Positions 1 to 64,000 of a stretch of 64,000 nucleotides of DNA are shown here, piece after piece; within the stretch, counting starts at the first letter, position 1, and each line of letters starts with the position of its first letter. Source of the DNA: Paraburkholderia ginsengiterrae. Its GTDB lineage: Bacteria > Pseudomonadota > Gammaproteobacteria > Burkholderiales > Burkholderiaceae. The notes beneath the pieces are model-generated. The model was not told the origin of the DNA. It searched no databases and saw only the letters and a program-made list of their open reading frames with translations. Where the stretch lies: assembly GCF_001645125.1 (NCBI RefSeq), contig NZ_LXKA01000110.1:372001-436000 (forward strand), read 5' to 3'. The position numbers were made by a program, and so were the translations under genes.

Positions 1-1059
1 GTTCTTGTCACGAATCTGAACGTGAACGGTGTCGCCCGGCTGCACGCCCTTGGGGACGCGCGCGAAGGCGATCGATTCCTGCATGGTCGGTGAAAAAGTG
101 CCGCTGGTAATTTCGCCTTCGCCGTGCGGCGTGACGACTTTCTGATGCGCGCGCAGCACGCCTGCCGCCTTGCCGTTCTCCTTCAGGAGAATCAAGCCGA
201 CGAACGCAGCCTGCGAGCCATTTGCTTCAAGCTTGCCCTTGCCCACGAAGTCGCGCGGCGCGGTGAGGTCGACGGTCCAGGCAAGGCCGGCGTCGAGCGG
301 CGAGACGTTGTCGTCCATGTCCTGGCCGTACAGATTCATGCCGGCTTCTAGGCGCAGCGTGTCGCGCGCGCCGAGACCGGCCGGGCGCACGCCTTGCGCC
401 TGCAGCGCGTTCCACAGCGCGATCACCTGATCTGCCGGGACGATGATTTCGAAGCCGTCTTCCCCGGTGTAGCCGGTGCGGGCGACCGTCAGCTCGCCGA
501 ACGGCGTGCCTTCGACACGCGCGGCGTTGAAGGGCTTGAGTGCTTCGGTGGCGGCGCGCGTGGCGGGCACGGTTTGCCAGAATTTTTCGCGCGCGTTCGG
601 GCCTTGAACGGCGACGATCGCGTAATCGCGGCGCGGCGTGATGGTCAGGCCGAAGCCGCCTTCGGCGTTGAGCTGGCCGAACCAGGCGATGTCTTTGTCG
701 GCGGTGCCGGCGTTGACGACCAGGCGGAAGTGATCTTCACCGAAGTAATAGACGATCAGGTCGTCGATCACGCCGCCGTTCGGGTTCAGCAGGCAGGAAT
801 AGAGCGCGCGGCCAGGCGTTTGCAGCTTGGCGACGTTATTGGCGAGCGCGTACTCGAAAAAGGCGCGCACGCGCTCGCCGGTGAAATCGACGACGCACAT
901 GTGCGAGACGTCGAACATGCCGGCGTCGGTGCGCACGGCGCGGTGTTCGTCGATCTGCGAGCCGTAGTTGACAGGCATGTCCCAGCCGCCGAAATCGACC
1001 ATGCGGGCATTGAGCGCACGATGGGTGGCGTTGAGCGGGGTGTGTTTGAGTTCGGTCAT
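1..1059 (-). CDS. gcvT: Aminomethyltransferase, glycine cleavage T protein (partial, C-terminus off the left edge)
   Basis: GcvT transfers the aminomethyl carbon from the lipoylated H protein to tetrahydrofolate, releasing ammonia, as part of the glycine cleavage system. The first 353 codons are present and the reading frame is open to base 1. The family is usually about 370 residues, so only the extreme C-terminus is missing. The N-terminus ([20 protein letters not shown], then [10 protein letters not shown]) and the central [16 protein letters not shown] stretch are diagnostic of GcvT. The ATG at 1059 lies about 80 bases downstream of a tandem glycine riboswitch, which fits glycine-induced expression. 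gcvH and gcvP would be expected just beyond the left edge. Confidence 0.96.
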
Positions 1060-1140
1060 GGGGCCTCGGGCATCTCGCGAAACAAAAAAGGGCATGCGCC
1101 GCAACGCCTCGCGGCGTGCTGCCTGCGAGCGTGGTGCTGC

Positions 1141-1428
1141 ATGACCCCTCTGTCCTCGATACCTGAGAGATTGCGCCGCCGTGAGAACGTGAATTCGTCA
1201 CGGTGAAACGCGCGCCCCTTCGGTGGGCAGCCTGCCAGATCTGCATGTTTGAACGATGCAGACGGCTACTGCCGCTCTCCAGAGTGCGAAAAACCGCTGC
1301 CTTGATGCTGCTTCAACGCGGGGTTTTTCGACGCGGTCGGTCCTTTTGCCTGAGAGTTTGCGGGTGTGCCCCTTCGGCGGCGCGGCCTGCGGTGATTAGC
1401 GGCCAGCGCGCTCTCCCGACGCGTGCGG
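1141..1428 (-). promoter_or_regulatory. Tandem glycine riboswitch upstream of gcvT
   Basis: Read on the minus strand, two consecutive glycine aptamers are visible. The first begins near 1425 with GGGAGAGCGCG, has a GCCGAAGGGGC core, then CTCTCAGGCAAAAGGACCG. The second begins near 1285 with CTGGAGAGCGG, has CACCGAAGGGGCGCGC, then CTCTCAGGTATCGAGGAC and CAGAGGGGTC. GGAGAG, CCGAAGGGGC and CTCTCAGG...GGAC are the conserved elements of this riboswitch class. The position, in the leader of a glycine cleavage gene, is the classic one. Glycine binding normally switches gcv expression on. Confidence 0.95.
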
Positions 1429-1510
1429 CGAATGTACGCGAGGGCCGGGGGCTTGTCAATTAAAGGCCCCCCGGAGGCGCGCCGGGGCCGGCGCGGCGCT
1501 TGCGCGGAGC

Positions 1511-1546
1511 TCAAAAAAAAGCGCGGGACGTCATGCCCGCGCTTAT
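1511..1546 (-). terminator. Rho-independent terminator of the small lipoprotein gene
   Basis: On the minus strand the sequence AAGCGCGGGCATGACG folds with CGTCCCGCGCTT and is followed by a run of T residues. It lies just downstream of the lipoprotein stop at 1575. Confidence 0.8.
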
Positions 1547-1574
1547 TTCTGCTTCGGTGCCTGGACTGGCGCGC

Positions 1575-1934
1575 TTATTCCCCGATGGCGTGAGCCGCGT
1601 TGTCCAGTTCCTGGTTCAGCACGCGCTGTTCGTCGCCGGACAGGCCGCCGCCGTGTTGCGCGGCCATGTCGTGCGCTTCCTGGCGGATCACGTCGAGGCG
1701 ATGATGCAGCGCACCGCCTTGCGGGGGCGGGTAATAGCCCTGATTCACGCGATTGTCGATACGGCGCCCGAGATTGTCGATGCGGCCGTCGACCTGAAAG
1801 AGACGCTGCTGCGCGATCTGCTGCGGGTTAGGGCGCGGCGCCGGTGCTGGTGCGGGTTGAGTCGGCGCCACCACGCAGGCGGCGAGTGAGCTGAGCAGGG
1901 CGCATGCGGCTAGCGCGCGGATGGTACGGGGCAT
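1575..1934 (-). CDS. Small putative lipoprotein of unknown function
   Basis: This gene encodes 119 residues. An N-terminal hydrophobic segment (RALAACALLSSLAAC) ends in the lipobox LAAC, so it should be processed by signal peptidase II and anchored by lipidated cysteine. A Pro/Ala-rich stretch (APTQPAPAPAPRPNP) follows, then a charged helical region (QQRLFQVDGRIDNLGRRIDN) and a C-terminal helix rich in D, E, Q and H. I chose the ATG at 1934 because GGAG lies five bases upstream; a GTG two codons earlier is possible. A strong terminator follows, so the gene is probably monocistronic. I do not recognise a family with a known job. Confidence 0.75.
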   Translation of the reverse strand: MPRTIRALAACALLSSLAACVVAPTQPAPAPAPRPNPQQIAQQRLFQVDGRIDNLGRRIDNRVNQGYYPPPQGGALHHRLDVIRQEAHDMAAQHGGGLSGDEQRVLNQELDNAAHAIGE

Positions 1935-2132
1935 GGACACTCCGGAAGTCGTTGTCGTTTTGTGGTGCTACTCGGGTAGCAACGGATGATGGCGTGATCG
2001 CGCTGACCGGGGGCGCGGCCTTATTTGTAACGTTATGTTCCTTTCGTCCATGTCAGGTTTGAGGCCGGCGCGGCGTTGCCAGCAAGTGGACTTTTTTGGT
2101 ACACAAGCCGTTGCGCCGCGCGGGCCAAACCC

Positions 2133-3182
2133 TCAGCGAATGCGTTCGAACGGCAGCCGGACGCCTTCTTCCGAACTCCGGGCGGCGAGTTCGATAATTG
2201 TCATTACGTCGACGGCGTCCTGTGCGCTGACCGGGAATTTCACGCCGTTCTGGATCGCATCGGCCACCGCAATATAAAAGCCCACGTAGTCCCCGTTGCG
2301 CGTTGGAAGTTCGCGCTCGACTTCCTGATCGCCTTCGAGCACGCGCACCAGACCCGCGGCATTACCGGCGCCGAAGCCTTCATCGCCCGGCCGCAGGCCT
2401 GCCTTCAGCTGATCTTCCTGCGTGTCGAGCCCATTTTTCACGTAGCTTCCGCGTGTACCGTGGATCGTGAAGCGGGGCGCGACCAGCGCGGTCAGCGCGC
2501 TCGCGTGCAAGACCACCTCGAACTCGCCGTAGCCGAGCTGAATATGGACGTAGTCCGGCGCGCTGGCCTCGTCGCGATGCGTGCGCACCGTCGCCGACAC
2601 GGTCTGCGGGGCACCGAACAAGGCCAGCGCCTGGTCGACCAGGTGCGGCCCGAGGTCCAGCAGCAAGCCGCCGCCGCGTGACGCTTCCTCGCGCCAACGC
2701 TGCCGCACTTCCGGCCGGAAACGGTCGAAATGCGATTCGTATTGCGTGATACGGCCCAACTGTCCGCTTGCGAGCAGTTCGCGCACGGTCAGAAAGTCAC
2801 CGTCCCAGCGGCGGTTGTGAAACGGCATGAAAAGCTTGCCGCGGGCGAGCGCGATGTTGGCGAGCGTGTGGGCGTCGGCGGCGTTCAGCGTGACCGGCTT
2901 GTCGACCACCACGTGCTTGCCGGCTTCCAGCGTGCGGCGCGCCAGGTCGAAGTGCGTGTCGTTGGGCGTGGCGATCACGATGCACTCGATTTCATCCAGC
3001 GCGAGCAGCGCGTCGAGATCGGCCACGACCTTGGTATGCGGATAGTCGGCGAGCGCGCGCTCGGGCTGACTCGTGGCGACGGCCGCGACGCTCGCGCGGC
3101 CGCAGTGCTCGATCACCGGCGCATGAAAAGTCGCGCCGGCAAAACCGTAACCCATCAATCCAATCTTCAGCGATGCGGACAT
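2133..3182 (-). CDS. Gfo/Idh/MocA-family NAD(P)-dependent oxidoreductase (YdgJ-like)
   Basis: This 349-residue cytoplasmic oxidoreductase has an N-terminal Rossmann fold beginning KIGLMGYGFAGATFHAPVI, a glycine-rich dinucleotide loop. The family DKP signature appears in HVVVDKPVTL, whose lysine is part of the active site. A C-terminal substrate and dimerisation domain starts near GRITQYESHFDRFRPEVR. The DRFRP and GGGLLLDLGPHLVDQAL elements resemble E. coli YdgJ. The family oxidises or reduces sugar or polyol substrates, but the substrate here cannot be read from sequence. The gene is divergent from rep, with a 400-base intergenic region. Confidence 0.9.
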   Translation of the reverse strand: MSASLKIGLMGYGFAGATFHAPVIEHCGRASVAAVATSQPERALADYPHTKVVADLDALLALDEIECIVIATPNDTHFDLARRTLEAGKHVVVDKPVTLNAADAHTLANIALARGKLFMPFHNRRWDGDFLTVRELLASGQLGRITQYESHFDRFRPEVRQRWREEASRGGGLLLDLGPHLVDQALALFGAPQTVSATVRTHRDEASAPDYVHIQLGYGEFEVVLHASALTALVAPRFTIHGTRGSYVKNGLDTQEDQLKAGLRPGDEGFGAGNAAGLVRVLEGDQEVERELPTRNGDYVGFYIAVADAIQNGVKFPVSAQDAVDVMTIIELAARSSEEGVRLPFERIR

Positions 3183-3584
3183 GCGTGTCTTCCTGCAAAA
3201 ACGGCGCGCCGCTTTGCCACCGCGGCGACGGCGCGCAACACCGTAATTGTGGCATGTCCTGAAGACGGACCGTCGGCGCCATTGCGGGAGTCCGTCGCCG
3301 TGATGGGCCGCGGTTGTCTGTTCAGGGCGCCGGTCGCGGGGGCTGTCGCATCCATCTGGCGTATCCGTCTGCCGCTTCCATCCGTCGAATCTATCCGTCG
3401 AATCTATCCGTCGAATCCATCCGTGTTAACATCGCTCCTCTCGCGCGAACCGCAGCGGGCCCGGCCACCCTTGCACAGCAAGGGGCGTCCGTCCCAGCCG
3501 CCGGCGCCGCGCAGCACGCCCCCGGGCCTTCGGCCGGCGATATCGCGCCGCCGCGCCCTCAACCGCATTACCCATCCACAGACG
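3183..3584. other. Intergenic region between the divergent ydgJ-like gene and rep
   Basis: No convincing gene is present. The region must hold promoters for both divergent genes. The visible structure is a short tandem repeat at 3381-3421. The reading frame of rep stays open upstream through this region, but the translation is low-complexity and not conserved in character. Confidence 0.6.
3381..3421. repeat. Short tandem repeat, 13-base period, about three copies
   Basis: The unit TCCGTCGAATCTA starts at 3381, 3394 and 3407; the last copy diverges at its end and a partial fourth unit follows. The repeat lies about 165 bases upstream of the rep start codon. A 13-base period does not preserve a reading frame, consistent with non-coding DNA. 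Confidence 0.85.
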
Positions 3585-5675
3585 ATGTCCGCAGGCCTGA
3601 ACCCCGCTCAAAATGAAGCGGTCCGTTATCTCGACGGTCCGTGTCTCGTGCTCGCCGGCGCAGGCAGCGGCAAGACGCGCGTGATTACGCAGAAGATCGC
3701 GCACCTGATCGAGGCCAAGGGCTTCGAGCCGCGCCACATCGCCGCCGTCACGTTCACGAACAAGGCCGCGTTGGAAATGCGTGAGCGCGTGGGCAAGCTG
3801 CTCGAAGGCAAGACGCTTACCACGCCCGGCAAGGAAGGGCGCAAGGTGCCCGTCAACCAGTTGACGGTGTGCACCTTCCACTCGCTTGGCGTGCAGATTC
3901 TGCGGCAGGAGGCGGAACACGTCGGCCTGAAGCCGCAGTTCTCGATCATGGATTCTGACGACTGCTTCGGCATGATCCAGGAGCAGGTCGGCTCGACGGA
4001 CAAGGGCTTCATCCGCAAGATCCAGTCGATCATCTCGCTGTGGAAGAACGGCATGATCATGCCCGAGCAGGCGATCGCGATTGCCGCCAACGAGGACGAA
4101 CATCAGGCCGCGATCGTCTATCGCAACTATGTGGCAACGCTGCACGCGTATCAGGCGGTCGACTTCGACGATCTGATCCGCCTGCCCGCCGAGCTCTTCG
4201 AGAAAAACGAGCAGGTGCGCGACCGCTGGCAGAACAAATTGCGCTATCTGCTGATCGACGAGTATCAGGACACGAACGCCTGCCAGTACGAACTGGTGAA
4301 ACTGCTGGCCGGCAAGCGCGCCGCGTTCACGGCGGTTGGCGACGACGATCAGGCCATCTACGGCTGGCGCGGCGCCACGCTCGAAAATCTTGGGCAGCTC
4401 AGCAAGGATTTTCCGAAGCTGCATCTGATCAAGCTGGAGCAGAACTACCGCTCGACGGTGCGCATTCTCACCGCCGCGAACAACGTGATCGCGAACAACC
4501 CGAAGCTGTTCGAAAAGAAGCTCTGGTCCGAGCACGGCATGGGCGACACGATCACCGTCACCCCATGCAACGACGAAGAACACGAGGCCGAGTCCGTGGT
4601 GTTCCGCCTGTCCGCGCACAAGTTCGAGCGGCGCGCGAATTTCCGCGACTACGCGATCCTGTATCGCGGCAACTTCCAGGCGCGCATCTTCGAACAGGTG
4701 CTGCGGCGTGAACGGATACCGTACGTGCTGTCCGGCGGCCAATCGTTCTTCGACAAAGCCGAGATCAAGGACATCTGCGCGTATTTGCGGCTGATCGCCA
4801 ATGCGAACGACGACCCCGCGTTCATCCGCGCAATCACCACGCCGCGGCGCGGCGTCGGCAATACCACGCTCGAAGCGCTCGGCTCGTTCGCGGGGCAGGC
4901 GAAGGTGTCGTTGTTCGAAGCGGTGTACATGGGCGGCATCGAGGCGCGTCTGTCGCCGCGGCAGATCGAGCCGATGCGCGTGTTCTGCGACTTCATGCAA
5001 CGCCTTACCGATCGCGCGGAGAAGGACGCCGCCGGCACGCTGCTCGACGAATTGATGGACGCGATCCACTACGAAGCCTATCTCTACGATGCGTTCGATG
5101 AACGTCAGGCGCAGTCCAAGTGGCAAAACGTGCTGGAGTTCCTCGAGTGGCTGAAGCGCAAAGGCACCAAGGCCGAGCCCGAAGGGGCAGGAGAGAGTGA
5201 AGCGACCGGCTACGACACCGCCGACGGTCTCGGCGACACCGGCAAGAACCTGCTCGGCCTGATTCAGACCGTCGCGCTGATGTCGATGCTCGAGGGCCGC
5301 GAGGAAGATCCGGATGCGGTGCGCCTTTCGACGGTGCACGCGTCGAAGGGCCTGGAGTATCCGCACGTGTTCCTGGTGGGCGTTGAGGAAGGCATCATGC
5401 CGCATCGCGGCGGCCCCGACGACGAACCGATCGACGACGCGCGCATCGAGGAAGAGCGCCGTTTGATGTATGTGGCGATCACCCGTGCGCAGCGCAGCCT
5501 GCATCTGAACTGGTGCAAGAAGCGCAAGCGCGCTAGAGAGACGGTGGTGTGCGAGCCGTCGCGCTTCATTCCTGAAATGCTGCTCGACGATGCGCCGCCG
5601 CCCACGCCCGAAGAAGCGCCGATGTCGCCGAAAGACCGGCTCGCGAGTTTGAAGGCGCTGTTGCAGAAACCCTGA
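3585..5675 (+). CDS. rep: ATP-dependent DNA helicase Rep (superfamily 1, UvrD/Rep)
   Basis: Rep is a 3'-5' DNA helicase that helps replication forks past bound proteins. The 696-residue product starts MSAGLNPAQNEAVRYLDGPC and has all SF1 motifs. Walker A is AGAGSGKT (about residues 22-29), followed by TFTNKAA, motif II DEYQDTN, motif III GDDDQAIYGWRGA, motif IV LEQNYRS, motif V STVHASKGLEYPHVF and motif VI YVAITRAQ. The product resembles E. coli Rep more than UvrD, for example in FDDLIRLPAELF and the RLASLKALL C-terminus. The ATG at 3585 matches the usual Rep N-terminus. The open frame extends much further upstream, but that part is not Rep-like. Confidence 0.96.
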   Translation: MSAGLNPAQNEAVRYLDGPCLVLAGAGSGKTRVITQKIAHLIEAKGFEPRHIAAVTFTNKAALEMRERVGKLLEGKTLTTPGKEGRKVPVNQLTVCTFHSLGVQILRQEAEHVGLKPQFSIMDSDDCFGMIQEQVGSTDKGFIRKIQSIISLWKNGMIMPEQAIAIAANEDEHQAAIVYRNYVATLHAYQAVDFDDLIRLPAELFEKNEQVRDRWQNKLRYLLIDEYQDTNACQYELVKLLAGKRAAFTAVGDDDQAIYGWRGATLENLGQLSKDFPKLHLIKLEQNYRSTVRILTAANNVIANNPKLFEKKLWSEHGMGDTITVTPCNDEEHEAESVVFRLSAHKFERRANFRDYAILYRGNFQARIFEQVLRRERIPYVLSGGQSFFDKAEIKDICAYLRLIANANDDPAFIRAITTPRRGVGNTTLEALGSFAGQAKVSLFEAVYMGGIEARLSPRQIEPMRVFCDFMQRLTDRAEKDAAGTLLDELMDAIHYEAYLYDAFDERQAQSKWQNVLEFLEWLKRKGTKAEPEGAGESEATGYDTADGLGDTGKNLLGLIQTVALMSMLEGREEDPDAVRLSTVHASKGLEYPHVFLVGVEEGIMPHRGGPDDEPIDDARIEEERRLMYVAITRAQRSLHLNWCKKRKRARETVVCEPSRFIPEMLLDDAPPPTPEEAPMSPKDRLASLKALLQKP

Positions 5676-5807
5676 GTGACGCGTGTTCTACGGCCGGAGC
5701 AAGACCCCGCGCGCGGCAGGTGCTTCAGCGGTTTGGCCGGGCGCTCGCGATAGAGTGGCACGGCTCGTCGGCACGAAGCCGATGGACGTCAATCGGAGTC
5801 CGCACTC

Positions 5808-6377
5808 ATGACCCCGCCGCTCGCACGCTATCGAAGCGCACTCGACACGTACATCGACGCGAAAGACAACACGCGCGCGCAACTTATCCCCGAAGCCTTT
5901 GCCGCTGACGCGGTGCTCAGCATCTCACTTGCGACGTCGGCGATTGCTTTCCCGGCGCGTACCATCGGCGCTCAAGCTATCGCGAAGACGCTCGTCACTG
6001 ATTTTGGCGCTCAGTACACGCGATGCCGCACGTATTACGTGTGCGATTCGCTCGCCGTGCATGACGGCGTGATCGACGCGCTGCCCTGGCTGGTCCTGAT
6101 GCGCGAGCCGGCGACCGGGGCACTGCGCGTCGGCCACGGTGTGTACACGTGGACGTTCAATGAGACGCCGGCTGTGACGGCGTTTCACATCCATATCGCG
6201 CGCATGGACGTCGTACCCGACGCCGATGGTGCGTTGCTCGAGAAGTTGCAAGCGGACATGGCTTATCCGTGGCTCACGCCCGCCGCTTTGCACGCGCGTT
6301 TCGCCGCACTCGCTAGCAGCACGCCGGAGTTGGCCTTTGTCGAAGCGTTCAGCCGTCCGGCAGTGGCTGCCAAGTAA
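5808..6377 (+). CDS. NTF2-like / SnoaL-type protein
   Basis: This 189-residue protein begins PPLARYRSALDTYIDAKDN and runs through TIGAQAIAKTLVTDFG and YTRCRTYYVCDSLAV to WLVLMREPATGALRVGHG. That pattern resembles the cone-shaped alpha+beta NTF2/SnoaL fold, in which an N-terminal helix, an invariant G-A/H-xAI-x3 helix and a curved sheet form a small-molecule pocket. No catalytic assignment is possible. A GGAG lies about 9 bases before the ATG, and an intrinsic terminator follows within a few bases of the stop, so the gene looks monocistronic. Confidence 0.75.
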   Translation: MTPPLARYRSALDTYIDAKDNTRAQLIPEAFAADAVLSISLATSAIAFPARTIGAQAIAKTLVTDFGAQYTRCRTYYVCDSLAVHDGVIDALPWLVLMREPATGALRVGHGVYTWTFNETPAVTAFHIHIARMDVVPDADGALLEKLQADMAYPWLTPAALHARFAALASSTPELAFVEAFSRPAVAAK

Positions 6378-6418
6378 AAATCCCTGCTCGCGTAGCCGCG
6401 GCGCAGGGATTTTTTTGT
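6376..6418 (+). terminator. Rho-independent terminator between convergent genes
   Basis: AAAAATCCCTGC pairs with GCAGGGATTTTT around a GC-rich loop, with A and T runs on the two sides. It can terminate the NTF2-like gene and probably also the convergent cytochrome gene ending at 6447. Confidence 0.85.
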
Positions 6419-6446
6419 TACGCGGCGAGCGCCGCGTGCGGACGGA

Positions 6447-7349
6447 CTACTTGACCGCGCTGACCATGTAGTCGACGGCGGCCTTGACGTCTGCGTCGGA
6501 GGCGGTCGAGCCGCCCTTCGGAGGCATGGCGCCCTTGCCGTGCAGCGCGTAGTTGTAGATCGTGTCCATCGGGTCTTTCAGACGCGATGCCCAGGCATCC
6601 TTGTCGCCGTATTTCGGCGCGTTCAGTACGCCGGCCGCGTGACAGGCCTGGCAGACCTGTTGATACAGCGCCTTGCCGGCTTGGGACGCGTCCGCGCTCG
6701 TTGCGGCGCCCGCTGCCGGTGCGGCCGCTTGCGGCACGCTGGCCAGGGCGGCCACCGCAGCAGCGGCGGCTTGCGCGGCGCCTGCGTCCGAAGCACCCGC
6801 CGGCGCCGCCGCAGCAACTGCACCGGAAGCCGCCGCCGCGCCCGCTGCCGGCTGCGCCGGTTCAGGGAAGCTTGCCCCGGAATTGTTCGCCATATAGGTC
6901 ACGGCGCGAGCGATTTCGAAGTCGCTGTAGTCGTCCGGGCTGGTGCCGCCGCGCGGCGGCATGGCGCCCTTGCCGGTGAGGGCGGTGTGCAGCAGCGTGT
7001 CGAAGCCCTGCGCGATGCGCGGCGCCCAGTCGGCGGTATTGGTGAATTTCGGCGCGCCTGCCGCACCCGAGGCGTGGCACGCGGAGCAGACCGCCTTGTA
7101 GACCTCTTCGCCGGTCTTGTAGACGCGCGGCGCATTGGCGTCGCGAATGTCGACCTGGGCAAGCGGCTTGATGCGGGCCGTGACTTCGGCTTCGGAGAGT
7201 GAGTCGGTGCCGGCGCCGGTGCGAGTCGAGTTATCGACGTAGATCACCAGCAGCACGATGATGACGATCGGGACCGCGAAACTGGCAATGACCGCGGCAA
7301 TGAGCTGCCCGGGGGTCTTGATAGGGGCTCCGTGTGGTGCTTCGCTCAT
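6447..7349 (-). CDS. Membrane-anchored di-haem cytochrome c (class I, c5-like)
   Basis: This 300-residue electron-transfer protein has an uncleaved N-terminal membrane segment (LIAAVIASFAVPIVIIVLLVIYV) and two similar cytochrome c domains facing the periplasm. Domain 1 has the haem site CSACH and the methionine ligand region GKGAMPPRGG; domain 2 has CQACH and GKGAMPPKGG. A long Ala/Pro-rich linker separates them. Both domains resemble cytochrome c5. The start is MSEAPHGAPIKTPGQ at 7349. The frame stays open upstream as far as 7721, but that extension is antisense to a tRNA and is spurious. A role feeding a terminal oxidase is plausible but not shown. Confidence 0.92.
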   Translation of the reverse strand: MSEAPHGAPIKTPGQLIAAVIASFAVPIVIIVLLVIYVDNSTRTGAGTDSLSEAEVTARIKPLAQVDIRDANAPRVYKTGEEVYKAVCSACHASGAAGAPKFTNTADWAPRIAQGFDTLLHTALTGKGAMPPRGGTSPDDYSDFEIARAVTYMANNSGASFPEPAQPAAGAAAASGAVAAAAPAGASDAGAAQAAAAAVAALASVPQAAAPAAGAATSADASQAGKALYQQVCQACHAAGVLNAPKYGDKDAWASRLKDPMDTIYNYALHGKGAMPPKGGSTASDADVKAAVDYMVSAVK

Positions 7350-7624
7350 GCTTGTCTCGTCTCCGTGGGTATGTGAGCGGTACAGCGCGACGGCAACTTC
7401 TTGTTCTTTATTCAGCCACGGACGATTATAGACGCAAGCTTTCGGCGGCGGCGAGGGGAGCGGAGAGGTGTTCAGCAGGCGTTTACCCGCATCGGCGGGA
7501 TGAAACGGAATGTGCGAGATACGGCCTTGAGGGCCGTCCGGTGGACGGTTTGGCTGAAACCGGGTATCCTTGCGGTCTCGCTTTGGCGTCGCATCCGTTC
7601 TGGTTGCCGCGCTTTCGTGTTGAA

Positions 7625-7700
7625 GCGCCCGTAGCTCAATGGATAGAGTACTGCCCTCCGAAGGCAGGGGTTGCTGGTTCGATCCCAGCCGGGCGCGCCA
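7625..7700 (+). tRNA. tRNA-Arg (anticodon CCG)
   Basis: The 76 bases form a full cloverleaf. The acceptor stem is GCGCCCG/CGGGCGC, the D arm is GCTC...GAGT, and the anticodon stem is CTGCC/GGCAG with loop CTCCGAA giving anticodon CCG. The T arm is GCTGG-TTCGATC-CCAGC, and GCCA at the end includes an encoded CCA. The tRNA reads CGG codons. Confidence 0.97.
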
Positions 7701-7719
7701 TAAAGAGTCATTCTTGCTC

Positions 7720-7757
7720 AAGGGCTTACGCGTAATGCGCTAAGCCCTTTTGTTTTC
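7720..7757 (+). terminator. Terminator downstream of tRNA-Arg
   Basis: AAGGGCTTACGC pairs with GCGCTAAGCCCTT (a G:U or one-base offset near the loop) and is followed by TTTGTTTT. It lies 20 bases after the tRNA. Confidence 0.8.
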
Positions 7758-8106
7758 TGCGGGCGTCCTTGTATCGTTCCGACACGGGCCGCCCCACTGT
7801 CCCGTTCCCAGCATATAAAAAGCACACAGGACTTCGGCACGATGCGCCGCCGACTGCTCCAGCGCACCTGTCCGCATTTATTTCAACAATTCTCAAAATA
7901 TTTTCAATCAATTGAGAATCCGAAATGCGGTACTTCGTTTGCAGAAAATTCCTAGCATCCCGATTTCCCCTCTTAACTAGCATGCGTAGTTCATGCGGTT
8001 TGCACAACGCATGGCTATCTCGGGACGATTTTTATTGCGCCCCGTTTATTTATTGATAAAGGCATAGCGAGTCAATTCACATGCCGTTGTTTTAATTTGC
8101 AGGGTC
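7758..8106. other. AT-richer intergenic region before the outer-membrane protein gene
   Basis: No gene is supported here. The base composition drops clearly below that of the neighbours (for example around 7860-7960 and 8030-8100), and the region should hold the promoter of the gene at 8107. I looked for a second copy of the tRNA 3' end as an integration footprint and saw none. Confidence 0.55.
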
Positions 8107-8664
8107 ATGTCTAAAATAATTCGGCTGATTTTAACCGCCTCGATGGTTTTACTTTCCAGTCTCGCGCACTCACAAACAGAAACTCCGGTACAACCAGAAG
8201 CTCCGCTGCAAGCAGAAGCTCCACTGACCGGCGCAAACCAGTTCGCCGGCCCCTATTTGGGTTTCAAGCTGGGCGTGAATAACTCAGATGCTTCCGGCGT
8301 CATGAACAATGCTTCGCATAACACGGTTTTCCCCGGTTTCACAGCGGGATACAACTTCGCTGTCGACAGATTCGTGTTGGGCGCGGAAGTATTTGCCGAT
8401 TTACATCACGGCTCGACAACCTATAAAGATGGCGGCATCGATGCGAAATTCGGCATGCCATTCAACAAGTTCATGCCTTATGCCCGTGTCGGCGTAACGA
8501 CAGACTGGCCGAGCGCGCGTTTGCATTGGGGCTTGGGTGTCGAATACAAATTCGCGCGGCACGTGAGCGCGGTGGGCGAGTGGACGACGGACACGAGCAA
8601 TCTCGACGGCACCAAGAGAACGAACAACAGCTTTACGATCGGTCTTCAGTACCACTTCAAGTAA
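8107..8664 (+). CDS. Outer-membrane beta-barrel protein (OmpA-transmembrane-like, no peptidoglycan domain)
   Basis: The 185-residue product has a Sec signal peptide (LILTASMVLLSSLAHSQ), a short Pro/Glu repeat (QPEAPLQAEAPLTGA), then alternating strands typical of a small eight-stranded barrel. These include GPYLGFKLGVNNSD, VFPGFTAGYNFAVDRFVLGAEV, KFMPYARVGVT, RLHWGLGVEYKFARHVSAVGEW and NSFTIGLQYHFK. The OmpA C-terminal domain is absent. The first codons (TCTAAAATAATTCGG) are AT-rich compared with the neighbours, and with the adjacent tRNA this suggests possible acquisition. The function is unknown; adhesion, stress or surface roles are guesses. Confidence 0.8.
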   Translation: MSKIIRLILTASMVLLSSLAHSQTETPVQPEAPLQAEAPLTGANQFAGPYLGFKLGVNNSDASGVMNNASHNTVFPGFTAGYNFAVDRFVLGAEVFADLHHGSTTYKDGGIDAKFGMPFNKFMPYARVGVTTDWPSARLHWGLGVEYKFARHVSAVGEWTTDTSNLDGTKRTNNSFTIGLQYHFK

Positions 8665-8694
8665 GCGCCTCGACCCGCGCGTCGCGGTTCAACA

Positions 8695-9762
8695 CTACTT
8701 CGTCGGTGCCGCGGCCGCCGCCGCGGTCGCGGTGCTGTCCGGCCTGAACACGGTCTTCCAGTCGTTATTCATATCGACGACGAGCCAGCCCTTCGCGGCG
8801 GCCTCGTCCAGCCCCTTGTCGAGCTTGCCGCTCTTCGCTGCGCGATCATACGCATATTCGCGCTCCGCATCCGTGTGATGCACGAGCGCGGCAAGACGCG
8901 GGCCGCCGCCCGCCGACGTCCATTCAAGCATGGGCGCGTCGCTATCCGCGTTGCCGAACGCGATCATTGGACGCCGGCCGATCACGCGATCGATGGCGAG
9001 CGGTTTGGCCGCACCGTCCACCAGATTGTCGACCTGCGCAAGCCGGGTCAGCGAAACAGCGCCATTGGCCTGGCTGTACCGGTATTTGACCGTGCTGCCG
9101 ATCACCTGCTCAGGCGGAATGCCGTACATGCGCTGCGCCAGATCGCGGACGAATTCGACATCGCCGCCAGTCACCAGATAGGTCCTGAAGCCATTGGCGC
9201 GCAGATACGCGAGCAGTTCGAGCATGGGCTGATAAGCGAGATCGGTATACGGCCGGTTGAAGTGAGGGTCGCTCGCCGAGTCGAACCAGTCGTGCACGAG
9301 CGCGGCGAATTGATCGCCGGTCATGCCGGCGTGTGCCGCCGCCAACAGCCGCATCGAGCCGGCGTCGCCGCCTGCCGTCACGTTCTTGAGATTGCCCTTG
9401 AGGATGGAGCGGAACGGTTCCTGCCGCTTCCATTCCGGATGCTTGCCCGCCACCGTCTTCACACGCTGCAGCGCGAACACAAGTTGCACAGACGCGGGCT
9501 GCTCGGGCCACAGCGTGCCGTCGTTGTCGAACACGGCGATCCGGTCGGCGCGGGGGATGAAGTCCTTGGACTCGGGCGTCGTCACCAGCGTGACGAAGTC
9601 GACGATCGACCGTTTGGCCTGGGTGTCATTCCACGACGCCAGCGCCGCAGCCGTCGATGCGCCAGCTTGTGACTCGCTTCCGTTCTGATGCGGCAAAACC
9701 GAGCAAGCGGAAACAAGGACAACGGCAAAGGCAATGCAGTACTGGCGCATCGTGCGAATCAT
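8695..9762 (-). CDS. HAD-superfamily phosphatase-like lipoprotein
   Basis: The 355-residue product has a lipoprotein signal (CIAFAVVLVSACS), so it is probably periplasmic and membrane-anchored. HAD motif I is FDNDGTLW (nucleophile and acid/base Asp), motif II is in YLVTGGD, and motifs III/IV are IGRRPMIAFGNADSD. This resembles periplasmic non-specific HAD phosphatases of the haloacid-dehalogenase type; the substrate is unknown. A cap insertion (WKRQEPFRSILKGN to MLELLAYLRANG) separates motifs I and II. I chose the start at 9762 because GAGG lies 6-7 bases upstream. The C-terminus is a short Ala-rich tail. Confidence 0.85.
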   Translation of the reverse strand: MIRTMRQYCIAFAVVLVSACSVLPHQNGSESQAGASTAAALASWNDTQAKRSIVDFVTLVTTPESKDFIPRADRIAVFDNDGTLWPEQPASVQLVFALQRVKTVAGKHPEWKRQEPFRSILKGNLKNVTAGGDAGSMRLLAAAHAGMTGDQFAALVHDWFDSASDPHFNRPYTDLAYQPMLELLAYLRANGFRTYLVTGGDVEFVRDLAQRMYGIPPEQVIGSTVKYRYSQANGAVSLTRLAQVDNLVDGAAKPLAIDRVIGRRPMIAFGNADSDAPMLEWTSAGGGPRLAALVHHTDAEREYAYDRAAKSGKLDKGLDEAAAKGWLVVDMNNDWKTVFRPDSTATAAAAAAPTK

Positions 9763-10125
9763 AAAAGCCTCATCGAAATCGGTGGGTCGAACGTCAAGCG
9801 AGCGCCAGTCTAATCGGCGAGAGCGGTTATTGCAGCCCTCGCAGCGTTATTTCGGCAAGAAGGTCTGATGCATCCGCGCAAAAAAATGCGCACTGGGTAA
9901 CGCATGCCTCGGCTGCATGCGAAAGCGCCGAGCGGCGGGCGCCTCTTGCGCAACCGCGATCACGAATGTCCCTATGCGCTGAAGTGGTGGCGAAACCCGG
10001 CGCTATTCGATCGAGTGTTATGTCTCGCGGCTCGATATGCTCTTTTGCGACCGTGGCCGTCGGTGGGCCCAGGCAGTTTCAGGACTCACTGGCGAAGCAA
10101 TGCGCACGACTTCTTTCGGAACATC
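9763..10125. other. Intergenic region between the HAD lipoprotein and the CatB-like gene
   Basis: This spacer separates divergent genes. The frame of the downstream acyltransferase is open from 9904, but the extra 74 residues are not typical of the family, so I treat them as non-coding. A short hairpin with an A-rich loop (GCGCA-A6-TGCGC) lies at 9876-9891. Confidence 0.5.
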
Positions 10126-10854
10126 ATGAACGTCACCACCTCAGAAGACTTTATCGGAGTTCAGCCCAACCACGCTTTCTCGAAAGCCTTCATTGTGCTG
10201 GGCTATCGGGACGGATCGATCTCGACGATCCCCAACAACTTCTTTCGCAACTGGATGGACGAGGAAGCGACCGTCGGCACCTTCGTGATTGGCAAGTGCT
10301 CGGGTTTGGGCGTCGGTTCGATTGCCAAATATGATGCGGGGCTGCAGAAACTGGTCGTCGGCAAATTCGTCGCCGGCGGTTTGCGAGTGAAGTTCCTGCT
10401 CAATGGACAGCACGACATGCGCACCATTTCAATGTCGATGATGAGCGTGTTCGGCAGCGAGATGACGAATGCGCCGCCGCCGCAGTACGGCGACATGGTC
10501 ATCGGCAACGACGTGTGGATCGGTGACGAAGCGATGTTTCTGGGCGGCTCCACCGTTGCGGACGGCTGCGTTATCGGAGCGCGAACGTTGGTGCCGTCCA
10601 ATTTCAAAAGCGAACCCTACGGCATCTATGTGGGTTCTCCGGCGCGCCTCGTTCGGTTCCGGTTCTCCGAGCGCATTCGTGAGAAGCTGGTTGAACTTGC
10701 ATGGTGGGACATGCCGCTGTCGTGGATCCGGAAACACAACGACCTGTTCCTTGCTGACCTGACGGCAGATGAAGGGCGGTCGATCGAAATCCTGACCGAG
10801 TTGCTGCGCTCAAAAAGAGCGGCGTTCGAGGCGGCCGCGACGGTGAAGGCCTGA
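10126..10854 (+). CDS. CatB-like xenobiotic acyltransferase (left-handed beta-helix)
   Basis: This 242-residue acetyl-CoA-dependent O-acyltransferase belongs to the hexapeptide-repeat class related to chloramphenicol acetyltransferase CatB. Hexapeptide coils run through EATVGTFVIGKCSGLGVGS and GDMVIGNDVWIGDEAMFLGG to TVADGCVIGARTLV and GIYVGSPARLVR. The catalytic His lies in LNGQHDMRT. I chose the ATG at 10126 (MNVTTSEDFIG, preceded by GGAA) because it matches the family length. The true substrate is unknown. The gene is convergent with the sugar-modification genes, so a role in modifying the flagellin glycan is possible but unproven. Confidence 0.8.
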   Translation: MNVTTSEDFIGVQPNHAFSKAFIVLGYRDGSISTIPNNFFRNWMDEEATVGTFVIGKCSGLGVGSIAKYDAGLQKLVVGKFVAGGLRVKFLLNGQHDMRTISMSMMSVFGSEMTNAPPPQYGDMVIGNDVWIGDEAMFLGGSTVADGCVIGARTLVPSNFKSEPYGIYVGSPARLVRFRFSERIREKLVELAWWDMPLSWIRKHNDLFLADLTADEGRSIEILTELLRSKRAAFEAAATVKA

Positions 10855-10864
10855 TACGTTGACA

Positions 10865-10901
10865 CGCAGCATAGCGGGGCGCGTTGCCCCGCTATGCTGC
10901 G
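10865..10901. terminator. Long perfect hairpin between convergent genes
   Basis: GCAGCATAGCGGGGC (10866-10880) pairs perfectly with GCCCCGCTATGCTGC (10886-10900) around the loop GCGTT, with one more closing pair. There is no U tract, so termination may depend on structure alone. The hairpin sits between stop codons facing each other. Confidence 0.65.
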
Positions 10902-10930
10902 CTTGAACAGCGCGAGACCAGCTAGTCCAG

Positions 10931-11593
10931 TTAAAGATACTTGTCGCCAGGCAGACGATCGCGGACCTTCTTCGCGGGGGTTCCGTACACGACCGAAAAA
11001 GCCTCCACAGCGTTGAGAACGGTCGACCCGGCGCCCACCACGCTGTGTTCGCCGATCACGATGCCATGACGCAACACGGCACCGATACTCACGGCCGCGT
11101 GACCGCCGATATGGCAATTGCCGCCGGTGGTCACACCTGGCGCCAGGCTCGAAAAATCATCCATCACGCCATCGTGATCGAGCGAGGCCCGCGTGTTGAC
11201 AATGCAGCCGCGTCCGATGTGGCAGGATGGATTGATCACCGCGCCCGCCATGACAACTGTCCCGGCACCAAGCTTTGTTCCTTTGCCGATGCTGGCCGCC
11301 GGATGCACCGCGCTGACCAGCGGCAATGATGGACAGAGATCGGTCACGTTGGCGGCGACTTTCGCGCGCACGCTGTTGTCGCCAATCGCGACGATCACGC
11401 CCTTCAGCTCGTGTTCGCTGACAAGGGCTGCAAGATCGGACTCACCGCCAAGAACCGGATAACCCAGGGTCATTTCGCCGGGAGTCCGAAACGCATCGAT
11501 GAGGCCCACGATCCGGTATAGCCCCTGCCGTTCGACGATGTCGATCACGACCTTGGCGTGTCCGGACGACCCCACGAGCACGATGTTTTGCAT
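10931..11593 (-). CDS. NeuD/PglD-family sugar N- or O-acetyltransferase
   Basis: The 220-residue product has an N-terminal Rossmann-like nucleotide-sugar domain (NIVLVGSSGHAKVVIDIVE) and a C-terminal left-handed beta-helix. The helix region runs IGKGTKLGAGTVVMAGAVI, CHIGRGCIVNTRASLDHDG, HIGGHAAVSIGAVLRHG and IGEHSVVGAGSTVLN. The His in DHDG is the expected catalytic base. The family acetylates UDP- or dTDP-4-amino-4,6-dideoxy sugars. The start lies 13 bases after the stop of the DegT aminotransferase, consistent with sequential amination and acylation of a sugar in one operon. Confidence 0.88.
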   Translation of the reverse strand: MQNIVLVGSSGHAKVVIDIVERQGLYRIVGLIDAFRTPGEMTLGYPVLGGESDLAALVSEHELKGVIVAIGDNSVRAKVAANVTDLCPSLPLVSAVHPAASIGKGTKLGAGTVVMAGAVINPSCHIGRGCIVNTRASLDHDGVMDDFSSLAPGVTTGGNCHIGGHAAVSIGAVLRHGIVIGEHSVVGAGSTVLNAVEAFSVVYGTPAKKVRDRLPGDKYL

Positions 11594-11606
11594 TACATGC
11601 GTTCCG

Positions 11607-12773
11607 CTAGACGATCGTCCGCGCTGAACTGACGCCGGAGATGAAGCTCACAATGCGTTCAACCTGCACCGGATTCAGATCGGGATAGATCGGCAGGCAC
11701 AAGATACGTTTCGACGCCGCGCTCGCCGCGCTCAGATTGTCCTTGTTCGCCGACGGCAGTCCGCGATACATCGGAAATTCGGAAATCAGCGGGTAGAAGT
11801 AGCGACGCGCATAGATATCGTGTTGCTTCAGGTGGTCATACAGCGCATCACGGCTGATCGGAAAATCGTCTTCGACCTGCACGGGGAAGTAAGCGTAATT
11901 CGCCACTTTTTCGCCGGAGTCCAGCAGGCAGCGGATACCGGGCACGTTGGCCAGCAACTCGCGATACTGCGCATCGATCGCCTTGCGTTTCGCGAGCGCC
12001 TTGTCGACGTGCTGCAGTTGCAGCAGCCCGAACGCGGCATTGATTTCGCTCATCTTGCCGTTGATGCCTGCCGCCACGACGGTCACTTCATCCACGAAAC
12101 CGAAGTTCTTCAAATGGTCGATGCGCTGCTTCGTCTTCGCATCCGGACAGATGATCGCGCCGCCTTCGAAGGTGTTGAAGACCTTGGTGGCGTGGAAGCT
12201 GACGATCGACAGATCGCCGTGCTTGAGCACGCTGCCGTCTTCGGTCTGCACGCCGAACGCGTGCGCGGCGTCGTAAATGACCTTGAGGTTGTAGTTATCG
12301 GCGATTTTCTGGATCGCCTTCACATCGCACGGATGGCCGTAGCAGTGCACCGGCATGATGGCCGTGGTTTGCGGCGTGATAGCCGCCTCGATCTTCTGCG
12401 GATCGAGATTGAGCGTGTTCGGATCCACGTCCACGAAGACCGGTTTGATGCCGTTCCAGAGCAGCGAATGAGCGGTCGCGGCAAACGAATACGGCGTGGT
12501 AATGACTTCGCCGTTGATGCGCAGCGCCTGCAGCGCGGTCACGAGGGCCAGCGTGCCGTTGGTGAACAGCGCGAGATGCTCGACGCCGAGATATTCGCAC
12601 AGCGCCTTTTCGAGTTGCTGATGGAACGGTCCGCCGTTCGTCAGGATTTTGCTGGTCCAGATCTTTTCGAGGTACGGGAGGAACTCAGCCAGCGGCGGCA
12701 GATGCGGCTGAGTCACATAGATGCGTTCGTCGTCCAGCGACGCGATCGCACGAAGAGGAGCGCTAGAGCCCAT
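11607..12773 (-). CDS. DegT/DnrJ/EryC1 PLP-dependent sugar-nucleotide aminotransferase (VioA/FdtB-like)
   Basis: This 388-residue enzyme transfers an amino group to a 4-keto- (or 3-keto-) 6-deoxy nucleotide sugar. PLP-binding elements are TNGTLALVTAL, TTPYSFAATAHSL, YDAAHAFG and the Schiff-base lysine K197 in SFHATKVFNTFEGG. The sugar-binding region is GINGKMSEINAAFGLLQL. The gene is in a minus-strand operon, 24 bases after the O-linked glycosyltransferase and 13 bases before the acetyltransferase. With those neighbours it probably makes an N-acylated aminodeoxy sugar for flagellin. The sugar 4,6-dehydratase and thymidylyltransferase are not in this window. Confidence 0.88.
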   Translation of the reverse strand: MGSSAPLRAIASLDDERIYVTQPHLPPLAEFLPYLEKIWTSKILTNGGPFHQQLEKALCEYLGVEHLALFTNGTLALVTALQALRINGEVITTPYSFAATAHSLLWNGIKPVFVDVDPNTLNLDPQKIEAAITPQTTAIMPVHCYGHPCDVKAIQKIADNYNLKVIYDAAHAFGVQTEDGSVLKHGDLSIVSFHATKVFNTFEGGAIICPDAKTKQRIDHLKNFGFVDEVTVVAAGINGKMSEINAAFGLLQLQHVDKALAKRKAIDAQYRELLANVPGIRCLLDSGEKVANYAYFPVQVEDDFPISRDALYDHLKQHDIYARRYFYPLISEFPMYRGLPSANKDNLSAASAASKRILCLPIYPDLNPVQVERIVSFISGVSSARTIV

Positions 12774-12797
12774 GGTTTCCTCGCTACTGTTTATTAC

Positions 12798-15146
12798 TTA
12801 GTCCGGGTCGCGGATGAGCGCGGTCTGCGCGTCGTCCGTGCTGATAGCTGCCGGAGGGAGACCGTCGCACCAGCGCTGCCACATTGTCCGAAATGCTCTG
12901 GAGAGGCTTTTGGCGACTACGTCCGGTTGAAATGGCGCCGACTGCATGCAGCGCTCGCGCAGTGACGTGCGAATGCTGGCGAGTGCAGGGATGTCGGAGG
13001 CGATCTTGATGCCCTTCGCGACGAAGTCGTCCGCATCTTCGGCCGCGAAGGCGTCGAGACCCGAATGGGCGAGCCACGCCATTGCCGCGCGGCTCGCCAT
13101 AGTTTTGCCGGCGATCGTCAGCGTCGGCACGCCCATCCACAGCGAGTTCAGAACGGTCGTCGAACCGGTGTAGGGGAACGTGTCGAGGCAGAGGTCGACC
13201 TGAAAGTGCTGCTGCAGGTAGACCTCCGCGCGGGAGCGCGAACGGAAACTCAGGCGGTCCCGCGAAATACCTTCGTTGACGAACCAGCTGATGAGATTGT
13301 CATCGCCCTCGTCGCCGGTCATCGAACCGAGCACCATGCGGGAAGTGGGCAACGCGCGAAGCAGGCGTGCCCATACGGCGATCACGTCGGGGCGCAGCTT
13401 GTTCAACCGGTTGAAGCTGCCGAACGTGATGTAACCGTTGTGCATGGCCGGCAGGATATTGACCGGCGGCGCATTCTTTTCCGGGTGGAATGGCCCGATG
13501 GAGGCCAGGTGGACGAGTTTCTCGGAGAACTGCTTCTCGATGTCGCCGAACGGCGTAAAGAAGCGGTCGCTGAGATAGTAGTCCATCGCGTCGAGGCCGG
13601 TCGTCGCCGGGTAACCGATCCAGCTGGCCTGAATCGGCGCGGGTTTGCGCGCGAATGCTTGCAGCCGGTTGCGGCCGGTATGCCCGCTCATGTCGATCAG
13701 GATATCGATCTTGTCGTCGCGAACCTTGGCGACGAATTGCTCGTCTCGCATGCCGGAGATTCGGGTCCACTGGTGCGCGTGGCTGGATAGCAATTGCGTG
13801 TAGCCGTCGTCCTGCACGTGGTTGTAGTAGACGTGGAGCTGCAGGCTCTCGTCGTTTGCGAGCGGCTCCATTATCGGGAGCAGGTAGGATGCGACAGCGT
13901 GCCGGAACAAGTCGCCGGAGACGATACCGATTTTCAGCTGGCGATTGGGCGCGCGGCTATTCGTGTGATGCGGCTTCGGCAAGCGCAGCGAGCCTTCATG
14001 AATCTTCGCAAACTGGCGATGCTCGGCGTAAATCTTCTCTGGAGCGATGTGCGGGTTGTGCGCGATGGCGAAGAGCAGATTGCTGCGCGTCGGGGCATTC
14101 TTGGGATCGAGTTCGAGCGCGCGCCGGAAGCACTGTTCGGCTTCTTCGGTGGCGCCGGCGTCGAGCAGCACGACGCCGAGCGTGCTATGCGCCTCCGCAT
14201 AGTCGGGCGAGAGTTCGGTAGCACGACGGCACCCGGCGACCCCTTCACTGATGCGGCCCAGGCTGGCGAGCACCATGCCGAGGATACGATGGCCTTCGGA
14301 GTGGTCCGGATGCAGTTCGAGCAGTTTTCTGCACTCGACTTCCGCCTCGGCGTTCTTACCTAGCAGACGCAGCAGATCGGACAGTCCTTTGCGCACCTCG
14401 GAATCGTCGGCGCCAAACTTGATGGCGTTCCTGAAGGGCTGCTCAGACTCGCTGTATTGACCGGCCTGATGGAGCGCGATGGCGAGACAGCGCCAGGCGA
14501 GTCCGTTCGACGGATAACGTTCGCTCATGCTGCGCGCGAGCTTGAGCGCATCCGCGGAGTGGCCCTTGGCGAAGAGCGTGTTGAAGCGGGCTATTTCCTG
14601 CGGGGTGGGGCGGCGTGTATCGAGCGCCGCCGTCGCGGCGTCCGCGGTGTCCCGCTCGGTCGAAATGACCACCGTCGCGGTAGGTTCCGGTGTCTTGACG
14701 GCCGGCGCGACCGCGGCGGTGGCGAAGCCGGCACCGCCGTACGACATCCGCGTAATCAGTCCGTTGACTGCCGGCCCTTTCAAGCCACGTTGCTGTCCCA
14801 TTTCCAGCGCCAGCCAGGCCGCCTGCATCTGGCCCGCGTCGATCAACGCGCTGATGTAGGCCACCCAGAATTGACCGTTGTTCTGCGCGGCGCCGAGCGC
14901 GGTTTCGAAGTGTGGCAGGGCGTCGGCGGGACGGCCGTTCTGCGTGTACAGCACGCCGAGGTTGTACTGCACGTCGGTGTGGCCGGGTTTGGCGTCGAGA
15001 ATCGCCTTGTAGAGCGCTTCGGCGTCGTCGAGCTCGCCCTTGTGGTGATGGTCCAGCGCGGTCTGCAAAACCAGAGCGATGTCCTGCTCGAACTGTTGCT
15101 CGGGCGTCAAGGGTTCGGCGGTCGGCGCTTCGTGCAGGAGAGTCAT
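12798..15146 (-). CDS. TPR-containing O-linked glycosyltransferase (SPINDLY/OGT family), probable flagellin glycosyltransferase
   Basis: The 782-residue product has about seven or more TPR units in the first half. Examples are LDHHHKGELDDAEALYKAIL, VQYNLGVLYTQNGRPADALP and EAHSTLGVVLLDAGATEEAE. A GT41-type catalytic region follows from roughly residue 400, starting near LKIGIVSGDLFRHAVASYL and containing DILIDMSGHTGRNRLQAFA, PIQASWIGYPATTGL, FGSFNRLNKLRPD and DLCLDTFPYTGSTT. I chose the ATG at 15146 (MTLLHEAPTAEP); the upstream open frame is not conserved in character. Homologues of this type next to fliC in Burkholderia act on flagellin serines or threonines, and the location 260 bases after fliT supports that. 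Confidence 0.85.
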   Translation of the reverse strand: MTLLHEAPTAEPLTPEQQFEQDIALVLQTALDHHHKGELDDAEALYKAILDAKPGHTDVQYNLGVLYTQNGRPADALPHFETALGAAQNNGQFWVAYISALIDAGQMQAAWLALEMGQQRGLKGPAVNGLITRMSYGGAGFATAAVAPAVKTPEPTATVVISTERDTADAATAALDTRRPTPQEIARFNTLFAKGHSADALKLARSMSERYPSNGLAWRCLAIALHQAGQYSESEQPFRNAIKFGADDSEVRKGLSDLLRLLGKNAEAEVECRKLLELHPDHSEGHRILGMVLASLGRISEGVAGCRRATELSPDYAEAHSTLGVVLLDAGATEEAEQCFRRALELDPKNAPTRSNLLFAIAHNPHIAPEKIYAEHRQFAKIHEGSLRLPKPHHTNSRAPNRQLKIGIVSGDLFRHAVASYLLPIMEPLANDESLQLHVYYNHVQDDGYTQLLSSHAHQWTRISGMRDEQFVAKVRDDKIDILIDMSGHTGRNRLQAFARKPAPIQASWIGYPATTGLDAMDYYLSDRFFTPFGDIEKQFSEKLVHLASIGPFHPEKNAPPVNILPAMHNGYITFGSFNRLNKLRPDVIAVWARLLRALPTSRMVLGSMTGDEGDDNLISWFVNEGISRDRLSFRSRSRAEVYLQQHFQVDLCLDTFPYTGSTTVLNSLWMGVPTLTIAGKTMASRAAMAWLAHSGLDAFAAEDADDFVAKGIKIASDIPALASIRTSLRERCMQSAPFQPDVVAKSLSRAFRTMWQRWCDGLPPAAISTDDAQTALIRDPD

Positions 15147-15272
15147 GGTGTCGGCACAGTAAGGTCTATGGTGGAAATTGTGCGACGGGCAGGGCGTTTC
15201 CGATGCGCGGAGATGACGGTGAAAAAGCCGCCTGTTTAGCGTATGGGGAGGGGGCCGGAAAGCCGGAAACAA

Positions 15273-15298
15273 GAAAAAAGCCCGCGCGAGGCGGGCTG
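15273..15298 (-). terminator. Terminator downstream of fliT
   Basis: On the minus strand AGCCCGC-CTCGC-GCGGGCT is followed by six T residues. It separates the fliDT genes from the glycosylation operon. Confidence 0.88.
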
Positions 15299-15406
15299 AG
15301 GGAACGAGCGCGCCCTACGTCGGCGCGTACTTCTTATTGTTGGGTCAAGCGGAGCGTTTTAGCCGGCCAGACTTCCGCCATGACGGCGCTGGGCTGGCTG
15401 CGCCGC

Positions 15407-15721
15407 TTACATTCGGGCCATGCGCTGATATTCTCCAGCGGCCTTGGTGCGTCCAATTGCTGCTTCGAATTCGATGTGCAACTCGGTTTGGGTCGTCGCG
15501 GCATCCGCGAGCAGCGCCGCGTCGGCGGCCTGGATCTGACGGATCAGGTCGAGCGCGGCCGGCTCCTGATCCGCCGTCAGCGACATCAGCAGCGGGGAGC
15601 GCGCCTCGGTCAGGCGGGCCGCTTCCGGCCAGTCGGCAAGCGATGCCGCCTGCTCGATGTCCCGTGTCATCGACAGCACGCGTTCAACCAGTTCGGTCTG
15701 GGTCATACCGGTCGAGTCCAT
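15407..15721 (-). CDS. fliT: Flagellar export chaperone FliT
   Basis: FliT is the export chaperone of the filament cap FliD, and in enterics it also binds FlhDC. The 104-residue helical protein starts MDSTGMTQTELVERVLSMTRD and keeps the helical heptads with W31 in LADWPEAARLTEARSPLL, typical of short FliT proteins. The start is four bases after the fliD stop, so the two are co-transcribed and probably coupled. Small size and low sequence conservation make the assignment rest partly on position. Confidence 0.82.
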   Translation of the reverse strand: MDSTGMTQTELVERVLSMTRDIEQAASLADWPEAARLTEARSPLLMSLTADQEPAALDLIRQIQAADAALLADAATTQTELHIEFEAAIGRTKAAGEYQRMARM

Positions 15722-15725
15722 TGGC

Positions 15726-17231
15726 TTAGCCCTTATTGGTAGCTAGCGCGCCGGCGCTGTTCGTGCCGCCGAACAGGGCGGTCAGGTACTGCGAATTGTT
15801 GTTCATCGTCGCCATCAGCGTGTTCAGGGCGGTGAATTGCGCCTGATACTGGCTCGTCAATTGCGCCGTGTAGTCGGCGAGCGCGCTTTGCTGCGTGGTG
15901 ATGCTTTTCAGGTCGGCGTTCAGCGCGCTGTTGCGCGTGTCGATGATGCCGCCGGTCTGCGTGAAGGTGGTAATGCTGCTGTTCAACTGCTCGGCGATGC
16001 CGTTGGTCGAGTTGAACAGCTTGGCGACCGTCGCCGGGCTGGCCGTCAGTGCGGTGGTCAGCGTGCTGCTGTTGACGACCATGGTGCCGTCCGCGGGATC
16101 GTCCTTCAGAGTGATGCCGATCGCCGCCAGCGTGGTGCCCGTCGGGCCCGCGCCGACCGAGCCGCCGACGATGGTGGCCAGCGTGTTCTGGATCGTCTGC
16201 AGCGTCGAGTCGCCCAGCAGCGGACCTTGCGAGGTGGACGACGAGTTGAACGAGGTGAGCGTGGCCATCGTCGTGACGACGGTGTTGTAGAGGCTCACGA
16301 AATTGTTGATCGCGGCGCTCTGTGACGAAGTGTCAGCCGCAATGTTCAGCGTTTGCGTGGTGCCCGCTGCCGCCGCCGTCAGGTTCATCGTGACGCCCGA
16401 AATGGCGGTCGTCACGGAGTTGGTCGAGCTGCTGGCCGCGATCCCGCCCACGGTGAATTCCGCGTCCTGGGCGAAGCCGCTTTGCGTCCACGCGCTGCTC
16501 GAATTCGCCGAGGTGATCGACGACTGGCCGCCAGTGGTGCTCGCGGTCGAAGTCACACCGAGGCTCGACAGGCCGTTGTCCGTGGTGACGTTGCTAGTGC
16601 TGACGTTGATGACGTTGGCCGCGCCCGTGTTGGCCCCGCGCAGCACGAGGTGAGCGCCGTCAGTGCCGGTCACGATGGTCGCCGTGACACCCGGATTGCC
16701 GGTGCCGCCGTTGATTGCGGCCGCGATTCCCGAGAGCGTGTTATTGGTGCTGTCGACGTTGATGTTCATCGACTTGCCGCCGAGCGAGATCGTCAGCGTG
16801 CCCGTGCCCAGTTGCGTGGTGGCGCCGAACGCCGCCGACGACAAAGCCTGCGAGCTTGCGATCTGCGTCACCGCCACCGAGTAGCTGCCGGCCACCGCAC
16901 CCGCGCCTGCAGTCGCCGTCAGGCCGGTACCACTCGTGGTTGCCGCGAAAGTCGACAGCGTCGCGCCGTTGGCGAGGTTCGTGATGCCCGACTGCAGCGC
17001 GCTCAACGCCGAGCTTAGTGCACCGTAGGCGGACAGGGTGGTGCTGTCTTTCGTCTGTTGCGCCGCCAGAGCCGCGGTTTGTCCTGCGGTCTTCGCGTTC
17101 ACAAGGGCTGTGACGAGCGACGACACGTCCATCGACGAATTGCCGGTCGAGCCGCTGATGATCGATTGCGCGGCCGATTGCAGCGCGGAATTGGCCGACG
17201 CGGTAGAAGACGTGGTTGAGATCGAGGACAT
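15726..17231 (-). CDS. fliD: Flagellar filament capping protein FliD (HAP2)
   Basis: FliD caps the filament tip and folds incoming flagellin. The 501-residue product has a Ser/Thr/Ala-rich N-terminus, the FliD N-domain (MDVSSLVTALVNAKT, then TTLSAYGALSSALSALQSGI), a variable middle and the C-terminal coiled coil (IDTRNSALNADLKSITTQQS, then LTSQYQAQFTALNTLMA). GGAG lies about 8 bases before the ATG. The gene follows fliC by 160 bases that hold two hairpins. Confidence 0.95.
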   Translation of the reverse strand: MSSISTTSSTASANSALQSAAQSIISGSTGNSSMDVSSLVTALVNAKTAGQTAALAAQQTKDSTTLSAYGALSSALSALQSGITNLANGATLSTFAATTSGTGLTATAGAGAVAGSYSVAVTQIASSQALSSAAFGATTQLGTGTLTISLGGKSMNINVDSTNNTLSGIAAAINGGTGNPGVTATIVTGTDGAHLVLRGANTGAANVINVSTSNVTTDNGLSSLGVTSTASTTGGQSSITSANSSSAWTQSGFAQDAEFTVGGIAASSSTNSVTTAISGVTMNLTAAAAGTTQTLNIAADTSSQSAAINNFVSLYNTVVTTMATLTSFNSSSTSQGPLLGDSTLQTIQNTLATIVGGSVGAGPTGTTLAAIGITLKDDPADGTMVVNSSTLTTALTASPATVAKLFNSTNGIAEQLNSSITTFTQTGGIIDTRNSALNADLKSITTQQSALADYTAQLTSQYQAQFTALNTLMATMNNNSQYLTALFGGTNSAGALATNKG

Positions 17232-17307
17232 TCAGAGGCTCCGGGCGTCTGGAAATCTGTATTGGGTGGTGCGCGATGCTACATCACATCATGATGGGAA
17301 TGCACAG

Positions 17308-17375
17308 CGGGAGGCGAGCCTCCCGTTGTCTTGAATCTCAGGGAGGTGCCGCACTTGTCGCGCGGCGCCTCCCTG
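17308..17375 (-). terminator. Two tandem hairpins between fliC and fliD
   Basis: Downstream of the fliC stop, CAGGGAGGCGCCGC (17362-17375, minus) pairs with GCGGCACCTCCCTG (17339-17352) with one mismatch. A second perfect hairpin, CGGGAGGC-GA-GCCTCCCG, lies at 17308-17325. Neither has a proper U tract. They probably stabilise the abundant fliC mRNA and attenuate read-through into fliD. Confidence 0.6.
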
Positions 17376-17390
17376 TTACTGCGTCAGCTC

Positions 17391-18539
17391 TTACTGCAGG
17401 AGCTTCAGAACTTGCTGCGGGTTCGAGTTAGCTTGCGCCAACACCGAGATACCAGCTTGCTGCAGCACTTGCGCCTTGCTCAGGTTCGCCGTTTCTTGTG
17501 CGAAGTTGGCGTCCGTGATTTGCGACTGTGCCGACGACAGGTCGGTCGACTCTGCTTGCTGCGCCGTTGCGATTGCCGTGAAGCGGTTTTGCGCGGCGCC
17601 GAGCGATGCTTGCAGGTTGTTCACTGTCTGCAGTGCGTTGTCGATCGAGACCAATGCCTGGTTCGCGCCGGTGACCGTGCTGATGTCGAGGCCCGAAACC
17701 GTCGGCGGTGCGTTGATTGCGTTGATCTGTGCAACTGCCGAAACCTGAGCAGCGGAACCTGCGCCTGCCGTGGTCGTTGCAGCGGCCTGGAGTGCGATGT
17801 TCGTGATCGCGGTGCCCGTACCTGCCGTTGCGTTTGCGCCGAAGATTGCAGCGCCGACGGTTGCAGCGAGTGCCTGGTTGTTCTGGTCGGTGAAGGTGTA
17901 GCCGCCCTTGCCGTCCGACAGCACGTTGATCTGCGTGATTGCCGGGCTGGAAGCCGTCGTGTAAACACCCGCCGCGTCCGTGCTGAGCGAAACCGAGCCG
18001 ACCGTTTGACCCGTTTGCACCAGGCCGCCACCGATCTTCGCTGCCGACATCGACTGGCTCAGGTTCAGGCTGATGGTCTGGCCAACGTTCGCGCCGACCT
18101 GGAACGTCACGCTGCCTGCCGAGCCGTCCAGAATGTTCGTGCCGTTGTACGTCGTTTGCGACGCGATACGGTTCACTTCCGAGATCTGTGCCGAAACTTC
18201 CTTCTGCAGTGCTGCCTGGTCGCTCGACGACAGCGTGCCCGTCGATGCTTGCACGGACAGCTGGCGAATACGTTGCAGGCTCGAGGTCAGCGAGGACAGT
18301 GCGCTCGATGCCGTTTGAATCATCGACACGCCGTCGTTCGCGTTCGACACGCCTTGGTTCAGGCCGTTGATCTGCGTTTGCATACGGGTCGAGATTGCCA
18401 GACCTGCTGCATCGTCAGCCGCGCTGTTGATGCGCTTGCCCGAGGACAGGCGCGTGATGGCTTGCGAGAGGGCGCTTTGCGAGCCATTGAGGTTTTGCTG
18501 TGCAACCAGCGAGTTGATGTTGCTATTGATTCCGAGCAT
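17391..18539 (-). CDS. fliC: Flagellin
   Basis: This is the major filament subunit, 382 residues. The conserved N-terminal D0/D1 region (MLGINSNINSLVAQQNLNGS, then LSQAITRLSSGKRINSAADD) and C-terminal D1/D0 region (SIDNALQTVNNLQASLGAAQ, then ANFAQETANLSKAQVLQQAG, ending QQVLKLLQ) are clear. The central variable domain is short and Ala/Gly/Thr-rich. It is served by a sigma-28 promoter at 18628-18654 and an AGGAG ribosome-binding site. Nearby glycosylation genes suggest its surface Ser/Thr residues are modified. Confidence 0.98.
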   Translation of the reverse strand: MLGINSNINSLVAQQNLNGSQSALSQAITRLSSGKRINSAADDAAGLAISTRMQTQINGLNQGVSNANDGVSMIQTASSALSSLTSSLQRIRQLSVQASTGTLSSSDQAALQKEVSAQISEVNRIASQTTYNGTNILDGSAGSVTFQVGANVGQTISLNLSQSMSAAKIGGGLVQTGQTVGSVSLSTDAAGVYTTASSPAITQINVLSDGKGGYTFTDQNNQALAATVGAAIFGANATAGTGTAITNIALQAAATTTAGAGSAAQVSAVAQINAINAPPTVSGLDISTVTGANQALVSIDNALQTVNNLQASLGAAQNRFTAIATAQQAESTDLSSAQSQITDANFAQETANLSKAQVLQQAGISVLAQANSNPQQVLKLLQ

Positions 18540-18627
18540 GAAAATCTCCTAAATAAGCCTTGAGCCCAATACGCCACGTTGGCATCGGCGGAAAGCACTC
18601 GTTCATTGCTGGCCGCCTCAGTGAAGG

Positions 18628-18654
18628 TTGACGGCGTCCCTAAAAAAAACTTGA
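18628..18654 (-). promoter_or_regulatory. Sigma-28 (FliA) promoter of fliC
   Basis: On the minus strand, TCAAGTTT-N11-GCCGTCAA matches the sigma-28 consensus TAAAGTTT-N11-GCCGATAA at 13 of 16 positions with the standard 15-base spacing between -35 core and -10. The predicted start lies about 75-80 bases before the fliC ATG. Confidence 0.8.
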
Positions 18655-18807
18655 GGGACTTTATGCAATGGCGACCCAATTCTTTTCCAGGCCACGCGGC
18701 GCGCCACATTGCCGGGAACCGCCCGCAGCCATGATTGGCGGACTCGCTGCGGCTAATGAAAAGGCGGCGTATTCTGTTTTACTGCTGTAACAAACGCTGG
18801 AGAAATC

Positions 18808-19752
18808 ATGCAAAAACGCCGCATTGGACGTTCTGAATTGCAGGTCGCGCCGCTTATGTTCGGTGGCAATGTTTTCGGCTGGACGGCCGATGAAGCCACC
18901 TCGTTTTCTATTCTTGATGCATTTGTCGATGCAGGTCTCGACTTTGTCGATACCGCCGATGTCTATTCCGCGTGGGTGCCCGGCAACCAGGGCGGCGAGT
19001 CGGAAACGATCATCGGCAAGTGGTTCCGCCAGAGCGGCAAACGCGACAAGATCGTGCTCGCCACCAAGGTGTCGAAGCATCCGCAGCGCAAGGGGTTGTC
19101 CGCGGCCAATATCCAGGCCGCGGTGGAAGACTCGCTGCGGCGCTTGCAAACCGATTACATCGACGTCTACTTTTCTCACGACGACGACACGGAGACGCCG
19201 CTTGAGGAAACGCTGGGCGCATATCAGAAGCTGATCGAGGCGGGCAAGGTGCGGGTGATCGGCGCGTCGAACTACAGCGGTGCGCGTATCGAGGAAGCGC
19301 TCGCCGTGTCGCGTCAGCACGGGCTGCCCGAATATCAGCTGCTGCAGCCGGAATACAACCTGTATGATCGCGCGGAATATGAGCGTGACACCGAACCGGT
19401 GGCGCTGGCCAATCACCTCGGCGTGGTGGTGTACTACAGTCTGGCTAGCGGTTTTCTGTCCGGTAAGTACCGCTCGCAGGCGGATCTGGCCAATAAGGCG
19501 CGCGGCAGCCGGGTAGAAAAGTATCTGAACGAACGCGGTTTGCGAATTCTGGGCGCGCTCGACCGGGTTGCCGAACAGCATGCGAGCACGCCGGCCACCG
19601 TCGCGCTGGCATGGTTGATTGCGCGACCCAGTGTTACGGCCCCTATTGCCAGTGCAACCTCAGTAGGCCAGCTCGAAAGCCTCGCGGCCGCTGTCCACCT
19701 GATGCTGACTGGAACCGATATCCGTGAACTGGACAAAGCGAGCGCCGCCTGA
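18808..19752 (+). CDS. Aldo/keto reductase
   Basis: This 314-residue NADPH-dependent (beta/alpha)8-barrel reductase has the catalytic Asp and Tyr in DFVDTADVYSAW, Lys in IVLATKVSK, and His in YIDVYFSHDDD. The cofactor-binding C-terminal part includes VTAPIASATSVGQLES. It resembles YajO/Tas-type reductases that act on aldehydes or sugar-derived carbonyls; the physiological substrate is unknown. TGGAG lies 8 bases before the ATG. The gene is divergent from fliC and unrelated to motility. Confidence 0.92.
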   Translation: MQKRRIGRSELQVAPLMFGGNVFGWTADEATSFSILDAFVDAGLDFVDTADVYSAWVPGNQGGESETIIGKWFRQSGKRDKIVLATKVSKHPQRKGLSAANIQAAVEDSLRRLQTDYIDVYFSHDDDTETPLEETLGAYQKLIEAGKVRVIGASNYSGARIEEALAVSRQHGLPEYQLLQPEYNLYDRAEYERDTEPVALANHLGVVVYYSLASGFLSGKYRSQADLANKARGSRVEKYLNERGLRILGALDRVAEQHASTPATVALAWLIARPSVTAPIASATSVGQLESLAAAVHLMLTGTDIRELDKASAA

Positions 19753-20110
19753 ACGGGCGGGCGGCCTGGCGCAATCGCTAAACCCCTGGTAGCATGGAGA
19801 GTTTCCTGATATCATCGGGAGTGAATTGAGATCTTTGCCTGTTTCGTCAGTGTTTTTCATTGATGAAAGGTTGGCGAAACGGCAACAGACGCGGCATTTG
19901 CGTTACGTCTGTCCGCGTTCCGCGGTGAACTCCCCACCTCTCTTTTCCGGCCTCCGTGGCCGCTTTGCCTCTCGTTTCATTCGTGGTTTGGCCGGGTTCC
20001 ACCCGCGTTTGCCTGTTACTGGCCATGAATCGAAACGACCGGAGGGCCGGCGCGTGAGCGGTCTGCCGCCACGCAATTAACCCGTATCAAGTGATTGAGT
20101 TAGGAATTAC
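19753..20110. other. Intergenic region upstream of rpsU
   Basis: No gene or RNA that I can name is present. It should contain the rpsU promoter and leader. A small hairpin (TTTCAT-TG-ATGAAA) lies near 19856-19869. Confidence 0.5.
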
Positions 20111-20323
20111 ATGACGACGATTCTTCTGAAGGAAAACGAGCCGTTCGAAGTGGCAATTCGCCGCTTTCGTCGCGCAATCGAAAAGAATGGCCTGATCGCT
20201 GAACTGCGTGAGCGCCAATCGTACGAAAAGCCGACCACGGCACGTAAGCGTAAGAAGGCAGCTGCTGTGAAGCGCCTGCACAAGCGCCTGCGCAGCCAGA
20301 TGCTGCCGAAGAAGCTGCACTAA
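20111..20323 (+). CDS. rpsU: 30S ribosomal protein S21 (bS21), stand-alone copy
   Basis: The 70-residue basic protein [20 protein letters not shown]...[16 protein letters not shown] is a full-length bS21, which assists translation initiation near the 16S rRNA 3' end. No dnaG or rpoD follows, so this is not the macromolecular-synthesis operon copy. An intrinsic terminator ends the unit, making it monocistronic. Burkholderia-group genomes are known to carry more than one rpsU. Confidence 0.97.
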
Positions 20324-20343
20324 GCACGCTTTTTCCGCACGGC

Positions 20344-20396
20344 CGAACGGCGGTGTGAGCTTCGAAAGAAGCCACATCGCCGTTTTGCTTTTTGGG
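20344..20396 (+). terminator. Terminator of rpsU
   Basis: ACGGCGGTGTGAGCTTC folds with GAAGCCACATCGCCGT, followed by TTTGCTTTTTGG, directly after the rpsU stop. Confidence 0.85.
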
Positions 20397-20523
20397 GTTC
20401 GTTGATGCGTTTGGGTCAGCGCGGGGTCAGGCGGATCCGGGTGCCATGAGGCGCGGAGCGTGCGAGGGCCGGACCGCAGGTGCCAGTGTGGTGCCGCGTA
20501 AGCCGCGCCGCAGACCTGATGGG

Positions 20524-20949
20524 TTATGCCGCGCTCTTCAGGCTGTCAGCGGAGAGGTTGAACTGCCGCGCGATCGACCCCAAGCGCTCGCGCCATTCCC
20601 AGGTGCCGAACACGTCGTGCACGTTTTGCAGACAGCTGAGCAACTCGACGGTGCTCGGGTCATACACATTGATGCGCGAGCGCAGCAGCGCTTTCTTCAA
20701 GGCGGACAGGCCCACGTCCATATACGCCGGCACTTCCGCGGGAGGTTTGCCGATAAAGCGCGCCGGGATGCCTTCCATCGCCGTCATATAGTCGCGTGGC
20801 TTGATGAAGCTGCCGACCGGGCAGCCGCCGCAGTAGCCCCGATAAGCCCCACCGCCGCGCGGCAGCAATGCTGCGCGCTTCTGGCTGAACAGGTGGCTCA
20901 CGGCCTGATCGAAAATGTCCTGATGCGTCAGGAAGCTAAGCGTTTTCAT
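20524..20949 (-). CDS. Uncharacterised protein with a CGGCPVG motif
   Basis: The 141-residue product starts MKTLSFLTHQDIFDQAVSHL and contains YRGYCGGCPVGSFIKPRDYM followed by TAMEG. This layout resembles a family of uncharacterised proteins, often phage-associated, that contain a C-x-VG-x-LI...Y...MEG core after an N-terminal DIFDKVVxHL helix. The C-terminal half (VELLSCLQNVHDVFGTWEWR, then ERLGSIARQFNL) is helical. The cysteine pair could bind metal, but only two cysteines are close together. No function can be assigned. The composition matches the neighbours. Confidence 0.7.
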   Translation of the reverse strand: MKTLSFLTHQDIFDQAVSHLFSQKRAALLPRGGGAYRGYCGGCPVGSFIKPRDYMTAMEGIPARFIGKPPAEVPAYMDVGLSALKKALLRSRINVYDPSTVELLSCLQNVHDVFGTWEWRERLGSIARQFNLSADSLKSAA

Positions 20950-21360
20950 GGTTGGTCTCTCGCGCGGTCAGCAGCGGTTATTCATTGTTAGAGCGGATGA
21001 CGAGCAGTATCGGGCGCATGCCGTTTTACGAAGCTCGGACTAGCGCGGAGAAAAACGCCCAATTCCCGGCTTTGGCGGGTCCCGTGGTGCATTCCGCGCA
21101 AGCTCCGTCGGCCGCCGCAGCGCTCATAACCGTATAACGGCCGCCGTGGGCCGGAACCGCAGTTGAGCTGTTGACGTATGGGCATACCGGGCGGGCTCAG
21201 GATGGCCCGCGTACCGTCTCCCCACCGCGCCGGCCTTGTGCCACAAGGCGCGAGGCCGTATGTGCGCTGCGCCACTCGGAAGTTTCCCGGAGCCGCTTCC
21301 CTTGTTTAGAACAGCGGCACTAAGCGCAGGCGGTTCGCCGGGGCTTTCACCGCTGCAGCG
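20950..21360. other. Intergenic region upstream of the CGGCPVG gene
   Basis: I see no supported gene, RNA or strong terminator here. Open frames on both strands are short, rich in Arg, Pro and Ala, and look like GC-rich shadows. It must hold the promoter of the gene ending at 20524. Confidence 0.5.
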
Positions 21361-21957
21361 TCAACCAGCTTTGCGATTACGCCCTTTCTTGCCGAGCGCC
21401 GCGCATCGCGCGCGGCACATGCAGCCCGCCTCGTGATCGTTCACCATGCCTACTGCTTGCATGAACGCGTAACAGATCGTCGAGCCGACGAACTTGCAAC
21501 CATAGCGCTTCAGCCCCTTGCTTAGCGCGTCCGAGATCTCGGTCGAGGCAGGCGCCTGCTTGTAAGAGGCCCAATCGTTCTGGATCGGCGTCTGGTCGAC
21601 GAACGACCAGACGAAGTTGGCGAGCGACCCGTGCTCGACCTGAATCTGCTGGACGGCGCGAGCGTTGGTAATCGCCGCCTCGATCTTGCCGCGATGACGC
21701 ACGATACTCTCATCCGTCACGAGCGCCTCCACGTGTTTGGGCGTAAAGCGCGCCACCTTGTCGATCTCGAAGTCGGCAAATGCCCGGCGATAGCCGGCCC
21801 GCTTGTTGAGAATGGTCGACCAGGACAAACCCGCCTGCGCGCCTTCCAGTACGAGCATCTCGAACAGATGGCGGTCGTCGCGCGAGGGTACGCCCCACTC
21901 CGTGTCGTGATAGTGTGCGAGCGCTTCGCTCGATACCCAGTTGCACCGCTGTGTCAC
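21361..21957 (-). CDS. tag: DNA-3-methyladenine glycosylase I
   Basis: Tag excises 3-methyladenine from alkylated DNA. The 198-residue product begins with GTG (read as Met) TQRCNWVSSEALAHYHDTEW and contains LFEMLVLEGAQAGLSW, the catalytic Glu region, then RHRGKIEAAITNARA, DALSKGLKRYGCKFVGST and GMVNDHEAGC. The zinc ligands Cys (CNW), His (YHD), His (NDH) and Cys (AGC) are all present. I chose the GTG at 21957 because AGGAG lies seven bases upstream and it matches the E. coli N-terminus; the open frame extends upstream without a good start. Confidence 0.95.
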   Translation of the reverse strand: MTQRCNWVSSEALAHYHDTEWGVPSRDDRHLFEMLVLEGAQAGLSWSTILNKRAGYRRAFADFEIDKVARFTPKHVEALVTDESIVRHRGKIEAAITNARAVQQIQVEHGSLANFVWSFVDQTPIQNDWASYKQAPASTEISDALSKGLKRYGCKFVGSTICYAFMQAVGMVNDHEAGCMCRARCAALGKKGRNRKAG

Positions 21958-22097
21958 TGTCGCGCTCCTGCGTTGTGAAGTCGTCCGCCAGCATAGCCGA
22001 TGCGGCGCGCACCGCAAGCTGGCCGTTCGGCCGATTGCCGGATCGCGGCCGACCTGCCACGCTACGCGTTATTCACCCACGGAATTCACTCGATTCG

Positions 22098-22979
22098 ATG
22101 AACAAAGACCTCTTTCTGATCGGCATTGACGGCGGCGGCAGCGGCACGCGCGTCGTGCTCGGCGACGCGCAAGGGCGCGAACTGGCGCAGGCGGCAAGTG
22201 GCCCGTCGGGTTTGGGGCTCGGCGTCGAACGGGCGTGGCAAGCCATCACGGCCGGTTGCGCCGAAGCGTTGGCTCAAGCCGGCGCGGCGCTGGACTGGTC
22301 GCGCTGCGTGCTTGGCTGCGGATTGGCGGGCGTCAACAATCGCGACTGGCTAGCCGCGTTTCGCGCGCAGGCACCGGCGGTAGCCGGACTCGCGGTGGAG
22401 AGCGACGTGTATACCACGTTGCTGGGTGCGCACGGCGGCGCGCAGGGCGTAGTGGTCGCGCTTGGCACCGGTAGTCAGGCGGCGGTGCTTGACGGCAATG
22501 GTGAATGTCGCGTCGCCGGGGGCTTCGGCTACCCATCGGGCGACGAAGCGAGCGGCGCGTGGCTCGGGCTGCGCGCTATCGTGCACGCGCAACAGGCGCT
22601 CGACGCGCGCGTGCCCTACGACGATCTGGCGCAGGCGTTGCTCGCCCACACCGGCGCGCACGACCGCGACAGCCTCGTCGTCTGGCTCTGCGAAGCCAAT
22701 CAGACGGCTTACGCGAGACTTGCGCCGATCGTCATCGCGCACAGTGGGCATCCATTCGCGGCGCGTTTGCTCGACGAGGCGGGCGTCGAAGTGGGCAAGA
22801 TGATCGCCGCGCTCGATCCTTCGGCGAGCTTGCCGGTCGCGTTGTGCGGCGGGCTTGGCGCGCCGTTGCGCGAGCATGTCCCGCCGACCTATCAAGCTCG
22901 CTTGCGCGAACCGCTGGCCGACTCGGCGCATGGCGGATTGCAGTTGGCCCTGCGCGAAGCGGCCCGACTTGGCGGCTGA
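22098..22979 (+). CDS. BadF/BadG-type ATPase, probable N-acetylglucosamine/glucosamine kinase
   Basis: The 293-residue protein has the ASKHA fold. Phosphate-1 motif is FLIGIDGGGSGTRVVLGD, phosphate-2 is VVVALGTGSQAAVLD, and an adenosine motif is VALCGGLGAPL. VAGGFGYPSGDEASGAWLG matches the acetylglucosamine/glucosamine kinase branch, with the SGxWLG segment near the sugar site. The likely reaction is ATP-dependent phosphorylation of an amino sugar. The ATG at 22098 gives the typical family length. It is divergent from tag. Confidence 0.85.
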   Translation: MNKDLFLIGIDGGGSGTRVVLGDAQGRELAQAASGPSGLGLGVERAWQAITAGCAEALAQAGAALDWSRCVLGCGLAGVNNRDWLAAFRAQAPAVAGLAVESDVYTTLLGAHGGAQGVVVALGTGSQAAVLDGNGECRVAGGFGYPSGDEASGAWLGLRAIVHAQQALDARVPYDDLAQALLAHTGAHDRDSLVVWLCEANQTAYARLAPIVIAHSGHPFAARLLDEAGVEVGKMIAALDPSASLPVALCGGLGAPLREHVPPTYQARLREPLADSAHGGLQLALREAARLGG

Positions 22980-23102
22980 AGGTTGGCCCGCAACGTGGTG
23001 CGGGTGGGGTGAAGAATTGCCGAGCTCAGAGCTTACGTATTCCTGCCAATTCGGCCGGCAACGGTAAAATAGCCGCTTTGACGCTGCCCGGCTGCTCACA
23101 CC

Positions 23103-23924
23103 ATGTACAAAGTCATCGCCACGGACCTCGACGGCACGCTGCTCAACGCGGATCATCAGGTGGACCCGTTCACGGTCGCCACCGTGCGCACGCTGGAGAG
23201 TGACGGCCTGCAGTTCGTGATTGCCACTGGCCGTCATTATTGCGACGTCGCCGGTATCCGCGACCTGCTGGGCATCGAGCCGTATCTGATTACGTCGAAC
23301 GGGGCGCGCATCCATGCACCGGACCACACCGTGATCCATGCCGACGACCTGCCGCCGGCCATCGTGCAACGGCTGGTGCAGCCGGAAATTTCCGGCGCGC
23401 ATGGCCGGGTGATCGTCAATCTGTTTGCCGACCAGGCATGGTTGATCGACCGCGACGCGCCGGATCTGTTGAAGTTGCACCAGGATTCCGGCTTCACGTA
23501 CGAGGTGACCGATCTGGCGAAACATGACGGCGCCGACATCGCGAAGGCGCTCTATATAGGCGATCCCGCCGATCTCGCCCAGGTTGCCGCGAACCTCGAG
23601 CGTGAGTTCGGCGACGCGCTGTATGTGACCTATTCGCTGCCGGACTGTCTGGAAGTGATGACGGCGAACGTATCGAAGGGGCGCGCCCTGCGAATCGTGC
23701 TCGAGCGTCTCGGCGCCGACGCTTCGCAATGCGTAGCCTTCGGCGACAACATGAACGACATCGATCTGCTGGAGACGGCCGGTCATCCGTTCATGATGAA
23801 CAATGCCAATCCAGATCTCATCACGCGGTTGCCGAATGTGCCGCGTATCGGCAACAACTTCGAAGCAGGCGTCGCGCACCACCTGCGCAAACTTTTCTCG
23901 CTCAGCGACGAACTGGCATCCTGA
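23103..23924 (+). CDS. Cof-type HAD-IIB phosphatase
   Basis: The 273-residue HAD hydrolase has motif I ATDLDGTLL, motif II in FVIATGRHY, motif III as the Lys in NVSKGRALR, and motif IV VAFGDNMNDIDLL. The IIB cap lies between motifs II and III (ITSNGARIHAPDHTVIHADD and onward). Family members such as YbhA, YidA and Cof dephosphorylate sugar phosphates and pyridoxal phosphate. The gene follows the kinase by 120 bases. The pair could be functionally linked, but nothing proves this. Confidence 0.92.
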   Translation: MYKVIATDLDGTLLNADHQVDPFTVATVRTLESDGLQFVIATGRHYCDVAGIRDLLGIEPYLITSNGARIHAPDHTVIHADDLPPAIVQRLVQPEISGAHGRVIVNLFADQAWLIDRDAPDLLKLHQDSGFTYEVTDLAKHDGADIAKALYIGDPADLAQVAANLEREFGDALYVTYSLPDCLEVMTANVSKGRALRIVLERLGADASQCVAFGDNMNDIDLLETAGHPFMMNNANPDLITRLPNVPRIGNNFEAGVAHHLRKLFSLSDELAS

Positions 23925-24608
23925 TTAGTTCGCCGTAGCCGCGGAAGCCGTGGAGGCGGCGCCCGGGAGCGTCGCACAAGGACAATCGGTTGCGCGGCCA
24001 TCCAGACCTTGATGCTCATGCTTGAAGCTGGCGCGCGCGGTGCCGTTTTGCCAGTCGAGCCGAACGACATAAATACTGTCGAAGTCGTCGCTCTTCCAGT
24101 TCGGAACATCGGCGGCATTGCCGCCGTGCGCGCTGAGCATCTGGCGCAACATCTTCACGATCAGCTTGTGTTCCCACGCAATCACGATCAGCTTGTGGCG
24201 ATTGGCCGGCTCGACGAGCGCGGAGCTGAGCTGGTCGATCTGCGCAAAGCCATACGGCGTTTGCACCGGCATCTGAAACTGGATGGCGGTCGGCTCGATC
24301 GTCGCGAGCGGCCGGATGTAGTAATAGGGTTTGCCGCTGTCGTCCTTTTGCTGGCCGGGATCGGGCGCGTAGATCGCATCCGGTTTGCCATACTTGGCGG
24401 CGATCACCGCCGGTAACGCGAGCGCGCGGTTGAGCCCCTGACAGCTGAGTTGGCCATAGCCTTGCGCGGGTTTCTCGCCGTGCCGCACGAACACGAGGGT
24501 TTCAGTCTGGCCGTCGGCCGCATGCGCGGCGGGCACCGTCAGCGCGCCCGCGCACAAGCCGCCGACGGTGAATGCAACGCCATGCAGGAATCCGCGGAAA
24601 CGGTTCAT
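23925..24608 (-). CDS. Exported histidine phosphatase-family protein
   Basis: The 227-residue product has a signal peptide (FLHGVAFTVGGLCAGALTVP, AAHA cleavage). The phosphatase RHG motif is in TLVFVRHGEKP, with the nucleophilic His. The second catalytic His is probably in VIAWEHKLIV. The rest includes GKPDAIYAPDPGQQ and PNWKSDDFDSIYVVRL. Related proteins are annotated only as histidine phosphatase superfamily, and the substrate is unknown. The stop codon touches the convergent HAD gene end. I chose the ATG at 24608 for its position just before the signal peptide. Confidence 0.85.
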   Translation of the reverse strand: MNRFRGFLHGVAFTVGGLCAGALTVPAAHAADGQTETLVFVRHGEKPAQGYGQLSCQGLNRALALPAVIAAKYGKPDAIYAPDPGQQKDDSGKPYYYIRPLATIEPTAIQFQMPVQTPYGFAQIDQLSSALVEPANRHKLIVIAWEHKLIVKMLRQMLSAHGGNAADVPNWKSDDFDSIYVVRLDWQNGTARASFKHEHQGLDGRATDCPCATLPGAASTASAATAN

Positions 24609-24720
24609 CGGTAGCACCTGTGCGAGCCTGGAAAGTCGCACGATTCTAGCAGCGGGCCACAGGGGCGCCATGGGTCCGATATCAAGGTGCCCGCGCGAGA
24701 TGCCAGCGCGGTTTGCAACA

Positions 24721-24752
24721 AAACAAACGGGCGCCGAAGCGCCCGCTTTGAC
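24721..24752 (-). terminator. Terminator of aqpZ
   Basis: On the minus strand GCGGGCGC-TTCG-GCGCCCGT is followed by TTGTTTTG. It lies 40 bases beyond the aqpZ stop. Confidence 0.85.
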
Positions 24753-24794
24753 CGCCTGGACAATCAGGCGCGCCAGACGCGCCGAACCAGCCGA

Positions 24795-25535
24795 TTAGTC
24801 GAGAGCCAGTTTCTGCGAATTGCCGCTGCGGCTTTCGGCGATGAGCGGATACAGCACACCCGCGATCACGGCGCCGAGGATCGGCGCAACCCAGAACAGC
24901 CACAACTGATCCACCGCCGCGCCGCCGACGAACAGCGCCGGCCCGGTGGAGCGCGCCGGATTGACTGACGTGTTGGTGACCGGAATCGAAATCAGGTGGA
25001 TCAGCGTCAGGCACAAGCCGATGGCGATCGGCGCAAAGCCGGCCGGCGCGCGCTTGTCGGTCGCGCCGAGAATGACGAACAGGAAGAAGCCGGTCATTAC
25101 CACTTCGCAGATGAACGCGGCGGCGAGCGAGTAATGGCCCGGCGAGCGCTCGCCATAGCCATTGCTGGCGAAACCGCTTGCCACCAGATCAAAGCCGGGC
25201 TTGCCCGAAGCGATGAGCGACAGCACCAGCGCGCCCAGCACCGCGCCGATCACTTGCGCGACGATGTACGGCAGCAGGTCGCGCGCCGCAAAGCGGCCGG
25301 CGACGGTCAGGCCGACGCTGACCGCCGGGTTCAGGTGGCAGCCGGAAATGTGGCCGATGGCGTAGGCCATTGTCAGCACGGTCAGGCCGAAGGCGAGCGA
25401 CACGCCCACAAACCCGATGCCGAGACCGTGGACCGGGCCTGCGAAATTGGCGGCGAGAACAGCGCTGCCGCAGCCCCCGAGCACGAGCCAGAAGGTGCCG
25501 AACAACTCGGCAGCAAGACGCTTTGACAACTGCAT
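24795..25535 (-). CDS. aqpZ: Aquaporin Z
   Basis: AqpZ is an inner-membrane water channel. The 246-residue product begins [20 protein letters not shown] and has six hydrophobic segments plus the two half-helices carrying NPA motifs ([11 protein letters not shown] and [11 protein letters not shown]). The arginine after the second NPA, and His/Thr/Phe-type filter residues, fit a water-selective channel. I chose the ATG at 25535 as the family-typical start. It is monocistronic with its own terminator. Confidence 0.96.
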
Positions 25536-25824
25536 GATTGGTAATCCTGAAAAAATAGACGCTTCCGGTAGCACGCACGGCATAAGTTCGGATGCATGCC
25601 TTGAGCGTGCAATTCTAGGGAGTGACTGCCAATTCAGGTGTCAAGAATCGTCAATGTGGTGTTGGCTTTACCTATTATTGCGAGATAAAGGCACAGTTTT
25701 ACAATTCATCGGCGTTAATTATTATCAGAAGAAATCTTCCTAAATTGGTATTGTTGTCCATTGCGAATTTTTATAATTGCAGTTAGTCTGCGAGCCAATG
25801 AGTTCTAAAAAGGGGAGAACCGAA
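25536..25824. other. AT-rich intergenic region between aqpZ and the H-NS-like gene
   Basis: Base composition drops sharply between about 25640 and 25800 (for example GCGTTAATTATTATCAG and AATTTTTATAATTGCAG), as is common upstream of H-NS-type genes that autoregulate. ATTTTTATAAT near 25767-25777 can serve as a -10 region. Confidence 0.55.
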
Positions 25825-26127
25825 ATGTCACAATATGCAGACCTCAAGGCGCAGATCGCCAAATTGCAGGCACAAGCAGAAGAAGCGCGGCGAACTGAAA
25901 TTGACAATGTGATCGCCGACATCCGCCAGAAGATCGCCGAATACGGTCTGTCAGCTCAGGACCTGGGCTTTGCAGTCGCCGCCAAGCGCGGCCGCCCGCC
26001 CAAGAAGGCGCCGCTGCCGGCGAAATATCAGGATCCGAAGTCGGGCAATACATGGAGCGGGCGCGGCAAACCGCCCAAATGGATTGTTGGCAAAAATCGA
26101 GAACGCTTTCTGATTGGCGCGGCTTGA
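25825..26127 (+). CDS. H-NS-family nucleoid-associated DNA-binding protein
   Basis: The 100-residue protein starts MSQYADLKAQIAKLQAQAEE, a coiled-coil oligomerisation region. The C-terminus is the H-NS DNA-binding domain, with AAKRGRPPKKAPLPAKYQDP ahead of GNTWSGRGKPPKWI, where the SGRGKPPKW core contacts AT-rich minor grooves. Burkholderia species carry many short paralogues of this type that silence transcribed AT-rich DNA. AGGGGAGA sits 6-7 bases before the ATG at 25825. A terminator follows at 26228. Confidence 0.93.
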   Translation: MSQYADLKAQIAKLQAQAEEARRTEIDNVIADIRQKIAEYGLSAQDLGFAVAAKRGRPPKKAPLPAKYQDPKSGNTWSGRGKPPKWIVGKNRERFLIGAA

Positions 26128-26227
26128 GTCGATCGCCTGCCTGGCGAAAGGCAATTGAAGGTTGAGCGCCGCCTTGGCTTTATGCGCTGAGTGTAATCCG
26201 CTATGGAAGCGCATCCATGCTGGTATT

Positions 26228-26259
26228 AAAAAAGCCGCCTTTGAGAGGCGGCTTTTTTG
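26228..26259. terminator. Bidirectional terminator between the H-NS-like and GT4 genes
   Basis: AAAAAAGCCGCCT-TTGAG-AGGCGGCTTTTTT is a symmetric stem with A and T runs, in a 300-base spacer between convergent genes. The rest of that spacer shows nothing else. Confidence 0.9.
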
Positions 26260-26427
26260 GGCGAGAAGCGGGATAACCCGGTGTTAGCTCTCGCGCAAAC
26301 GATTCACACGACAAATTTACCGGCTATTCACCTGAGAATTGAGAAAGCGGCGTATGCGGTGCAGTCGCGAACTCAAACGGTTGAGCGAGAAAATGCTTCA
26401 ACCGCCCAAGCTCCCTTACTCCAATAC

Positions 26428-27492
26428 TTAGCCCACCGCGACTCGGCGCAATACCGGGCGGCGCGTTGCTTCGACGAGTGCCGAATAGCCGTCCACGTAG
26501 TTCTGCGCCATCGTTTTCGAGCTGAAGCGGCGTTCGAACTGTGCGCGGATTTCGCTGCGCGACAATTCATCCAGGCGCTGCAGCGCGGCCACCGCGCCTT
26601 GCACATCCTCGACGATATAGCCTGTCACACCGTGATCGATCACTTCCGGCACCGAGCCGCGGTTGAACGCGATCACCGGCGTGCCGCATGCCATCGACTC
26701 GATCATCACGAGGCCAAACGGCTCCGACCAGTCGATCGGGAACAGCAACGCCTTGGCGCCGGAGAGGAATTCGGGCTTCTGCGCCTCGTTGATCTCGCCG
26801 ACAAATTCCACGTGCGCCTGCGACAGCAGCGGCTCGATTTCACGCTTGAAGTAGTCCTGGTCGACCTTGTCCACCTTGGCGGCGATCTTCAGCGGCAGAC
26901 CGCTTTGTGCAGCGATCTTGATAGCTGTATCGACGCGCTTTTCCGGACAGATGCGGCCAAGGAATGCCAGGTATTCCGGCTTCTTGTGCGTCTGCGGCGT
27001 GAGAAGCTGTTCCGGCAATCCGTGGTAAATCGTGTTGAGCCAGTTCGCCTGCGGCAACGGCTGGCGCTGCGAGTCGGAAATCGACACGACCGGTGCTTTG
27101 GAGAACGCGTCGAACACGGGTTGCAGTTCCGGCAAGTCGAGGCGCCCGTGCAGCGTCGTCACGAACGGGGTGTCCATCGTCGAGAAGAGTGGAAACGGCA
27201 GATAGTCGAGGTGGAAGTGCAGCACGTCGAACTCATGCGCGACCTTGCGCACTTTTTCCATCATCAGGACGTGCGGCGCCATCGCATCGCGCATCGTCGG
27301 ATCGAGGCGCAGCGAACGAGGCCAGCAGGCCTCGAGGTTCGCCGAGGTGACCGAGTCGCCGCTCGCAAACAGCGTGACGTCGTGGCCGAGGTCGACCAGC
27401 GCTTCGGTCAGATACGACACGACGCGTTCGGTGCCACCGTAGAGTTTCGGCGGGACAGCTTCGTACAACGGCGCAATTTGTGCGATACGCAT
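26428..27492 (-). CDS. Family 4 glycosyltransferase
   Basis: The 354-residue GT-B retaining glycosyltransferase has an N-terminal acceptor domain (MRIAQIAPLYEAVPPKLYGG, then TERVVSYLTEALVDLGHDV) and a C-terminal nucleotide-sugar domain. That domain contains YLAFLGRICPEKRVDTAIKI and the E-x7-E motif in SEPFGLVMIESMACGTPVIA. AGGAG lies seven bases before the ATG at 27492. Acceptor and donor are unknown. It is divergent from flhDC with a 713-base gap, so a direct role in motility is not implied. Confidence 0.9.
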   Translation of the reverse strand: MRIAQIAPLYEAVPPKLYGGTERVVSYLTEALVDLGHDVTLFASGDSVTSANLEACWPRSLRLDPTMRDAMAPHVLMMEKVRKVAHEFDVLHFHLDYLPFPLFSTMDTPFVTTLHGRLDLPELQPVFDAFSKAPVVSISDSQRQPLPQANWLNTIYHGLPEQLLTPQTHKKPEYLAFLGRICPEKRVDTAIKIAAQSGLPLKIAAKVDKVDQDYFKREIEPLLSQAHVEFVGEINEAQKPEFLSGAKALLFPIDWSEPFGLVMIESMACGTPVIAFNRGSVPEVIDHGVTGYIVEDVQGAVAALQRLDELSRSEIRAQFERRFSSKTMAQNYVDGYSALVEATRRPVLRRVAVG

Positions 27493-27825
27493 GCGTTTTC
27501 TCCTATGTGAGCGGCTTCGCACAACGGCGCTCGGTGAGAGCGAGGAGCGAATGCCTGTCGGACGGTTGGGCGCGGTAAGCCGCCGCCCGGAGGACTCCGA
27601 ACCTGCATCGGGTTATCCCTTATCGTCATTATCGAGATCGAACGTCCTAATTCGAGTTATTTTTCAAACGCTTAATGTTGTTACAGCGGGAAACATCGCG
27701 TGTTACAGGCTGTTTGAAGGGCAGGCCCACCAAACGGGCAAGGCGATCGGCCTGTGATTCAAACACCGTGCGGTATGTAGCAAGGCGCGGGCCAGCCCGG
27801 TGGAGGCGGCCATACACGAGGCGTG

Positions 27826-27853
27826 TTGCGTAGAAGTGAAAACGTCTTATAAT
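27826..27853 (+). promoter_or_regulatory. Candidate sigma-70 promoter of flhDC
   Basis: TTGCGT (27826-27831), a 16-base spacer and a perfect TATAAT (27848-27853) are present. If used, the flhD leader would be roughly 345 bases long. Confidence 0.5.
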
Positions 27854-28008
27854 TCTTTCTCACCGCTGGTAAGGTGCGGGCCACGACTCAAACAAACTCA
27901 CCGTTTGGTTCACTGCGGGCTCACAACCCCGCCGGCAGCGTGTTCAGCGCGCGGAAAGTTCGGTCTGCGCGCCTTCCCCAAGTTTCAATCAACCCGCTCC
28001 AACCCGCT

Positions 28009-28051
28009 CGTGTAGGAAAAATACCTACACGATTGACGGATTAATCCGTCA
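28009..28051. repeat. Two adjacent inverted repeats in the flhDC leader
   Basis: CGTGTAGG (28009-28016) pairs with CCTACACG (28024-28031) around AAAAATA. Two bases later lies an 18-base perfect palindrome, TGACGGATTAATCCGTCA (28034-28051). They could be operator sites or tandem RNA hairpins. Confidence 0.75.
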
Positions 28052-28205
28052 GCAAAGCTGGGTGTCTGTCCGATTTTCGTCCGCTCCCCCTTTCGACACA
28101 ATGCTGGCAAGACCAGAAACGAGCCGATTCGTGCGGTGTCAGTGCGCGCGTTCGAGCAAACGTTTTGCAAACGGCCTGACCAGCCAGATACACCCCGGGG
28201 GAATC

Positions 28206-28526
28206 ATGAGCGCGACAAGCGAGATGCTCAATGAGATAAGAGAAGTTAACCTGTCTTATCTCCTGCTAGCCCAGCGGCTGCTGCGCGAAGACAAGCCGAT
28301 GGGCATGTTTCGCATGGGGATTTCGGACCAGTTGGCCGACGTGCTCGCCAATCTGTCGTTGGCGCAGACCGTCAAGCTGGCGGCGTCCAACCAGGTGCTG
28401 TGCCGCTTCCGTTTTGACGACCATGCCGTGCTGTCCGCCCTCGCGGACAAAGGCAAATCGAGCGCCGTGGCTCAGGCGCACTCCGCGATCCTGATGGCAA
28501 GCCAGCCAGTCGAGCACGTCGGCTGA
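28206..28526 (+). CDS. flhD: Flagellar transcriptional activator subunit FlhD
   Basis: FlhD forms the FlhD4C2 activator of class II flagellar operons. The 106-residue product contains MLNEIREVNLSYLLLAQRLL and MFRMGISDQLADVLANLSLA followed by LAASNQVLCRFRFDDHAVL, typical of the helical FlhD dimer with its conserved Cys in NQVLCRF. I chose the ATG at 28206 as the family-standard start. flhC follows 51 bases later. Confidence 0.96.
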   Translation: MSATSEMLNEIREVNLSYLLLAQRLLREDKPMGMFRMGISDQLADVLANLSLAQTVKLAASNQVLCRFRFDDHAVLSALADKGKSSAVAQAHSAILMASQPVEHVG

Positions 28527-28577
28527 TGGTGCGCCGTATCGACAAACGGGCGATCGGGACAGGGGAAACGCAAACGG

Positions 28578-29138
28578 ATGGCCAGTAAGAGTGTTGTGCT
28601 CGAAGTCAGGGAAATCACCCTGGCCATAGAACTGATCGAACTTGGCGCGCGTTTGCAATTGCTGGAAGCGGAAACCAGTCTGTCGCGCGACCGGCTCATC
28701 AAGCTATACAAGGAACTGAAAGGGGTGTCGCCCCCCAAGGGCATGCTGCCGTTTTCGACCGACTGGTTCATGACCTGGCAGCCGAATTTTCACTCCTCGC
28801 TGTTCTATAACATCTACCGTTTCATGGCCGGCCACGGCCGCTGCCTGACGATCCAGTCGATCGTGAAGAGCTACCGGCTCTATCTGGAACATGTCCAGTT
28901 GCACGAGGACGAGCCCGTGCTCAGTCTGACGCGTGCGTGGACGCTAGTGCGTTTCTTCGACTCCGGAATGCTGCAAATGACCGCCTGCCGCCGCTGCGGA
29001 GGTCATTTTGTCGCGCATGCGCACGATCCGCAGCATGCGTTCGTGTGCGGGCTGTGCCAGCCGCCTTCGCGCGCCGGTAAGACAAAGAAAGTCGCCGACG
29101 CCCGCGCCCGCGAGAGCCTCGCCGCCCTCGAAGCCTGA
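28578..29138 (+). CDS. flhC: Flagellar transcriptional activator subunit FlhC
   Basis: FlhC provides DNA-binding and zinc-site functions of the FlhDC complex. The 186-residue product has the expected core ([40 protein letters not shown]) and four cysteines in CRRCGG...CGLCQPP that make the zinc site. It is co-transcribed with flhD. The 224-base gap to motA holds a sigma-28 promoter, so motA can be expressed later than flhDC. Confidence 0.97.
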
Positions 29139-29253
29139 TCCGGCCGGCCGCAGCCGGCGCGCGGCGGGCTCCTCGCGAGTCTGTGTTGCCCGTCCGGCGG
29201 GCCTCCGGCGCGCCCGCCCGGTCGCCGGCCCATACCGGATTCGCCACTCCCGT

Positions 29254-29323
29254 ATCTGGTTTACACCGCCGCTGCGCGCCGCATTTCCGCCAAAGTTTTC
29301 CTTTTCGTTGCCGTAAACCAGAT
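29254..29323. repeat. 11-base inverted repeat flanking the motA promoter
   Basis: ATCTGGTTTAC (29254-29264) is the exact reverse complement of GTAAACCAGAT (29313-29323). The right arm overlaps the -10 of the motA sigma-28 promoter. Confidence 0.7.
29291..29317 (+). promoter_or_regulatory. Sigma-28 (FliA) promoter of the motA-che operon
   Basis: CAAAGTTT-N11-GCCGTAAA matches the sigma-28 consensus TAAAGTTT-N11-GCCGATAA at 13 of 16 positions with exact spacing, 46 bases before the motA start codon. Confidence 0.82.
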
Positions 29324-29362
29324 TAACGACGGTCACCGTCGCTTCTTTGTGAGGGCTCGGCA

Positions 29363-30223
29363 GTGTTGATTTTCGTGGGAACACTCGTGACGATTTTGTC
29401 CGTTTTCGGCGGTTATGCGCTGGAAGGCGGCCATCTTGGCGCGCTGTTGCAGCCGGTTGAAGTGCTGATGATCGCCGGCGCGGGCGTCGGCGCGTTCATC
29501 CTCGGCAACGGAATGAAGACGATCAAGGCAACGCTGCGCGTCATTCCAACCCTCTTCAAAGGGGCCAAATACAACAAGGACGTCTATATGGAGCTGATGG
29601 CGCTCCTCTACGTCCTGCTGGCCAAGGCGCGCAAGGAAGGCACGCTGACGCTGGAAGCCGACATCGACGATCCGTCGAAAAGTCCGATCTTCACCCAGTA
29701 CCCGAAGATTCTCGCCGACCATCACATCATCGAATTCCTGACCGACTACCTGCGGCTCATGGTGGGCGGCAACATGAATGCGTTCGAGATCGAAAGCCTG
29801 ATGGACGAGGAAATCGAAACGCATCACCAGGAAGGCGAGGGGCCTGCCCATGCCCTGAACAAGGTGGGCGACGCGATGCCGGCGTTCGGTATCGTCGCCG
29901 CGGTGATGGGCGTGGTGCACACCATGGCCTCCGCCGACAAGCCGCCCGCGGTGCTCGGCGAGATGATCGCCCAGGCGCTGGTCGGCACCTTCCTCGGCAT
30001 TCTGCTTTCGTACGGGCTGATCGGACCGCTCGCGAGCGTCGCCGAACAGCGCGTGACCGAATCGACCAAGATGTTCCAGTGCATCAAGGTGACGATTCTG
30101 GCGAGCCTGAACGGTTACGCGCCGGCGATTGCCGTCGAGTTCGGCCGCAAGGTGCTCTTCTCGACCGAACGCCCGTCGTTCGCCGAGCTGGAAGAGCACG
30201 TGCGCCGCGTCAAGGCCAAGTAA
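29363..30223 (+). CDS. motA: Flagellar motor stator protein MotA
   Basis: MotA is the proton-channel stator subunit in the inner membrane. The 286-residue product has four membrane helices (GGYALEGGHLGALLQPVEVL at the first, and VGDAMPAFGIVAAVMGVVHT with the pore Pro and the third/fourth helices). The cytoplasmic loop has the charged torque residues (conserved Arg and Glu in the YPKILADHHIIEFLTDYLRL/MDEEIETHHQEGE area). The start codon is GTG at 29363 (GTG TTG ATT), matching MLIF in enteric MotA. motB follows after 21 bases. Confidence 0.97.
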   Translation: MLIFVGTLVTILSVFGGYALEGGHLGALLQPVEVLMIAGAGVGAFILGNGMKTIKATLRVIPTLFKGAKYNKDVYMELMALLYVLLAKARKEGTLTLEADIDDPSKSPIFTQYPKILADHHIIEFLTDYLRLMVGGNMNAFEIESLMDEEIETHHQEGEGPAHALNKVGDAMPAFGIVAAVMGVVHTMASADKPPAVLGEMIAQALVGTFLGILLSYGLIGPLASVAEQRVTESTKMFQCIKVTILASLNGYAPAIAVEFGRKVLFSTERPSFAELEEHVRRVKAK

Positions 30224-30244
30224 AGGGCGCCGGGAACCGAACCG

Positions 30245-31252
30245 ATGAGTAAGGACAAAGATCGCGCCATTGTCGTCAAGCGCTCCGCGCCCAAGAAGTC
30301 CGGGCATCACGGCGGCGCGTGGAAGCTTGCTTACGCGGACTTCATGACCGCGATGATGGCGTTCTTCCTGCTGATGTGGCTGCTGAGCTCGGCCTCCACC
30401 GTGCAGCTGAAGGGCATTGCCGACTACTTCAACCAGCCGTTGAAGATCACGCTGTGGGGCGGCGACCGCAGCGCCGAGGACTCGAGCATTCTGAAGGGCG
30501 GCGGCCGCGACATCTCGACCGACGCGCAGGGCATCACGCGCTCCACCGACGGCTCGAACAGCCGTGCCGAACGCACCGCCTCGCGCAACAACGAAGACGC
30601 GGTGAAGCAGTTGCAAGGCGAGCTGGAGCGGCGCGAGCAGGTCCGCCTGCACGATCTGCAGGTCAAGCTGATGGCGGCCATCGAAGCGAATCCGGTGCTG
30701 CGCCAGTTCAAGCAGCAGATCCGCATCGATTCGACGCTGACCGGCTTGCGCATTGAAATCGTCGACTCGCAGAAGCGGCCCATGTTCGCGACCGCGAAAG
30801 ACCAGGTCGAACCGTACATGCGCGACATCCTGCGCGAAATCGGTCATACGCTGAACGACGTGCCGAACCGCATCATCGTGCAGGGCCACACCGACGCCGT
30901 GCAGTACGCGGGCGGGGAGAAGGGCTACAGCAACTGGGAGCTGTCCGCGGACCGCGCCAATGCGTCGCGCCGCGAGCTGATCAGCGGCGGCATGGACGAA
31001 TCGAAGGTGATGCGTGTGCTCGGCCTCGCCTCGACGCAGAACCTGAACAAGGCGGATCCGCTGGATCCGGAGAACCGCCGTATCAGCATCATCGTGCTGA
31101 ACAAGAAGTCGGAGGACGCGCTGAATCACGACGACTCCACCACGACGACCTTGTCGGACGACGCGGCCGGCTCCAAGCCATTGCTGCAAAAGATTGCGCA
31201 ACCGGTGACGGTTGCACCGAAGTTGCCGGCGGCAGTGCCGGCGGCCCAGTAA
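30245..31252 (+). CDS. motB: Flagellar motor stator protein MotB
   Basis: MotB is the peptidoglycan-anchored stator subunit. The 335-residue product has a short basic N-terminus, one membrane helix carrying the proton-binding Asp (AYADFMTAMMAFFLLMWLLS), a periplasmic plug/linker, and an OmpA-like peptidoglycan domain containing RIIVQGHTDAVQYAGGEKGY and NWELSADRANASRRELI. The C-terminal tail is Pro/Ala-rich. Confidence 0.97.
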   Translation: MSKDKDRAIVVKRSAPKKSGHHGGAWKLAYADFMTAMMAFFLLMWLLSSASTVQLKGIADYFNQPLKITLWGGDRSAEDSSILKGGGRDISTDAQGITRSTDGSNSRAERTASRNNEDAVKQLQGELERREQVRLHDLQVKLMAAIEANPVLRQFKQQIRIDSTLTGLRIEIVDSQKRPMFATAKDQVEPYMRDILREIGHTLNDVPNRIIVQGHTDAVQYAGGEKGYSNWELSADRANASRRELISGGMDESKVMRVLGLASTQNLNKADPLDPENRRISIIVLNKKSEDALNHDDSTTTTLSDDAAGSKPLLQKIAQPVTVAPKLPAAVPAAQ

Positions 31253-31336
31253 CAAACAGCGATCGCCGTGCTGGTTCACGCGCCCCGCCGGCGCGGACCG
31301 CGCGGCGATCCATCGCGTAAGTGCAGTGAGGTTTTC

Positions 31337-31714
31337 ATGATCAGGCACATCCTGGCAATCGACGATTCGGCATCGATGCGGCAGATTCTCGCCGCGACGC
31401 TGACGACGGCCGGCTATGAGGTGACGCTCGCGGCGGACGGCAACGAAGGGCTCGAAAACGCGCTCGCCATGTCGTTCGACCTCGTGCTCACCGACCAGCA
31501 CATGCCAGGCAAGACGGGCCTCGATCTGATCGCCGCGCTGCGCGGCAACCCGGCCTACCAGAGCACGCCCATCCTCGTCCTCACGACGGAATCGGGCGAG
31601 CCGTTCAAGGAAGCGGCACGGGCCGCGGGCGCGACCGGCTGGATCGAAAAGCCGCTCGACCCCGACATGCTGACCGAACTGGTGGCGGCATTGGCCGAAC
31701 CCGATGACGCGTAA
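31337..31714 (+). CDS. Single-domain response regulator (CheY-like), between motB and cheA
   Basis: The 125-residue receiver domain has acidic residues D9-D10, phospho-acceptor D53 in VLTDQHMPGKTGLDLI, the Thr in LVLTTESG and the Lys in WIEKPLDP. It is a second CheY-type protein in the operon, clearly different from the canonical CheY encoded at 39768. It could be a phosphate sink or act on another target. I chose the ATG at 31337; the open frame upstream is not receiver sequence. Confidence 0.93.
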   Translation: MIRHILAIDDSASMRQILAATLTTAGYEVTLAADGNEGLENALAMSFDLVLTDQHMPGKTGLDLIAALRGNPAYQSTPILVLTTESGEPFKEAARAAGATGWIEKPLDPDMLTELVAALAEPDDA

Positions 31715-31804
31715 GCACCACCCATAGACCACAAGTTATAGAAGCTCTCGACGCGGCGGCAAGGCAGCCCAAGCCTAGACAGGAACTCTCGCGGTGACCC
31801 AGGC

Positions 31805-34147
31805 ATGACACTCGACATCACTCAGTTCTATCAGACGTTCTTCGACGAAGCGGACGAACTGCTCGCGCAGATGGAGCAGTTGCTGCTCAATCTCGACATC
31901 GCACACCCGGACCCCGAAGATCTCGCGGCGATTTTCCGCGCGGCGCATTCCATCAAGGGCGGTGCGGCGACCTTCGGCTTTACCGCGCTGACGGAAACGA
32001 CACACATTCTCGAATCGCTGCTGGACCGCGCGCGCAATAACGAACTCGTGCTGCGCAAGGACATGATCGACACGTTCCTCGAAACCAAGGACGTGTTGTC
32101 CGGCCAGCTCGCCGACTACCGCGCGAGCGCGGAGCCGGATGCGGCGGTCGCTCGCGCGATCTGCGCGAAGCTCGAACGGCTGCACGCCGAGAGCAGCGAG
32201 GGCGGCGCGCCGGCCGCGAGCGCGGCAGCGGTTGAAACACAGGCAACGCAGGCAGTACATGCTGCACAGGGAGGCACCCCGCCGGAGCACGTCGTCGAAC
32301 AGGCGGTGCAGGCGGCGGGCGAATGGATTGACGGCGAGCCGGCACAGACCGGGCAAGCCGCGGGGGCGGACGGCGGTCAGGACGACGGCGCCGGTCCCCA
32401 TCTGAAAATTACGCTACGGGGCGTTGGTGAGAAGGACCAGGAACTGCTGGCCGAAGAGCTCGGCAACCTGGGCAACATCGTCGGGCAGGTCAAGAGCGGC
32501 GGCGATCTGACGCTGTGGCTCGCGACCGATGTAACCGCCGACGACATCATCGCCGTGTGCTGTTTCGTGATCGACGAAAGTCAGATCTCGGTCGGCCGCG
32601 GCACCGCACCGGCGGTCGAGACGCAGCAAGGCGAACCTGGAACGCCTGCCGCTGCCGCCTCGTCCCCGGCGCAAGCAGTACCGGCCAGTCAGGCGGGACA
32701 GGGGGCACTGGCAGCATCGTCGGCACGGGCGGCCGACACCGCTGCACCCGCTTCCACGGCCACGCACGGCCTGTTCGACGCACCGGCTGCGGCTCAACAA
32801 CCTGCTGCAACTCAGCCCGCGGCTCCGGCCGCGGCGGCGAGCAGCGCGCCGGCGGCCAGTCAGGCGAGCGCATCCAGTACGTCCAGCGCAGCCGCACCGG
32901 CCACACAGACAGATTCGGACCGCCAGGCCGCGCGTCCGGCAGCGGCAGCCGGCGGCGCGGAAGGCAGCTCGATTCGCGTCGGCGTCGAAAAGGTCGATCA
33001 ACTGATCAATCTGGTCGGCGAACTGGTCATCACGCAAGCCATGCTCGCGGAGACCACCAGCACGTTCGATCCGGCGCTGCACGACCGGCTCTTCAACGGC
33101 ATGGCGCAGCTCGAGCGCAACGCGCGCGACCTGCAGGAAGCGGTGATGTCGATTCGCATGATGCCGATGGATTACGTGTTCAGCCGCTTCCCGCGTCTGG
33201 TGCGCGATCTGGCGGCGAAACTCGGCAAGGAAGTGGAGCTCGTCACCTTCGGTCAGGCGACCGAACTCGACAAGAGCCTGATCGAGCGGATCATCGATCC
33301 GTTGACGCACCTCGTGCGCAACAGTCTCGACCACGGTATCGAAACCGTGGAAGCGCGGCGCGCGGCGGGCAAGGATTCGACCGGCCAGCTGGTGCTGTCC
33401 GCGGCACACCACGGCGGCAACATCGTCATCGAAGTGAGCGACGACGGCGCCGGCCTGCGCCGCGACAAGATTCTCGCGAAGGCGGCCAAGCAGGGCATGC
33501 AGGTCAGCGACACGATGTCCGACGAAGAAGTCTGGAACCTGATCTTCCTGCCGGGCTTCTCGACGGCCGAGCAGGTCACGGACGTGTCGGGCCGTGGTGT
33601 CGGCATGGACGTGGTGAAGCGCAACATCCAGTCGATGGGTGGTCACGTGGAAATCACCTCGCACGCCGGCAAGGGCAGCACCACGCGCATCGTCCTGCCG
33701 CTCACGCTGGCGATTCTGGACGGCATGTCGGTCAAGGTCGGCAACGAGATCTTCATTCTGCCGCTGAACTTCGTGATGGAGTCGCTGCAGCCGCAAGCCG
33801 ACGACATCTACACGGTCGCCAACGGCGAGCGTGTGGTGCGGGTGCGCGGCGAGTATCTGCCGCTCGTGGCGTTGCACGAAGTGTTCAACGTCGACGAAGC
33901 GAAGCAGGAGCCGACGCAGGGCATCGTCACCATCATGCAGACCGAGGGGCGCCGCTTCGCCATGCTGATCGACGAACTGGTCGGCCAGCAGCAGGTGGTG
34001 GTGAAGAATCTGGAAACGAACTACCGCAAGGTTCACGGCATTTCCGCGGCGACCATTCTCGGCGACGGCAGCGTCGCGCTGATCGTGGACGTGGCGGCGC
34101 TGAACCGCGAAACGCGCCACGCGCATGGCGCAATGAGCCTCGCATGA
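31805..34147 (+). CDS. cheA: Chemotaxis histidine kinase CheA
   Basis: The 780-residue cytoplasmic kinase is the signalling core of chemoreceptor arrays. The HPt domain carries the phosphorylated H48 (FRAAHSIKGGAATFG). A P2-like CheY/CheB-binding domain lies around LKITLRGVGEKDQELLAEEL. Long Ala/Gln/Ser-rich linkers flank it and explain the length above the enteric 650. The dimerisation domain starts near residue 392 (VDQLINLVGELVITQAML), the ATP-binding domain near residue 498 (LTHLVRNSLDHGIE, DDGAGL, GRGVGMDVVKRN), and the CheW-like regulatory domain near residue 640. cheW follows. Confidence 0.97.
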   Translation: MTLDITQFYQTFFDEADELLAQMEQLLLNLDIAHPDPEDLAAIFRAAHSIKGGAATFGFTALTETTHILESLLDRARNNELVLRKDMIDTFLETKDVLSGQLADYRASAEPDAAVARAICAKLERLHAESSEGGAPAASAAAVETQATQAVHAAQGGTPPEHVVEQAVQAAGEWIDGEPAQTGQAAGADGGQDDGAGPHLKITLRGVGEKDQELLAEELGNLGNIVGQVKSGGDLTLWLATDVTADDIIAVCCFVIDESQISVGRGTAPAVETQQGEPGTPAAAASSPAQAVPASQAGQGALAASSARAADTAAPASTATHGLFDAPAAAQQPAATQPAAPAAAASSAPAASQASASSTSSAAAPATQTDSDRQAARPAAAAGGAEGSSIRVGVEKVDQLINLVGELVITQAMLAETTSTFDPALHDRLFNGMAQLERNARDLQEAVMSIRMMPMDYVFSRFPRLVRDLAAKLGKEVELVTFGQATELDKSLIERIIDPLTHLVRNSLDHGIETVEARRAAGKDSTGQLVLSAAHHGGNIVIEVSDDGAGLRRDKILAKAAKQGMQVSDTMSDEEVWNLIFLPGFSTAEQVTDVSGRGVGMDVVKRNIQSMGGHVEITSHAGKGSTTRIVLPLTLAILDGMSVKVGNEIFILPLNFVMESLQPQADDIYTVANGERVVRVRGEYLPLVALHEVFNVDEAKQEPTQGIVTIMQTEGRRFAMLIDELVGQQQVVVKNLETNYRKVHGISAATILGDGSVALIVDVAALNRETRHAHGAMSLA

Positions 34148-34210
34148 AGTCAGTCAAATCCGGCGGCACTCTTACTCAACTTATTTCATCCCAACCATTT
34201 GGGGGCTAAC

Positions 34211-34747
34211 GTGGCAGAAGTCCAATCCATCAATTCGAGCGTCGCCAACGCGAACGGTACGAATGGCCGCCGCGCCTCGCAGCAGGCTGACGCCGGCGGT
34301 CAGGAGTTCCTGGTCTTCACGCTCGGCGCGGAAGAGTACGGCATCGACATTCTGAAGGTGCAGGAAATCCGCGGCTACGACAACGTGACGCGTATCGCCA
34401 ATGCGCCCGAGTTCATCAAGGGCGTGATCAACCTGCGCGGCATCATCGTGCCGATCGTGGACATGCGCATCAAGTTTCATCTGGGCCGTGTCGAGTACGA
34501 CCATCAGACCGTCGTGATCATCCTGAACGTCGCGCACCGCGTGGTCGGGATGGTGGTGGACGGCGTCTCGGACGTGCTGACGCTCGCCACCGATCAGATC
34601 ATGCCGGCACCCGAATTCGGCGCCACGCTGACGACCGAGTACCTCACGGGTCTGGGCACGGTCGACGGCCGCATGCTGATCCTCATGGACATCGAGAAGC
34701 TGATGACCAGCCGCGAAATGGCGTTGATCGAAACGCTCGGCGTCTAA
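34211..34747 (+). CDS. cheW: Chemotaxis adaptor CheW
   Basis: CheW couples CheA to chemoreceptors. The 178-residue product has a variable Ser/Asn-rich N-terminus and the beta-barrel CheW domain ([55 protein letters not shown]). The start is likely GTG at 34211 with GGGGG five bases upstream; a TTG four codons earlier is also open. The gene is inside the cheA-mcp operon. Confidence 0.96.
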
Positions 34748-34789
34748 CGGCCGCCGCCTTCACGAACGATTGGGACAGGGAGCATCGAG

Positions 34790-36673
34790 ATGCTGAGTAG
34801 GTGGTCGATTCGCACATCGCTGACGATGGTGGGAGTCATTCTGGCAGCGCTGACCGTAGTCGTCGGCGTACTTGGGCTAACCGCGCTGAATGGCGCGAGC
34901 CAGTCGCTCGACCGCATTGCGCGCGGCGATCTGGTCGCCATTCATGCACTCGACGATGCCTCGTCGTACCTGCTGCGCTCGCGCGTGTCGCTGGACCGCT
35001 TCAACGCGTTGAGCGCGTCGGGCGACACGGAGCAGGCGAAGAAGGTCCTCGACCGTGCGCAGGAGCTGTACGGCAAGGGCAATCAGAACTGGCAGGCTTA
35101 CCTCGATGCACCCAAGAACGGCGTGGATCAGGCGCAGCTCGACGAACTGGCGGCGCGCCGCACGGCGCTGATGCGTGACGGCATGGAGCCGGAGTTCGCC
35201 GCGCTGCGCGCGAACGATCTGGCCGGCTATCACGCGATCGCGGACACCAAGATCAGCCCGTGGTTCGTGTCCTACGACAATGCCGCGTCGGTCGTCATCA
35301 AGGGTTTGCAGCAACACGCCATGGATCAGCAGGCGAGCGCGCAATCGAACATCTCGCTGATGACCATGCTGATCATCGGCTTCACCGTGTTCGCGCTGCT
35401 GCTGGTGGTGGGCATTCGCTTCGCGCTGCGCGGCCTGATCGTCCAGCCGCTCAACGACGCGACCGCGTGTTTCGAACGGATCGCTTCGGGCGACCTGTCA
35501 GAGACGATTGAAGTGTTCAGTCGCAACGAAATCGGGCGTCTCTTTGCCGGCATCAAGCGCATGCAGGAAAGCATGGCGACGATGGTGAAGGCCGTTCACA
35601 GCAGCACCGAATCGATCGACACCGGCGCGCGCGAAATCGCCATGGGCAACACCGATCTGTCGCAGCGCACCGAACAGCAGGCCGCCTCGCTGCAGGAAAC
35701 CGCATCGAGCATGGAGCAGTTGACCGGCACCGTGCGGCAGAACGCCGAGAACGCGCGTCAGGCGAGCCAGCTGGCCGTCAACGCCTCCGATATCGCCACG
35801 CGCGGCGGCGACGTGGTGAGCCAGGTCGTCACGACCATGCAGGACATCGCGACCAGCTCGAACAAGGTCGTCGACATCATCGGCGTGATCGAAGGGATTG
35901 CTTTCCAGACCAATATTCTGGCGCTGAACGCGGCGGTCGAAGCCGCCCGGGCCGGCGAACAGGGCCGCGGTTTCGCGGTGGTGGCAGGCGAAGTGCGCAG
36001 CCTCGCGCAGCGCAGCGCGAGCGCCGCGAAGGAAATCAAGGAGCTGATCGGCGACTCGGTCGACAAGGTGCAAAGCGGCTCGGCGCTGGTCGGCCGCGCG
36101 GGCACGACGATGGACGAGATCGTGCAGGCCGTGCGCCGCGTAACCGACATCATGGGCGAAATCAGCGCGGCGTCCGAAGAGCAGTCCGGCGGCATCGAGC
36201 AGGTCAATCGCGCGGTCGTGCAGATGGACGAAGTCACGCAGCAGAACGCCGCGCTGGTGGAACAGGCAGCGGCCGCGGCGGCGTCGCTCGAAGACCAGAC
36301 GAAGCAGTTGCAGGCCGTGGTGAGCGGCTGGAAAGTGGCCGGCGGTCCGGCGCGCAGCAGCGCGGCGGTCGCGCGTGCGCGTACGGCAACGACCCGCGTG
36401 AGCAGTGGTACGAGCAAGCCGGCTGCTAAAGCAACGACGGCAACGGCGGCGGCGGCGGCAACGCACGGCAACGGCGCAGCGCATCCGGCGGCGAGTGCGA
36501 CGGCCACCCATGCAGCAGTCACGAAGACCGCGCCGGCTTCGGCCACCCACGATGCACGCGTCGAACCGGCTCTCAAGCCGAAGACCGTGCGCGCGACGGC
36601 CGAATCCGCAGCACGTCCGGCCGCAGCAGGCGCGGCTACGGCGGGCTCCGACGCGGACTGGGAAACATTCTAG
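34790..36673 (+). CDS. Methyl-accepting chemotaxis protein (Tar/Tsr-like)
   Basis: The 627-residue transmembrane receptor has TM1 ([20 protein letters not shown]), a helical periplasmic sensor of the TarH/4HB type containing [18 protein letters not shown]2 ([20 protein letters not shown]), a HAMP domain, and the signalling hairpin tip [20 protein letters not shown] with methylation helices. A long Ala/Thr-rich flexible tail ends in DWETF, which matches the CheR/CheB-binding pentapeptide NWETF of high-abundance enteric receptors. The ligand is unknown; the similarity to Tar/Tsr suggests small amino acids or organic acids. Confidence 0.96.
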
Positions 36674-36689
36674 GAAGCAGCACAAAGAC

Positions 36690-36881
36690 ATGCGGTCATT
36701 CGACATCTCGCTCCATGAGGGGCGAATCATCGAAGCACGTTCAAGCAGCGTGCCACGGGCCGATTGCGTGTTGGCAGAACTCGCGGGCGGGCGCGACCCC
36801 GCGAACACACTCGCTTTCCCTCAGGCAGGAACGCCCGGTGGAAAGCGGGATGGCTCGTATCGCAGGCAGGAACTTTCATAA
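36690..36881 (+). CDS. Candidate small protein filling the mcp-cheR gap
   Basis: A 63-codon frame starts with ATG at 36690 (MRSFDISLHEGRIIEARSSS) and ends at TAA 36879-36881, overlapping the cheR ATG by one base (TAATG). No family is recognised. The ribosome-binding site is weak. Its position and stop/start overlap would allow translational coupling to cheR, but it could also be chance in GC-rich DNA. Confidence 0.3.
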   Translation: MRSFDISLHEGRIIEARSSSVPRADCVLAELAGGRDPANTLAFPQAGTPGGKRDGSYRRQELS

Positions 36882-37858
36882 TGGCAACGCGCGCACCACA
36901 ACGCTCCGCACGGACATCCCCTGAACGGGCACTTCCCGATCAGGGGGAGCTGGTCAGAGTCGGCGAACAGGCACGGGATTTCGAGTTCACGTCGGCGGAC
37001 TTCGCTCGCATTCGCGAGCTGATTCATCGCAGCGCGGGCATCTCGCTGTCGGATCACAAGCGCGATATGGCCTACAGCCGCCTCGCGCGGCGTCTGCGCG
37101 CGCGCGGCCTCGACACGTTCAAACAGTATCTGGATCTGCTCGAAGCGGAAAACGATCCGGCCGAGTGGGAAGCGTTCACCAATGCGCTGACCACCAACCT
37201 GACGGCGTTTTTCCGCGAAGCGCATCACTTTCCGATCCTCGCCGACTTCGTGCCGCGCCGTGCGCAGCCGGTGTCGGTATGGTGCTCGGCGGCCTCGACC
37301 GGTGAAGAGCCGTATTCGATCGCGATGACGCTGATCGAGGCGCTCGGCGAGAGCGGCGCGCGCCAGGCCTCGGTGCTCGCCACCGATATCGACACCCAGG
37401 TGCTGGCCAAGGCCGAAGCGGGCATGTACCAGTTCGACCAGGTGAAGCACCTCTCGCCCGAACGGCTCAAGCGCTTCTTCCTGAAAGGCACTGGCGCGCA
37501 TGCAGGGATGGTCAAGGTGCGCCCGGAAGTGCGCGCCATGGTGCGCTTCGAGCAGTTGAACCTCACCGACCGCGACTACCAGTTGCGCTCGCAGTTCGAC
37601 GCGATTTTCTGCCGCAACGTAATGATCTATTTCGACAAGCCGACGCAGGCGCAAGTCCTCGCGCGCTTCGAGCCGCTGATGAAATCGGGCGGCCTGCTGT
37701 TTGCCGGCCACTCGGAAAACTTCACGTATGTGACGCAGGCGTTCAAGCTGCGCGGCCAGACCGTCTATGAACTGACGCGCGACGCGACCGGCGTTCGTAC
37801 GCCGTCGCGCGCGCCGGCATCGGCGGCGCACCACACGACCGGTGGGGTGACCGTATGA
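36881..37858 (+). CDS. cheR: Chemoreceptor methyltransferase CheR
   Basis: CheR methylates receptor glutamates using S-adenosylmethionine. The 325-residue product has the N-terminal helical CheR domain ([20 protein letters not shown]) and the SAM-binding Rossmann domain ([52 protein letters not shown]). The beta-subdomain that binds the receptor pentapeptide is present, in line with the DWETF receptor upstream. A Pro/Ala tail follows. The start at 36881 has AGGA about ten bases upstream. It overlaps cheD by four bases. Confidence 0.96.
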
Positions 37859-38601
37859 GCAGCACCCTGCCGATCGCCACCAATCTATATTTCGACAACC
37901 ACTTTCAACGCCCCGGCGTGAAGCTGTTGCCGAACGAGTTTTACACCACGAGCGAAGACATGGTGCTCGTCACCGTGCTCGGCTCCTGTGTCGCGGCCTG
38001 CATCCAGGATCGCACGGCGGGTATCGGCGGCATGAATCACTTCATGCTGCCCGACGATGGCGCCGACGTCGGCCAGGCCGCATCGGATTCGATGCGCTAC
38101 GGCGCCTATGCGATGGAAGTGCTGATCAACGAACTGATCAAGGCCGGCGGCCGGCGCGAGCGCTTCGAAGCCAAGGTGTTCGGCGGCGGCGCGGTGCTCG
38201 CCGGCATGACGACGATGAACATCGGCGACCGCAATTCCGAGTTCGTGCGCCGCTATCTGGCGCTCGAAAAGATCCGCATCGTCGCCGAAGACTTGCAGGG
38301 CTCGCACCCGCGCAAGGTGGCCTTCATGCCGCGCACCGGCCAGGTGATGGTGAAAAAACTGCGCCTGCAGCAGGAAGCCGGCGTGGCCGAGCGCGAGCAG
38401 GCGCTTGTGCGCAGGAGCGCCGAGGAACGTGCGGAGCGGCTGGCGCAGGCGCGCAAGCGGGTCGAACTGTTTTCGACACCTGCCGCGCGGCCCAAGGTCG
38501 AGCTGTTTTCGGCCCCCGCCGCCCGCCCGAAGGTCGAGCTGTTCGGCTCGGCCCCGCGCCCGATTAACTCAAACAACGCCAGAACTACAGAGGAGGCGTG
38601 A
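37855..38601 (+). CDS. cheD: Chemoreceptor glutamine deamidase CheD with C-terminal VELF repeats
   Basis: CheD deamidates receptor glutamines. The 248-residue product has the catalytic Cys in [14 protein letters not shown], His in [12 protein letters not shown] and the third residue in [12 protein letters not shown]. The family is usually 160-230 residues; here a charged helix ([20 protein letters not shown]) and three near-identical 12-residue repeats ([34 protein letters not shown]; residues 203-236) extend the C-terminus. The start ATG overlaps the cheR stop (ATGA). The cheB start region overlaps or abuts the stop. Confidence 0.94.
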
Positions 38602-38606
38602 GCGCT

Positions 38607-39695
38607 GTGCAAAAGATCAAAGTACTGTGCGTCGACGATTCCGCGCTGATTCGCAGTTTGATGACGGAAATCATCAACGGTCAGCCGGATATGACCGTGG
38701 TGGCGACCGCACCCGACCCGCTGGTCGCGCGCGAACTCATCAAGCAGCACAATCCGGACGTGCTGACGCTCGACGTCGAAATGCCGCGCATGGACGGACT
38801 CGACTTTCTCGAGAAGCTGATGCGTCTGCGGCCGATGCCGGTCGTGATGGTGTCGTCGCTGACCGAACGCGGCAATGAAATCACGCTGCGCGCGCTGGAA
38901 CTCGGCGCGGCCGACTTCGTCACCAAGCCGAAGGTCGGCATTCGCGACGGCATGCTCGACTACGCGGAAAAGCTCGCCGACAAGATCCGCGCGGCGGCTC
39001 GCGCGCGCGTGCGCCAGGCCGCGCCGGTGCAGCATGCGGCCGCGCAGCCGGCGCACGCGCCGGTCGGCGCCGCGCCGCTGTTCAACAATCCGCTGCTCAG
39101 TACCGAGAAGCTGATTATCGTCGGCGCGTCGACCGGCGGCACCGAAGCGATCCGCGAAGTGCTGCTGCCGCTGCCGCCGGATGCACCCGCGGTGCTGATC
39201 GCGCAGCATATGCCGCCGGGTTTTACGAAATCTTTTGCACAACGCCTCAATGGTTTGTGCCGGATTACCGTTAAAGAGGCAGAGCACGGCGAACGCGTGC
39301 TGCCGGGCCATGCGTATATCGCGCCTGGCCACGCGCACCTGTTGCTCGCACGCAGCGGCGCGAACTATATTGCGCACTTGTCGGACGAGCCGCCGGTGAA
39401 CCGTCATCGTCCTTCGGTGGACGTGCTGTTCCGTTCGGCCGCGCAGCATGCCGGCAAGAACGCGGTCGGCGTGATTCTGACCGGGATGGGGCGTGACGGC
39501 GCAGCGGGTCTGCTGGACATGAAAAAAGCAGGGGCGTACACCCTTGCGCAGGACGAGGCGAGCTGTATCGTGTTCGGCATGCCGCGCGAAGCGATTGCGC
39601 TCGGCGCGGCCGACGAGATCGCATCACTGCCGGAAATGAGCCGGCGTGTGATGGCGCGTTTGTCGGCGATGGGCGATCGCGTTCAGCGGGTTTGA
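38607..39695 (+). CDS. cheB: Chemotaxis methylesterase/glutaminase CheB
   Basis: CheB removes receptor methyl groups when phosphorylated. The 362-residue product has an N-terminal receiver (D10, D11, phospho-acceptor D56 in [20 protein letters not shown]) and the esterase domain with the catalytic triad in [13 protein letters not shown] (Ser), [11 protein letters not shown] (His) and GMGRDGAAG (Asp). I chose GTG at 38607 ([11 protein letters not shown]), ten bases from AGGAGG and matching the enteric N-terminus. A GTG at 38598 overlapping the cheD stop is possible but too close to the ribosome-binding site. Confidence 0.96.
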
Positions 39696-39767
39696 TGCGC
39701 CCGGTAAATTGAGGCGCGGGTTTGAGGCAACTCAACGCCGCACCATGAATCAAGCAAAGGGAATGAA

Positions 39768-40163
39768 ATGGATAAGGGAATGAAAATCCTGGTAGTTGAC
39801 GACTTTCCGACGATGCGCCGGATCGTTCGCAACCTCCTGAAAGAACTCGGCTACTCGAACGTGGACGAGGCGGAAGACGGTCAGGCCGGTCTCGCGCGTT
39901 TGCGCGGCGGCAGCTACGACTTCGTGATTTCCGACTGGAACATGCCGAACCTCGACGGTCTGGCCATGCTTCAGGCCATCCGCGCGGATGCCAGCATTGC
40001 GCACCTGCCGGTGCTGATGGTGACGGCCGAGTCGAAGAAGGAAAACATCATCGCGGCGGCGCAGGCCGGCGCGAGCGGTTACGTCGTCAAGCCGTTCACG
40101 GCCGCGACGCTCGACGAGAAACTCAACAAGATTCTCGAGAAGATGGCCAAGACCGGGAGCTGA
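39768..40163 (+). CDS. cheY: Chemotaxis response regulator CheY
   Basis: Phosphorylated CheY binds FliM and switches flagellar rotation. The 131-residue product is very close to the enteric protein: [20 protein letters not shown], phospho-acceptor D56 in [13 protein letters not shown], Thr86 in [12 protein letters not shown], and Lys108 in [16 protein letters not shown]. cheZ starts one base after its stop, so the two are coupled. Confidence 0.98.
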
Positions 40164-40164
40164 T

Positions 40165-40875
40165 GTGAATCTGCCGACCAATGCGCCTGGCGCCGAAGCG
40201 GTCAACGAGAGCGGCGACTTTGCGTCTGACCGCATTCTCGCCCGCATTGGACAACTCACGCGCACGCTGCGCGACTCGATGCGCGAGCTCGGGATCGACA
40301 AGCATGTCGAGCGCGCGGCGGAAGCCGTGCCCGATGCACGCGATCGTCTGAAATACATCGCGAACATGACCGAGCAGGCCGCCGAGCGCGTCCTGTCCGC
40401 GATCGACATCGCCAAGCCGATCCAGGAGCAGTTGCAGAAAGACGCGGGTGAGCTCGACGCGCGCTGGGAGCAATGGTATGCGGCGCCGATCGAACGCGAG
40501 GAAGTGCGCGCGCTGATGAACGACACGCGGACCTTCTTGCGCGGCGTGCCCGAGGCGACCGGCGCGACCAACTCGCAGCTCATGGAGATCATGCTGGCGC
40601 AGGACTTCCAGGATCTGACCGGCCAGGTCATCAAGAAGATCACCGACGTCGTGTACCTGATCGAGCAGCAGTTGCTCGGCGTGCTGGTGGAGAACATCGC
40701 GCTCGAGCGGCGCGAACAGTTCGCCGCGAACGCGGCGGCGCTGGCGGCGGAAGTCTCGTCGACCGGCAGCCCCGAGCATCTGCTGAACGGCCCGCAGATC
40801 AATCCGGAAGGGAAGGCGGACGTGGTCCAGGACCAGTCGCAGGTCGACGACCTGCTGGCGAGCCTCGGCTTCTGA
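40165..40875 (+). CDS. cheZ: CheY-P phosphatase CheZ
   Basis: The 236-residue product is a long helical hairpin with the catalytic motif LAQDFQDLTGQVIKKI (the Gln and Asp act on CheY-P) and the C-terminal CheY-docking segment VDDLLASLGF. The start is GTG at 40165, one base after the cheY stop. It closes the mot/che operon. Confidence 0.97.
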   Translation: MNLPTNAPGAEAVNESGDFASDRILARIGQLTRTLRDSMRELGIDKHVERAAEAVPDARDRLKYIANMTEQAAERVLSAIDIAKPIQEQLQKDAGELDARWEQWYAAPIEREEVRALMNDTRTFLRGVPEATGATNSQLMEIMLAQDFQDLTGQVIKKITDVVYLIEQQLLGVLVENIALERREQFAANAAALAAEVSSTGSPEHLLNGPQINPEGKADVVQDQSQVDDLLASLGF

Positions 40876-40935
40876 CGTGCCGCGCGGCCTCCCGCGCGCG
40901 GCATCGAACCCGCACGCGTGACAGGCCGCGCGCAC

Positions 40936-40963
40936 GTGGTTTCTGTGTCCGGACACAAACCAC
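40936..40963. repeat. Interrupted inverted repeat after cheZ
   Basis: GTGGTTT-CT-GTGTCC pairs with GGACAC-AAACCAC, leaving a two-base bulge and containing the palindrome GTGTCCGGACAC. There is no U tract. It may end the che transcript or be an operator for the following genes. Confidence 0.5.
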
Positions 40964-41137
40964 AGGCATACTACGGGCTCAAGCAGCGGCACGGCGTACC
41001 GGCAAAAATTGCCGACTGCCGGCGGCATAGTGAGGATTGCCCTTAGTGTGCTGCCGCAGCCGTGCCGTATGATTTGCATACATGCCGCCGGGTCGCGCGA
41101 GGTGCGGGCCGAGTGGCAGCTCGGGAGGAACCTCGTC

Positions 41138-41683
41138 ATGTGGAGTTGTATTCGTCGCGCCGGGATCATTACGGCGCTTGCTTTGCCTTGTTCGTTTTTT
41201 GCGGTGCAGTCCGCCAACGCGGCACTGGGCGGTGCCCCAATGACGCCTTCCGGGGACGCATCGGTCTCGTCCCGCACCGTCCAGCCGGGCAGCGGCGCCG
41301 CCAACGCCGCGCAAGGCGTGATGCGCTCCGCCTCCAACGCCGCCTCCGCCACTTCGGCTACAGCCTCGTACACCGTGCGTGAGACCAAGCTCGGCAACGG
41401 CACCGTGGTTCGCGAGTACCTTGCCGCCGACGGTTCCGTATTCGGCATTGCGTGGCGCGGTCCGCAAATGCCGGATCTGAGCGATCTGCTCGGCACCTAT
41501 TTCCCGCAATACGTGGCCGGCGTGAATGCGGTCCGCGCGGCGCGCGGCGGCGGCCATGGTCCCGTTGCGGTCGAGCAGAGCAGCCTCGTGGTGCGTTCCG
41601 GCGGCCACATGGGCGCGTTCAACGGCCAGGCCTGGCTGCCCGCGGCGCTGCCCGCGGGCGTCAGCGGTTCCGACATCCAGTAA
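41138..41683 (+). CDS. Exported DUF2844-type protein
   Basis: The 181-residue product has a Sec signal peptide (GIITALALPCSFFAVQSANA) and a mature part starting ALGGAPMTPSGD. A conserved-looking core, YTVRETKLGNGTVVREYLAA and FGIAWRGPQMPDLSDLLGTYF, is followed by VVRSGGHMGAFNGQAWLPAA. I recognise the pattern of the DUF2844 family, whose role is unknown. GGGAGGAA lies eight bases before the ATG. The next gene starts 17 bases downstream, so the two proteins are probably made together and meet outside the cytoplasm. Confidence 0.85.
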   Translation: MWSCIRRAGIITALALPCSFFAVQSANAALGGAPMTPSGDASVSSRTVQPGSGAANAAQGVMRSASNAASATSATASYTVRETKLGNGTVVREYLAADGSVFGIAWRGPQMPDLSDLLGTYFPQYVAGVNAVRAARGGGHGPVAVEQSSLVVRSGGHMGAFNGQAWLPAALPAGVSGSDIQ

Positions 41684-41700
41684 CGGCGAGGACGAGAACG

Positions 41701-43002
41701 ATGCGAACCATGCATAGCGCTGTAAAGCTCAAGGACTGGATGCGGGCGGTCGTGGCCGTGATGCTGGTGTCGGTGCTCGCCGCTTGCGGCGGTGGGGGCG
41801 GCTCCAGTTCCAGCAACAATTCGTCGACCACGCTGAACGGCGGCTCGCTGCCGGCGAGCCCGACCCAGCAGCCGATTGCGGCCGGCGCCGCGAACACGGC
41901 GGTGATCACGGTCGGGCAGGGGTTGAGCGGCGTCGTCAATATTCCGACGGTCAGCGTCACCATCTGCCAGCCCGGTTCGACCGCGAATTGTCAGACCATT
42001 AACAATATTCAGGTCGATACCGGTTCGTTCGGATTGCGGGTGGTTGCCTCGGCGCTGAACCCAACGATGGCGCAGGTGTTGCAGCCGATCCAGTTGAACG
42101 GCGGGCAACTTGCCGAATGCGCAACCTTCGCCGACGGCTACACGTGGGGTACGGTGCGTAGCGCAAGCGTCGGGATTGGCGGCGAAACGGCCACCAATAT
42201 TCCGATCCAGGTCATCGGCGACAAGCCTCAGAGCACGGTGCCGGCAACCGGCTGCAGTGGCACGGCGCAAAACACGGCCAGCCAGCTCGGTGCCAACGGC
42301 ATTCTCGGCATCGGCACGGCGCCTACCGATTGCGGTGCGACTTGTTCCGATCCGGCGACGGCCGGTACGTACAGCAATTACTTCGGCTGCCCGGGTACCG
42401 TAAATTGCACCCGGACGGCGGTGCCAACCGCTCAGCAGGTGACCAATCCGGTCTCGAAGTTTACAGGCGACAACAACGGCGTAATCGTGCAGATGCCACC
42501 ATTGCCGGATACGGGGGCGCCGTCGGCCACCGGCACGCTGGTGTTCGGTATCAACACGCAGTCGAACAATACACTGACCGGCGTGCAGACCTATACGACC
42601 GACGCCTTCGGCGACATGAACGACAGCGTTTTCAACGGCACAACGGTGCAGGCGTTCCTCGATTCGGGCTCGAACGCGTACTTCTTCGCCGATAACTCAA
42701 TCGCGCAGTGCGGAGGCAATTTAGGGAGCTTCTATTGCCCGCCGTCGGCGCAAACCCGCTCGGTGACGCTGGTCGGGCTGAACAAGGCCACCACGAGCGC
42801 CAGCATCGGCATCCTGACCGCGCAGACGCTGTTTGGCGGCGGCAGCAACTTCGCGTTCAACGACCTGGCCGGTCAGATCGGCGGCAACAGCAGCTTCGAT
42901 CTCGGCCTGCCGTTCTTCTACGGCCGCCACATCTACTACGGCATCGATCAGACCCAGAACGGCGCGAACCCCGGCGGCCAGGCACCTTTCGTCGCCTTCT
43001 AA
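41701..43002 (+). CDS. DUF3443-type lipoprotein with pepsin-like aspartic-protease signatures
   Basis: The 433-residue lipoprotein (signal VAVMLVSVLAAC, lipidated Cys29, then Gly/Ser linker) belongs to the DUF3443 type as I recognise it. Two motifs spaced like the lobes of an A1 protease stand out: INNIQVDTGSFGLRV (D106) and VQAFLDSGSNAYFF (D321). Between them are a flap-like segment (FADGYTWGTVRSASVGIGGE) and GANGILGIG (200-205), which resembles the GILGLG element of pepsins. Many cysteines suggest disulfides, consistent with export. I infer a pepsin-like fold; proteolytic activity is not shown. It is in an operon with the DUF2844 gene. Confidence 0.82.
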   Translation: MRTMHSAVKLKDWMRAVVAVMLVSVLAACGGGGGSSSSNNSSTTLNGGSLPASPTQQPIAAGAANTAVITVGQGLSGVVNIPTVSVTICQPGSTANCQTINNIQVDTGSFGLRVVASALNPTMAQVLQPIQLNGGQLAECATFADGYTWGTVRSASVGIGGETATNIPIQVIGDKPQSTVPATGCSGTAQNTASQLGANGILGIGTAPTDCGATCSDPATAGTYSNYFGCPGTVNCTRTAVPTAQQVTNPVSKFTGDNNGVIVQMPPLPDTGAPSATGTLVFGINTQSNNTLTGVQTYTTDAFGDMNDSVFNGTTVQAFLDSGSNAYFFADNSIAQCGGNLGSFYCPPSAQTRSVTLVGLNKATTSASIGILTAQTLFGGGSNFAFNDLAGQIGGNSSFDLGLPFFYGRHIYYGIDQTQNGANPGGQAPFVAF

Positions 43003-43073
43003 TCTCCGCGCAACACTGAAGCACAAGGCCAGCCGGGCGCCCAACCCGGCTGGTCCATCCCTCGAAATACCCC

Positions 43074-43124
43074 CCTTTCTCCGCCCTTATCCGCCGATCA
43101 GCGCTTGCGTCGAGCGGGAATAAT
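43074..43124 (+). promoter_or_regulatory. Candidate FlhDC-dependent class II promoter of flhBA
   Basis: CCTTT-N2-CCG-N1-C-N1-TTATCC-N2-CGATC, followed 19-20 bases later by the -10-like AATAAT (43119-43124), is shared with the flhF upstream region at identical spacing. A related element lies before flgB. Confidence 0.6.
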
Positions 43125-43173
43125 CGCTCTCACTGGAAAGAGGCGCCGTGCCTCGGCCGACTGGAGAGCGTTT

Positions 43174-44394
43174 GTGGCAGAGGATAGCGACCTCGAAAAG
43201 ACCGAATCAGCCACCCCCCGGCGCCTGCAGAAGGCGCGCGAGGAAGGGCAGATCGTCCGCTCGCGGGAACTGTCCACGTTTGCGCTGCTGGCGGCGGGGT
43301 TCTTCGGCGTGTGGGGCATGTCCAGCACCATAGGCGAACATTTGCAGGGCATGCTGCGCGCGGCCTTCACGTTCGATCACGCCAGTGCATTCGAAACCCG
43401 CCGCATGATGATCGGCGCCGGTGTGGCGAGCCGCGAAGGGTTCTACGCGCTGCTGCCGGTCCTCGCCTTCACCGGCGCGGCCGCCTTGCTCGCGCCGATG
43501 GCGCTGGGCGGCTGGCAACTGTCGGCCAAAGGCCTCGAACCCAAGTTCAACCGGCTCAATCCGATCGCCGGGCTCGGCAAGATGTTTTCGATCAACGGGC
43601 CGATCCAGCTCGGCTTGTCGCTGGTGAAGACGCTGGTGGTGGGGATCATCGGCGGAACGGCGATCTGGAATCGCCGTGAGGAGATTCTCGCGCTGGCCAC
43701 CCAGCCGCTGCATCTCGCGCTCGCCAATACAGTGCATCTGATCGCCGTGTGCTGCGGCATGACGGTGGCCGGCATGTTCGTGGTCGCCGCGCTGGATGTG
43801 CCGTACCAGCTGTGGCAGTTCCACAAGAAGCTGCGCATGACGAAGGAAGAAGTGAAGCGCGAGCATCGTGAAAGCGAAGGCGATCCGCACGTGAAAGGCC
43901 GGATTCGCCAGCAGCAGCGCGCGATGGCCCGCCGCCGCATGATGACCAACGTGCCGAAGGCCGACGTGGTGGTGACCAACCCGACGCACTTCGCCGTCGC
44001 GCTGCAATACACCGACGGCGAGATGCGCGCGCCGAAGGTGGTCGCCAAGGGCGTGAACCTGGTGGCCGCGCGGATTCGCGAAATCGCCGCCGAAAACAAC
44101 GTGCCGTTGCTGGAAGCGCCGCCGCTCGCGCGGGCGCTGTATCACAACGTCGAGCTGAATCGCGAGATTCCGGGCCCGCTGTACGGTGCGGTCGCGGAAG
44201 TGCTCGCATGGGTGTATCAACTGCGGCGCTTCAAAGCCGAAGGCGGCACCGTGCCGATGGCACCGACCGAACTCGACGTGCCCGCCGAACTCGACAAGGG
44301 CGGCGTATCGGATGACGAAGCCGATCAGGAAGCCGCCGACACGCTCAACCCTGCCAACCCAAATAACGACGACGCTTCAGGAGCCTCCGCATGA
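43174..44394 (+). CDS. flhB: Flagellar export apparatus protein FlhB
   Basis: FlhB is the export-gate switch of the flagellar type III system. The 406-residue product starts AEDSDLEKTESATPRRLQKA after a GTG, has four membrane helices, and a cytoplasmic domain with the autocleavage site N269-P270-T-H (VVVTNPTHFAVAL). The start GTG at 43174 has GGAGAG seven bases upstream and matches the enteric N-terminus. The acidic C-terminal tail is long. It overlaps flhA by four bases. Confidence 0.97.
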   Translation: MAEDSDLEKTESATPRRLQKAREEGQIVRSRELSTFALLAAGFFGVWGMSSTIGEHLQGMLRAAFTFDHASAFETRRMMIGAGVASREGFYALLPVLAFTGAAALLAPMALGGWQLSAKGLEPKFNRLNPIAGLGKMFSINGPIQLGLSLVKTLVVGIIGGTAIWNRREEILALATQPLHLALANTVHLIAVCCGMTVAGMFVVAALDVPYQLWQFHKKLRMTKEEVKREHRESEGDPHVKGRIRQQQRAMARRRMMTNVPKADVVVTNPTHFAVALQYTDGEMRAPKVVAKGVNLVAARIREIAAENNVPLLEAPPLARALYHNVELNREIPGPLYGAVAEVLAWVYQLRRFKAEGGTVPMAPTELDVPAELDKGGVSDDEADQEAADTLNPANPNNDDASGASA

Positions 44395-46493
44395 ACGCTC
44401 GCGCCGGTTTCCTCGCTCGACGGCCGGATGCCTTAAGCAGCACCAATTTGCGCGCCCTCGCCGGGCCGGTGCTGATCTGCATGATCCTCGGCATGATGAT
44501 CCTGCCGCTGCCGCCGTTCCTGCTGGACCTGCTGTTCACCTTCAACATCGCGCTCTCGGTGATGGTGCTGCTCGTCAGCATGTACACCATGAAGCCGCTC
44601 GATTTCGCCGCGTTCCCGAGCGTGCTGCTGTTCTCGACCTTGCTGCGTCTTTCGCTGAACGTGGCATCCACGCGGGTCGTGCTGCTCGAAGGCCACACCG
44701 GCCCGGACGCGGCCGGCCAGGTGATCGAGTCGTTCGGCCACTTCCTCGTGGGCGGCAACTTCGCGGTCGGTATCGTCGTCTTTATCATTCTGATGGTGAT
44801 CAACTTCATGGTGATCACCAAGGGCGCGGGGCGGATCGCGGAAGTGTCCGCGCGCTTCACGCTCGATGCGATGCCCGGCAAGCAGATGGCGATCGACGCC
44901 GATCTGAACGCCGGCCTCATCAACGAAGAACAGGCCCGCAAGCGCCGCGCGGAAGTCTCCCAGGAAGCCGAGTTTTACGGTTCGATGGACGGCGCGAGCA
45001 AGTTCGTGCGCGGCGACGCGATCGCCGGTTTGCTGATCATGGTGATCAACATTCTCGGCGGGCTGATTGTCGGGATGGTCCAGCACGGCATGGACTTCGC
45101 GTCCGCCGGCAAGAACTACACGTTGCTCACGATCGGTGACGGCCTCGTCGCGCAGATTCCGTCGCTGGTGATTTCGACGGCCGCCGGTGTGATCGTCTCG
45201 CGCGTCGCCACCAACGAGGATATCGGCACGCAACTGACCGGCCAGCTGTTCACGAATCCCCGCGTGCTGATGATCACGGGCTGCATTCTCGTGCTGATGG
45301 GCCTGATTCCGGGCATGCCGCACTTCGCGTTTCTGGTCCTCGGCGGCGGCCTGATCCAGCTCGGCCGCACGATGAAAAAGCGCGCCGAAGAACGCAAGAA
45401 CACCACGGCGCTCGTCGATGTCGCGCCGGCCGCGATGGCGCCGGCCGAAAATACCGAGGCAAGCTGGGACGACGTGACGATGATCGACACGCTCGGCCTC
45501 GAAGTCGGCTACCGGCTGATTCCGCTCGTCGATAAAAACTCGGACGGCGAACTGCTCAAGCGGATCAAGAGCATCCGCAAGAAATTCGCGCAGGAAATCG
45601 GCTTCCTGCCGCCGGTCATCCATATCCGCGACAACCTCGAATTGCGGCCGAACGGTTACCGCATCGCGCTCAAGGGCGTCGAAGTGGGCGTCGGCGAGGC
45701 GTACCCGGGTCAGTGGCTGGCGATCAATCCCGGCCAGGTGTCGGCGGCGCTGCCGGGCACACCGACGCAGGACCCCGCATTCGGTCTGCCGGCGATCTGG
45801 ATCGACACGAATCTGCGCGAACAAGCGCAGGTGTACGGCTACACGGTGGTTGATTCGAGCACGGTGGTGGCAACGCACCTGAATCACCTCGTCGTCACGC
45901 ACGCCTCGGAACTGCTGGGCCGCCGCGAAGTGCAGGCGCTGCTCGAGCGGATGCAGAAAGATACGCCGTCGCTGGTCGACGATCTCGTGCCGAAGTCGCT
46001 GCCGCTCACCACGCTGCAAAAGGTGCTGCAAAACCTGCTGGAAGAGGGCGTGCCGATCCGCGACCTGCGCACGATTCTCGAAGCGCTCTCCGAACACACG
46101 CCGAAGATCACCGACGCGCACGATCTCACCGCGGCCGTGCGGCTCTCGCTGGGCCGCGCGATCACGCAGCAGTGGTTCCCCGGCACTGGCGACATGCAGG
46201 TGATGGGGCTCGACTCGAACCTCGAGCGGGTGCTCTCGCAGGCGCTCTCGACCGGCTCCAACCCAGGGCTCGAACCGGGCCTCGCGCATACGCTGCTCAC
46301 CGAAACCCAGAAGGCGATGACGCGTCAGCAGAATCTCGGGTACGCGCCCGTGCTGCTGGTGCAGCACGCGCTGCGGCCGATGCTCGCGCGCTTCCTGCGC
46401 CGCAGCCTGCCGCAGCTGAAGGTGCTGTCGTACGCGGAAGTCCCCGACACGCGCAACATCAAGGTCGTGAATCTGATCGGCGCGCACGGTTAA
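44391..46493 (+). CDS. flhA: Flagellar export apparatus protein FlhA
   Basis: FlhA forms the nonameric export ring and proton-linked gate. The 700-residue product has eight membrane helices, the conserved cytoplasmic loop (KGAGRIAEVSARFTLDAMPG, KQMAIDADLNAGLINEEQA) of the FHIPEP family, and a large C-terminal cytoplasmic domain from about residue 330 that binds chaperone-substrate complexes. The start overlaps the flhB stop (ATGA). A terminator follows at 46555. Confidence 0.98.
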   Translation: MNARAGFLARRPDALSSTNLRALAGPVLICMILGMMILPLPPFLLDLLFTFNIALSVMVLLVSMYTMKPLDFAAFPSVLLFSTLLRLSLNVASTRVVLLEGHTGPDAAGQVIESFGHFLVGGNFAVGIVVFIILMVINFMVITKGAGRIAEVSARFTLDAMPGKQMAIDADLNAGLINEEQARKRRAEVSQEAEFYGSMDGASKFVRGDAIAGLLIMVINILGGLIVGMVQHGMDFASAGKNYTLLTIGDGLVAQIPSLVISTAAGVIVSRVATNEDIGTQLTGQLFTNPRVLMITGCILVLMGLIPGMPHFAFLVLGGGLIQLGRTMKKRAEERKNTTALVDVAPAAMAPAENTEASWDDVTMIDTLGLEVGYRLIPLVDKNSDGELLKRIKSIRKKFAQEIGFLPPVIHIRDNLELRPNGYRIALKGVEVGVGEAYPGQWLAINPGQVSAALPGTPTQDPAFGLPAIWIDTNLREQAQVYGYTVVDSSTVVATHLNHLVVTHASELLGRREVQALLERMQKDTPSLVDDLVPKSLPLTTLQKVLQNLLEEGVPIRDLRTILEALSEHTPKITDAHDLTAAVRLSLGRAITQQWFPGTGDMQVMGLDSNLERVLSQALSTGSNPGLEPGLAHTLLTETQKAMTRQQNLGYAPVLLVQHALRPMLARFLRRSLPQLKVLSYAEVPDTRNIKVVNLIGAHG

Positions 46494-46554
46494 ACCGCGG
46501 CGCTCATCGCGGGCGGTTGCCATTTGCCGGCCGCGCTTCCCAATCCCCTTTTTG

Positions 46555-46583
46555 CCGGCGCTCATCGAGCGCCGGTTTCATTT
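46555..46583 (+). terminator. Terminator of flhBA
   Basis: CCGGCGCTC-ATC-GAGCGCCGG followed by TTTCATTT lies 60 bases after the flhA stop. Confidence 0.75.
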
Positions 46584-46735
46584 CGGCGCCTGACCGGCGC
46601 CTGACTTTCCATGCGAAAAGCGGGCGCCGGAGGTCAGGCCCTGCCCGCGAAAGCGCCGCCGCGCAAGCGTGAAAGACCCGTTTAAAACCGCTGCACGCGG
46701 GCATCGCGGCGGGTTTCCATCGTCCGAATTGCCCG

Positions 46736-46786
46736 CCTTTAACCGTCTTTATCCATCGATCGTCGCTCGACGGGTTTCGCAATAAT
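46736..46786 (+). promoter_or_regulatory. Candidate FlhDC-dependent class II promoter of flhF-flhG-fliA
   Basis: The element CCTTT-N2-CCG-N1-C-N1-TTATCC-N2-CGATC and the AATAAT at 46781-46786 are both present, at the same 45-base separation as upstream of flhB; 20 of 26 bases in the upstream element are identical. The rest of the 46494-46849 gap holds only the flhA terminator. Confidence 0.6.
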
Positions 46787-46849
46787 GATCTCAATGGGAA
46801 GCGGTATGTTGCCGGTCCGTTAGTCCGTTTACCTCATCGGGGGTCCAGC

Positions 46850-48778
46850 TTGAACATTCGTAAATTTGTCGGTGCCACCAGTCGCGACGCGCTGCGCCTT
46901 GTGCGCGAAGCGTTGGGCGCGGATGCGGTCGTACTGTCCAATCATACGATGGACGACGGCAGCGTCGAAATCGTCGCACTGGCCGACAGCGACCTCGCCG
47001 CCATCGCGCCGAAGGCGCCGCGCACTGGCGCGCAGCAGGCTGGTGCGATGAATGTCACGGCTGGACAACCGGCGCTGAGCGCGCCGCGCGCGCTGCCGGG
47101 CGCGGCGCCGATGCAGGCCAATCCGTATGCGAGCGGGATGCCCGATGTGTTCTCGTCGGTGTTCGGCGCAAGCCCGGAAGCCGGTGCTGAGAATTTCGGC
47201 GGCAGCGTGGGCAGCGACGACGCGAACGAAGCGCCGGCTACTGCGATGAAGCCCGCCGCGAGCGCGTCGAAAGCGGCGCTGCCGGGCACGGCGAGAGCAC
47301 CGCTGGCCGCGCCGGTCAAGCCGGCTGCCGCGTCGCCTTCGCAAGCGGCGAGCCCGGAACAACCGAGCGCGCGTGCCGCCGCCTCGCGCCTCACCGAAGA
47401 CATCCGCGCCGATCTGCTCAAAGCCGCCGGCGTGCCGCCGGTGCCTGCCGTGCCGGGCGCAAACACGCAGACGCCGCGCACGATGGCCGAATCGAATCCC
47501 TGGTTGATCGACCACGCTCGCCGCATCGCCGCCGAACAGCAGGAGGACGGCGCCTATAGCGCGCGGCCCGCCGCCATGGCGCCGGCCGCCGCGACGGCCA
47601 GGGGCCTCGGCTCCGCCGTCGAACCAGGCAAGGCCGCCGCGCCGCGAGCCGCCGACACCCCCGAGTGGGCCCGCGAAGGCGCGCAAGCCTCCGCGCGCCG
47701 CGCCGCGCAAAAGAACGCTGCGCCGCTGCCCTCGGGTGACGACGCCCGCACGCCCGCCTCGGTGGCCGAGGCGATCAAGGTGCGCATGGAGCAGGTCGTC
47801 AACGACACCGTCATGAACGAGCTGTCGTCGATGCGCGGGATGATGGAAGAACATTTCGCCGGTCTGCTGTGGGGCGAGCGTCAGCGCCGCAACCCGGCGC
47901 GCGCCGCGCTTACCAAGCATCTGTTCGCCGCCGGCTTCTCCGCGCAGCTCGTGCAGATGATGGTCGACAACCTGCCGGACGACGTCGAAAGCATGGACGG
48001 CGGCATGGCGTGGGTCCGCTCGGTGCTCGATTCGAACCTGCCGGTGATGGAAGACGAAGACGCGCTGATGGAGCGCGGCGGCGTGTTCGCGCTGATGGGC
48101 CCGACCGGCGTGGGCAAGACCACCACCACCGCCAAGCTCGCCGCGCGCTGCGTGATGCGCTTCGGCGCCAGCAAGGTCGCGCTGCTCACCACCGACAGCT
48201 ACCGGATCGGCGGCCACGAGCAGCTGCGCATCTTCGGCAAGATTCTCGGCGTGTCGGTTCACGCCGTGAAGGACGGTGCCGATCTGCAGCTCGCGCTGTC
48301 CGAGCTGCGCAACAAACACATCGTGCTGATCGACACGATCGGCATGAGCCAGCGCGACCGTCTCGTCTCCGACCAGATCGCGATGCTGTGCCGCGCCGGT
48401 CAGCCGGTGCAGCGCCTGCTGCTGCTCAATGCGACCAGCCACGGCGACACGCTCAACGAGGTCGTGCAGGCCTATCAGCGCGCGCCGGATCAACAGCCGC
48501 TCGCCGGCTGCATTCTGACCAAGCTCGACGAAGCCACCAACCTGGGCGGCGTGCTCGATACGGTGATCCGCTACAAGCTGCCGGTGCACTACGTGTCGAC
48601 CGGCCAGAAGGTGCCGGAGAACCTGTATGTGGCCACCAAAAAATTCCTGATCAAGAGCGCGTTCTGCATTCCGCGCGACAACTCGCCATTTGTGCCGCAC
48701 GAAGACGACATTCCGGGCTTGCTGTCCGCGTTGTCCGCCCGTTCGACGGCCGAATTGCACGAGGTTCGCTTTGGATAA
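46850..48778 (+). CDS. flhF: Flagellar SRP-like GTPase FlhF
   Basis: FlhF helps place and assemble flagella. The 642-residue product starts with TTG at 46850 (MNIRKFVGATSRDALRLVRE), followed by a long Ala/Pro-rich linker, and the NG GTPase domain from about residue 330, with G1 GPTGVGKTTTTAKLAARC near residue 417, a DSYRIGGHEQLRIFG element, the DTIGMSQRDR switch and TKLDEATNLGG (G4). The family is usually 400-480 residues, so the linker is unusually large. flhG overlaps its stop. Confidence 0.96.
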   Translation: MNIRKFVGATSRDALRLVREALGADAVVLSNHTMDDGSVEIVALADSDLAAIAPKAPRTGAQQAGAMNVTAGQPALSAPRALPGAAPMQANPYASGMPDVFSSVFGASPEAGAENFGGSVGSDDANEAPATAMKPAASASKAALPGTARAPLAAPVKPAAASPSQAASPEQPSARAAASRLTEDIRADLLKAAGVPPVPAVPGANTQTPRTMAESNPWLIDHARRIAAEQQEDGAYSARPAAMAPAAATARGLGSAVEPGKAAAPRAADTPEWAREGAQASARRAAQKNAAPLPSGDDARTPASVAEAIKVRMEQVVNDTVMNELSSMRGMMEEHFAGLLWGERQRRNPARAALTKHLFAAGFSAQLVQMMVDNLPDDVESMDGGMAWVRSVLDSNLPVMEDEDALMERGGVFALMGPTGVGKTTTTAKLAARCVMRFGASKVALLTTDSYRIGGHEQLRIFGKILGVSVHAVKDGADLQLALSELRNKHIVLIDTIGMSQRDRLVSDQIAMLCRAGQPVQRLLLLNATSHGDTLNEVVQAYQRAPDQQPLAGCILTKLDEATNLGGVLDTVIRYKLPVHYVSTGQKVPENLYVATKKFLIKSAFCIPRDNSPFVPHEDDIPGLLSALSARSTAELHEVRFG

Positions 48779-49640
48779 AGTCATCTCCGATCAGGCAGAA
48801 GGACTGCGGCGGCTGCTGGCTCGCAGCGGCTCGCGCGTGATTGCGGTGACAGGCGGCTCAGCGGGCGCCGGCCGCACGGCGACGGTGGTGAACCTCGCCG
48901 CCGCGCTCGCGCAGCAAGGCAAGGATGTGCTCGTCATTGATGAATGCCTCGGCGCGCAGTCAGTGAGCGCGATGCTCGGCGGCGTGCGCGGCGCGGGCAA
49001 TTTCGCCGCGGTGATGCGCGGCGAGATGACGCTCGACGACGCCGCTGCGCGGCACGCGCTTGGCTTTTCGGTGCTGGCCGCTTCGCGTATGAGTCGCGAG
49101 GGCCACACGGCCGAAGAGTTCGGCGTGGTGTTGCGCGGTTCCGCCGATGTGGTGCTGATCGACGCGCAACTCGATTCGCAAGGCCACCTGTCGCCGCTCG
49201 CGATGCAGGCGCACGACGTGATGATCGTCACGCGCATGGCAGCCCAGGCGATTACGGATGCCTATGCGTGCATGAAGCGTCTGCACTACGCGCACGCCAT
49301 CGCGCAGTTCCGCGTGCTGGTGAACCACGTGCAGAGCGTGAGCGATGCGCATACGGCGTTCGCCAACCTGGCCGGCGTGGCCGGACGCTACCTGACGGTG
49401 GCGCTGGAAGACGCCGGTTGTATTGCCGCCGATACGCGGATGGTGCGAGCCCTGGAGTTGTCGCGCTGTGTCGTCGATGCATTCCCGTCGACACCGGCTG
49501 CGCGCGATTTCCGGCATCTCGCCGCCGAATTGCAGTACTGGCCGATGCGGCCAGCGATGTCGTCGCAAGCGCCATGGATGGCGCCTGCGACAGTTACAGC
49601 GGCGCAACACGCCGACCAACCGTCTGCGCAGCACGCCTGA
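48771..49640 (+). CDS. flhG: FlhG/FleN/YlxH-type MinD-family protein with a degenerate P-loop
   Basis: FlhG partners FlhF to set flagellar number. The 289-residue product starts with TTG at 48771 (MDKVISDQAEGLRRLLARSG), whose DQAEGLR motif is the FlhF-activating helix. The P-loop region reads VIAVTGGSAGAGRTATVVNL: in the alignment with the MinD GKGGVGKT, the signature lysine is Ser and the P-loop lysine is Arg. The Walker B regions (LVIDECLGAQSVSAMLGG, VVLIDAQLDSQGHLSPLA) are also atypical. It overlaps the end of flhF by eight bases. fliA follows after 28 bases. Confidence 0.9.
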   Translation: MDKVISDQAEGLRRLLARSGSRVIAVTGGSAGAGRTATVVNLAAALAQQGKDVLVIDECLGAQSVSAMLGGVRGAGNFAAVMRGEMTLDDAAARHALGFSVLAASRMSREGHTAEEFGVVLRGSADVVLIDAQLDSQGHLSPLAMQAHDVMIVTRMAAQAITDAYACMKRLHYAHAIAQFRVLVNHVQSVSDAHTAFANLAGVAGRYLTVALEDAGCIAADTRMVRALELSRCVVDAFPSTPAARDFRHLAAELQYWPMRPAMSSQAPWMAPATVTAAQHADQPSAQHA

Positions 49641-49668
49641 GAGGCGGCACAAGGACAAGGGGAGCACG

Positions 49669-50403
49669 ATGTATAACGCTCAGGGAAAGATTTCCCAAGC
49701 CGACGTTCTGACGAAGTACGCACCGCTTGTGCGGCGTCTCGGCTTGCAACTCGTTGCCAAGATGCCGGCGAGCGTCGATCTGGACGATCTCATCCAGGCC
49801 GGCATGATCGGGCTGATGGACGCGGCGGGCCGCTACAAGGAAGACCAGGGCGCGCAGTTCGAGACCTATGCCAGCCAGCGGATTCGCGGCGCGATGCTCG
49901 ACGAGTTGCGTAGCAACGACTGGCTGCCGCGCAGCTTGCGGCGCACCTCGCGCGAGGTGGAAACGGCGGTGCACAAGGTCGAACAGAATCTGGGCCGCTC
50001 GGCGAGCGAAACGGAGATTGCCGAGCACCTGCAAATGCCGCTCGACGAGTACCAGTCGATGCTTCAGGACCTGCACGGCAGCCAGCTCATCTATTACGAA
50101 GACTTCGACCGTTCCGCGGACGACGAACCGTTTCTCGACCGCTACTGCGTGGATCATTCCGATCCGCTCTCGGCGCTGCTCGACGACAGCCTGCGCTCGG
50201 CGCTGGTCGACGCGATCGATCGCCTGCCGGAGCGCGAGAAGCTCCTGATGTCGCTGTACTACGAACGCGGCATGAATCTGCGCGAGATCGGCGCGGTGAT
50301 GGAAGTGAGCGAGTCGCGCGTGTGCCAGTTGCACAGTCAGGCCGTGGCCCGTTTGCGCACGCGCTTGCGCGAGATGGCCTGGGCGAACGCCGAGGCAACC
50401 TGA
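49669..50403 (+). CDS. fliA: RNA polymerase sigma factor for flagellar genes (sigma-28, FliA)
   Basis: The 244-residue product is full length for sigma-28: region 2 (LTKYAPLVRRLGLQLVAKMP, DLIQAGMIGLMDAAGRYKED, FETYASQRIRGAMLDELRSN), region 3 (SASETEIAEHLQMPLDEYQS) and region 4 (IDRLPEREKLLMSLYYERGM, EIGAVMEVSESRVCQLHSQA). It recognises the promoters found here at fliC, motA, flgM, ycgR and flgK. GGAG lies six to seven bases before the ATG at 49669. It is the last gene of the flhF operon. Confidence 0.98.
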   Translation: MYNAQGKISQADVLTKYAPLVRRLGLQLVAKMPASVDLDDLIQAGMIGLMDAAGRYKEDQGAQFETYASQRIRGAMLDELRSNDWLPRSLRRTSREVETAVHKVEQNLGRSASETEIAEHLQMPLDEYQSMLQDLHGSQLIYYEDFDRSADDEPFLDRYCVDHSDPLSALLDDSLRSALVDAIDRLPEREKLLMSLYYERGMNLREIGAVMEVSESRVCQLHSQAVARLRTRLREMAWANAEAT

Positions 50404-50433
50404 GGTGACCTGAAGGGCGGGTTTGGTGTTTCA

Positions 50434-50453
50434 GCGCTCGAAGAAGCGAGCGC
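50434..50453. terminator. Hairpin between convergent fliA and hicB
   Basis: GCGCTCG-AAGAAG-CGAGCGC is a perfect 7-bp stem without a U tract, 30 bases after the fliA stop. It may act as a weak bidirectional terminator. Confidence 0.5.
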
Positions 50454-50483
50454 GGCTGCGGTGGTCTTGAGCGTTAGCTTGCA

Positions 50484-50894
50484 TCACGTGTCCGCCATCT
50501 CGTGTTCCGCGGCCAGCGCAAGAAACGCTGACCGCGACATGCCACGCGCCTTGGCATACGCGTCGATCTCGTTGACCAGAACCTCGGGCAATGAGATGTT
50601 GATACGCACGGCCTTTTTCAGCGCCGGAATGTTGCGTGTCGCAACAATACCCCACGTCAGACCCGCGTAATCCGGATTGCGCCGATGCTGCTCAAGCGGC
50701 AGACGTTCGGGGATCGGCAATCCTTCGTCGAGCAGCGTATCCAGATGGGCCTCGATGGCCTCCTTGGCGTTCGCGTAGGCTTCTTCCAGCGTATCGCCAG
50801 CCGAATGGCAACCGGGAATGTCCGGCACGACCACGCCAAATGCGTGCTGCGCGTCACCCGCTTCGATCGCGATCGGGAAAACCAGGTTCTTCAT
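50484..50894 (-). CDS. hicB: HicB-type antitoxin with ribbon-helix-helix domain
   Basis: The 136-residue product has the N-terminal HicB partial RNase H-like fold (FPIAIEAGDAQHAFGVVVPD, IPGCHSAGDTLEEAYANAKE) and a C-terminal ribbon-helix-helix DNA-binding region (VRINISLPEVLVNEIDAYAK, ARGMSRSAFLALAAE). HicB binds and silences the HicA RNase and represses its own operon. The start at 50894 overlaps the hicA end by four bases. Confidence 0.93.
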   Translation of the reverse strand: MKNLVFPIAIEAGDAQHAFGVVVPDIPGCHSAGDTLEEAYANAKEAIEAHLDTLLDEGLPIPERLPLEQHRRNPDYAGLTWGIVATRNIPALKKAVRINISLPEVLVNEIDAYAKARGMSRSAFLALAAEHEMADT

Positions 50895-51073
50895 TTCAGC
50901 CCCGCCTGTTTCAAGATGCTGTTCAATGTGCCCGGCGGCAAATCCTTCTTTGGATGAGGGATGGTCACGAGACCGGCTCTGTCGGAATGCCGGTAATGGT
51001 GATGGCTGCCCGATATGCGGACCAGCCGCCAACCCGCCGCCTGAATGAGTTTGACGACCTCGGCACTGTTCAT
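50891..51073 (-). CDS. hicA: HicA-type mRNA interferase toxin
   Basis: The 60-residue product matches HicA: MNSAEVVKLIQAAGWRLVRI, then the double-stranded RNA-binding core with the active His in SGSHHHYRHSDRAGLVTIPH, and PPGTLNSILKQAGL. HicA cleaves mRNA when not bound by HicB. The toxin-first order and 4-base overlap are typical of the family. The pair sits between fliA and flgN inside the flagellar cluster. Confidence 0.92.
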   Translation of the reverse strand: MNSAEVVKLIQAAGWRLVRISGSHHHYRHSDRAGLVTIPHPKKDLPPGTLNSILKQAGLK

Positions 51074-51275
51074 ATTTCACTCCTCGAATAATACACACGA
51101 TTACACAACCTCGCTAGTGGGTAATGCTCCGCATTGATCGTTCGAGTTGGCGTTCACACGCCGCCCGAAACGGCGGAGAACCGCAGTGGGGGAACTCGTG
51201 ATTTCATCGTGGCGCGCGGATTCGCGCCACCTGGCCGGATGGCCAACGTGGCGGTGTTGAGCGGGAGTGGGAAAG

Positions 51276-51306
51276 CAAAAAGGGCTCGTCGTCGACGAGC
51301 CCTTCG
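51276..51306 (-). terminator. Terminator of the flgMN unit
   Basis: On the minus strand AGGGCTCGTCGACGACGAGCCCT followed by TTTTGC is an intrinsic terminator, 60 bases past the flgN stop. The rest of 51074-51365 holds the hicA promoter region and nothing else I can name. Confidence 0.85.
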
Positions 51307-51365
51307 TTCAAGGCAATTTGTTCAGCGAAGCCCGCGCATCTGAATGCGCGAGTCCGCGGCCATCT

Positions 51366-51812
51366 TCACACGGCGGCGCGAGCCGGGATCCGGCCATCCG
51401 GACCGTAAAAACCGGCCTTCTGCGGCACGGCCACCTGCAGCGCTGTCAGCGCACGCTGGTTGTAGTCCATCCGCACGCGAATCAGTTCACCGTTGCTGGT
51501 ATTGCTGCGCCGCGCGCGTTCGGCGGCTTTTTGCAGCAGCGACCATTGTCCGGCGAGGCGGGTGTCGGTGCTGGCCGCGAGCTCCATGCCGGACCAGCCG
51601 GACGGAAAGCCCATCTCGGCGAGCAATTTGTCGCGAGTGCTTTCGAGGTTGGCGAGTAGGCCGATCAGTTCGGTTTTCTTCTCGACGATCGGCGGCAGGA
51701 GTTCCAGCGGCGACAAGGCAGTCAGTGCCTTGGTTTCGAGCGTCAGAATGGAGGCAAAGGCCTCGACAGCCGAATGTTCTTCGACGAGGGTGGCAAGCAG
51801 GGCGTCTTTCAT
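51366..51812 (-). CDS. flgN: Flagellar export chaperone FlgN
   Basis: FlgN is the chaperone for the hook-filament junction proteins FlgK and FlgL. The 148-residue helical product has the family pattern LLATLVEEHSAVEAFASILT, LETKALTALSPLELLPPIVE and KKTELIGLLANLESTRDKLL, then AAERARRSNTSNGELIRVRM with a Tyr in DYNQRALTAL. It lies 94 bases after flgM on the same strand, as in other flagellar clusters. Confidence 0.9.
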   Translation of the reverse strand: MKDALLATLVEEHSAVEAFASILTLETKALTALSPLELLPPIVEKKTELIGLLANLESTRDKLLAEMGFPSGWSGMELAASTDTRLAGQWSLLQKAAERARRSNTSNGELIRVRMDYNQRALTALQVAVPQKAGFYGPDGRIPARAAV

Positions 51813-51906
51813 CTCAACAACTCGCTGAACACGGCGGCTCGCGCTTGATTCGCGAGCCGGTTTTGTCGAACGCCGCCCGGCACGTCACCATACTTCGATG
51901 CGTCGA

Positions 51907-52260
51907 TCAGTTGCCGGCCGACGAGGTTTTGCTTTGCAACAGTTCGCGTGCGGTGTTCAGCACGCCGTCGGCGATCTTGCCGGAGTCGATCGTCAGCGTG
52001 CCGTCCTTGATGGCCTGCTTGATCGACTCGACGTGCGCCGTGTCGATGTCGGCCGAGCCGGACGCCGCGAGGCTGCGCAGATGCTGCGAGAGCCCCGACA
52101 GGCTGACGCTGGCGTCGCCCGAACCGCTGCTGGTGGTCTGCGAGGCTGTGCCCGCACTCTGCGCGCCGGTGTTGGCGGTCGCCGCATCGCTTTGTTGCGA
52201 GCGGGAGAGGCCGTCTTTCAACGTCGGCAGATTCGAATTGGATGTGGAATCGACTTTCAC
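51907..52260 (-). CDS. flgM: Anti-sigma-28 factor FlgM
   Basis: FlgM binds FliA until it is exported through the finished hook. The 117-residue product has a disordered Ser/Thr/Gln-rich N-terminus and the FliA-binding C-terminal helices (VESIKQAIKDGTLTIDSGKI, ADGVLNTARELLQSK), preceded by VSLSGLSQHLRSLAA. A sigma-28-type promoter at 52289-52316 gives the expected class III expression in addition to read-through from flgA. Confidence 0.92.
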   Translation of the reverse strand: MKVDSTSNSNLPTLKDGLSRSQQSDAATANTGAQSAGTASQTTSSGSGDASVSLSGLSQHLRSLAASGSADIDTAHVESIKQAIKDGTLTIDSGKIADGVLNTARELLQSKTSSAGN

Positions 52261-52288
52261 GATGGGCTTCCTGAACGATTTGATTCTG

Positions 52289-52316
52289 ATAACGGCAAGC
52301 GTTGATCAAAACTTTA
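52289..52316 (-). promoter_or_regulatory. Sigma-28-type promoter of flgM
   Basis: On the minus strand TAAAGTTT-N12-GCCGTTAT is present; the -35 matches consensus perfectly but the spacing is one base longer than usual (16 rather than 15 between the TAAA core and -10). It lies 28 bases before the flgM ATG. Confidence 0.6.
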
Positions 52317-52461
52317 GCGCAATCGCTCCAGGTCCTGCCCCGTCTTGCAAGCTGATCCGGCCCCTTGGCGGGCCCCATGCCCGCGATTCCTGCTATTCCT
52401 GTCATGCCCGTGCCACCCGCCGGCGCGTCCCGATCCGCTCTGACGCCACCGCCGCGGCGGT

Positions 52462-53865
52462 TCACAGTTGAATCTCCACGGTCGCACCGTCTTTCACGAT
52501 GCCGGAAATGATTTGCCCATTGGCCGTCTTGACCCGCACCTGCTGGCCGGGCGACGCGTTGTTCAGCGCGCTGCCTTCGGCCGAAATCGCGAAACCGTCG
52601 CCGGCCGCCACGACCCGCACCGTTTGTCCGATGGAAACCGCAGACGCGCTTTTCAGCATGTCCCGGCGCAACGGCATGCCGCCGGCGACGCGCGTCAGCG
52701 TGACCGAACCGACCGCTTGCGCGGGGTCGGTGACGATCGCCTGCGGCAAGCCCGTCAGGTCGCCGTCGCGCGCCACGAGGTCGGCGGCGGTGAGCACTTC
52801 GCCCGGCGCCATCGCGCGGGCGGCCAGATAGTAGGTGGCATGCAGCGAAATGCGCGCCTGCAGATAAATGGTCCACGGGCGTTCGCCCGCGCAGCGCACG
52901 CCGACGGTCGTGCGGCCCCACAGGCGCGCGCCGGTGGGCATGAACGGCGCGAGCGTCGCGCAGGCCGCGAGTCCGCGCGGAAATGCCGGCGCAACGCTGA
53001 TGTCGACCTTGCCGGGCAAACCAGTGGACTGCTGCTGCAGAAACGCGAGCGCCGCGCTGCGGATAGCTTCGGGATCTTGCTGGCCGGGCAGCGGCGCGGG
53101 CTGCGCAACCGCGGCGGGGCGCAGATTCTGTTGCGCGACGGCGGGCGCGGCTGCCCGCGTCGCCGAGATGCGGCCGATGGTGGCCGGGGTCGGCGCGGCG
53201 CTCGGAGCGGGCGCGGCGACGGTGGCGATGGCAACGGTGCCTTTGCTCACGACCGGCGTGCCGTTCGCGCCGAGTTGCGGCGGCTCGCCGCGTGAAGCCA
53301 GGCTGTCGAAGCCGTCTGTCGCGGGCGCGCTGGCGGCGATGCTGGCTGCGGAATTGACCGCGCCATTGGCCGCCGGGCCGGCGCTGCCCGGCGCGGGAAT
53401 CGTCACGACGCCGTTGGCGTCGGGCTTGAAGTTGGTGCGAATCATCTGCGGCGCGGCAGGCGGTTCGCCCATGCCTGGAATCACGATCGAGCCGCTCGCG
53501 TTGGCCGCGCGTGTGAAGGAGTCGGTATTGCGAGCGACCGTGCCAGGCGTCAGCGACTGCGCGGTGGCCGCGGCCAGCGTGGCGGCGGAGCCGACGCGTT
53601 TTGCCGGCGTGTCCTGCAGGTGCGCGGCCAGGTCGGCGAGCGCGGCCGGATTCTTTTCACCAGGTCCGGGAATCACGATCGGGCCGCCGGCGTCCTGAGC
53701 CTGGGCGGCGGGCGGGAGCAGCAGGGCGCCGGCCAGCAGGCACAGCGCCGAACCCGATGCCAGTTGCGAGGCCATCCGTGAAGCAAGGCGCACGGCGCGC
53801 GCACCGACACGACGCGCGGCGGCGCGGCTCGCGCGCTGCGGCGGATCGAAGGTGGGCTGGTCCAT
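52462..53865 (-). CDS. flgA: P-ring assembly chaperone FlgA with a long N-terminal extension
   Basis: FlgA chaperones FlgI during P-ring formation in the periplasm. The C-terminal part (from about residue 265) is typical, with WTIYLQARISLHATYYLAAR and the SAF-like domain (PGEVLTAADLVARDGDLTGL, QTVRVVAAGDGFAISAEGSA, SPGQQVRVKTANGQIISGIV). The family is usually 220-250 residues; this product has 467. Residues about 58-265 are Ala/Pro-rich and hold three related motifs: GPIVIPGPGE (61-70), GSIVIPGMGE (125-134) and GVVTIPAPG (152-160). A signal peptide lies around residues 30-57, behind a basic N-terminus. GGAG lies seven bases before the ATG at 53865. The gene is divergent from flgB. Confidence 0.92.
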   Translation of the reverse strand: MDQPTFDPPQRASRAAARRVGARAVRLASRMASQLASGSALCLLAGALLLPPAAQAQDAGGPIVIPGPGEKNPAALADLAAHLQDTPAKRVGSAATLAAATAQSLTPGTVARNTDSFTRAANASGSIVIPGMGEPPAAPQMIRTNFKPDANGVVTIPAPGSAGPAANGAVNSAASIAASAPATDGFDSLASRGEPPQLGANGTPVVSKGTVAIATVAAPAPSAAPTPATIGRISATRAAAPAVAQQNLRPAAVAQPAPLPGQQDPEAIRSAALAFLQQQSTGLPGKVDISVAPAFPRGLAACATLAPFMPTGARLWGRTTVGVRCAGERPWTIYLQARISLHATYYLAARAMAPGEVLTAADLVARDGDLTGLPQAIVTDPAQAVGSVTLTRVAGGMPLRRDMLKSASAVSIGQTVRVVAAGDGFAISAEGSALNNASPGQQVRVKTANGQIISGIVKDGATVEIQL

Positions 53866-53946
53866 GGCGATTCTCCATCGAATGCATCGGTGTATGGCTT
53901 GCATTCTAGTGAGCGCCCCCTTTGCGCAAACGTTGAATAGAAGCCC

Positions 53947-53993
53947 CCTTTCCCGGTTATTCGTCCGATTGCCGCTTGCGTTCGGCCCATAAG
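53947..53993 (+). promoter_or_regulatory. Candidate FlhDC-dependent control region for flgA and flgBCDEFGHIJ
   Basis: The 219-base divergent intergenic region contains CCTTT-N1-CCGGTTATTCGTCCGATT, followed by GCCGCTTGCG and a -10-like CATAAG at 53988-53993. It resembles the flhB and flhF elements but with four bases less spacing. Confidence 0.5.
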
Positions 53994-54084
53994 ATGCACC
54001 TCATGCAAAAAGGTCTTCCCGCCTGGCGCAGCCTTCACGCGAGGTTTGCATGGGAAGCCTCGGGAACGTTCTCCGGAGATTCTT

Positions 54085-54579
54085 ATGCTGGACAAACTCG
54101 ATGCCGAATTCGCCTTTGGCCGTGAAGCGCTCGATGTGCGCGCCTACCGGCAGGAGCTGCTGTCGTCGAATATCGCCAACGCCGATACCCCTGGGTACAA
54201 GGCGCGCGACGTCGACTTCGCCTCGTCGCTCGCCGGCGCGCTGAAGAAGGCCGGTGGCGCCACCGGCACCGCCGCGTCGAACAACTCGACGCTTGCCATG
54301 ACGCAACCCGCGGGCGTGACGAGCGGCATGTCGATGGTGTCGACCGCGCCGGGCCACATGTCCGGCAAGGCGACGCTGACGCCGACCGGCGGCACGTCCG
54401 ACGACTACGGCAACCTGCAATACCGCATTCCGACGCAACCCGCGCTCGACGGCAACACGGTCGACATCGATACCGAGCGGGTGCAGTTCGCGGACAACAC
54501 GCTGCATTTCGAATCGGGAATGACGGTGCTGTCCGGCCAGATCAAGACGATGCTGGCGGCGATCCAGTCAGGCTCGTAA
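54085..54579 (+). CDS. flgB: Flagellar proximal rod protein FlgB
   Basis: The 164-residue rod protein starts MLDKLDAEFAFGREALDVRA and has the rod/hook N-terminal motif SSNIANADTPGYKARDVDFA, with the C-terminal helix VLSGQIKTMLAAIQSG. A Gly/Ala/Thr-rich insert sits between. CCGGAGA lies six to seven bases before the ATG at 54085. It opens the flgBCDEFGHIJ operon; a 160-base gap to flgC follows. Confidence 0.96.
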   Translation: MLDKLDAEFAFGREALDVRAYRQELLSSNIANADTPGYKARDVDFASSLAGALKKAGGATGTAASNNSTLAMTQPAGVTSGMSMVSTAPGHMSGKATLTPTGGTSDDYGNLQYRIPTQPALDGNTVDIDTERVQFADNTLHFESGMTVLSGQIKTMLAAIQSGS

Positions 54580-54739
54580 AGAAGCCGCGCCGGCAGCACA
54601 GCAAGCAACACGGCAGTACGCAAGAAAAATCGCTACGGGAACTAACGTGAAGCCGGGTCGAACCGGTAAATGCGTTGCATGGGACCGGAGTAAGCGCTGA
54701 AGCGCTAACTCCGGATCGACAGGAGAGAGGTCAGGAAAC

Positions 54740-55165
54740 ATGCCATCTTTAATGAACATTTTCGGCGTCGCAGGCTCCGCGATGTCCGCGCAGTCGCAGC
54801 GGCTCAACGTGACGGCGTCGAATCTCGCCAACGCGGACAGCACGACCGGCCCTGACGGCCAGCCGTACAAGGCCAAGCAGGTCGTGTTCGCGGTGAGCCC
54901 GCTCGGTGGCGCGCGCACGGCTTCCGGCCAGCAGGTCGGCGGCGTGCAGGTCACCGGCGTGGTCGACGACCCGACGCCGATGAAGACCGCCTACGACCCG
55001 GGCAACCCGGCGGCCAACTCGGACGGCTACGTCACGATGCCGAACGTCGACCCGGTGCAGGAAATGGTCAACATGATCTCGGCGTCGCGCTCGTACCAGG
55101 CCAACGTCGAGACCCTGAACACCGCCAAGACACTGATGCTGAAAACGCTCACGATCGGAACCTGA
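54740..55165 (+). CDS. flgC: Flagellar proximal rod protein FlgC
   Basis: The 141-residue product has the rod motif [20 protein letters not shown] followed by PYKAKQVVF and the C-terminal helix [20 protein letters not shown], ending [10 protein letters not shown]. Size and termini fit FlgC. flgD starts ten bases later. Confidence 0.97.
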
Positions 55166-55175
55166 GGAGAGCTCC

Positions 55176-55907
55176 TTGACCACCAACACCACCATCGGCG
55201 GCAGCGGCACGACCGTGTCGCAAACGCTGCTCGACACGATGAACGGCACGAACAAGGCCTCGAGTTCGACCAGTTCCACCAGTTCGACCAGCAGCACCTC
55301 GGGGACCTCGGCGACCGATCTGCAGAACACCTTTCTGCAGTTGCTCGTCGCGCAGCTGAAGAACCAGGACCCGACCAATCCGATGGACAGCTCGCAGATG
55401 ACCTCGCAGCTGGCGCAGATCAACACGGTCTCCGGCATCAGCCAGTTGAACACGACGCTTACCTCGCTCGCTACGCAAATGTCCGCGGGCCAGCAGTCGC
55501 AAGCCGCGCTGCTGATCGGCTCGACCGTGCTCGCGCCGGGCAGCTCGGTGACGGTCGCGAGCGGCAAGGCCAGCTCGTTCGGCGTGCAGCTCGCCAACTC
55601 GGTCGGCGACCTGCAGGTCGTGGTGAAGAACTCGGCAGGGCAGATCGTCAACACGATCGACCTCGGCAAGCAGTCCGCCGGCACGATCCCGGTGGGCTGG
55701 ACGCCGACCGATTCGAAGGGCAACACGCTGCCGGACGGCACCTACACGATCAGCGCGGTCGGCACGATCAACGGCCAGCAGGCTACTGCCACCACGCTCG
55801 CTGGCGCGACGGTGCAAAGCGTCGTCCAGCAGAGCAATGGCACGCCGGGCCTCGTGCTGTCGAACGGTACGACGGTCGGATTGACCAGCGTCGCGGCCAT
55901 CCTCTGA
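55176..55907 (+). CDS. flgD: Flagellar hook-capping scaffold FlgD
   Basis: FlgD caps the growing hook. The 243-residue product starts with TTG at 55176, has a Ser/Thr-rich export leader, the conserved segment FLQLLVAQLKNQDPTNPMDS, QLAQINTVSGISQLN, and a C-terminal FlgD Ig/Tudor region (VGWTPTDSKGNTLPDGTYTI). The leader contains a run of Ser/Thr codons (SSSTSSTSSTSSTSGTS). Confidence 0.96.
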   Translation: MTTNTTIGGSGTTVSQTLLDTMNGTNKASSSTSSTSSTSSTSGTSATDLQNTFLQLLVAQLKNQDPTNPMDSSQMTSQLAQINTVSGISQLNTTLTSLATQMSAGQQSQAALLIGSTVLAPGSSVTVASGKASSFGVQLANSVGDLQVVVKNSAGQIVNTIDLGKQSAGTIPVGWTPTDSKGNTLPDGTYTISAVGTINGQQATATTLAGATVQSVVQQSNGTPGLVLSNGTTVGLTSVAAIL

Positions 55908-55950
55908 TTCAGATTCAGTCAGTCAAGACTTTCCAGATACGGAGACCGTC

Positions 55951-57465
55951 ATGGGTTACCAACAAGGTTTGAGTGGTTTGGGGGCGTCGTCGAGCGATCT
56001 CGACGTGATCGGCAACAACATTGCCAACGCGAATACGGTTGGCTTCAAGAGCGGCGCTGCGCAATTCGCCGATATGTACGCCAATTCGGTGGCGACCGCG
56101 GTGGGCAACCAGGTCGGCATCGGCACGAAGCTCTCCGAAGTGCAGCAGCAGTTCTCGCAAGGCACGATCACCAGCACCAACCAGGCGCTCGACGTCGCGA
56201 TCAACGGCAACGGCTTCTTCCAGCTCTCGAATAACGGCTCGCTGGTGTACTCGCGCAACGGCGTGTTCCAGCTCGACAAGAACGGCTTCATCACCAACGC
56301 GCAAGGCCTGCAGCTGATGGGCTATGCCGCGAACAGCTCAGGCATCATCAACACCGCGCAAACCGTGCCGCTCAGCGTGCCGACCGCGAACATCGCGCCG
56401 CAAGCGACCACCAAGATCGTCGCCGGTCTGAACCTGAACGCGCAGGATCCGCTGATGCTCGGCACGCCGACCGTGACGGCCGGCGGCGGCAACACCGGCA
56501 CGCTCACGACGCCGGGCGCGACCATCACGAACACCGCGTCGGGCACGAACAACGACAACTTCACCGTCAATTTCACGAGCCCGACGACCTACACGGTGAC
56601 CGACGCGACGCTCGGCACGACCACCGCGCCGCCCGCGACCTATACGGCCGGCACACCGATCCAGCTCGGCAACGGCCAGACCGTCACGTTCAACGGCGTG
56701 CCGGCGACCGGCGACAGCTACGCGATCGCGCCGACCCCGGTCGCGTTCAACCAGAACAGCTCGTCGACGTACAACTACTCGACCAGCACGACGGTCTACG
56801 ATTCGCTCGGCGGCTCGCAGACGGTCAACATGTATTTCGCCAAGACGTCGGCGGGCACGTGGAACGTGTACGCAGGCACCTCGACGGGCACGGCGAGCCT
56901 GATCGGCCACGCGAACTTCAATTCGTCGGGCACGCTGCTCAGCACGACCAACGCGGCCGGTGTCGCGACCACCACGCCGTTCGTCTTCAACTTCGGCATT
57001 CCGACTACCGACGGCTCGTCGACGCCGCAGAACCTGACGCTGAACATCGCCGGCACGACGCAGTACGGCGGCAAGGACGGCGTGAACTCGCTGCAGCCCG
57101 ACGGCTACGCGGCCGGCACGCTGACGAGCTTCACGATCGGCGCCGACGGCACGCTGACCGGCAACTATTCGAACCAGCAAACCGCGGCCCTCGGCCAGAT
57201 CGTGCTGGCGAACTTCTCGAACCAGAACGGTCTCGTGAATCTCGGCAATAACGAGTTCCAGCAGACCTCCCAATCGGGCGTCGCGCAGATCTCCTCGCCG
57301 GGCTCGACCAACCACGGTGTGCTGCAAGGCGGCGCGGTGGAAAACTCGAACGTCGATCTGACGAGCGAACTGGTGAACCTGATCACCGCGCAACGCAACT
57401 ATCAAGCGAACGCGCAGACGATCAAGACCCAGCAGACCGTCGACCAGACGCTGATCAACCTGTAA
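55951..57465 (+). CDS. flgE: Flagellar hook protein FlgE
   Basis: The 504-residue hook subunit starts MGYQQGLSGLGASSSDLDVI with GNNIANANTVGFKSGAAQFA and LDVAINGNGFFQLSNNGSLV, and ends with VENSNVDLTSELVNLITAQR and NYQANAQTIKTQQTVDQTLI. The middle is Thr/Gly-rich. It is larger than the 400-residue enteric protein, as in other Burkholderia. Confidence 0.97.
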   Translation: MGYQQGLSGLGASSSDLDVIGNNIANANTVGFKSGAAQFADMYANSVATAVGNQVGIGTKLSEVQQQFSQGTITSTNQALDVAINGNGFFQLSNNGSLVYSRNGVFQLDKNGFITNAQGLQLMGYAANSSGIINTAQTVPLSVPTANIAPQATTKIVAGLNLNAQDPLMLGTPTVTAGGGNTGTLTTPGATITNTASGTNNDNFTVNFTSPTTYTVTDATLGTTTAPPATYTAGTPIQLGNGQTVTFNGVPATGDSYAIAPTPVAFNQNSSSTYNYSTSTTVYDSLGGSQTVNMYFAKTSAGTWNVYAGTSTGTASLIGHANFNSSGTLLSTTNAAGVATTTPFVFNFGIPTTDGSSTPQNLTLNIAGTTQYGGKDGVNSLQPDGYAAGTLTSFTIGADGTLTGNYSNQQTAALGQIVLANFSNQNGLVNLGNNEFQQTSQSGVAQISSPGSTNHGVLQGGAVENSNVDLTSELVNLITAQRNYQANAQTIKTQQTVDQTLINL

Positions 57466-57485
57466 GCGACCGGGACCCACCCATC

Positions 57486-58244
57486 ATGGATCGGCTGATC
57501 TACACCGCGATGTCGGGCAGCACCCAGGCGCTCGAACAGCAGGCCATCGTTGCGAACAACCTGGCGAACGCCTCGACCACCGGATTTCGCGCGCAGCTCG
57601 CGACGTTCCGGGCCGTGCCGATGTCGTTCGGCGACGGCAGTACGGTCGACGACAACACCACGCGTACCTTCGTGCTGTCGTCGACGCCGGGCGCGGACTA
57701 CACGCCTGGGCCGATCCAGCAGACGGGCAATCCGCTCGACGTGGCAATTCAGGGGCCGGGCTGGCTGGCGGTGCAAACCGCCGACGGCGGCGAGGCTTAC
57801 ACGCGCGCCGGCAACCTGCACATCGACGAGAACGGCCAACTGGTGAACGCCACCAATCAGGTGGTGCTCGGCAATGGCGGTCCGGTGTCGGTGCCGCCGG
57901 GTGCGCAGATCACCATCGGCAAGGACGGCACGGTGTCCGCGCTGACGCCGGGCGATCCGCCGACGGCCGTGGTGACGGTCGATCAGCTCAAGCTGGTGAA
58001 TCCGGATCCGCAAACCATGACGCGCGGCAACGACGGCCTCTTTCGCACCGCCGACGGCAACGCCGCCGATGCCGATCCGGTGGTCACGCTGGCGCCGGCT
58101 TCGCTCGAAGGCAGCAACGTGAATCCGGTCAGCGCGATGGTCGCGATGATCACCAACGCGCGGCAGTTCCAGATGCAGACCAAGCTGCTGGAAAACGCCG
58201 ACAAGAACGATCAATCCGCCAACCAGTTGCTCAGCTTTAGCTGA
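57486..58244 (+). CDS. flgF: Flagellar rod protein FlgF
   Basis: The 252-residue product begins MDRLIYTAMSGSTQALEQQA with VANNLANASTTGFRAQLATF, continues QTGNPLDVAIQGPGWLAVQT and ends in EGSNVNPVSAMVAMITNARQ and QFQMQTKLLENADKND. These are proximal-rod FlgF features. It lies 20 bases after flgE. Confidence 0.97.
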   Translation: MDRLIYTAMSGSTQALEQQAIVANNLANASTTGFRAQLATFRAVPMSFGDGSTVDDNTTRTFVLSSTPGADYTPGPIQQTGNPLDVAIQGPGWLAVQTADGGEAYTRAGNLHIDENGQLVNATNQVVLGNGGPVSVPPGAQITIGKDGTVSALTPGDPPTAVVTVDQLKLVNPDPQTMTRGNDGLFRTADGNAADADPVVTLAPASLEGSNVNPVSAMVAMITNARQFQMQTKLLENADKNDQSANQLLSFS

Positions 58245-58266
58245 CGGATCCAGATAGGAGAAAAAT

Positions 58267-59055
58267 ATGAATCGCTCACTCTACATCGCCGCAACCGGCA
58301 TGAATGCGCAACAGGCGCAGATGGACGTGATCTCGAACAACCTCGCGAACGTCAGCACCAACGGCTTCAAGGGCTCGCGCGCGGTGTTCGAGGATCTGCT
58401 GTATCAGACCATCCGCCAGCCGGGTGCGAACTCGACGCAAAACACCGAATTGCCGTCCGGCATCCAGCTCGGCACGGGGGTGCAGCAGGTCGCCACCGAG
58501 CGTCTGTACACCCAGGGCAACCTGCAGCAGACCGGCAACTCGAAAGACGTCGCCATCAACGGCCAGGGCTTTTTCCAGGTGCAGATGCCCGACGGCACGA
58601 CCGCCTATACGCGTGACGGCTCGTTCCAGACGAATGCCCAGGGCCAGCTCGTGACGTCGAGCGGCTATCAGGTGATCCCGGCCATCACGATCCCGACCAA
58701 CGCAACCTCGCTCACCATCGGCAGCGACGGCGTGGTGTCGATCACCGTGGCCGGCTCGACCAACAGCCAGCAGCTCGGCTCGATGCAGATCGCGACCTTC
58801 ATCAATCCGGCCGGTCTGGATGCGAAGGGCGAAAACCTGTTCGCGGAAACCGCTTCGTCGGGTGCGCCGAACGTCGCGCAACCGGGCCTGAACGGCGCCG
58901 GCACGCTGAATCAGGGCTACGTGGAAGCATCGAACGTGAACGTGGTGCAGGAACTGGTGAACATGATCCAGACGCAACGCGCTTACGAAATCAACAGCAA
59001 GGCCGTGACGACTTCCGACCAGATGCTGCAGACCCTGAGCCAGATGCAGGTTTAA
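58267..59055 (+). CDS. flgG: Flagellar distal rod protein FlgG
   Basis: The 262-residue product has [60 protein letters not shown] and [20 protein letters not shown], all typical of FlgG with its distal-rod-specific YQTIRQPG segment. AGGAGAAAAAT precedes the ATG. Confidence 0.98.
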
Positions 59056-59085
59056 GGGACTGGGAATTAAGATCAGGCGGTAATC

Positions 59086-59787
59086 ATGATGTCGCACTTC
59101 ACTCGTCATCCGGTTCATTCGCGCACCGCTCAGGCGCTCGTGCAGCTCACGCTGCTCGCAGCGCTGGGCGGCTGCGGGCTCGTGCCAAAACAGCCGATCA
59201 CGCAGCAGCCGATGACGGCCCTGCCGCCGTTGCCGCCGCAAGCGCAGTCGCCGGGCTCGATCTTCAATCCGGGCTACGCGGGCCGGCCGCTGTTCGAAGA
59301 CCAGCGGCCGCGCAATGTCGGCGACATCCTGACCATCGTGATTCAGGAAAACGTCAACGCGACGAAGTCCTCGGGCTCGGGCATCAACCGCAACGGCAAC
59401 ACCAGCTTCGACGTGCCGACCGCGGGCTTTCTCGGCGGGCTGTTCGCCAAGACCAACCTGAACGCGACTGGCGCCAACAAGTTCTCGGCGACGGGCGGCG
59501 CGAACGCGTCGAACACCTTCAACGGCACCATCACCGTGACGGTGACGGGCGTGCTGCCGAACGGCAACCTGATGGTCAGCGGCGAAAAGCAGATGTTGAT
59601 CAACCAGGGCAACGAGTTCGTGCGCTTTTCCGGCGTGGTGAATCCGAACACGATTTCCAACCTGAACGCCGTGTACTCCACCCAGGTGGCCGACGCGAAA
59701 ATCGAATACTCCGCGAAGGGCTATATCGACGAAGGCGAGAACATGGGCTGGTTGCAGCGCTTCTTCCTCAATGTGTCGCCGTGGTGA
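59086..59787 (+). CDS. flgH: Flagellar L-ring lipoprotein FlgH
   Basis: FlgH forms the outer-membrane L-ring bushing. The 233-residue product has a lipoprotein signal ending LAALGGC (Cys30), then [40 protein letters not shown] and [21 protein letters not shown] second ATG follows immediately at 59089. The stop overlaps possible flgI start codons. Confidence 0.97.
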
Positions 59788-59789
59788 TC

Positions 59790-60965
59790 ATGCGTACCGC
59801 TTTCTTCCGTAACCGCCTCGCCCGCCTCGGCCGCGCACTGGCCTTCGTCGCGCTGGCCTGCGCGGCGCTGCCGGCGGCGACGCCCGCGCATGCCGAACGT
59901 CTGAAGGACCTCGTGCAGATCCAGGGCGTGCGCGACAATCCGCTGATCGGCTATGGCCTTGTCGTCGGTCTCGACGGCACCGGCGACCAGACCACGCAAA
60001 CGCCGTTCACCACGCAGACGCTCGCCAACATGCTGGCGAACCTCGGCATCTCGATCAACAACCAGGCGGCGGGCTCGACCAATCAGCAATCGTCGCTGTC
60101 GAACATCCAGCTGAAAAACGTTGCCGCGGTGATGGTGACGGCGGTGCTGCCGCCGTTCGCGCGTCCGGGCGAAGCGATCGACGTAACCGTGTCGTCGCTC
60201 GGCAATGCGAAGAGTCTGCGTGGCGGCACGCTGCTGCTCACGCCGTTGAAGGGCGCTGACGGTCAGGTCTACGCGCTCGGTCAGGGCAACCTCGCGGTCG
60301 GCGGTGCCGGCGCCAGCGCGAACGGCAGCAAGGTGCAGGTGAACTCGCTGGCCGCGGGCCGTATCGCTGGCGGCGCAATCGTCGAACGCACGGTGCCCAC
60401 GTCGGTCTCGCAAGCGGGCATCATGCAGCTCGATCTGAACGACATGGATTACGACACCACGCAGCGCGTGGTGGCCGCGGTGAACAACGCCTTCGGCGGC
60501 GGCACCGCGACCGCGCTCGACGGCCGCACGATTCAACTGCGTGCACCGACCGATCCGGAGCAGCAGGTCGCCTTCATGGCGCAATTGCAGAACCTCGACG
60601 TCAAGCCCGCGCAAGCCGCCGCGAAGGTGATCCTGAACGCGCGCACCGGTTCGATCGTGATGAATCAGATGGTCACGCTGCAGAACTGCGCAGTGGCGCA
60701 CGGCAACCTCTCGGTGGTGATCAATACGCAGACAGCGGTGAGCCAGCCAGGCCCGTTCTCGAACGGTCAGACCGTCGCGACTCCGCAGTCGCAGATTCAG
60801 CTGAAGCAGGACAACGGCGCCCTGAAAATGGTGACCGCCGGCGCCAACCTCGCCGAAGTGGTGAAGGGGCTCAACGCATTGGGTGCGACGCCCGCGGATC
60901 TGATGTCGATCCTGCAGGCCATGAAAGCGGCGGGCGCTCTGCGCGCCGACCTGGAAATCATCTAA
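59790..60965 (+). CDS. flgI: Flagellar P-ring protein FlgI
   Basis: FlgI forms the periplasmic P-ring. The 391-residue product has a Sec signal ([20 protein letters not shown], cleavage after AHA) and begins its mature part [20 protein letters not shown], with [20 protein letters not shown] and [21 protein letters not shown] chose the ATG at 59790; GTG codons at 59781 and 59784 overlap the flgH stop and could be used instead with a three- or two-codon longer protein. Confidence 0.96.
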
Positions 60966-60977
60966 GGAGCACGCCAG

Positions 60978-61976
60978 ATGAATTCGGATACGACCAACTC
61001 CGCCAACGCGGCGAACGACCTGACCCAGCGCTTCGCGCTCGACGTGCAGGGCTTCGCCAAGCTGAGCGCACAGGCCAAGGCCTCGCCGCAAGCCGGCATG
61101 AAGATGGCTGCGCAGCAATTCGACGCGGTGTTCACGCAGATGATGTTGAAGAGCATGCGCGATGCGACGCCGCAGGACGGCCCGTTCGATTCGCATGACA
61201 GCGCCACGTTCACGTCGATGCTGGATCAGCAGCTGTCGCAGCAGCTTTCGCAGAAGGGTATCGGCGTGGCCGACGCCATGCTCAAGCAACTGATGCGCAA
61301 TCAGGGCATGCAGGTCGGCGGCGGTGCCGGCGGCGCGGGTGGACTTGCCGGCATGGCCAACGCACTGGGCGGCGGCAGCGGCGGCGACGAAGGCCAGACT
61401 GCGGCGCTCAACGCGCTCGCCAAGGCCTACGGCAATGCGCAGGCCAACGGCCAGCTGGCGATGGGCAAGGGCTACTCGGCCAACAGCGCGCTGACGCCGC
61501 CGCTGAAGGGCGACGGCAGCTCGCCGAAGATCGACGCGTTCGTCGACAAGCTCGCCGAACCGGCCCAGGCCGCCAGCGCGGCCACCGGCATCCCGGCGCG
61601 CTTCATCATCGGTCAGGCCGCGCTTGAATCGGGCTGGGGCAAGAGCGAGATCAGGAAGACGGACGGCTCGACCAGCCACAACGTGTTCGGCATCAAGGCG
61701 ACCAAGGACTGGACCGGCAAGACCGTCTCGACGGTCACGACCGAGTATGTGAACGGCAAGCCGCAGCGCAAAGTGGAAAAATTCCGCGCCTACGACTCGT
61801 ATCAGGAAGCGATGACCGACTACGCGAGCCTGCTCAAGGGCAACCCGCGTTATGCGCAAGTGATCAATTCGGCGCACGACGTGAACGGTTTTGCCAACGG
61901 CATGCAGCGCGCGGGCTACGCCACCGACCCGCATTACGCGAAAAAACTGATGTCCATCATGCAGAAGATGGGCTGA
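60978..61976 (+). CDS. flgJ: Flagellar rod-capping muramidase FlgJ (bifunctional)
   Basis: The 332-residue product has the N-terminal rod-binding/capping domain (KMAAQQFDAVFTQMMLKSMR, FTSMLDQQLSQQLSQKGIGV), a Gly-rich linker, and a C-terminal glucosaminidase domain with the catalytic Glu in RFIIGQAALESGWGKSEI, followed by SHNVFGIKATKDWTG. The two-domain form digests peptidoglycan for rod passage. It is the last gene of the flgB operon. Confidence 0.97.
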   Translation: MNSDTTNSANAANDLTQRFALDVQGFAKLSAQAKASPQAGMKMAAQQFDAVFTQMMLKSMRDATPQDGPFDSHDSATFTSMLDQQLSQQLSQKGIGVADAMLKQLMRNQGMQVGGGAGGAGGLAGMANALGGGSGGDEGQTAALNALAKAYGNAQANGQLAMGKGYSANSALTPPLKGDGSSPKIDAFVDKLAEPAQAASAATGIPARFIIGQAALESGWGKSEIRKTDGSTSHNVFGIKATKDWTGKTVSTVTTEYVNGKPQRKVEKFRAYDSYQEAMTDYASLLKGNPRYAQVINSAHDVNGFANGMQRAGYATDPHYAKKLMSIMQKMG

Positions 61977-62282
61977 CCTGCCGTTAATGCAGTTTGATGC
62001 AGTTTGAATCACCGGATCATTCGACCGGATAAATACCATGCACGCGACGGGGCCAGGTGCATAACAAGACGGACGAGGCCGGCCGCCCATGGCGGCCGGT
62101 CCACCCGCACCAGGGATTGCGCCTTTTAACGTTTGCGGCAAATAATTCATTACAACGCCCTAAATTTTGACGGGACGCTGCCGCTAATCAGTTACACCTG
62201 ATACCGGAAAGCGCAGTAATGTCCGGTTGAAAGCGCGTGCTGCGGCTTCGATGAAGACCGCGCGAAAGCCCCAAAAGGAGCC
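61977..62282. other. Intergenic region between flgJ and the PilZ gene
   Basis: This gap holds a 10-base direct repeat ATGCAGTTTG (61987-61996 and 61997-62006), a hairpin CCGGCCGCC-CAT-GGCGGCCGG (62079-62099) that may end the flg transcript, and the sigma-28 promoter at 62161. Confidence 0.6.
62161..62187 (+). promoter_or_regulatory. Sigma-28 (FliA) promoter of the ycgR-type gene
   Basis: TAAATTTT-N11-GCCGCTAA matches the sigma-28 consensus TAAAGTTT-N11-GCCGATAA at 14 of 16 positions with exact spacing, about 95 bases before the PilZ gene. Confidence 0.82.
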
Positions 62283-63095
62283 TTGGCACGCGATCGCAAG
62301 AATATGCATACCGGCAAGCCCATGGATACTACCCAGTCGAACGGCCAAACCGACACGCACGGCCAGCCTCCCGCTCCGCTAGACGAAAGCGCCAATGATT
62401 TTGGCCGTCGCAACCCGCTGGAGATCGGCGTTCAGCTGCGCAATCTCGTCAATCGCGGCGATTTCCTCACTGCTCAATACGCCGGCGGCCAGATCGTGAC
62501 GCGGCTGCTCGACGTGGACGTGCGCGGCCGTACGTTCACGTTCGATTGGGGCGCGTTGCCCGAGCAGAACAAAGGGCTGCTCGCCGCGCCGCGCTGCCAG
62601 TTCCACGCCCAGCCGGACGGTGTGCGCGTCGAATTCGCCACCGCCACGCCGCGCGAAACCCGTTACGAAGGGCTGCCCGCATTCGAGGCCGACTTCCCCG
62701 AGGTGCTGTTTTACGTGCAGCGCCGCGAGTATTTCCGCGTCGACGCGCCGATTCTCGACCCGTACATGTGCACCGGCCGCCTGCCTGAAGGCGATACGTT
62801 CCGCTTCGAAGTGCACGACCTGTCGCTCGGCGGCGTCGGCATGCGCACCGCCGACGTGCGCGTGGCCGAGTTGCCGATGGGCACGCGCCTGATGGATTGC
62901 GAACTGTCGCTCGGCGGGCTCGGCCGGCTCTCGCTCGATCTGCAGCTCGTGTCGCATCGCTCCACTGCGTTGCCGAACGGCACGCAGCGCTATCAACTCG
63001 GCTTCCGTTTTCTGGCACTGCCGGGCAGCGCGGAGAACACGCTGCAACGTCTGATTACCCAGCTCGAGATGAAGCGCCGCTCACTCGCGCGCTGA
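62283..63095 (+). CDS. ycgR: YcgR-type flagellar brake, c-di-GMP-binding PilZ protein
   Basis: YcgR slows and biases the motor when bound to cyclic di-GMP. The product (up to 270 residues) has an N-terminal YcgR domain (NPLEIGVQLRNLVNRGDFLT, TFDWGALPEQNKGLLAAPRC) and a C-terminal PilZ domain with the RxxxR motif in QRREYFRVDAP and D-x-S-x-x-G in VHDLSLGGVGM. The start is uncertain: TTG at 62283 is very close to AAAGGAG, and ATG codons at 62304 and 62322 lack clear ribosome sites. A FliA promoter lies upstream, as for enteric ycgR. Confidence 0.92.
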   Translation: MARDRKNMHTGKPMDTTQSNGQTDTHGQPPAPLDESANDFGRRNPLEIGVQLRNLVNRGDFLTAQYAGGQIVTRLLDVDVRGRTFTFDWGALPEQNKGLLAAPRCQFHAQPDGVRVEFATATPRETRYEGLPAFEADFPEVLFYVQRREYFRVDAPILDPYMCTGRLPEGDTFRFEVHDLSLGGVGMRTADVRVAELPMGTRLMDCELSLGGLGRLSLDLQLVSHRSTALPNGTQRYQLGFRFLALPGSAENTLQRLITQLEMKRRSLAR

Positions 63096-63199
63096 TCTTC
63101 GCGGCACGATTCGCGGAACGACCCGCGGCATGACCCGGCGCCACGACTGGCAAGGCTCGCAAACGTTGAAACAAAAGCCGGGCATGCAGCGCAATAGCC

Positions 63200-63226
63200 T
63201 CAATTTTTCGTTATTGGGGCCGTTAA
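63200..63226 (+). promoter_or_regulatory. Sigma-28 (FliA) promoter of flgK
   Basis: TCAATTTT-N11-GCCGTTAA matches the sigma-28 consensus TAAAGTTT-N11-GCCGATAA at 13 of 16 positions with exact spacing, 57 bases before the flgK ATG. Confidence 0.8.
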
Positions 63227-63283
63227 ACAGACTGTTCAAGTAACGCGGCGGCAAGTGGTCGGTGTCGCCCTTCAGGATGGCGC

Positions 63284-64000
63284 ATGTCCAATCTAATCAA
63301 TCTCGGCCTCAGCGGACTGAACGCAGCCCAGTGGGGACTCACGACGACTGGCCAGAACATCAGCAACGCGTCGACGCCAGGCTACACCATCGAAACGCCG
63401 GTGTATGCGGAAACGGGTGGCCAGTACACGGGTTCCGGCTATCTGCCGCAAGGCGTCTCGACCACCACCGTGACGCGCCAGTACAGCCAGTATCTGACCA
63501 CTGAGCTCAACAATGCACAGTCGTCGGGCAGCTCGTTGTCGACGTACAACTCGCTGATTTCGCAACTGAACAATCTGATCGGCAGCCCGACCGCCGGGAT
63601 TGCAAGCGCGATCACCAGCTATTTCACCGGCTTGCAGAACGTCTCGAACAACGCGTCCAGCCTGGCCACGCGGCAGACCGCGATGAGTGGCGCGCAGACG
63701 CTTGTCAACCAGATCAACGCCGCCGGTCAGCAATACGACGCGCTGCGCCAGAGCGTCAACACGCAGCTCTCGAACACGGTCTCGCAGATCAACAGCTACA
63801 CGCAGCAGATCGCGCAGCTGAACGGCCAGATCTCCCAGGCCAGCTCGCAAGGCCAGCCGCCGAACCAGTTGCTGGATCAGCGCGATCAAGCCGTGTCCCA
63901 GCTCTCGCAGCTGATCGGCGTGCAGGTGGTCAACAGCAACGGCAGCTACAGCGTTTTCATGGGCAACGGCCAGCCGCTCGTGTCCTCCACCAACAGTTAT
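63284..64000 (+). CDS. flgK: Hook-filament junction protein FlgK (HAP1), partial at right edge
   Basis: FlgK joins hook and filament and is a FlgN client. 239 codons are present: MSNLINLGLSGLNAAQWGLT, TTGQNISNASTPGYTIETPV, then the coiled-coil region QYSQYLTTELNNAQSSG and NTVSQINSYTQQIAQLN, NQLLDQRDQAVSQLSQLIGV. The C-terminal half is beyond the window, and flgL would be expected after it. Confidence 0.96.
   Translation, partial: MSNLINLGLSGLNAAQWGLTTTGQNISNASTPGYTIETPVYAETGGQYTGSGYLPQGVSTTTVTRQYSQYLTTELNNAQSSGSSLSTYNSLISQLNNLIGSPTAGIASAITSYFTGLQNVSNNASSLATRQTAMSGAQTLVNQINAAGQQYDALRQSVNTQLSNTVSQINSYTQQIAQLNGQISQASSQGQPPNQLLDQRDQAVSQLSQLIGVQVVNSNGSYSVFMGNGQPLVSSTNSY

Follow-up and report, generated by a model that had tools for sequence, protein, structure and literature searches.

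Two adjacent genes of Paraburkholderia ginsengiterrae, located within the stretch of 64,000 nucleotides that was analyzed (the window), encode members of two protein families that are both listed in Pfam as function unknown, DUF3443 (PF11925) and DUF2844 (PF11005). This raises the question of what the two proteins do, and whether they do it together. A preliminary description had proposed that the DUF3443 protein is a pepsin-like aspartic protease and that it is paired with the DUF2844 protein. We estimate a probability of about 0.7 that DUF3443 proteins are secreted, lipid-anchored, two-lobed aspartic peptidases, each with a dedicated trans-acting DUF2844 partner. A whole-word search of one collection of papers for the two family names found no mention.

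The gene pair in the window

Both window proteins are full-length members of their Pfam families (Table 1). PF11925 matches residues 63–433 of the DUF3443 protein (E 3.6e-129, 431.3 bits, cut-off 25), and as the match of the DUF2844 protein is also far over its cut-off, the proposed family types hold. The 433-residue lipoprotein with two D-(T/S)-G-S motifs (D106 in VDTGSFGLRV, D321 in LDSGSNAYFF) and the 17-base gap between the genes were likewise found as described. Export had been claimed for both partners, and the sequence patterns agree with it. The DUF3443 protein carries the putative lipobox LAAC, and in 105 of the 110 distinct full-length members, a loose lipobox pattern precedes the domain. 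In the DUF2844 protein, which ends with GSDIQ, a putative signal peptide was recognized by eye, with a cleavage-like ANA ahead of ALGG. NCBIfam contained no match to either window protein, and a promoter and terminator scan at the locus yielded nothing informative.

Table 1. Features of the DUF2844/DUF3443 locus (positions in the window; residue numbers refer to the DUF3443 protein)
Feature	Position	Strand	Basis or conservation
DUF2844 protein, 181 aa	41138..41683	+	PF11005 (E 1.1e-45, 155.2 bits, cut-off 22.4); translation
Spacer between the DUF2844 and DUF3443 genes, 17 bases	41684..41700	.	Sequence
DUF3443 lipoprotein, 433 aa, putative bilobal pepsin-like aspartic peptidase	41701..43002	+	Pfam and lobe-1 profile homology
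Lipoprotein signal peptide, lipobox LAAC, putative lipid-anchor Cys29	41701..41787	+	Sequence pattern
First putative catalytic motif VDTGSFGLR	42013..42039	+	D106, S109, R113 each 36/36
Putative flap, C140 to R153	42118..42159	+	Aromatic F143, W149-G150; G150 37/37
First psi-loop motif NGILGIG (N199–G205)	42295..42315	+	N199, G200, G203 each 37/37
Invariant D210 and Cys-rich insert	42328..42408	+	D210 37/37
Second putative catalytic motif FLDSGSNAYF, D321	42655..42684	+	D321, G323 each 37/37
C-terminal psi-loop-like segment FDLGLPFFYGRHIYYGI (399–415)	42895..42945	+	G402, G408 each 37/37

Pairing of DUF3443 with DUF2844

The pairing of the two families turned out to be stronger than first claimed. 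Counted by the domain ends of the ORFs, DUF2844 lies upstream within 1.5 kb of 108 of the 110 distinct full-length DUF3443 genes, one of the 108 sharing the DUF2844 gene of its tandem neighbor. When four plasmid copies are counted as well, 4 of 114 genes have no DUF2844 gene found nearby. Both families exceeded their cut-offs in the same 10 of 398 genomes, and the P. ginsengiterrae assembly itself contains five pairs. The pairing recurs in distant bacteria, and P. xenovorans LB400 also has the pair (L022). Not one ORF in a set of 164 with DUF3443 matches DUF2844 as well. The distances within the two families were correlated, with coefficients of 0.948 for 108 pairs and of 0.926 for 10 paralogous pairs from two genomes; in neither case did any of 2000 permutations reach so high a value. 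Adjacency alone could yield such a correlation. The values for single genomes are weaker evidence (0.828 with 62 of 2000 permutations for P. ginsengiterrae, 0.949 with 21 of 2000 for genome G322). A Pfam scan of 38 DUF2844 members revealed no credible relative, and a PDB profile search revealed no useful one.

The near one-to-one pairing of the two genes would also fit a DUF2844 protein that is the substrate of the anchored peptidase and is clipped for maturation or release. This explanation is in line with the predicted secretion of DUF2844 and with its nearly fixed C-terminal end (DIQ in 73 of 109 distinct DUF2844-family ORFs). However, inspection of the DUF2844 alignment by eye revealed no conserved linker that resembles a cut site, and an enzyme-partner pair would be at least as likely to duplicate jointly in every paralogue. 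We regard a substrate role as possible, yet unlikely.

Conservation of the putative catalytic motifs

Conservation was analyzed with 160 DUF3443 ORFs, which, after removal of 46 duplicates and 5 fragments and including the window protein, gave a set of 110 sequences. A 60% identity filter reduced these to 37 representatives, the non-redundant set; the count base of 36 or 37 is the number of members with a residue at the respective position. The preliminary description had named homologues in which D106 or D321 is not conserved as the case that would speak against it. In the non-redundant set, both residues are invariant (36/36 and 37/37), and because they do not vary even in members with only about 30% identity to the window protein, the Asp motifs are not due to chance. 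The 28 invariant columns, out of 371 alignment columns, also include Thr107, Ser109, and Gly323, and no Glu, His, or Lys. Of the 15 Asp residues in the domain, D106, D210, and D321 alone never vary. The third position of the first motif is Gly in 34 and Ala in 2 of 36 members, and 17 of the 110 members have DTAS in place of DTGS. D321-(S/T)-G-(S/T) is present in 36 of 37, with Ala in one member. The A1-type hydrophobic pair ahead of the first Asp is incomplete in some members, which stems from residue 104 (Leu 26, Gln 8, Ile 1, and Glu 1 of 36; Gln in the window protein).

The proposed order of the motifs was retained: DTG, flap, GILGIG, DSG, and GLPFF follow one another as in bacterial A1 proteins, and the landmarks align in order with the bacterial PF00026 proteins L112 and L115 in a full-length alignment of low confidence. 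GILGIG starts about 94 residues after the first Asp, as claimed (G200 is 94 residues past D106). The spacing of about 180 residues between the two Asp given for A1 proteases did not apply. D106 and D321 stand 215 residues apart, and a Cys-rich stretch (about residues 210–236) falls between them, with C211 kept in 34, C215 in 32, C230 in 36, and C236 in 36 of 37 members. The first hydrophobic-hydrophobic-Gly, (I/V/L)201-(L/V/I)202-G203, is present in 37/37. The second is altered, mostly to D-(W/L)-G, with D400 ahead of G402 in 31/37; FDLGLPFFYGRHIYYGI aligns with SILGLPLMNNYFTVFD of a bacterial A1 protein, again with low confidence. The claimed flap Tyr failed: in the segment that reads ADGYTWGTVR in the window protein, no more than 17 of the 37 non-redundant members have Tyr at the position of Y147 (Ser 13, Phe 3, others 4). 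Position 143 is Phe or Tyr (30 F, 7 Y) and position 149 is Trp or Phe (35 W, 2 F) in all 37. Position 113, an Arg, corresponds to Trp39 of pepsin.

The alterations at the flap Tyr, the Trp39-type position, and the second hydrophobic-hydrophobic-Gly would be compatible with loss of cleavage in a protein of the pepsin fold, which would then be a lipid-anchored binding or adhesion protein, similar to TAXI-type inhibitors, and hold DUF2844 or another ligand. A related lipoprotein of the same genus (L263) has DTGT in lobe 1, but by eye FATGN at the expected second DTG/DSG, and thus, loss of the second Asp may happen among relatives. In DUF3443, in contrast, both Asp and the invariant residues around them persist down to about 30% identity, and in the available text of Rawlings and Bateman (PMC2761423), active-site Asp residues are described as not conserved in non-peptidase A1 homologues. 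We consider a non-cutting protein to be improbable and prefer the reading as an active peptidase.

Profile comparisons with aspartic proteases

Homology was tested with profiles (hhalign) against column shuffles, and Pfam scans were performed with the curated cut-offs. The profile alignment for DUF3443 contained the window protein, L224, L225, and 35 of the 36 remaining non-redundant members; the permuted member L088 was left out. The other alignments contained 38 of 77 loci (DUF3443) and 37 of 76 loci (DUF2844), in both cases together with the window protein.

The full DUF3443 profile matched a family of aspartic-protease domains from giant bacterial proteins with a probability of 93% and a score of 58.3, and none of 200 shuffles was as good (best 24.4). 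Lobe 1 alone reached 95.9% (0/100 shuffles). The lobe-1 match spans DTG, flap, and GILGIG over 86–91 columns, and NGILGIG is aligned with GADGIIGF. The giant-protein domain L098 matches Asp_protease_2 (PF13650) at 8.8e-9 (36.4 bits, cut-off 24.3, in two stretches), and under the cut-offs DUF3443 at 7.4e-5 and PF00026, the A1 family, at 0.012, with the DTG in the same register. Its family matched a single-lobe retropepsin-type profile with 85.6% over 33 columns (0/200 shuffles). A second bridge is the lipoprotein L263, which matched DUF3443 lobe 1 at 84% (0/100 shuffles) and did not match the A1 profile (77/100 shuffles as good). These comparisons argue for homology of lobe 1 to recognized members of clan AA in the broad sense.

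Homology of lobe 2 to aspartic-protease lobes is weakly indicated. In the comparison of lobe 2 with bacterial A1 proteins, their lobe 2 scored 23.8 and their lobe 1 14.5, and in that with two-domain Asp_protease_2 proteins, their lobe 2 scored 20.7 and their lobe 1 12.8 (0/100 shuffles in both cases). When it was compared with the giant-protein family's lobe 2, 1 of 100 shuffles was as good.

The direct comparison of DUF3443 with the single-lobe retropepsin profile was not significant (18/200 shuffles as good; 9/200 for lobe 1 and 22/200 for lobe 2). The match to two-domain Asp_protease_2 proteins was marginal for the full profile (21.5 versus a best of 20.5 in 60 shuffles), and 1/100 shuffles was as good for lobe 1 against lobe 1. 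Two other comparisons were set aside, i.e. 19.6% identity over 107 lobe-1 columns with a mixed alignment of four A1 proteins and L098, and a 99.6% match to a bilobal set that contained L098 and was therefore circular. The direct A1 profile match comprised 13 columns around DTGS, with a probability of 4%. The profile search against A1 and retropepsin families proposed in the preliminary description thus had a mixed outcome. PF00026 was not matched up to E 10 in 39 or 38 DUF3443 members scanned, and Asp_protease_2 was matched under its cut-off by 7 of 38 diverse members (best E 0.0049) and, in a second scan, by 5 of 39 (best E 0.013). Together with gag-asp_proteas (2 of 38 members; best E 0.0057, at residues 311–352 of the window protein and under the cut-off), it was the only family besides DUF3443 that was matched by more than one of the 38 members. 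A PDB profile search yielded no aspartic-protease match. A match to a ribose-binding protein was rejected; it covers the signal peptide, the linker, and the start of the domain.

With neither an over-cut-off match to an A1 or retropepsin model nor a PDB aspartic-protease match, DTG and DSG might be coincidental motifs in a different beta-rich fold. The extent of the lobe-1 homology and the second bridging protein argue against this, and we hold such a coincidence to be very unlikely. In summary, the invariant Asp motifs, the lobe-1 homology, and the motif order support the claimed pepsin-like protein, but not its membership in A1, as a match to the family model, a conserved flap Tyr, and a conserved second hydrophobic-hydrophobic-Gly are all lacking.

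Comparison with known systems

According to the available text on the bacterial A1 proteins, including the shewasins (PMC2761423, PMC4814920), they share with DUF3443 two D-(T/S)-G motifs, a GILG-type motif, and the single chain. Bacterial A1 homologues are described there as lacking signal peptides (PMC2761423), and shewasin D as mainly cytoplasmic (PMC4814920). DUF3443, in contrast, is a lipoprotein by sequence and comes with a DUF2844 partner; it has neither a conserved flap Tyr nor a PF00026 match. PecA and the PE_PGRS mycobacterial aspartic proteases (PF20729) are surface-associated and contain a DTG (293–295) and a DSG (470–472) in one chain, as far as described in PMC6819658. PecA shares this two-motif plan with DUF3443, and the bridging domain L098 weakly matches PF20729 (0.019), but PecA is a PE_PGRS protein from the realm of type VII secretion (PMC6819658), and neither Pfam scan of DUF3443 members (39 and 38 members) listed PF20729. 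RloA resembles DUF3443 in that the available text describes secreted retropepsin-like peptidases with signal peptides; it differs in its relationship to RimB and in being encoded alongside RloB and RloC (PMC12239564). RapL of Rickettsia is a retropepsin-like peptidase that matures surface autotransporters (PMC10414592), and the accessible parts of both sources make no mention of a DUF2844-like partner for RloA or RapL (PMC12239564, PMC10414592).

Six two-domain proteins (L202–L207), each with two PF13650 matches in one frame of 328–393 aa, are similar to DUF3443 in their two DTG-type motifs and GILG/LGM-type segments. In contrast to them, DUF3443 stays under the PF13650 cut-off and has a Cys-rich insert, a lipobox, and a partner.

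Proposed mode of action

In lipase-foldase and staphopain-staphostatin pairs, the gene of a secreted enzyme lies next to that of its dedicated helper or inhibitor. Their folds are unrelated to those of DUF3443 and DUF2844, and the comparison is an analogy only. In our reading, the DUF3443 protein would be exported, stabilized by disulfides, and lipid-anchored via Cys29, with the outer membrane as the probable site. Its domain of about 370 residues would fold into two pepsin-like lobes with D106 facing D321, and the two residues would activate a water molecule for the cleavage of peptide bonds, either in the periplasm or on the cell surface. The DUF2844 partner is expected to be co-expressed, to be exported separately, and to bind the peptidase as its dedicated partner. 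We infer that it most likely controls or completes the peptidase in trans, as an inhibitor, a folding helper, or a detached prosegment, and that it is less likely an ordinary substrate.

The detached prosegment is a tentative idea of low probability, in which the pepsinogen plan is split over two genes. The small exported protein would occupy or fold the cleft of the lipid-anchored peptidase until a surface signal frees it. If this were true, bacteria would possess a secreted zymogen of the pepsin type that works in trans, with several paired copies per genome. More generally, if the peptidase reading is true, a family of unknown function gains a testable catalytic function, and the pepsin-like enzymes of bacteria would extend to exported, lipid-anchored ones that have a partner of their own. 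In sequence, the giant-protein domain and L263 are intermediates between DUF3443 and retropepsin-like proteins, useful for understanding the origin of two-lobed pepsins.

Distribution and genomic neighborhood

Of 120 genomes sampled from the family to which the window belongs, 53 contain DUF3443 (DUF3443 matches alone were counted), and members occur in two further phyla. Viral contigs and phages contained no relatives. The preliminary description had taken the position between cheZ and flhB as a hint of a surface or envelope job in motile cells. At least one of cheB, cheY, cheZ, flhB, and flhA indeed flanks 70 of 77 Burkholderia-type scan loci. However, the position says little about motility, because among 29 loci from paralogues and other genomes, only 3 have such genes nearby, and these belong to the same family; the flagellar neighborhood is lineage-bound. 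That the pair is part of the flagellar or chemotaxis apparatus is highly improbable: a B. glumae plasmid carries a flagellar/chemotaxis block with the pair inside, but the four further P. ginsengiterrae pairs lie on other contigs without such genes (two of these contig stretches are short), and one pair has an integrase gene on one side and a plasmid replication gene on the other. Clusters of neighbors from at least three genomes, inspected by eye, contained no gene at a fixed place across distant genomes. They look like opposite-frame ORFs, synteny of close relatives (flagellar and bamC-type), and members of broad families, for instance response regulators, whose places vary.

Conservation of the aspartate motifs

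In the window, 17 bases separate the DUF2844 gene from the DUF3443 gene, and the pair is flanked by the ORFs of cheZ (ending at 40875) and flhB (starting at 43105). The closest relatives in a species-wide scan were Paraburkholderia loci, with identities of up to 75%.

The gene pair of the window
Feature	Positions	Strand	Source
DUF2844 (PF11005) protein, 181 aa, export signal by sequence pattern	41138-41683	+	translation, Pfam
DUF3443 (PF11925) lipoprotein, 433 aa	41701-43002	+	translation, Pfam

The preliminary description had read the lipoprotein as a pepsin-like aspartic protease with D106 and D321 as the paired Asp residues, a reading that homologues lacking either residue would contradict. 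An initial alignment comprised 97 sequences, and every row with a residue at these positions contained Asp (94/94 and 96/96, respectively). A wider set of 160 ORFs, including distant genomes, was reduced to 110 by removal of 46 duplicates and 5 fragments, and 37 of these were below 60% identity. Both residues were retained in this non-redundant set (D106 in 36/36, D321 in 37/37), so that the reading was not contradicted on this point; the sole gap at D106 belongs to a rearranged protein (L088), which carries its DTGS at the opposite end. Invariance was found for 28 of the 371 domain columns. Among the 15 Asp residues of the domain only D106, D210, and D321 are invariant, as are Ser109 and Arg113, and no Glu, His, or Lys is invariant across the 371 columns. 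The flap tyrosine, Y147, is not conserved: among the 37 members the position is occupied by 17 Tyr, 13 Ser, 3 Phe, and 4 other residues.

Homology to aspartic proteases

The A1 family (PF00026) matched none of the 39 and 38 DUF3443 members of two Pfam scans; sub-threshold matches were obtained with Asp_protease_2 (5/39 and 7/38) and gag-asp_proteas (3/39 and 2/38). No other family recurred in the 38-member scan, and the unrelated Ig_ADGRF3 appeared in 2 of the 39 members of the other.

For lobe 1, the half with DTG, flap, and GILGIG, a link was provided by a domain in an open frame of 4118 aa (L098), found below the DUF3443 cut-off in a scan of 398 genomes with the DUF3443 model. This domain matched Asp_protease_2 in two stretches (8.8e-9), DUF3443 with residues 43-122 on model positions 42-125 (7.4e-5), PF00026 (0.012), and the model for PE-PGRS aspartyl peptidases of mycobacteria (0.019). 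In four genomes (L226 to L230), open frames 3894-4118 aa long contain its relatives as tandem pairs of aspartic-protease-like domains. In profile-profile comparison, DUF3443 matched this giant-protein family with 93% probability and a score of 58.3, against at most 24.4 in 200 column shuffles, and the alignment begins at DTG, crosses the flap, and reaches GILGIG; F143, six residues before W149, faces a Tyr. Lobe 1 alone reached 95.9% (0/100 shuffles as good). The giant-protein family in turn matched a retropepsin-type profile (85.6% over 33 columns, 0/200 shuffles) and two-domain Asp_protease_2 proteins (67%, score 42.6; best of 40 shuffles 19.8).

A second bridge is a lipoprotein of 368 aa from the same genus (L263:1696-2802, minus strand), which looks like a DUF3443 relative. 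It matched DUF3443 lobe 1 under the cut-off (6.1e-5; hhalign 84%, 0/100 shuffles). Both the giant-protein family and the set of two-domain proteins were matched as well (0/100 shuffles in either case), and there was a weak match to the end of the TAXi_C model (0.063); the A1 profile gave no match (77/100 shuffles as good). By eye, its second site reads FATGN, the catalytic Asp apparently being replaced, and it is possibly a pseudoenzyme.

Support for lobe 2, the half containing D321, is weaker than for lobe 1. Compared with lobe 2 from either bacterial A1 proteins or two-domain Asp_protease_2 proteins, it beat all 100 shuffles, though at probabilities of only 3-7%, and by score it preferred lobe 2 over lobe 1 in both groups; with the corresponding lobe of the giant-protein family, 1/100 shuffles was as good. 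Realignment of DUF3443 with the bacterial A1 proteins L112/L115 covered 285 columns and paired DTGS with DTGS, GILGIG with GILGLA, GTLVFGI with GFLILGG, FLDSGSNAYFF with MVDSGTNGIYL, and LGLPFF with LGLPLM. As the probability was 4% and the scored core had only 13 columns, this alignment counts as consistent evidence rather than proof. When DUF3443 was compared directly with a single-lobe retropepsin profile, the match fell short of significance (18/200 shuffles as good).

Pairing of DUF3443 with DUF2844

DUF2844 accompanies DUF3443 in 76 of the 77 Burkholderia-type scan loci and lies upstream, within 1.5 kb from domain to domain, of 108 of the 110 distinct full-length genes; one of these 108 has its DUF2844 in common with a tandem neighbor. 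The exceptions are L122 and L137, the latter without DUF2844 even in the surrounding 18 kb (L153). Two of four further plasmid copies are paired (L222, L223), giving 110/114 overall. The other two (L224:4725-6047 and L225:4716-6047, both plus strand; Caballeronia and Burkholderia plasmids) represent a divergent subfamily of about 31% identity; no DUF2844 was found in the roughly 11 kb covered for each, and a TAXI-TRAP binding-protein gene lies upstream in both. The fragments L006 and L087 also lack DUF2844. The search of the own genome (8.53 Mb, 393 contigs) revealed five pairs and, on contig 123, an N-terminally truncated DUF3443 copy without DUF2844 (L166:7244-7831, minus strand). One genome contains two pairs in tandem (L171:6904-11099, plus strand), another a single DUF2844 followed by two DUF3443 genes (L155:3289-6142, minus strand).

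The evolutionary distances of the partners correlated at 0.948 over 108 pairs and at 0.926 over the 10 pairs of two genomes (0/2000 permutations as high in each case). Within single genomes the correlation was less decisive (0.828, 62/2000; 0.949, 21/2000), and only 43/108 pairs had the same nearest neighbor in both trees. Adjacency alone could explain the correlation. None of 164 DUF3443 ORFs contained both domains. The C-terminal end of DUF2844 is nearly fixed, with DIQ in 73 of 109 distinct ORFs.

The rearranged 431-aa protein (L088:3859-5151, plus strand, equal to L120:1243-2535, minus strand) is circularly permuted, with model positions 70-364 first and 2-60 with DTGS last. It has its own signal peptide and is preceded by a DUF2844 gene. 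Adjacent termini would fit a pepsin fold. The permutation is possibly an assembly artefact, the source being a low-coverage metagenome bin; inspection of segment order by eye revealed no second permuted copy in 22 other genomes of its phylum with matches.

Proposed function

We favor the reading that DUF3443 proteins are secreted, lipid-anchored aspartic peptidases with DUF2844 as dedicated partner in trans. The sequences themselves show the export-signal patterns, the invariant Asp motifs, lobe 1 homology, and the pairing. Lobe 2 would then share the fold, and the protein would be catalytic, anchored in the outer membrane, and bound by DUF2844, which may inhibit it, fold it, or be cut by it. 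If the pair is a true one, DUF2844 is in our opinion probably a regulator, chaperone, or prosegment, and considerably less probably a substrate. The consensus shows little conservation between the lipobox and the domain, and thus no sign of a prosegment in cis; the boldest reading is therefore that DUF2844 might be the detached prosegment of DUF3443.

Known systems include pepsin homologues without signal peptides, reported from seven bacterial species (Rawlings and Bateman, PMC2761423), the surface-associated aspartic protease PecA with DTG at 293 and DSG at 470 (PMC6819658), and RloA, retropepsin-like enzymes bearing signal peptides (PMC12239564); the psi-loop vocabulary follows PMC11313796. 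A whole-word search of a limited literature collection found no paper naming DUF3443 or DUF2844.

Distribution and genomic context

Within the phylum, 10 of 398 genomes had DUF3443 above the cut-off, and exactly these 10 also had DUF2844 above it; in the window's own family, DUF3443 exceeded the cut-off in 53/120 genomes. The fractions were 3/149 and 7/97 in the phyla of loci titled Acidiferrales and Bdellovibrionales, respectively. PF00026 was over the cut-off in 4/299 genomes and Asp_protease_2 in 98/150. Flagellar neighbors were present at 70 of the 77 scan loci versus 3 of 29 loci from paralogues and other genomes; the flagellar neighborhood is lineage-bound. One plasmid-borne pair has an integrase and a replication gene as neighbors. 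On a 23-kb Burkholderia glumae plasmid (L222:1-13059), a chemotaxis-flhB-flhA-flhF block encloses a DUF2844-DUF3443 pair.
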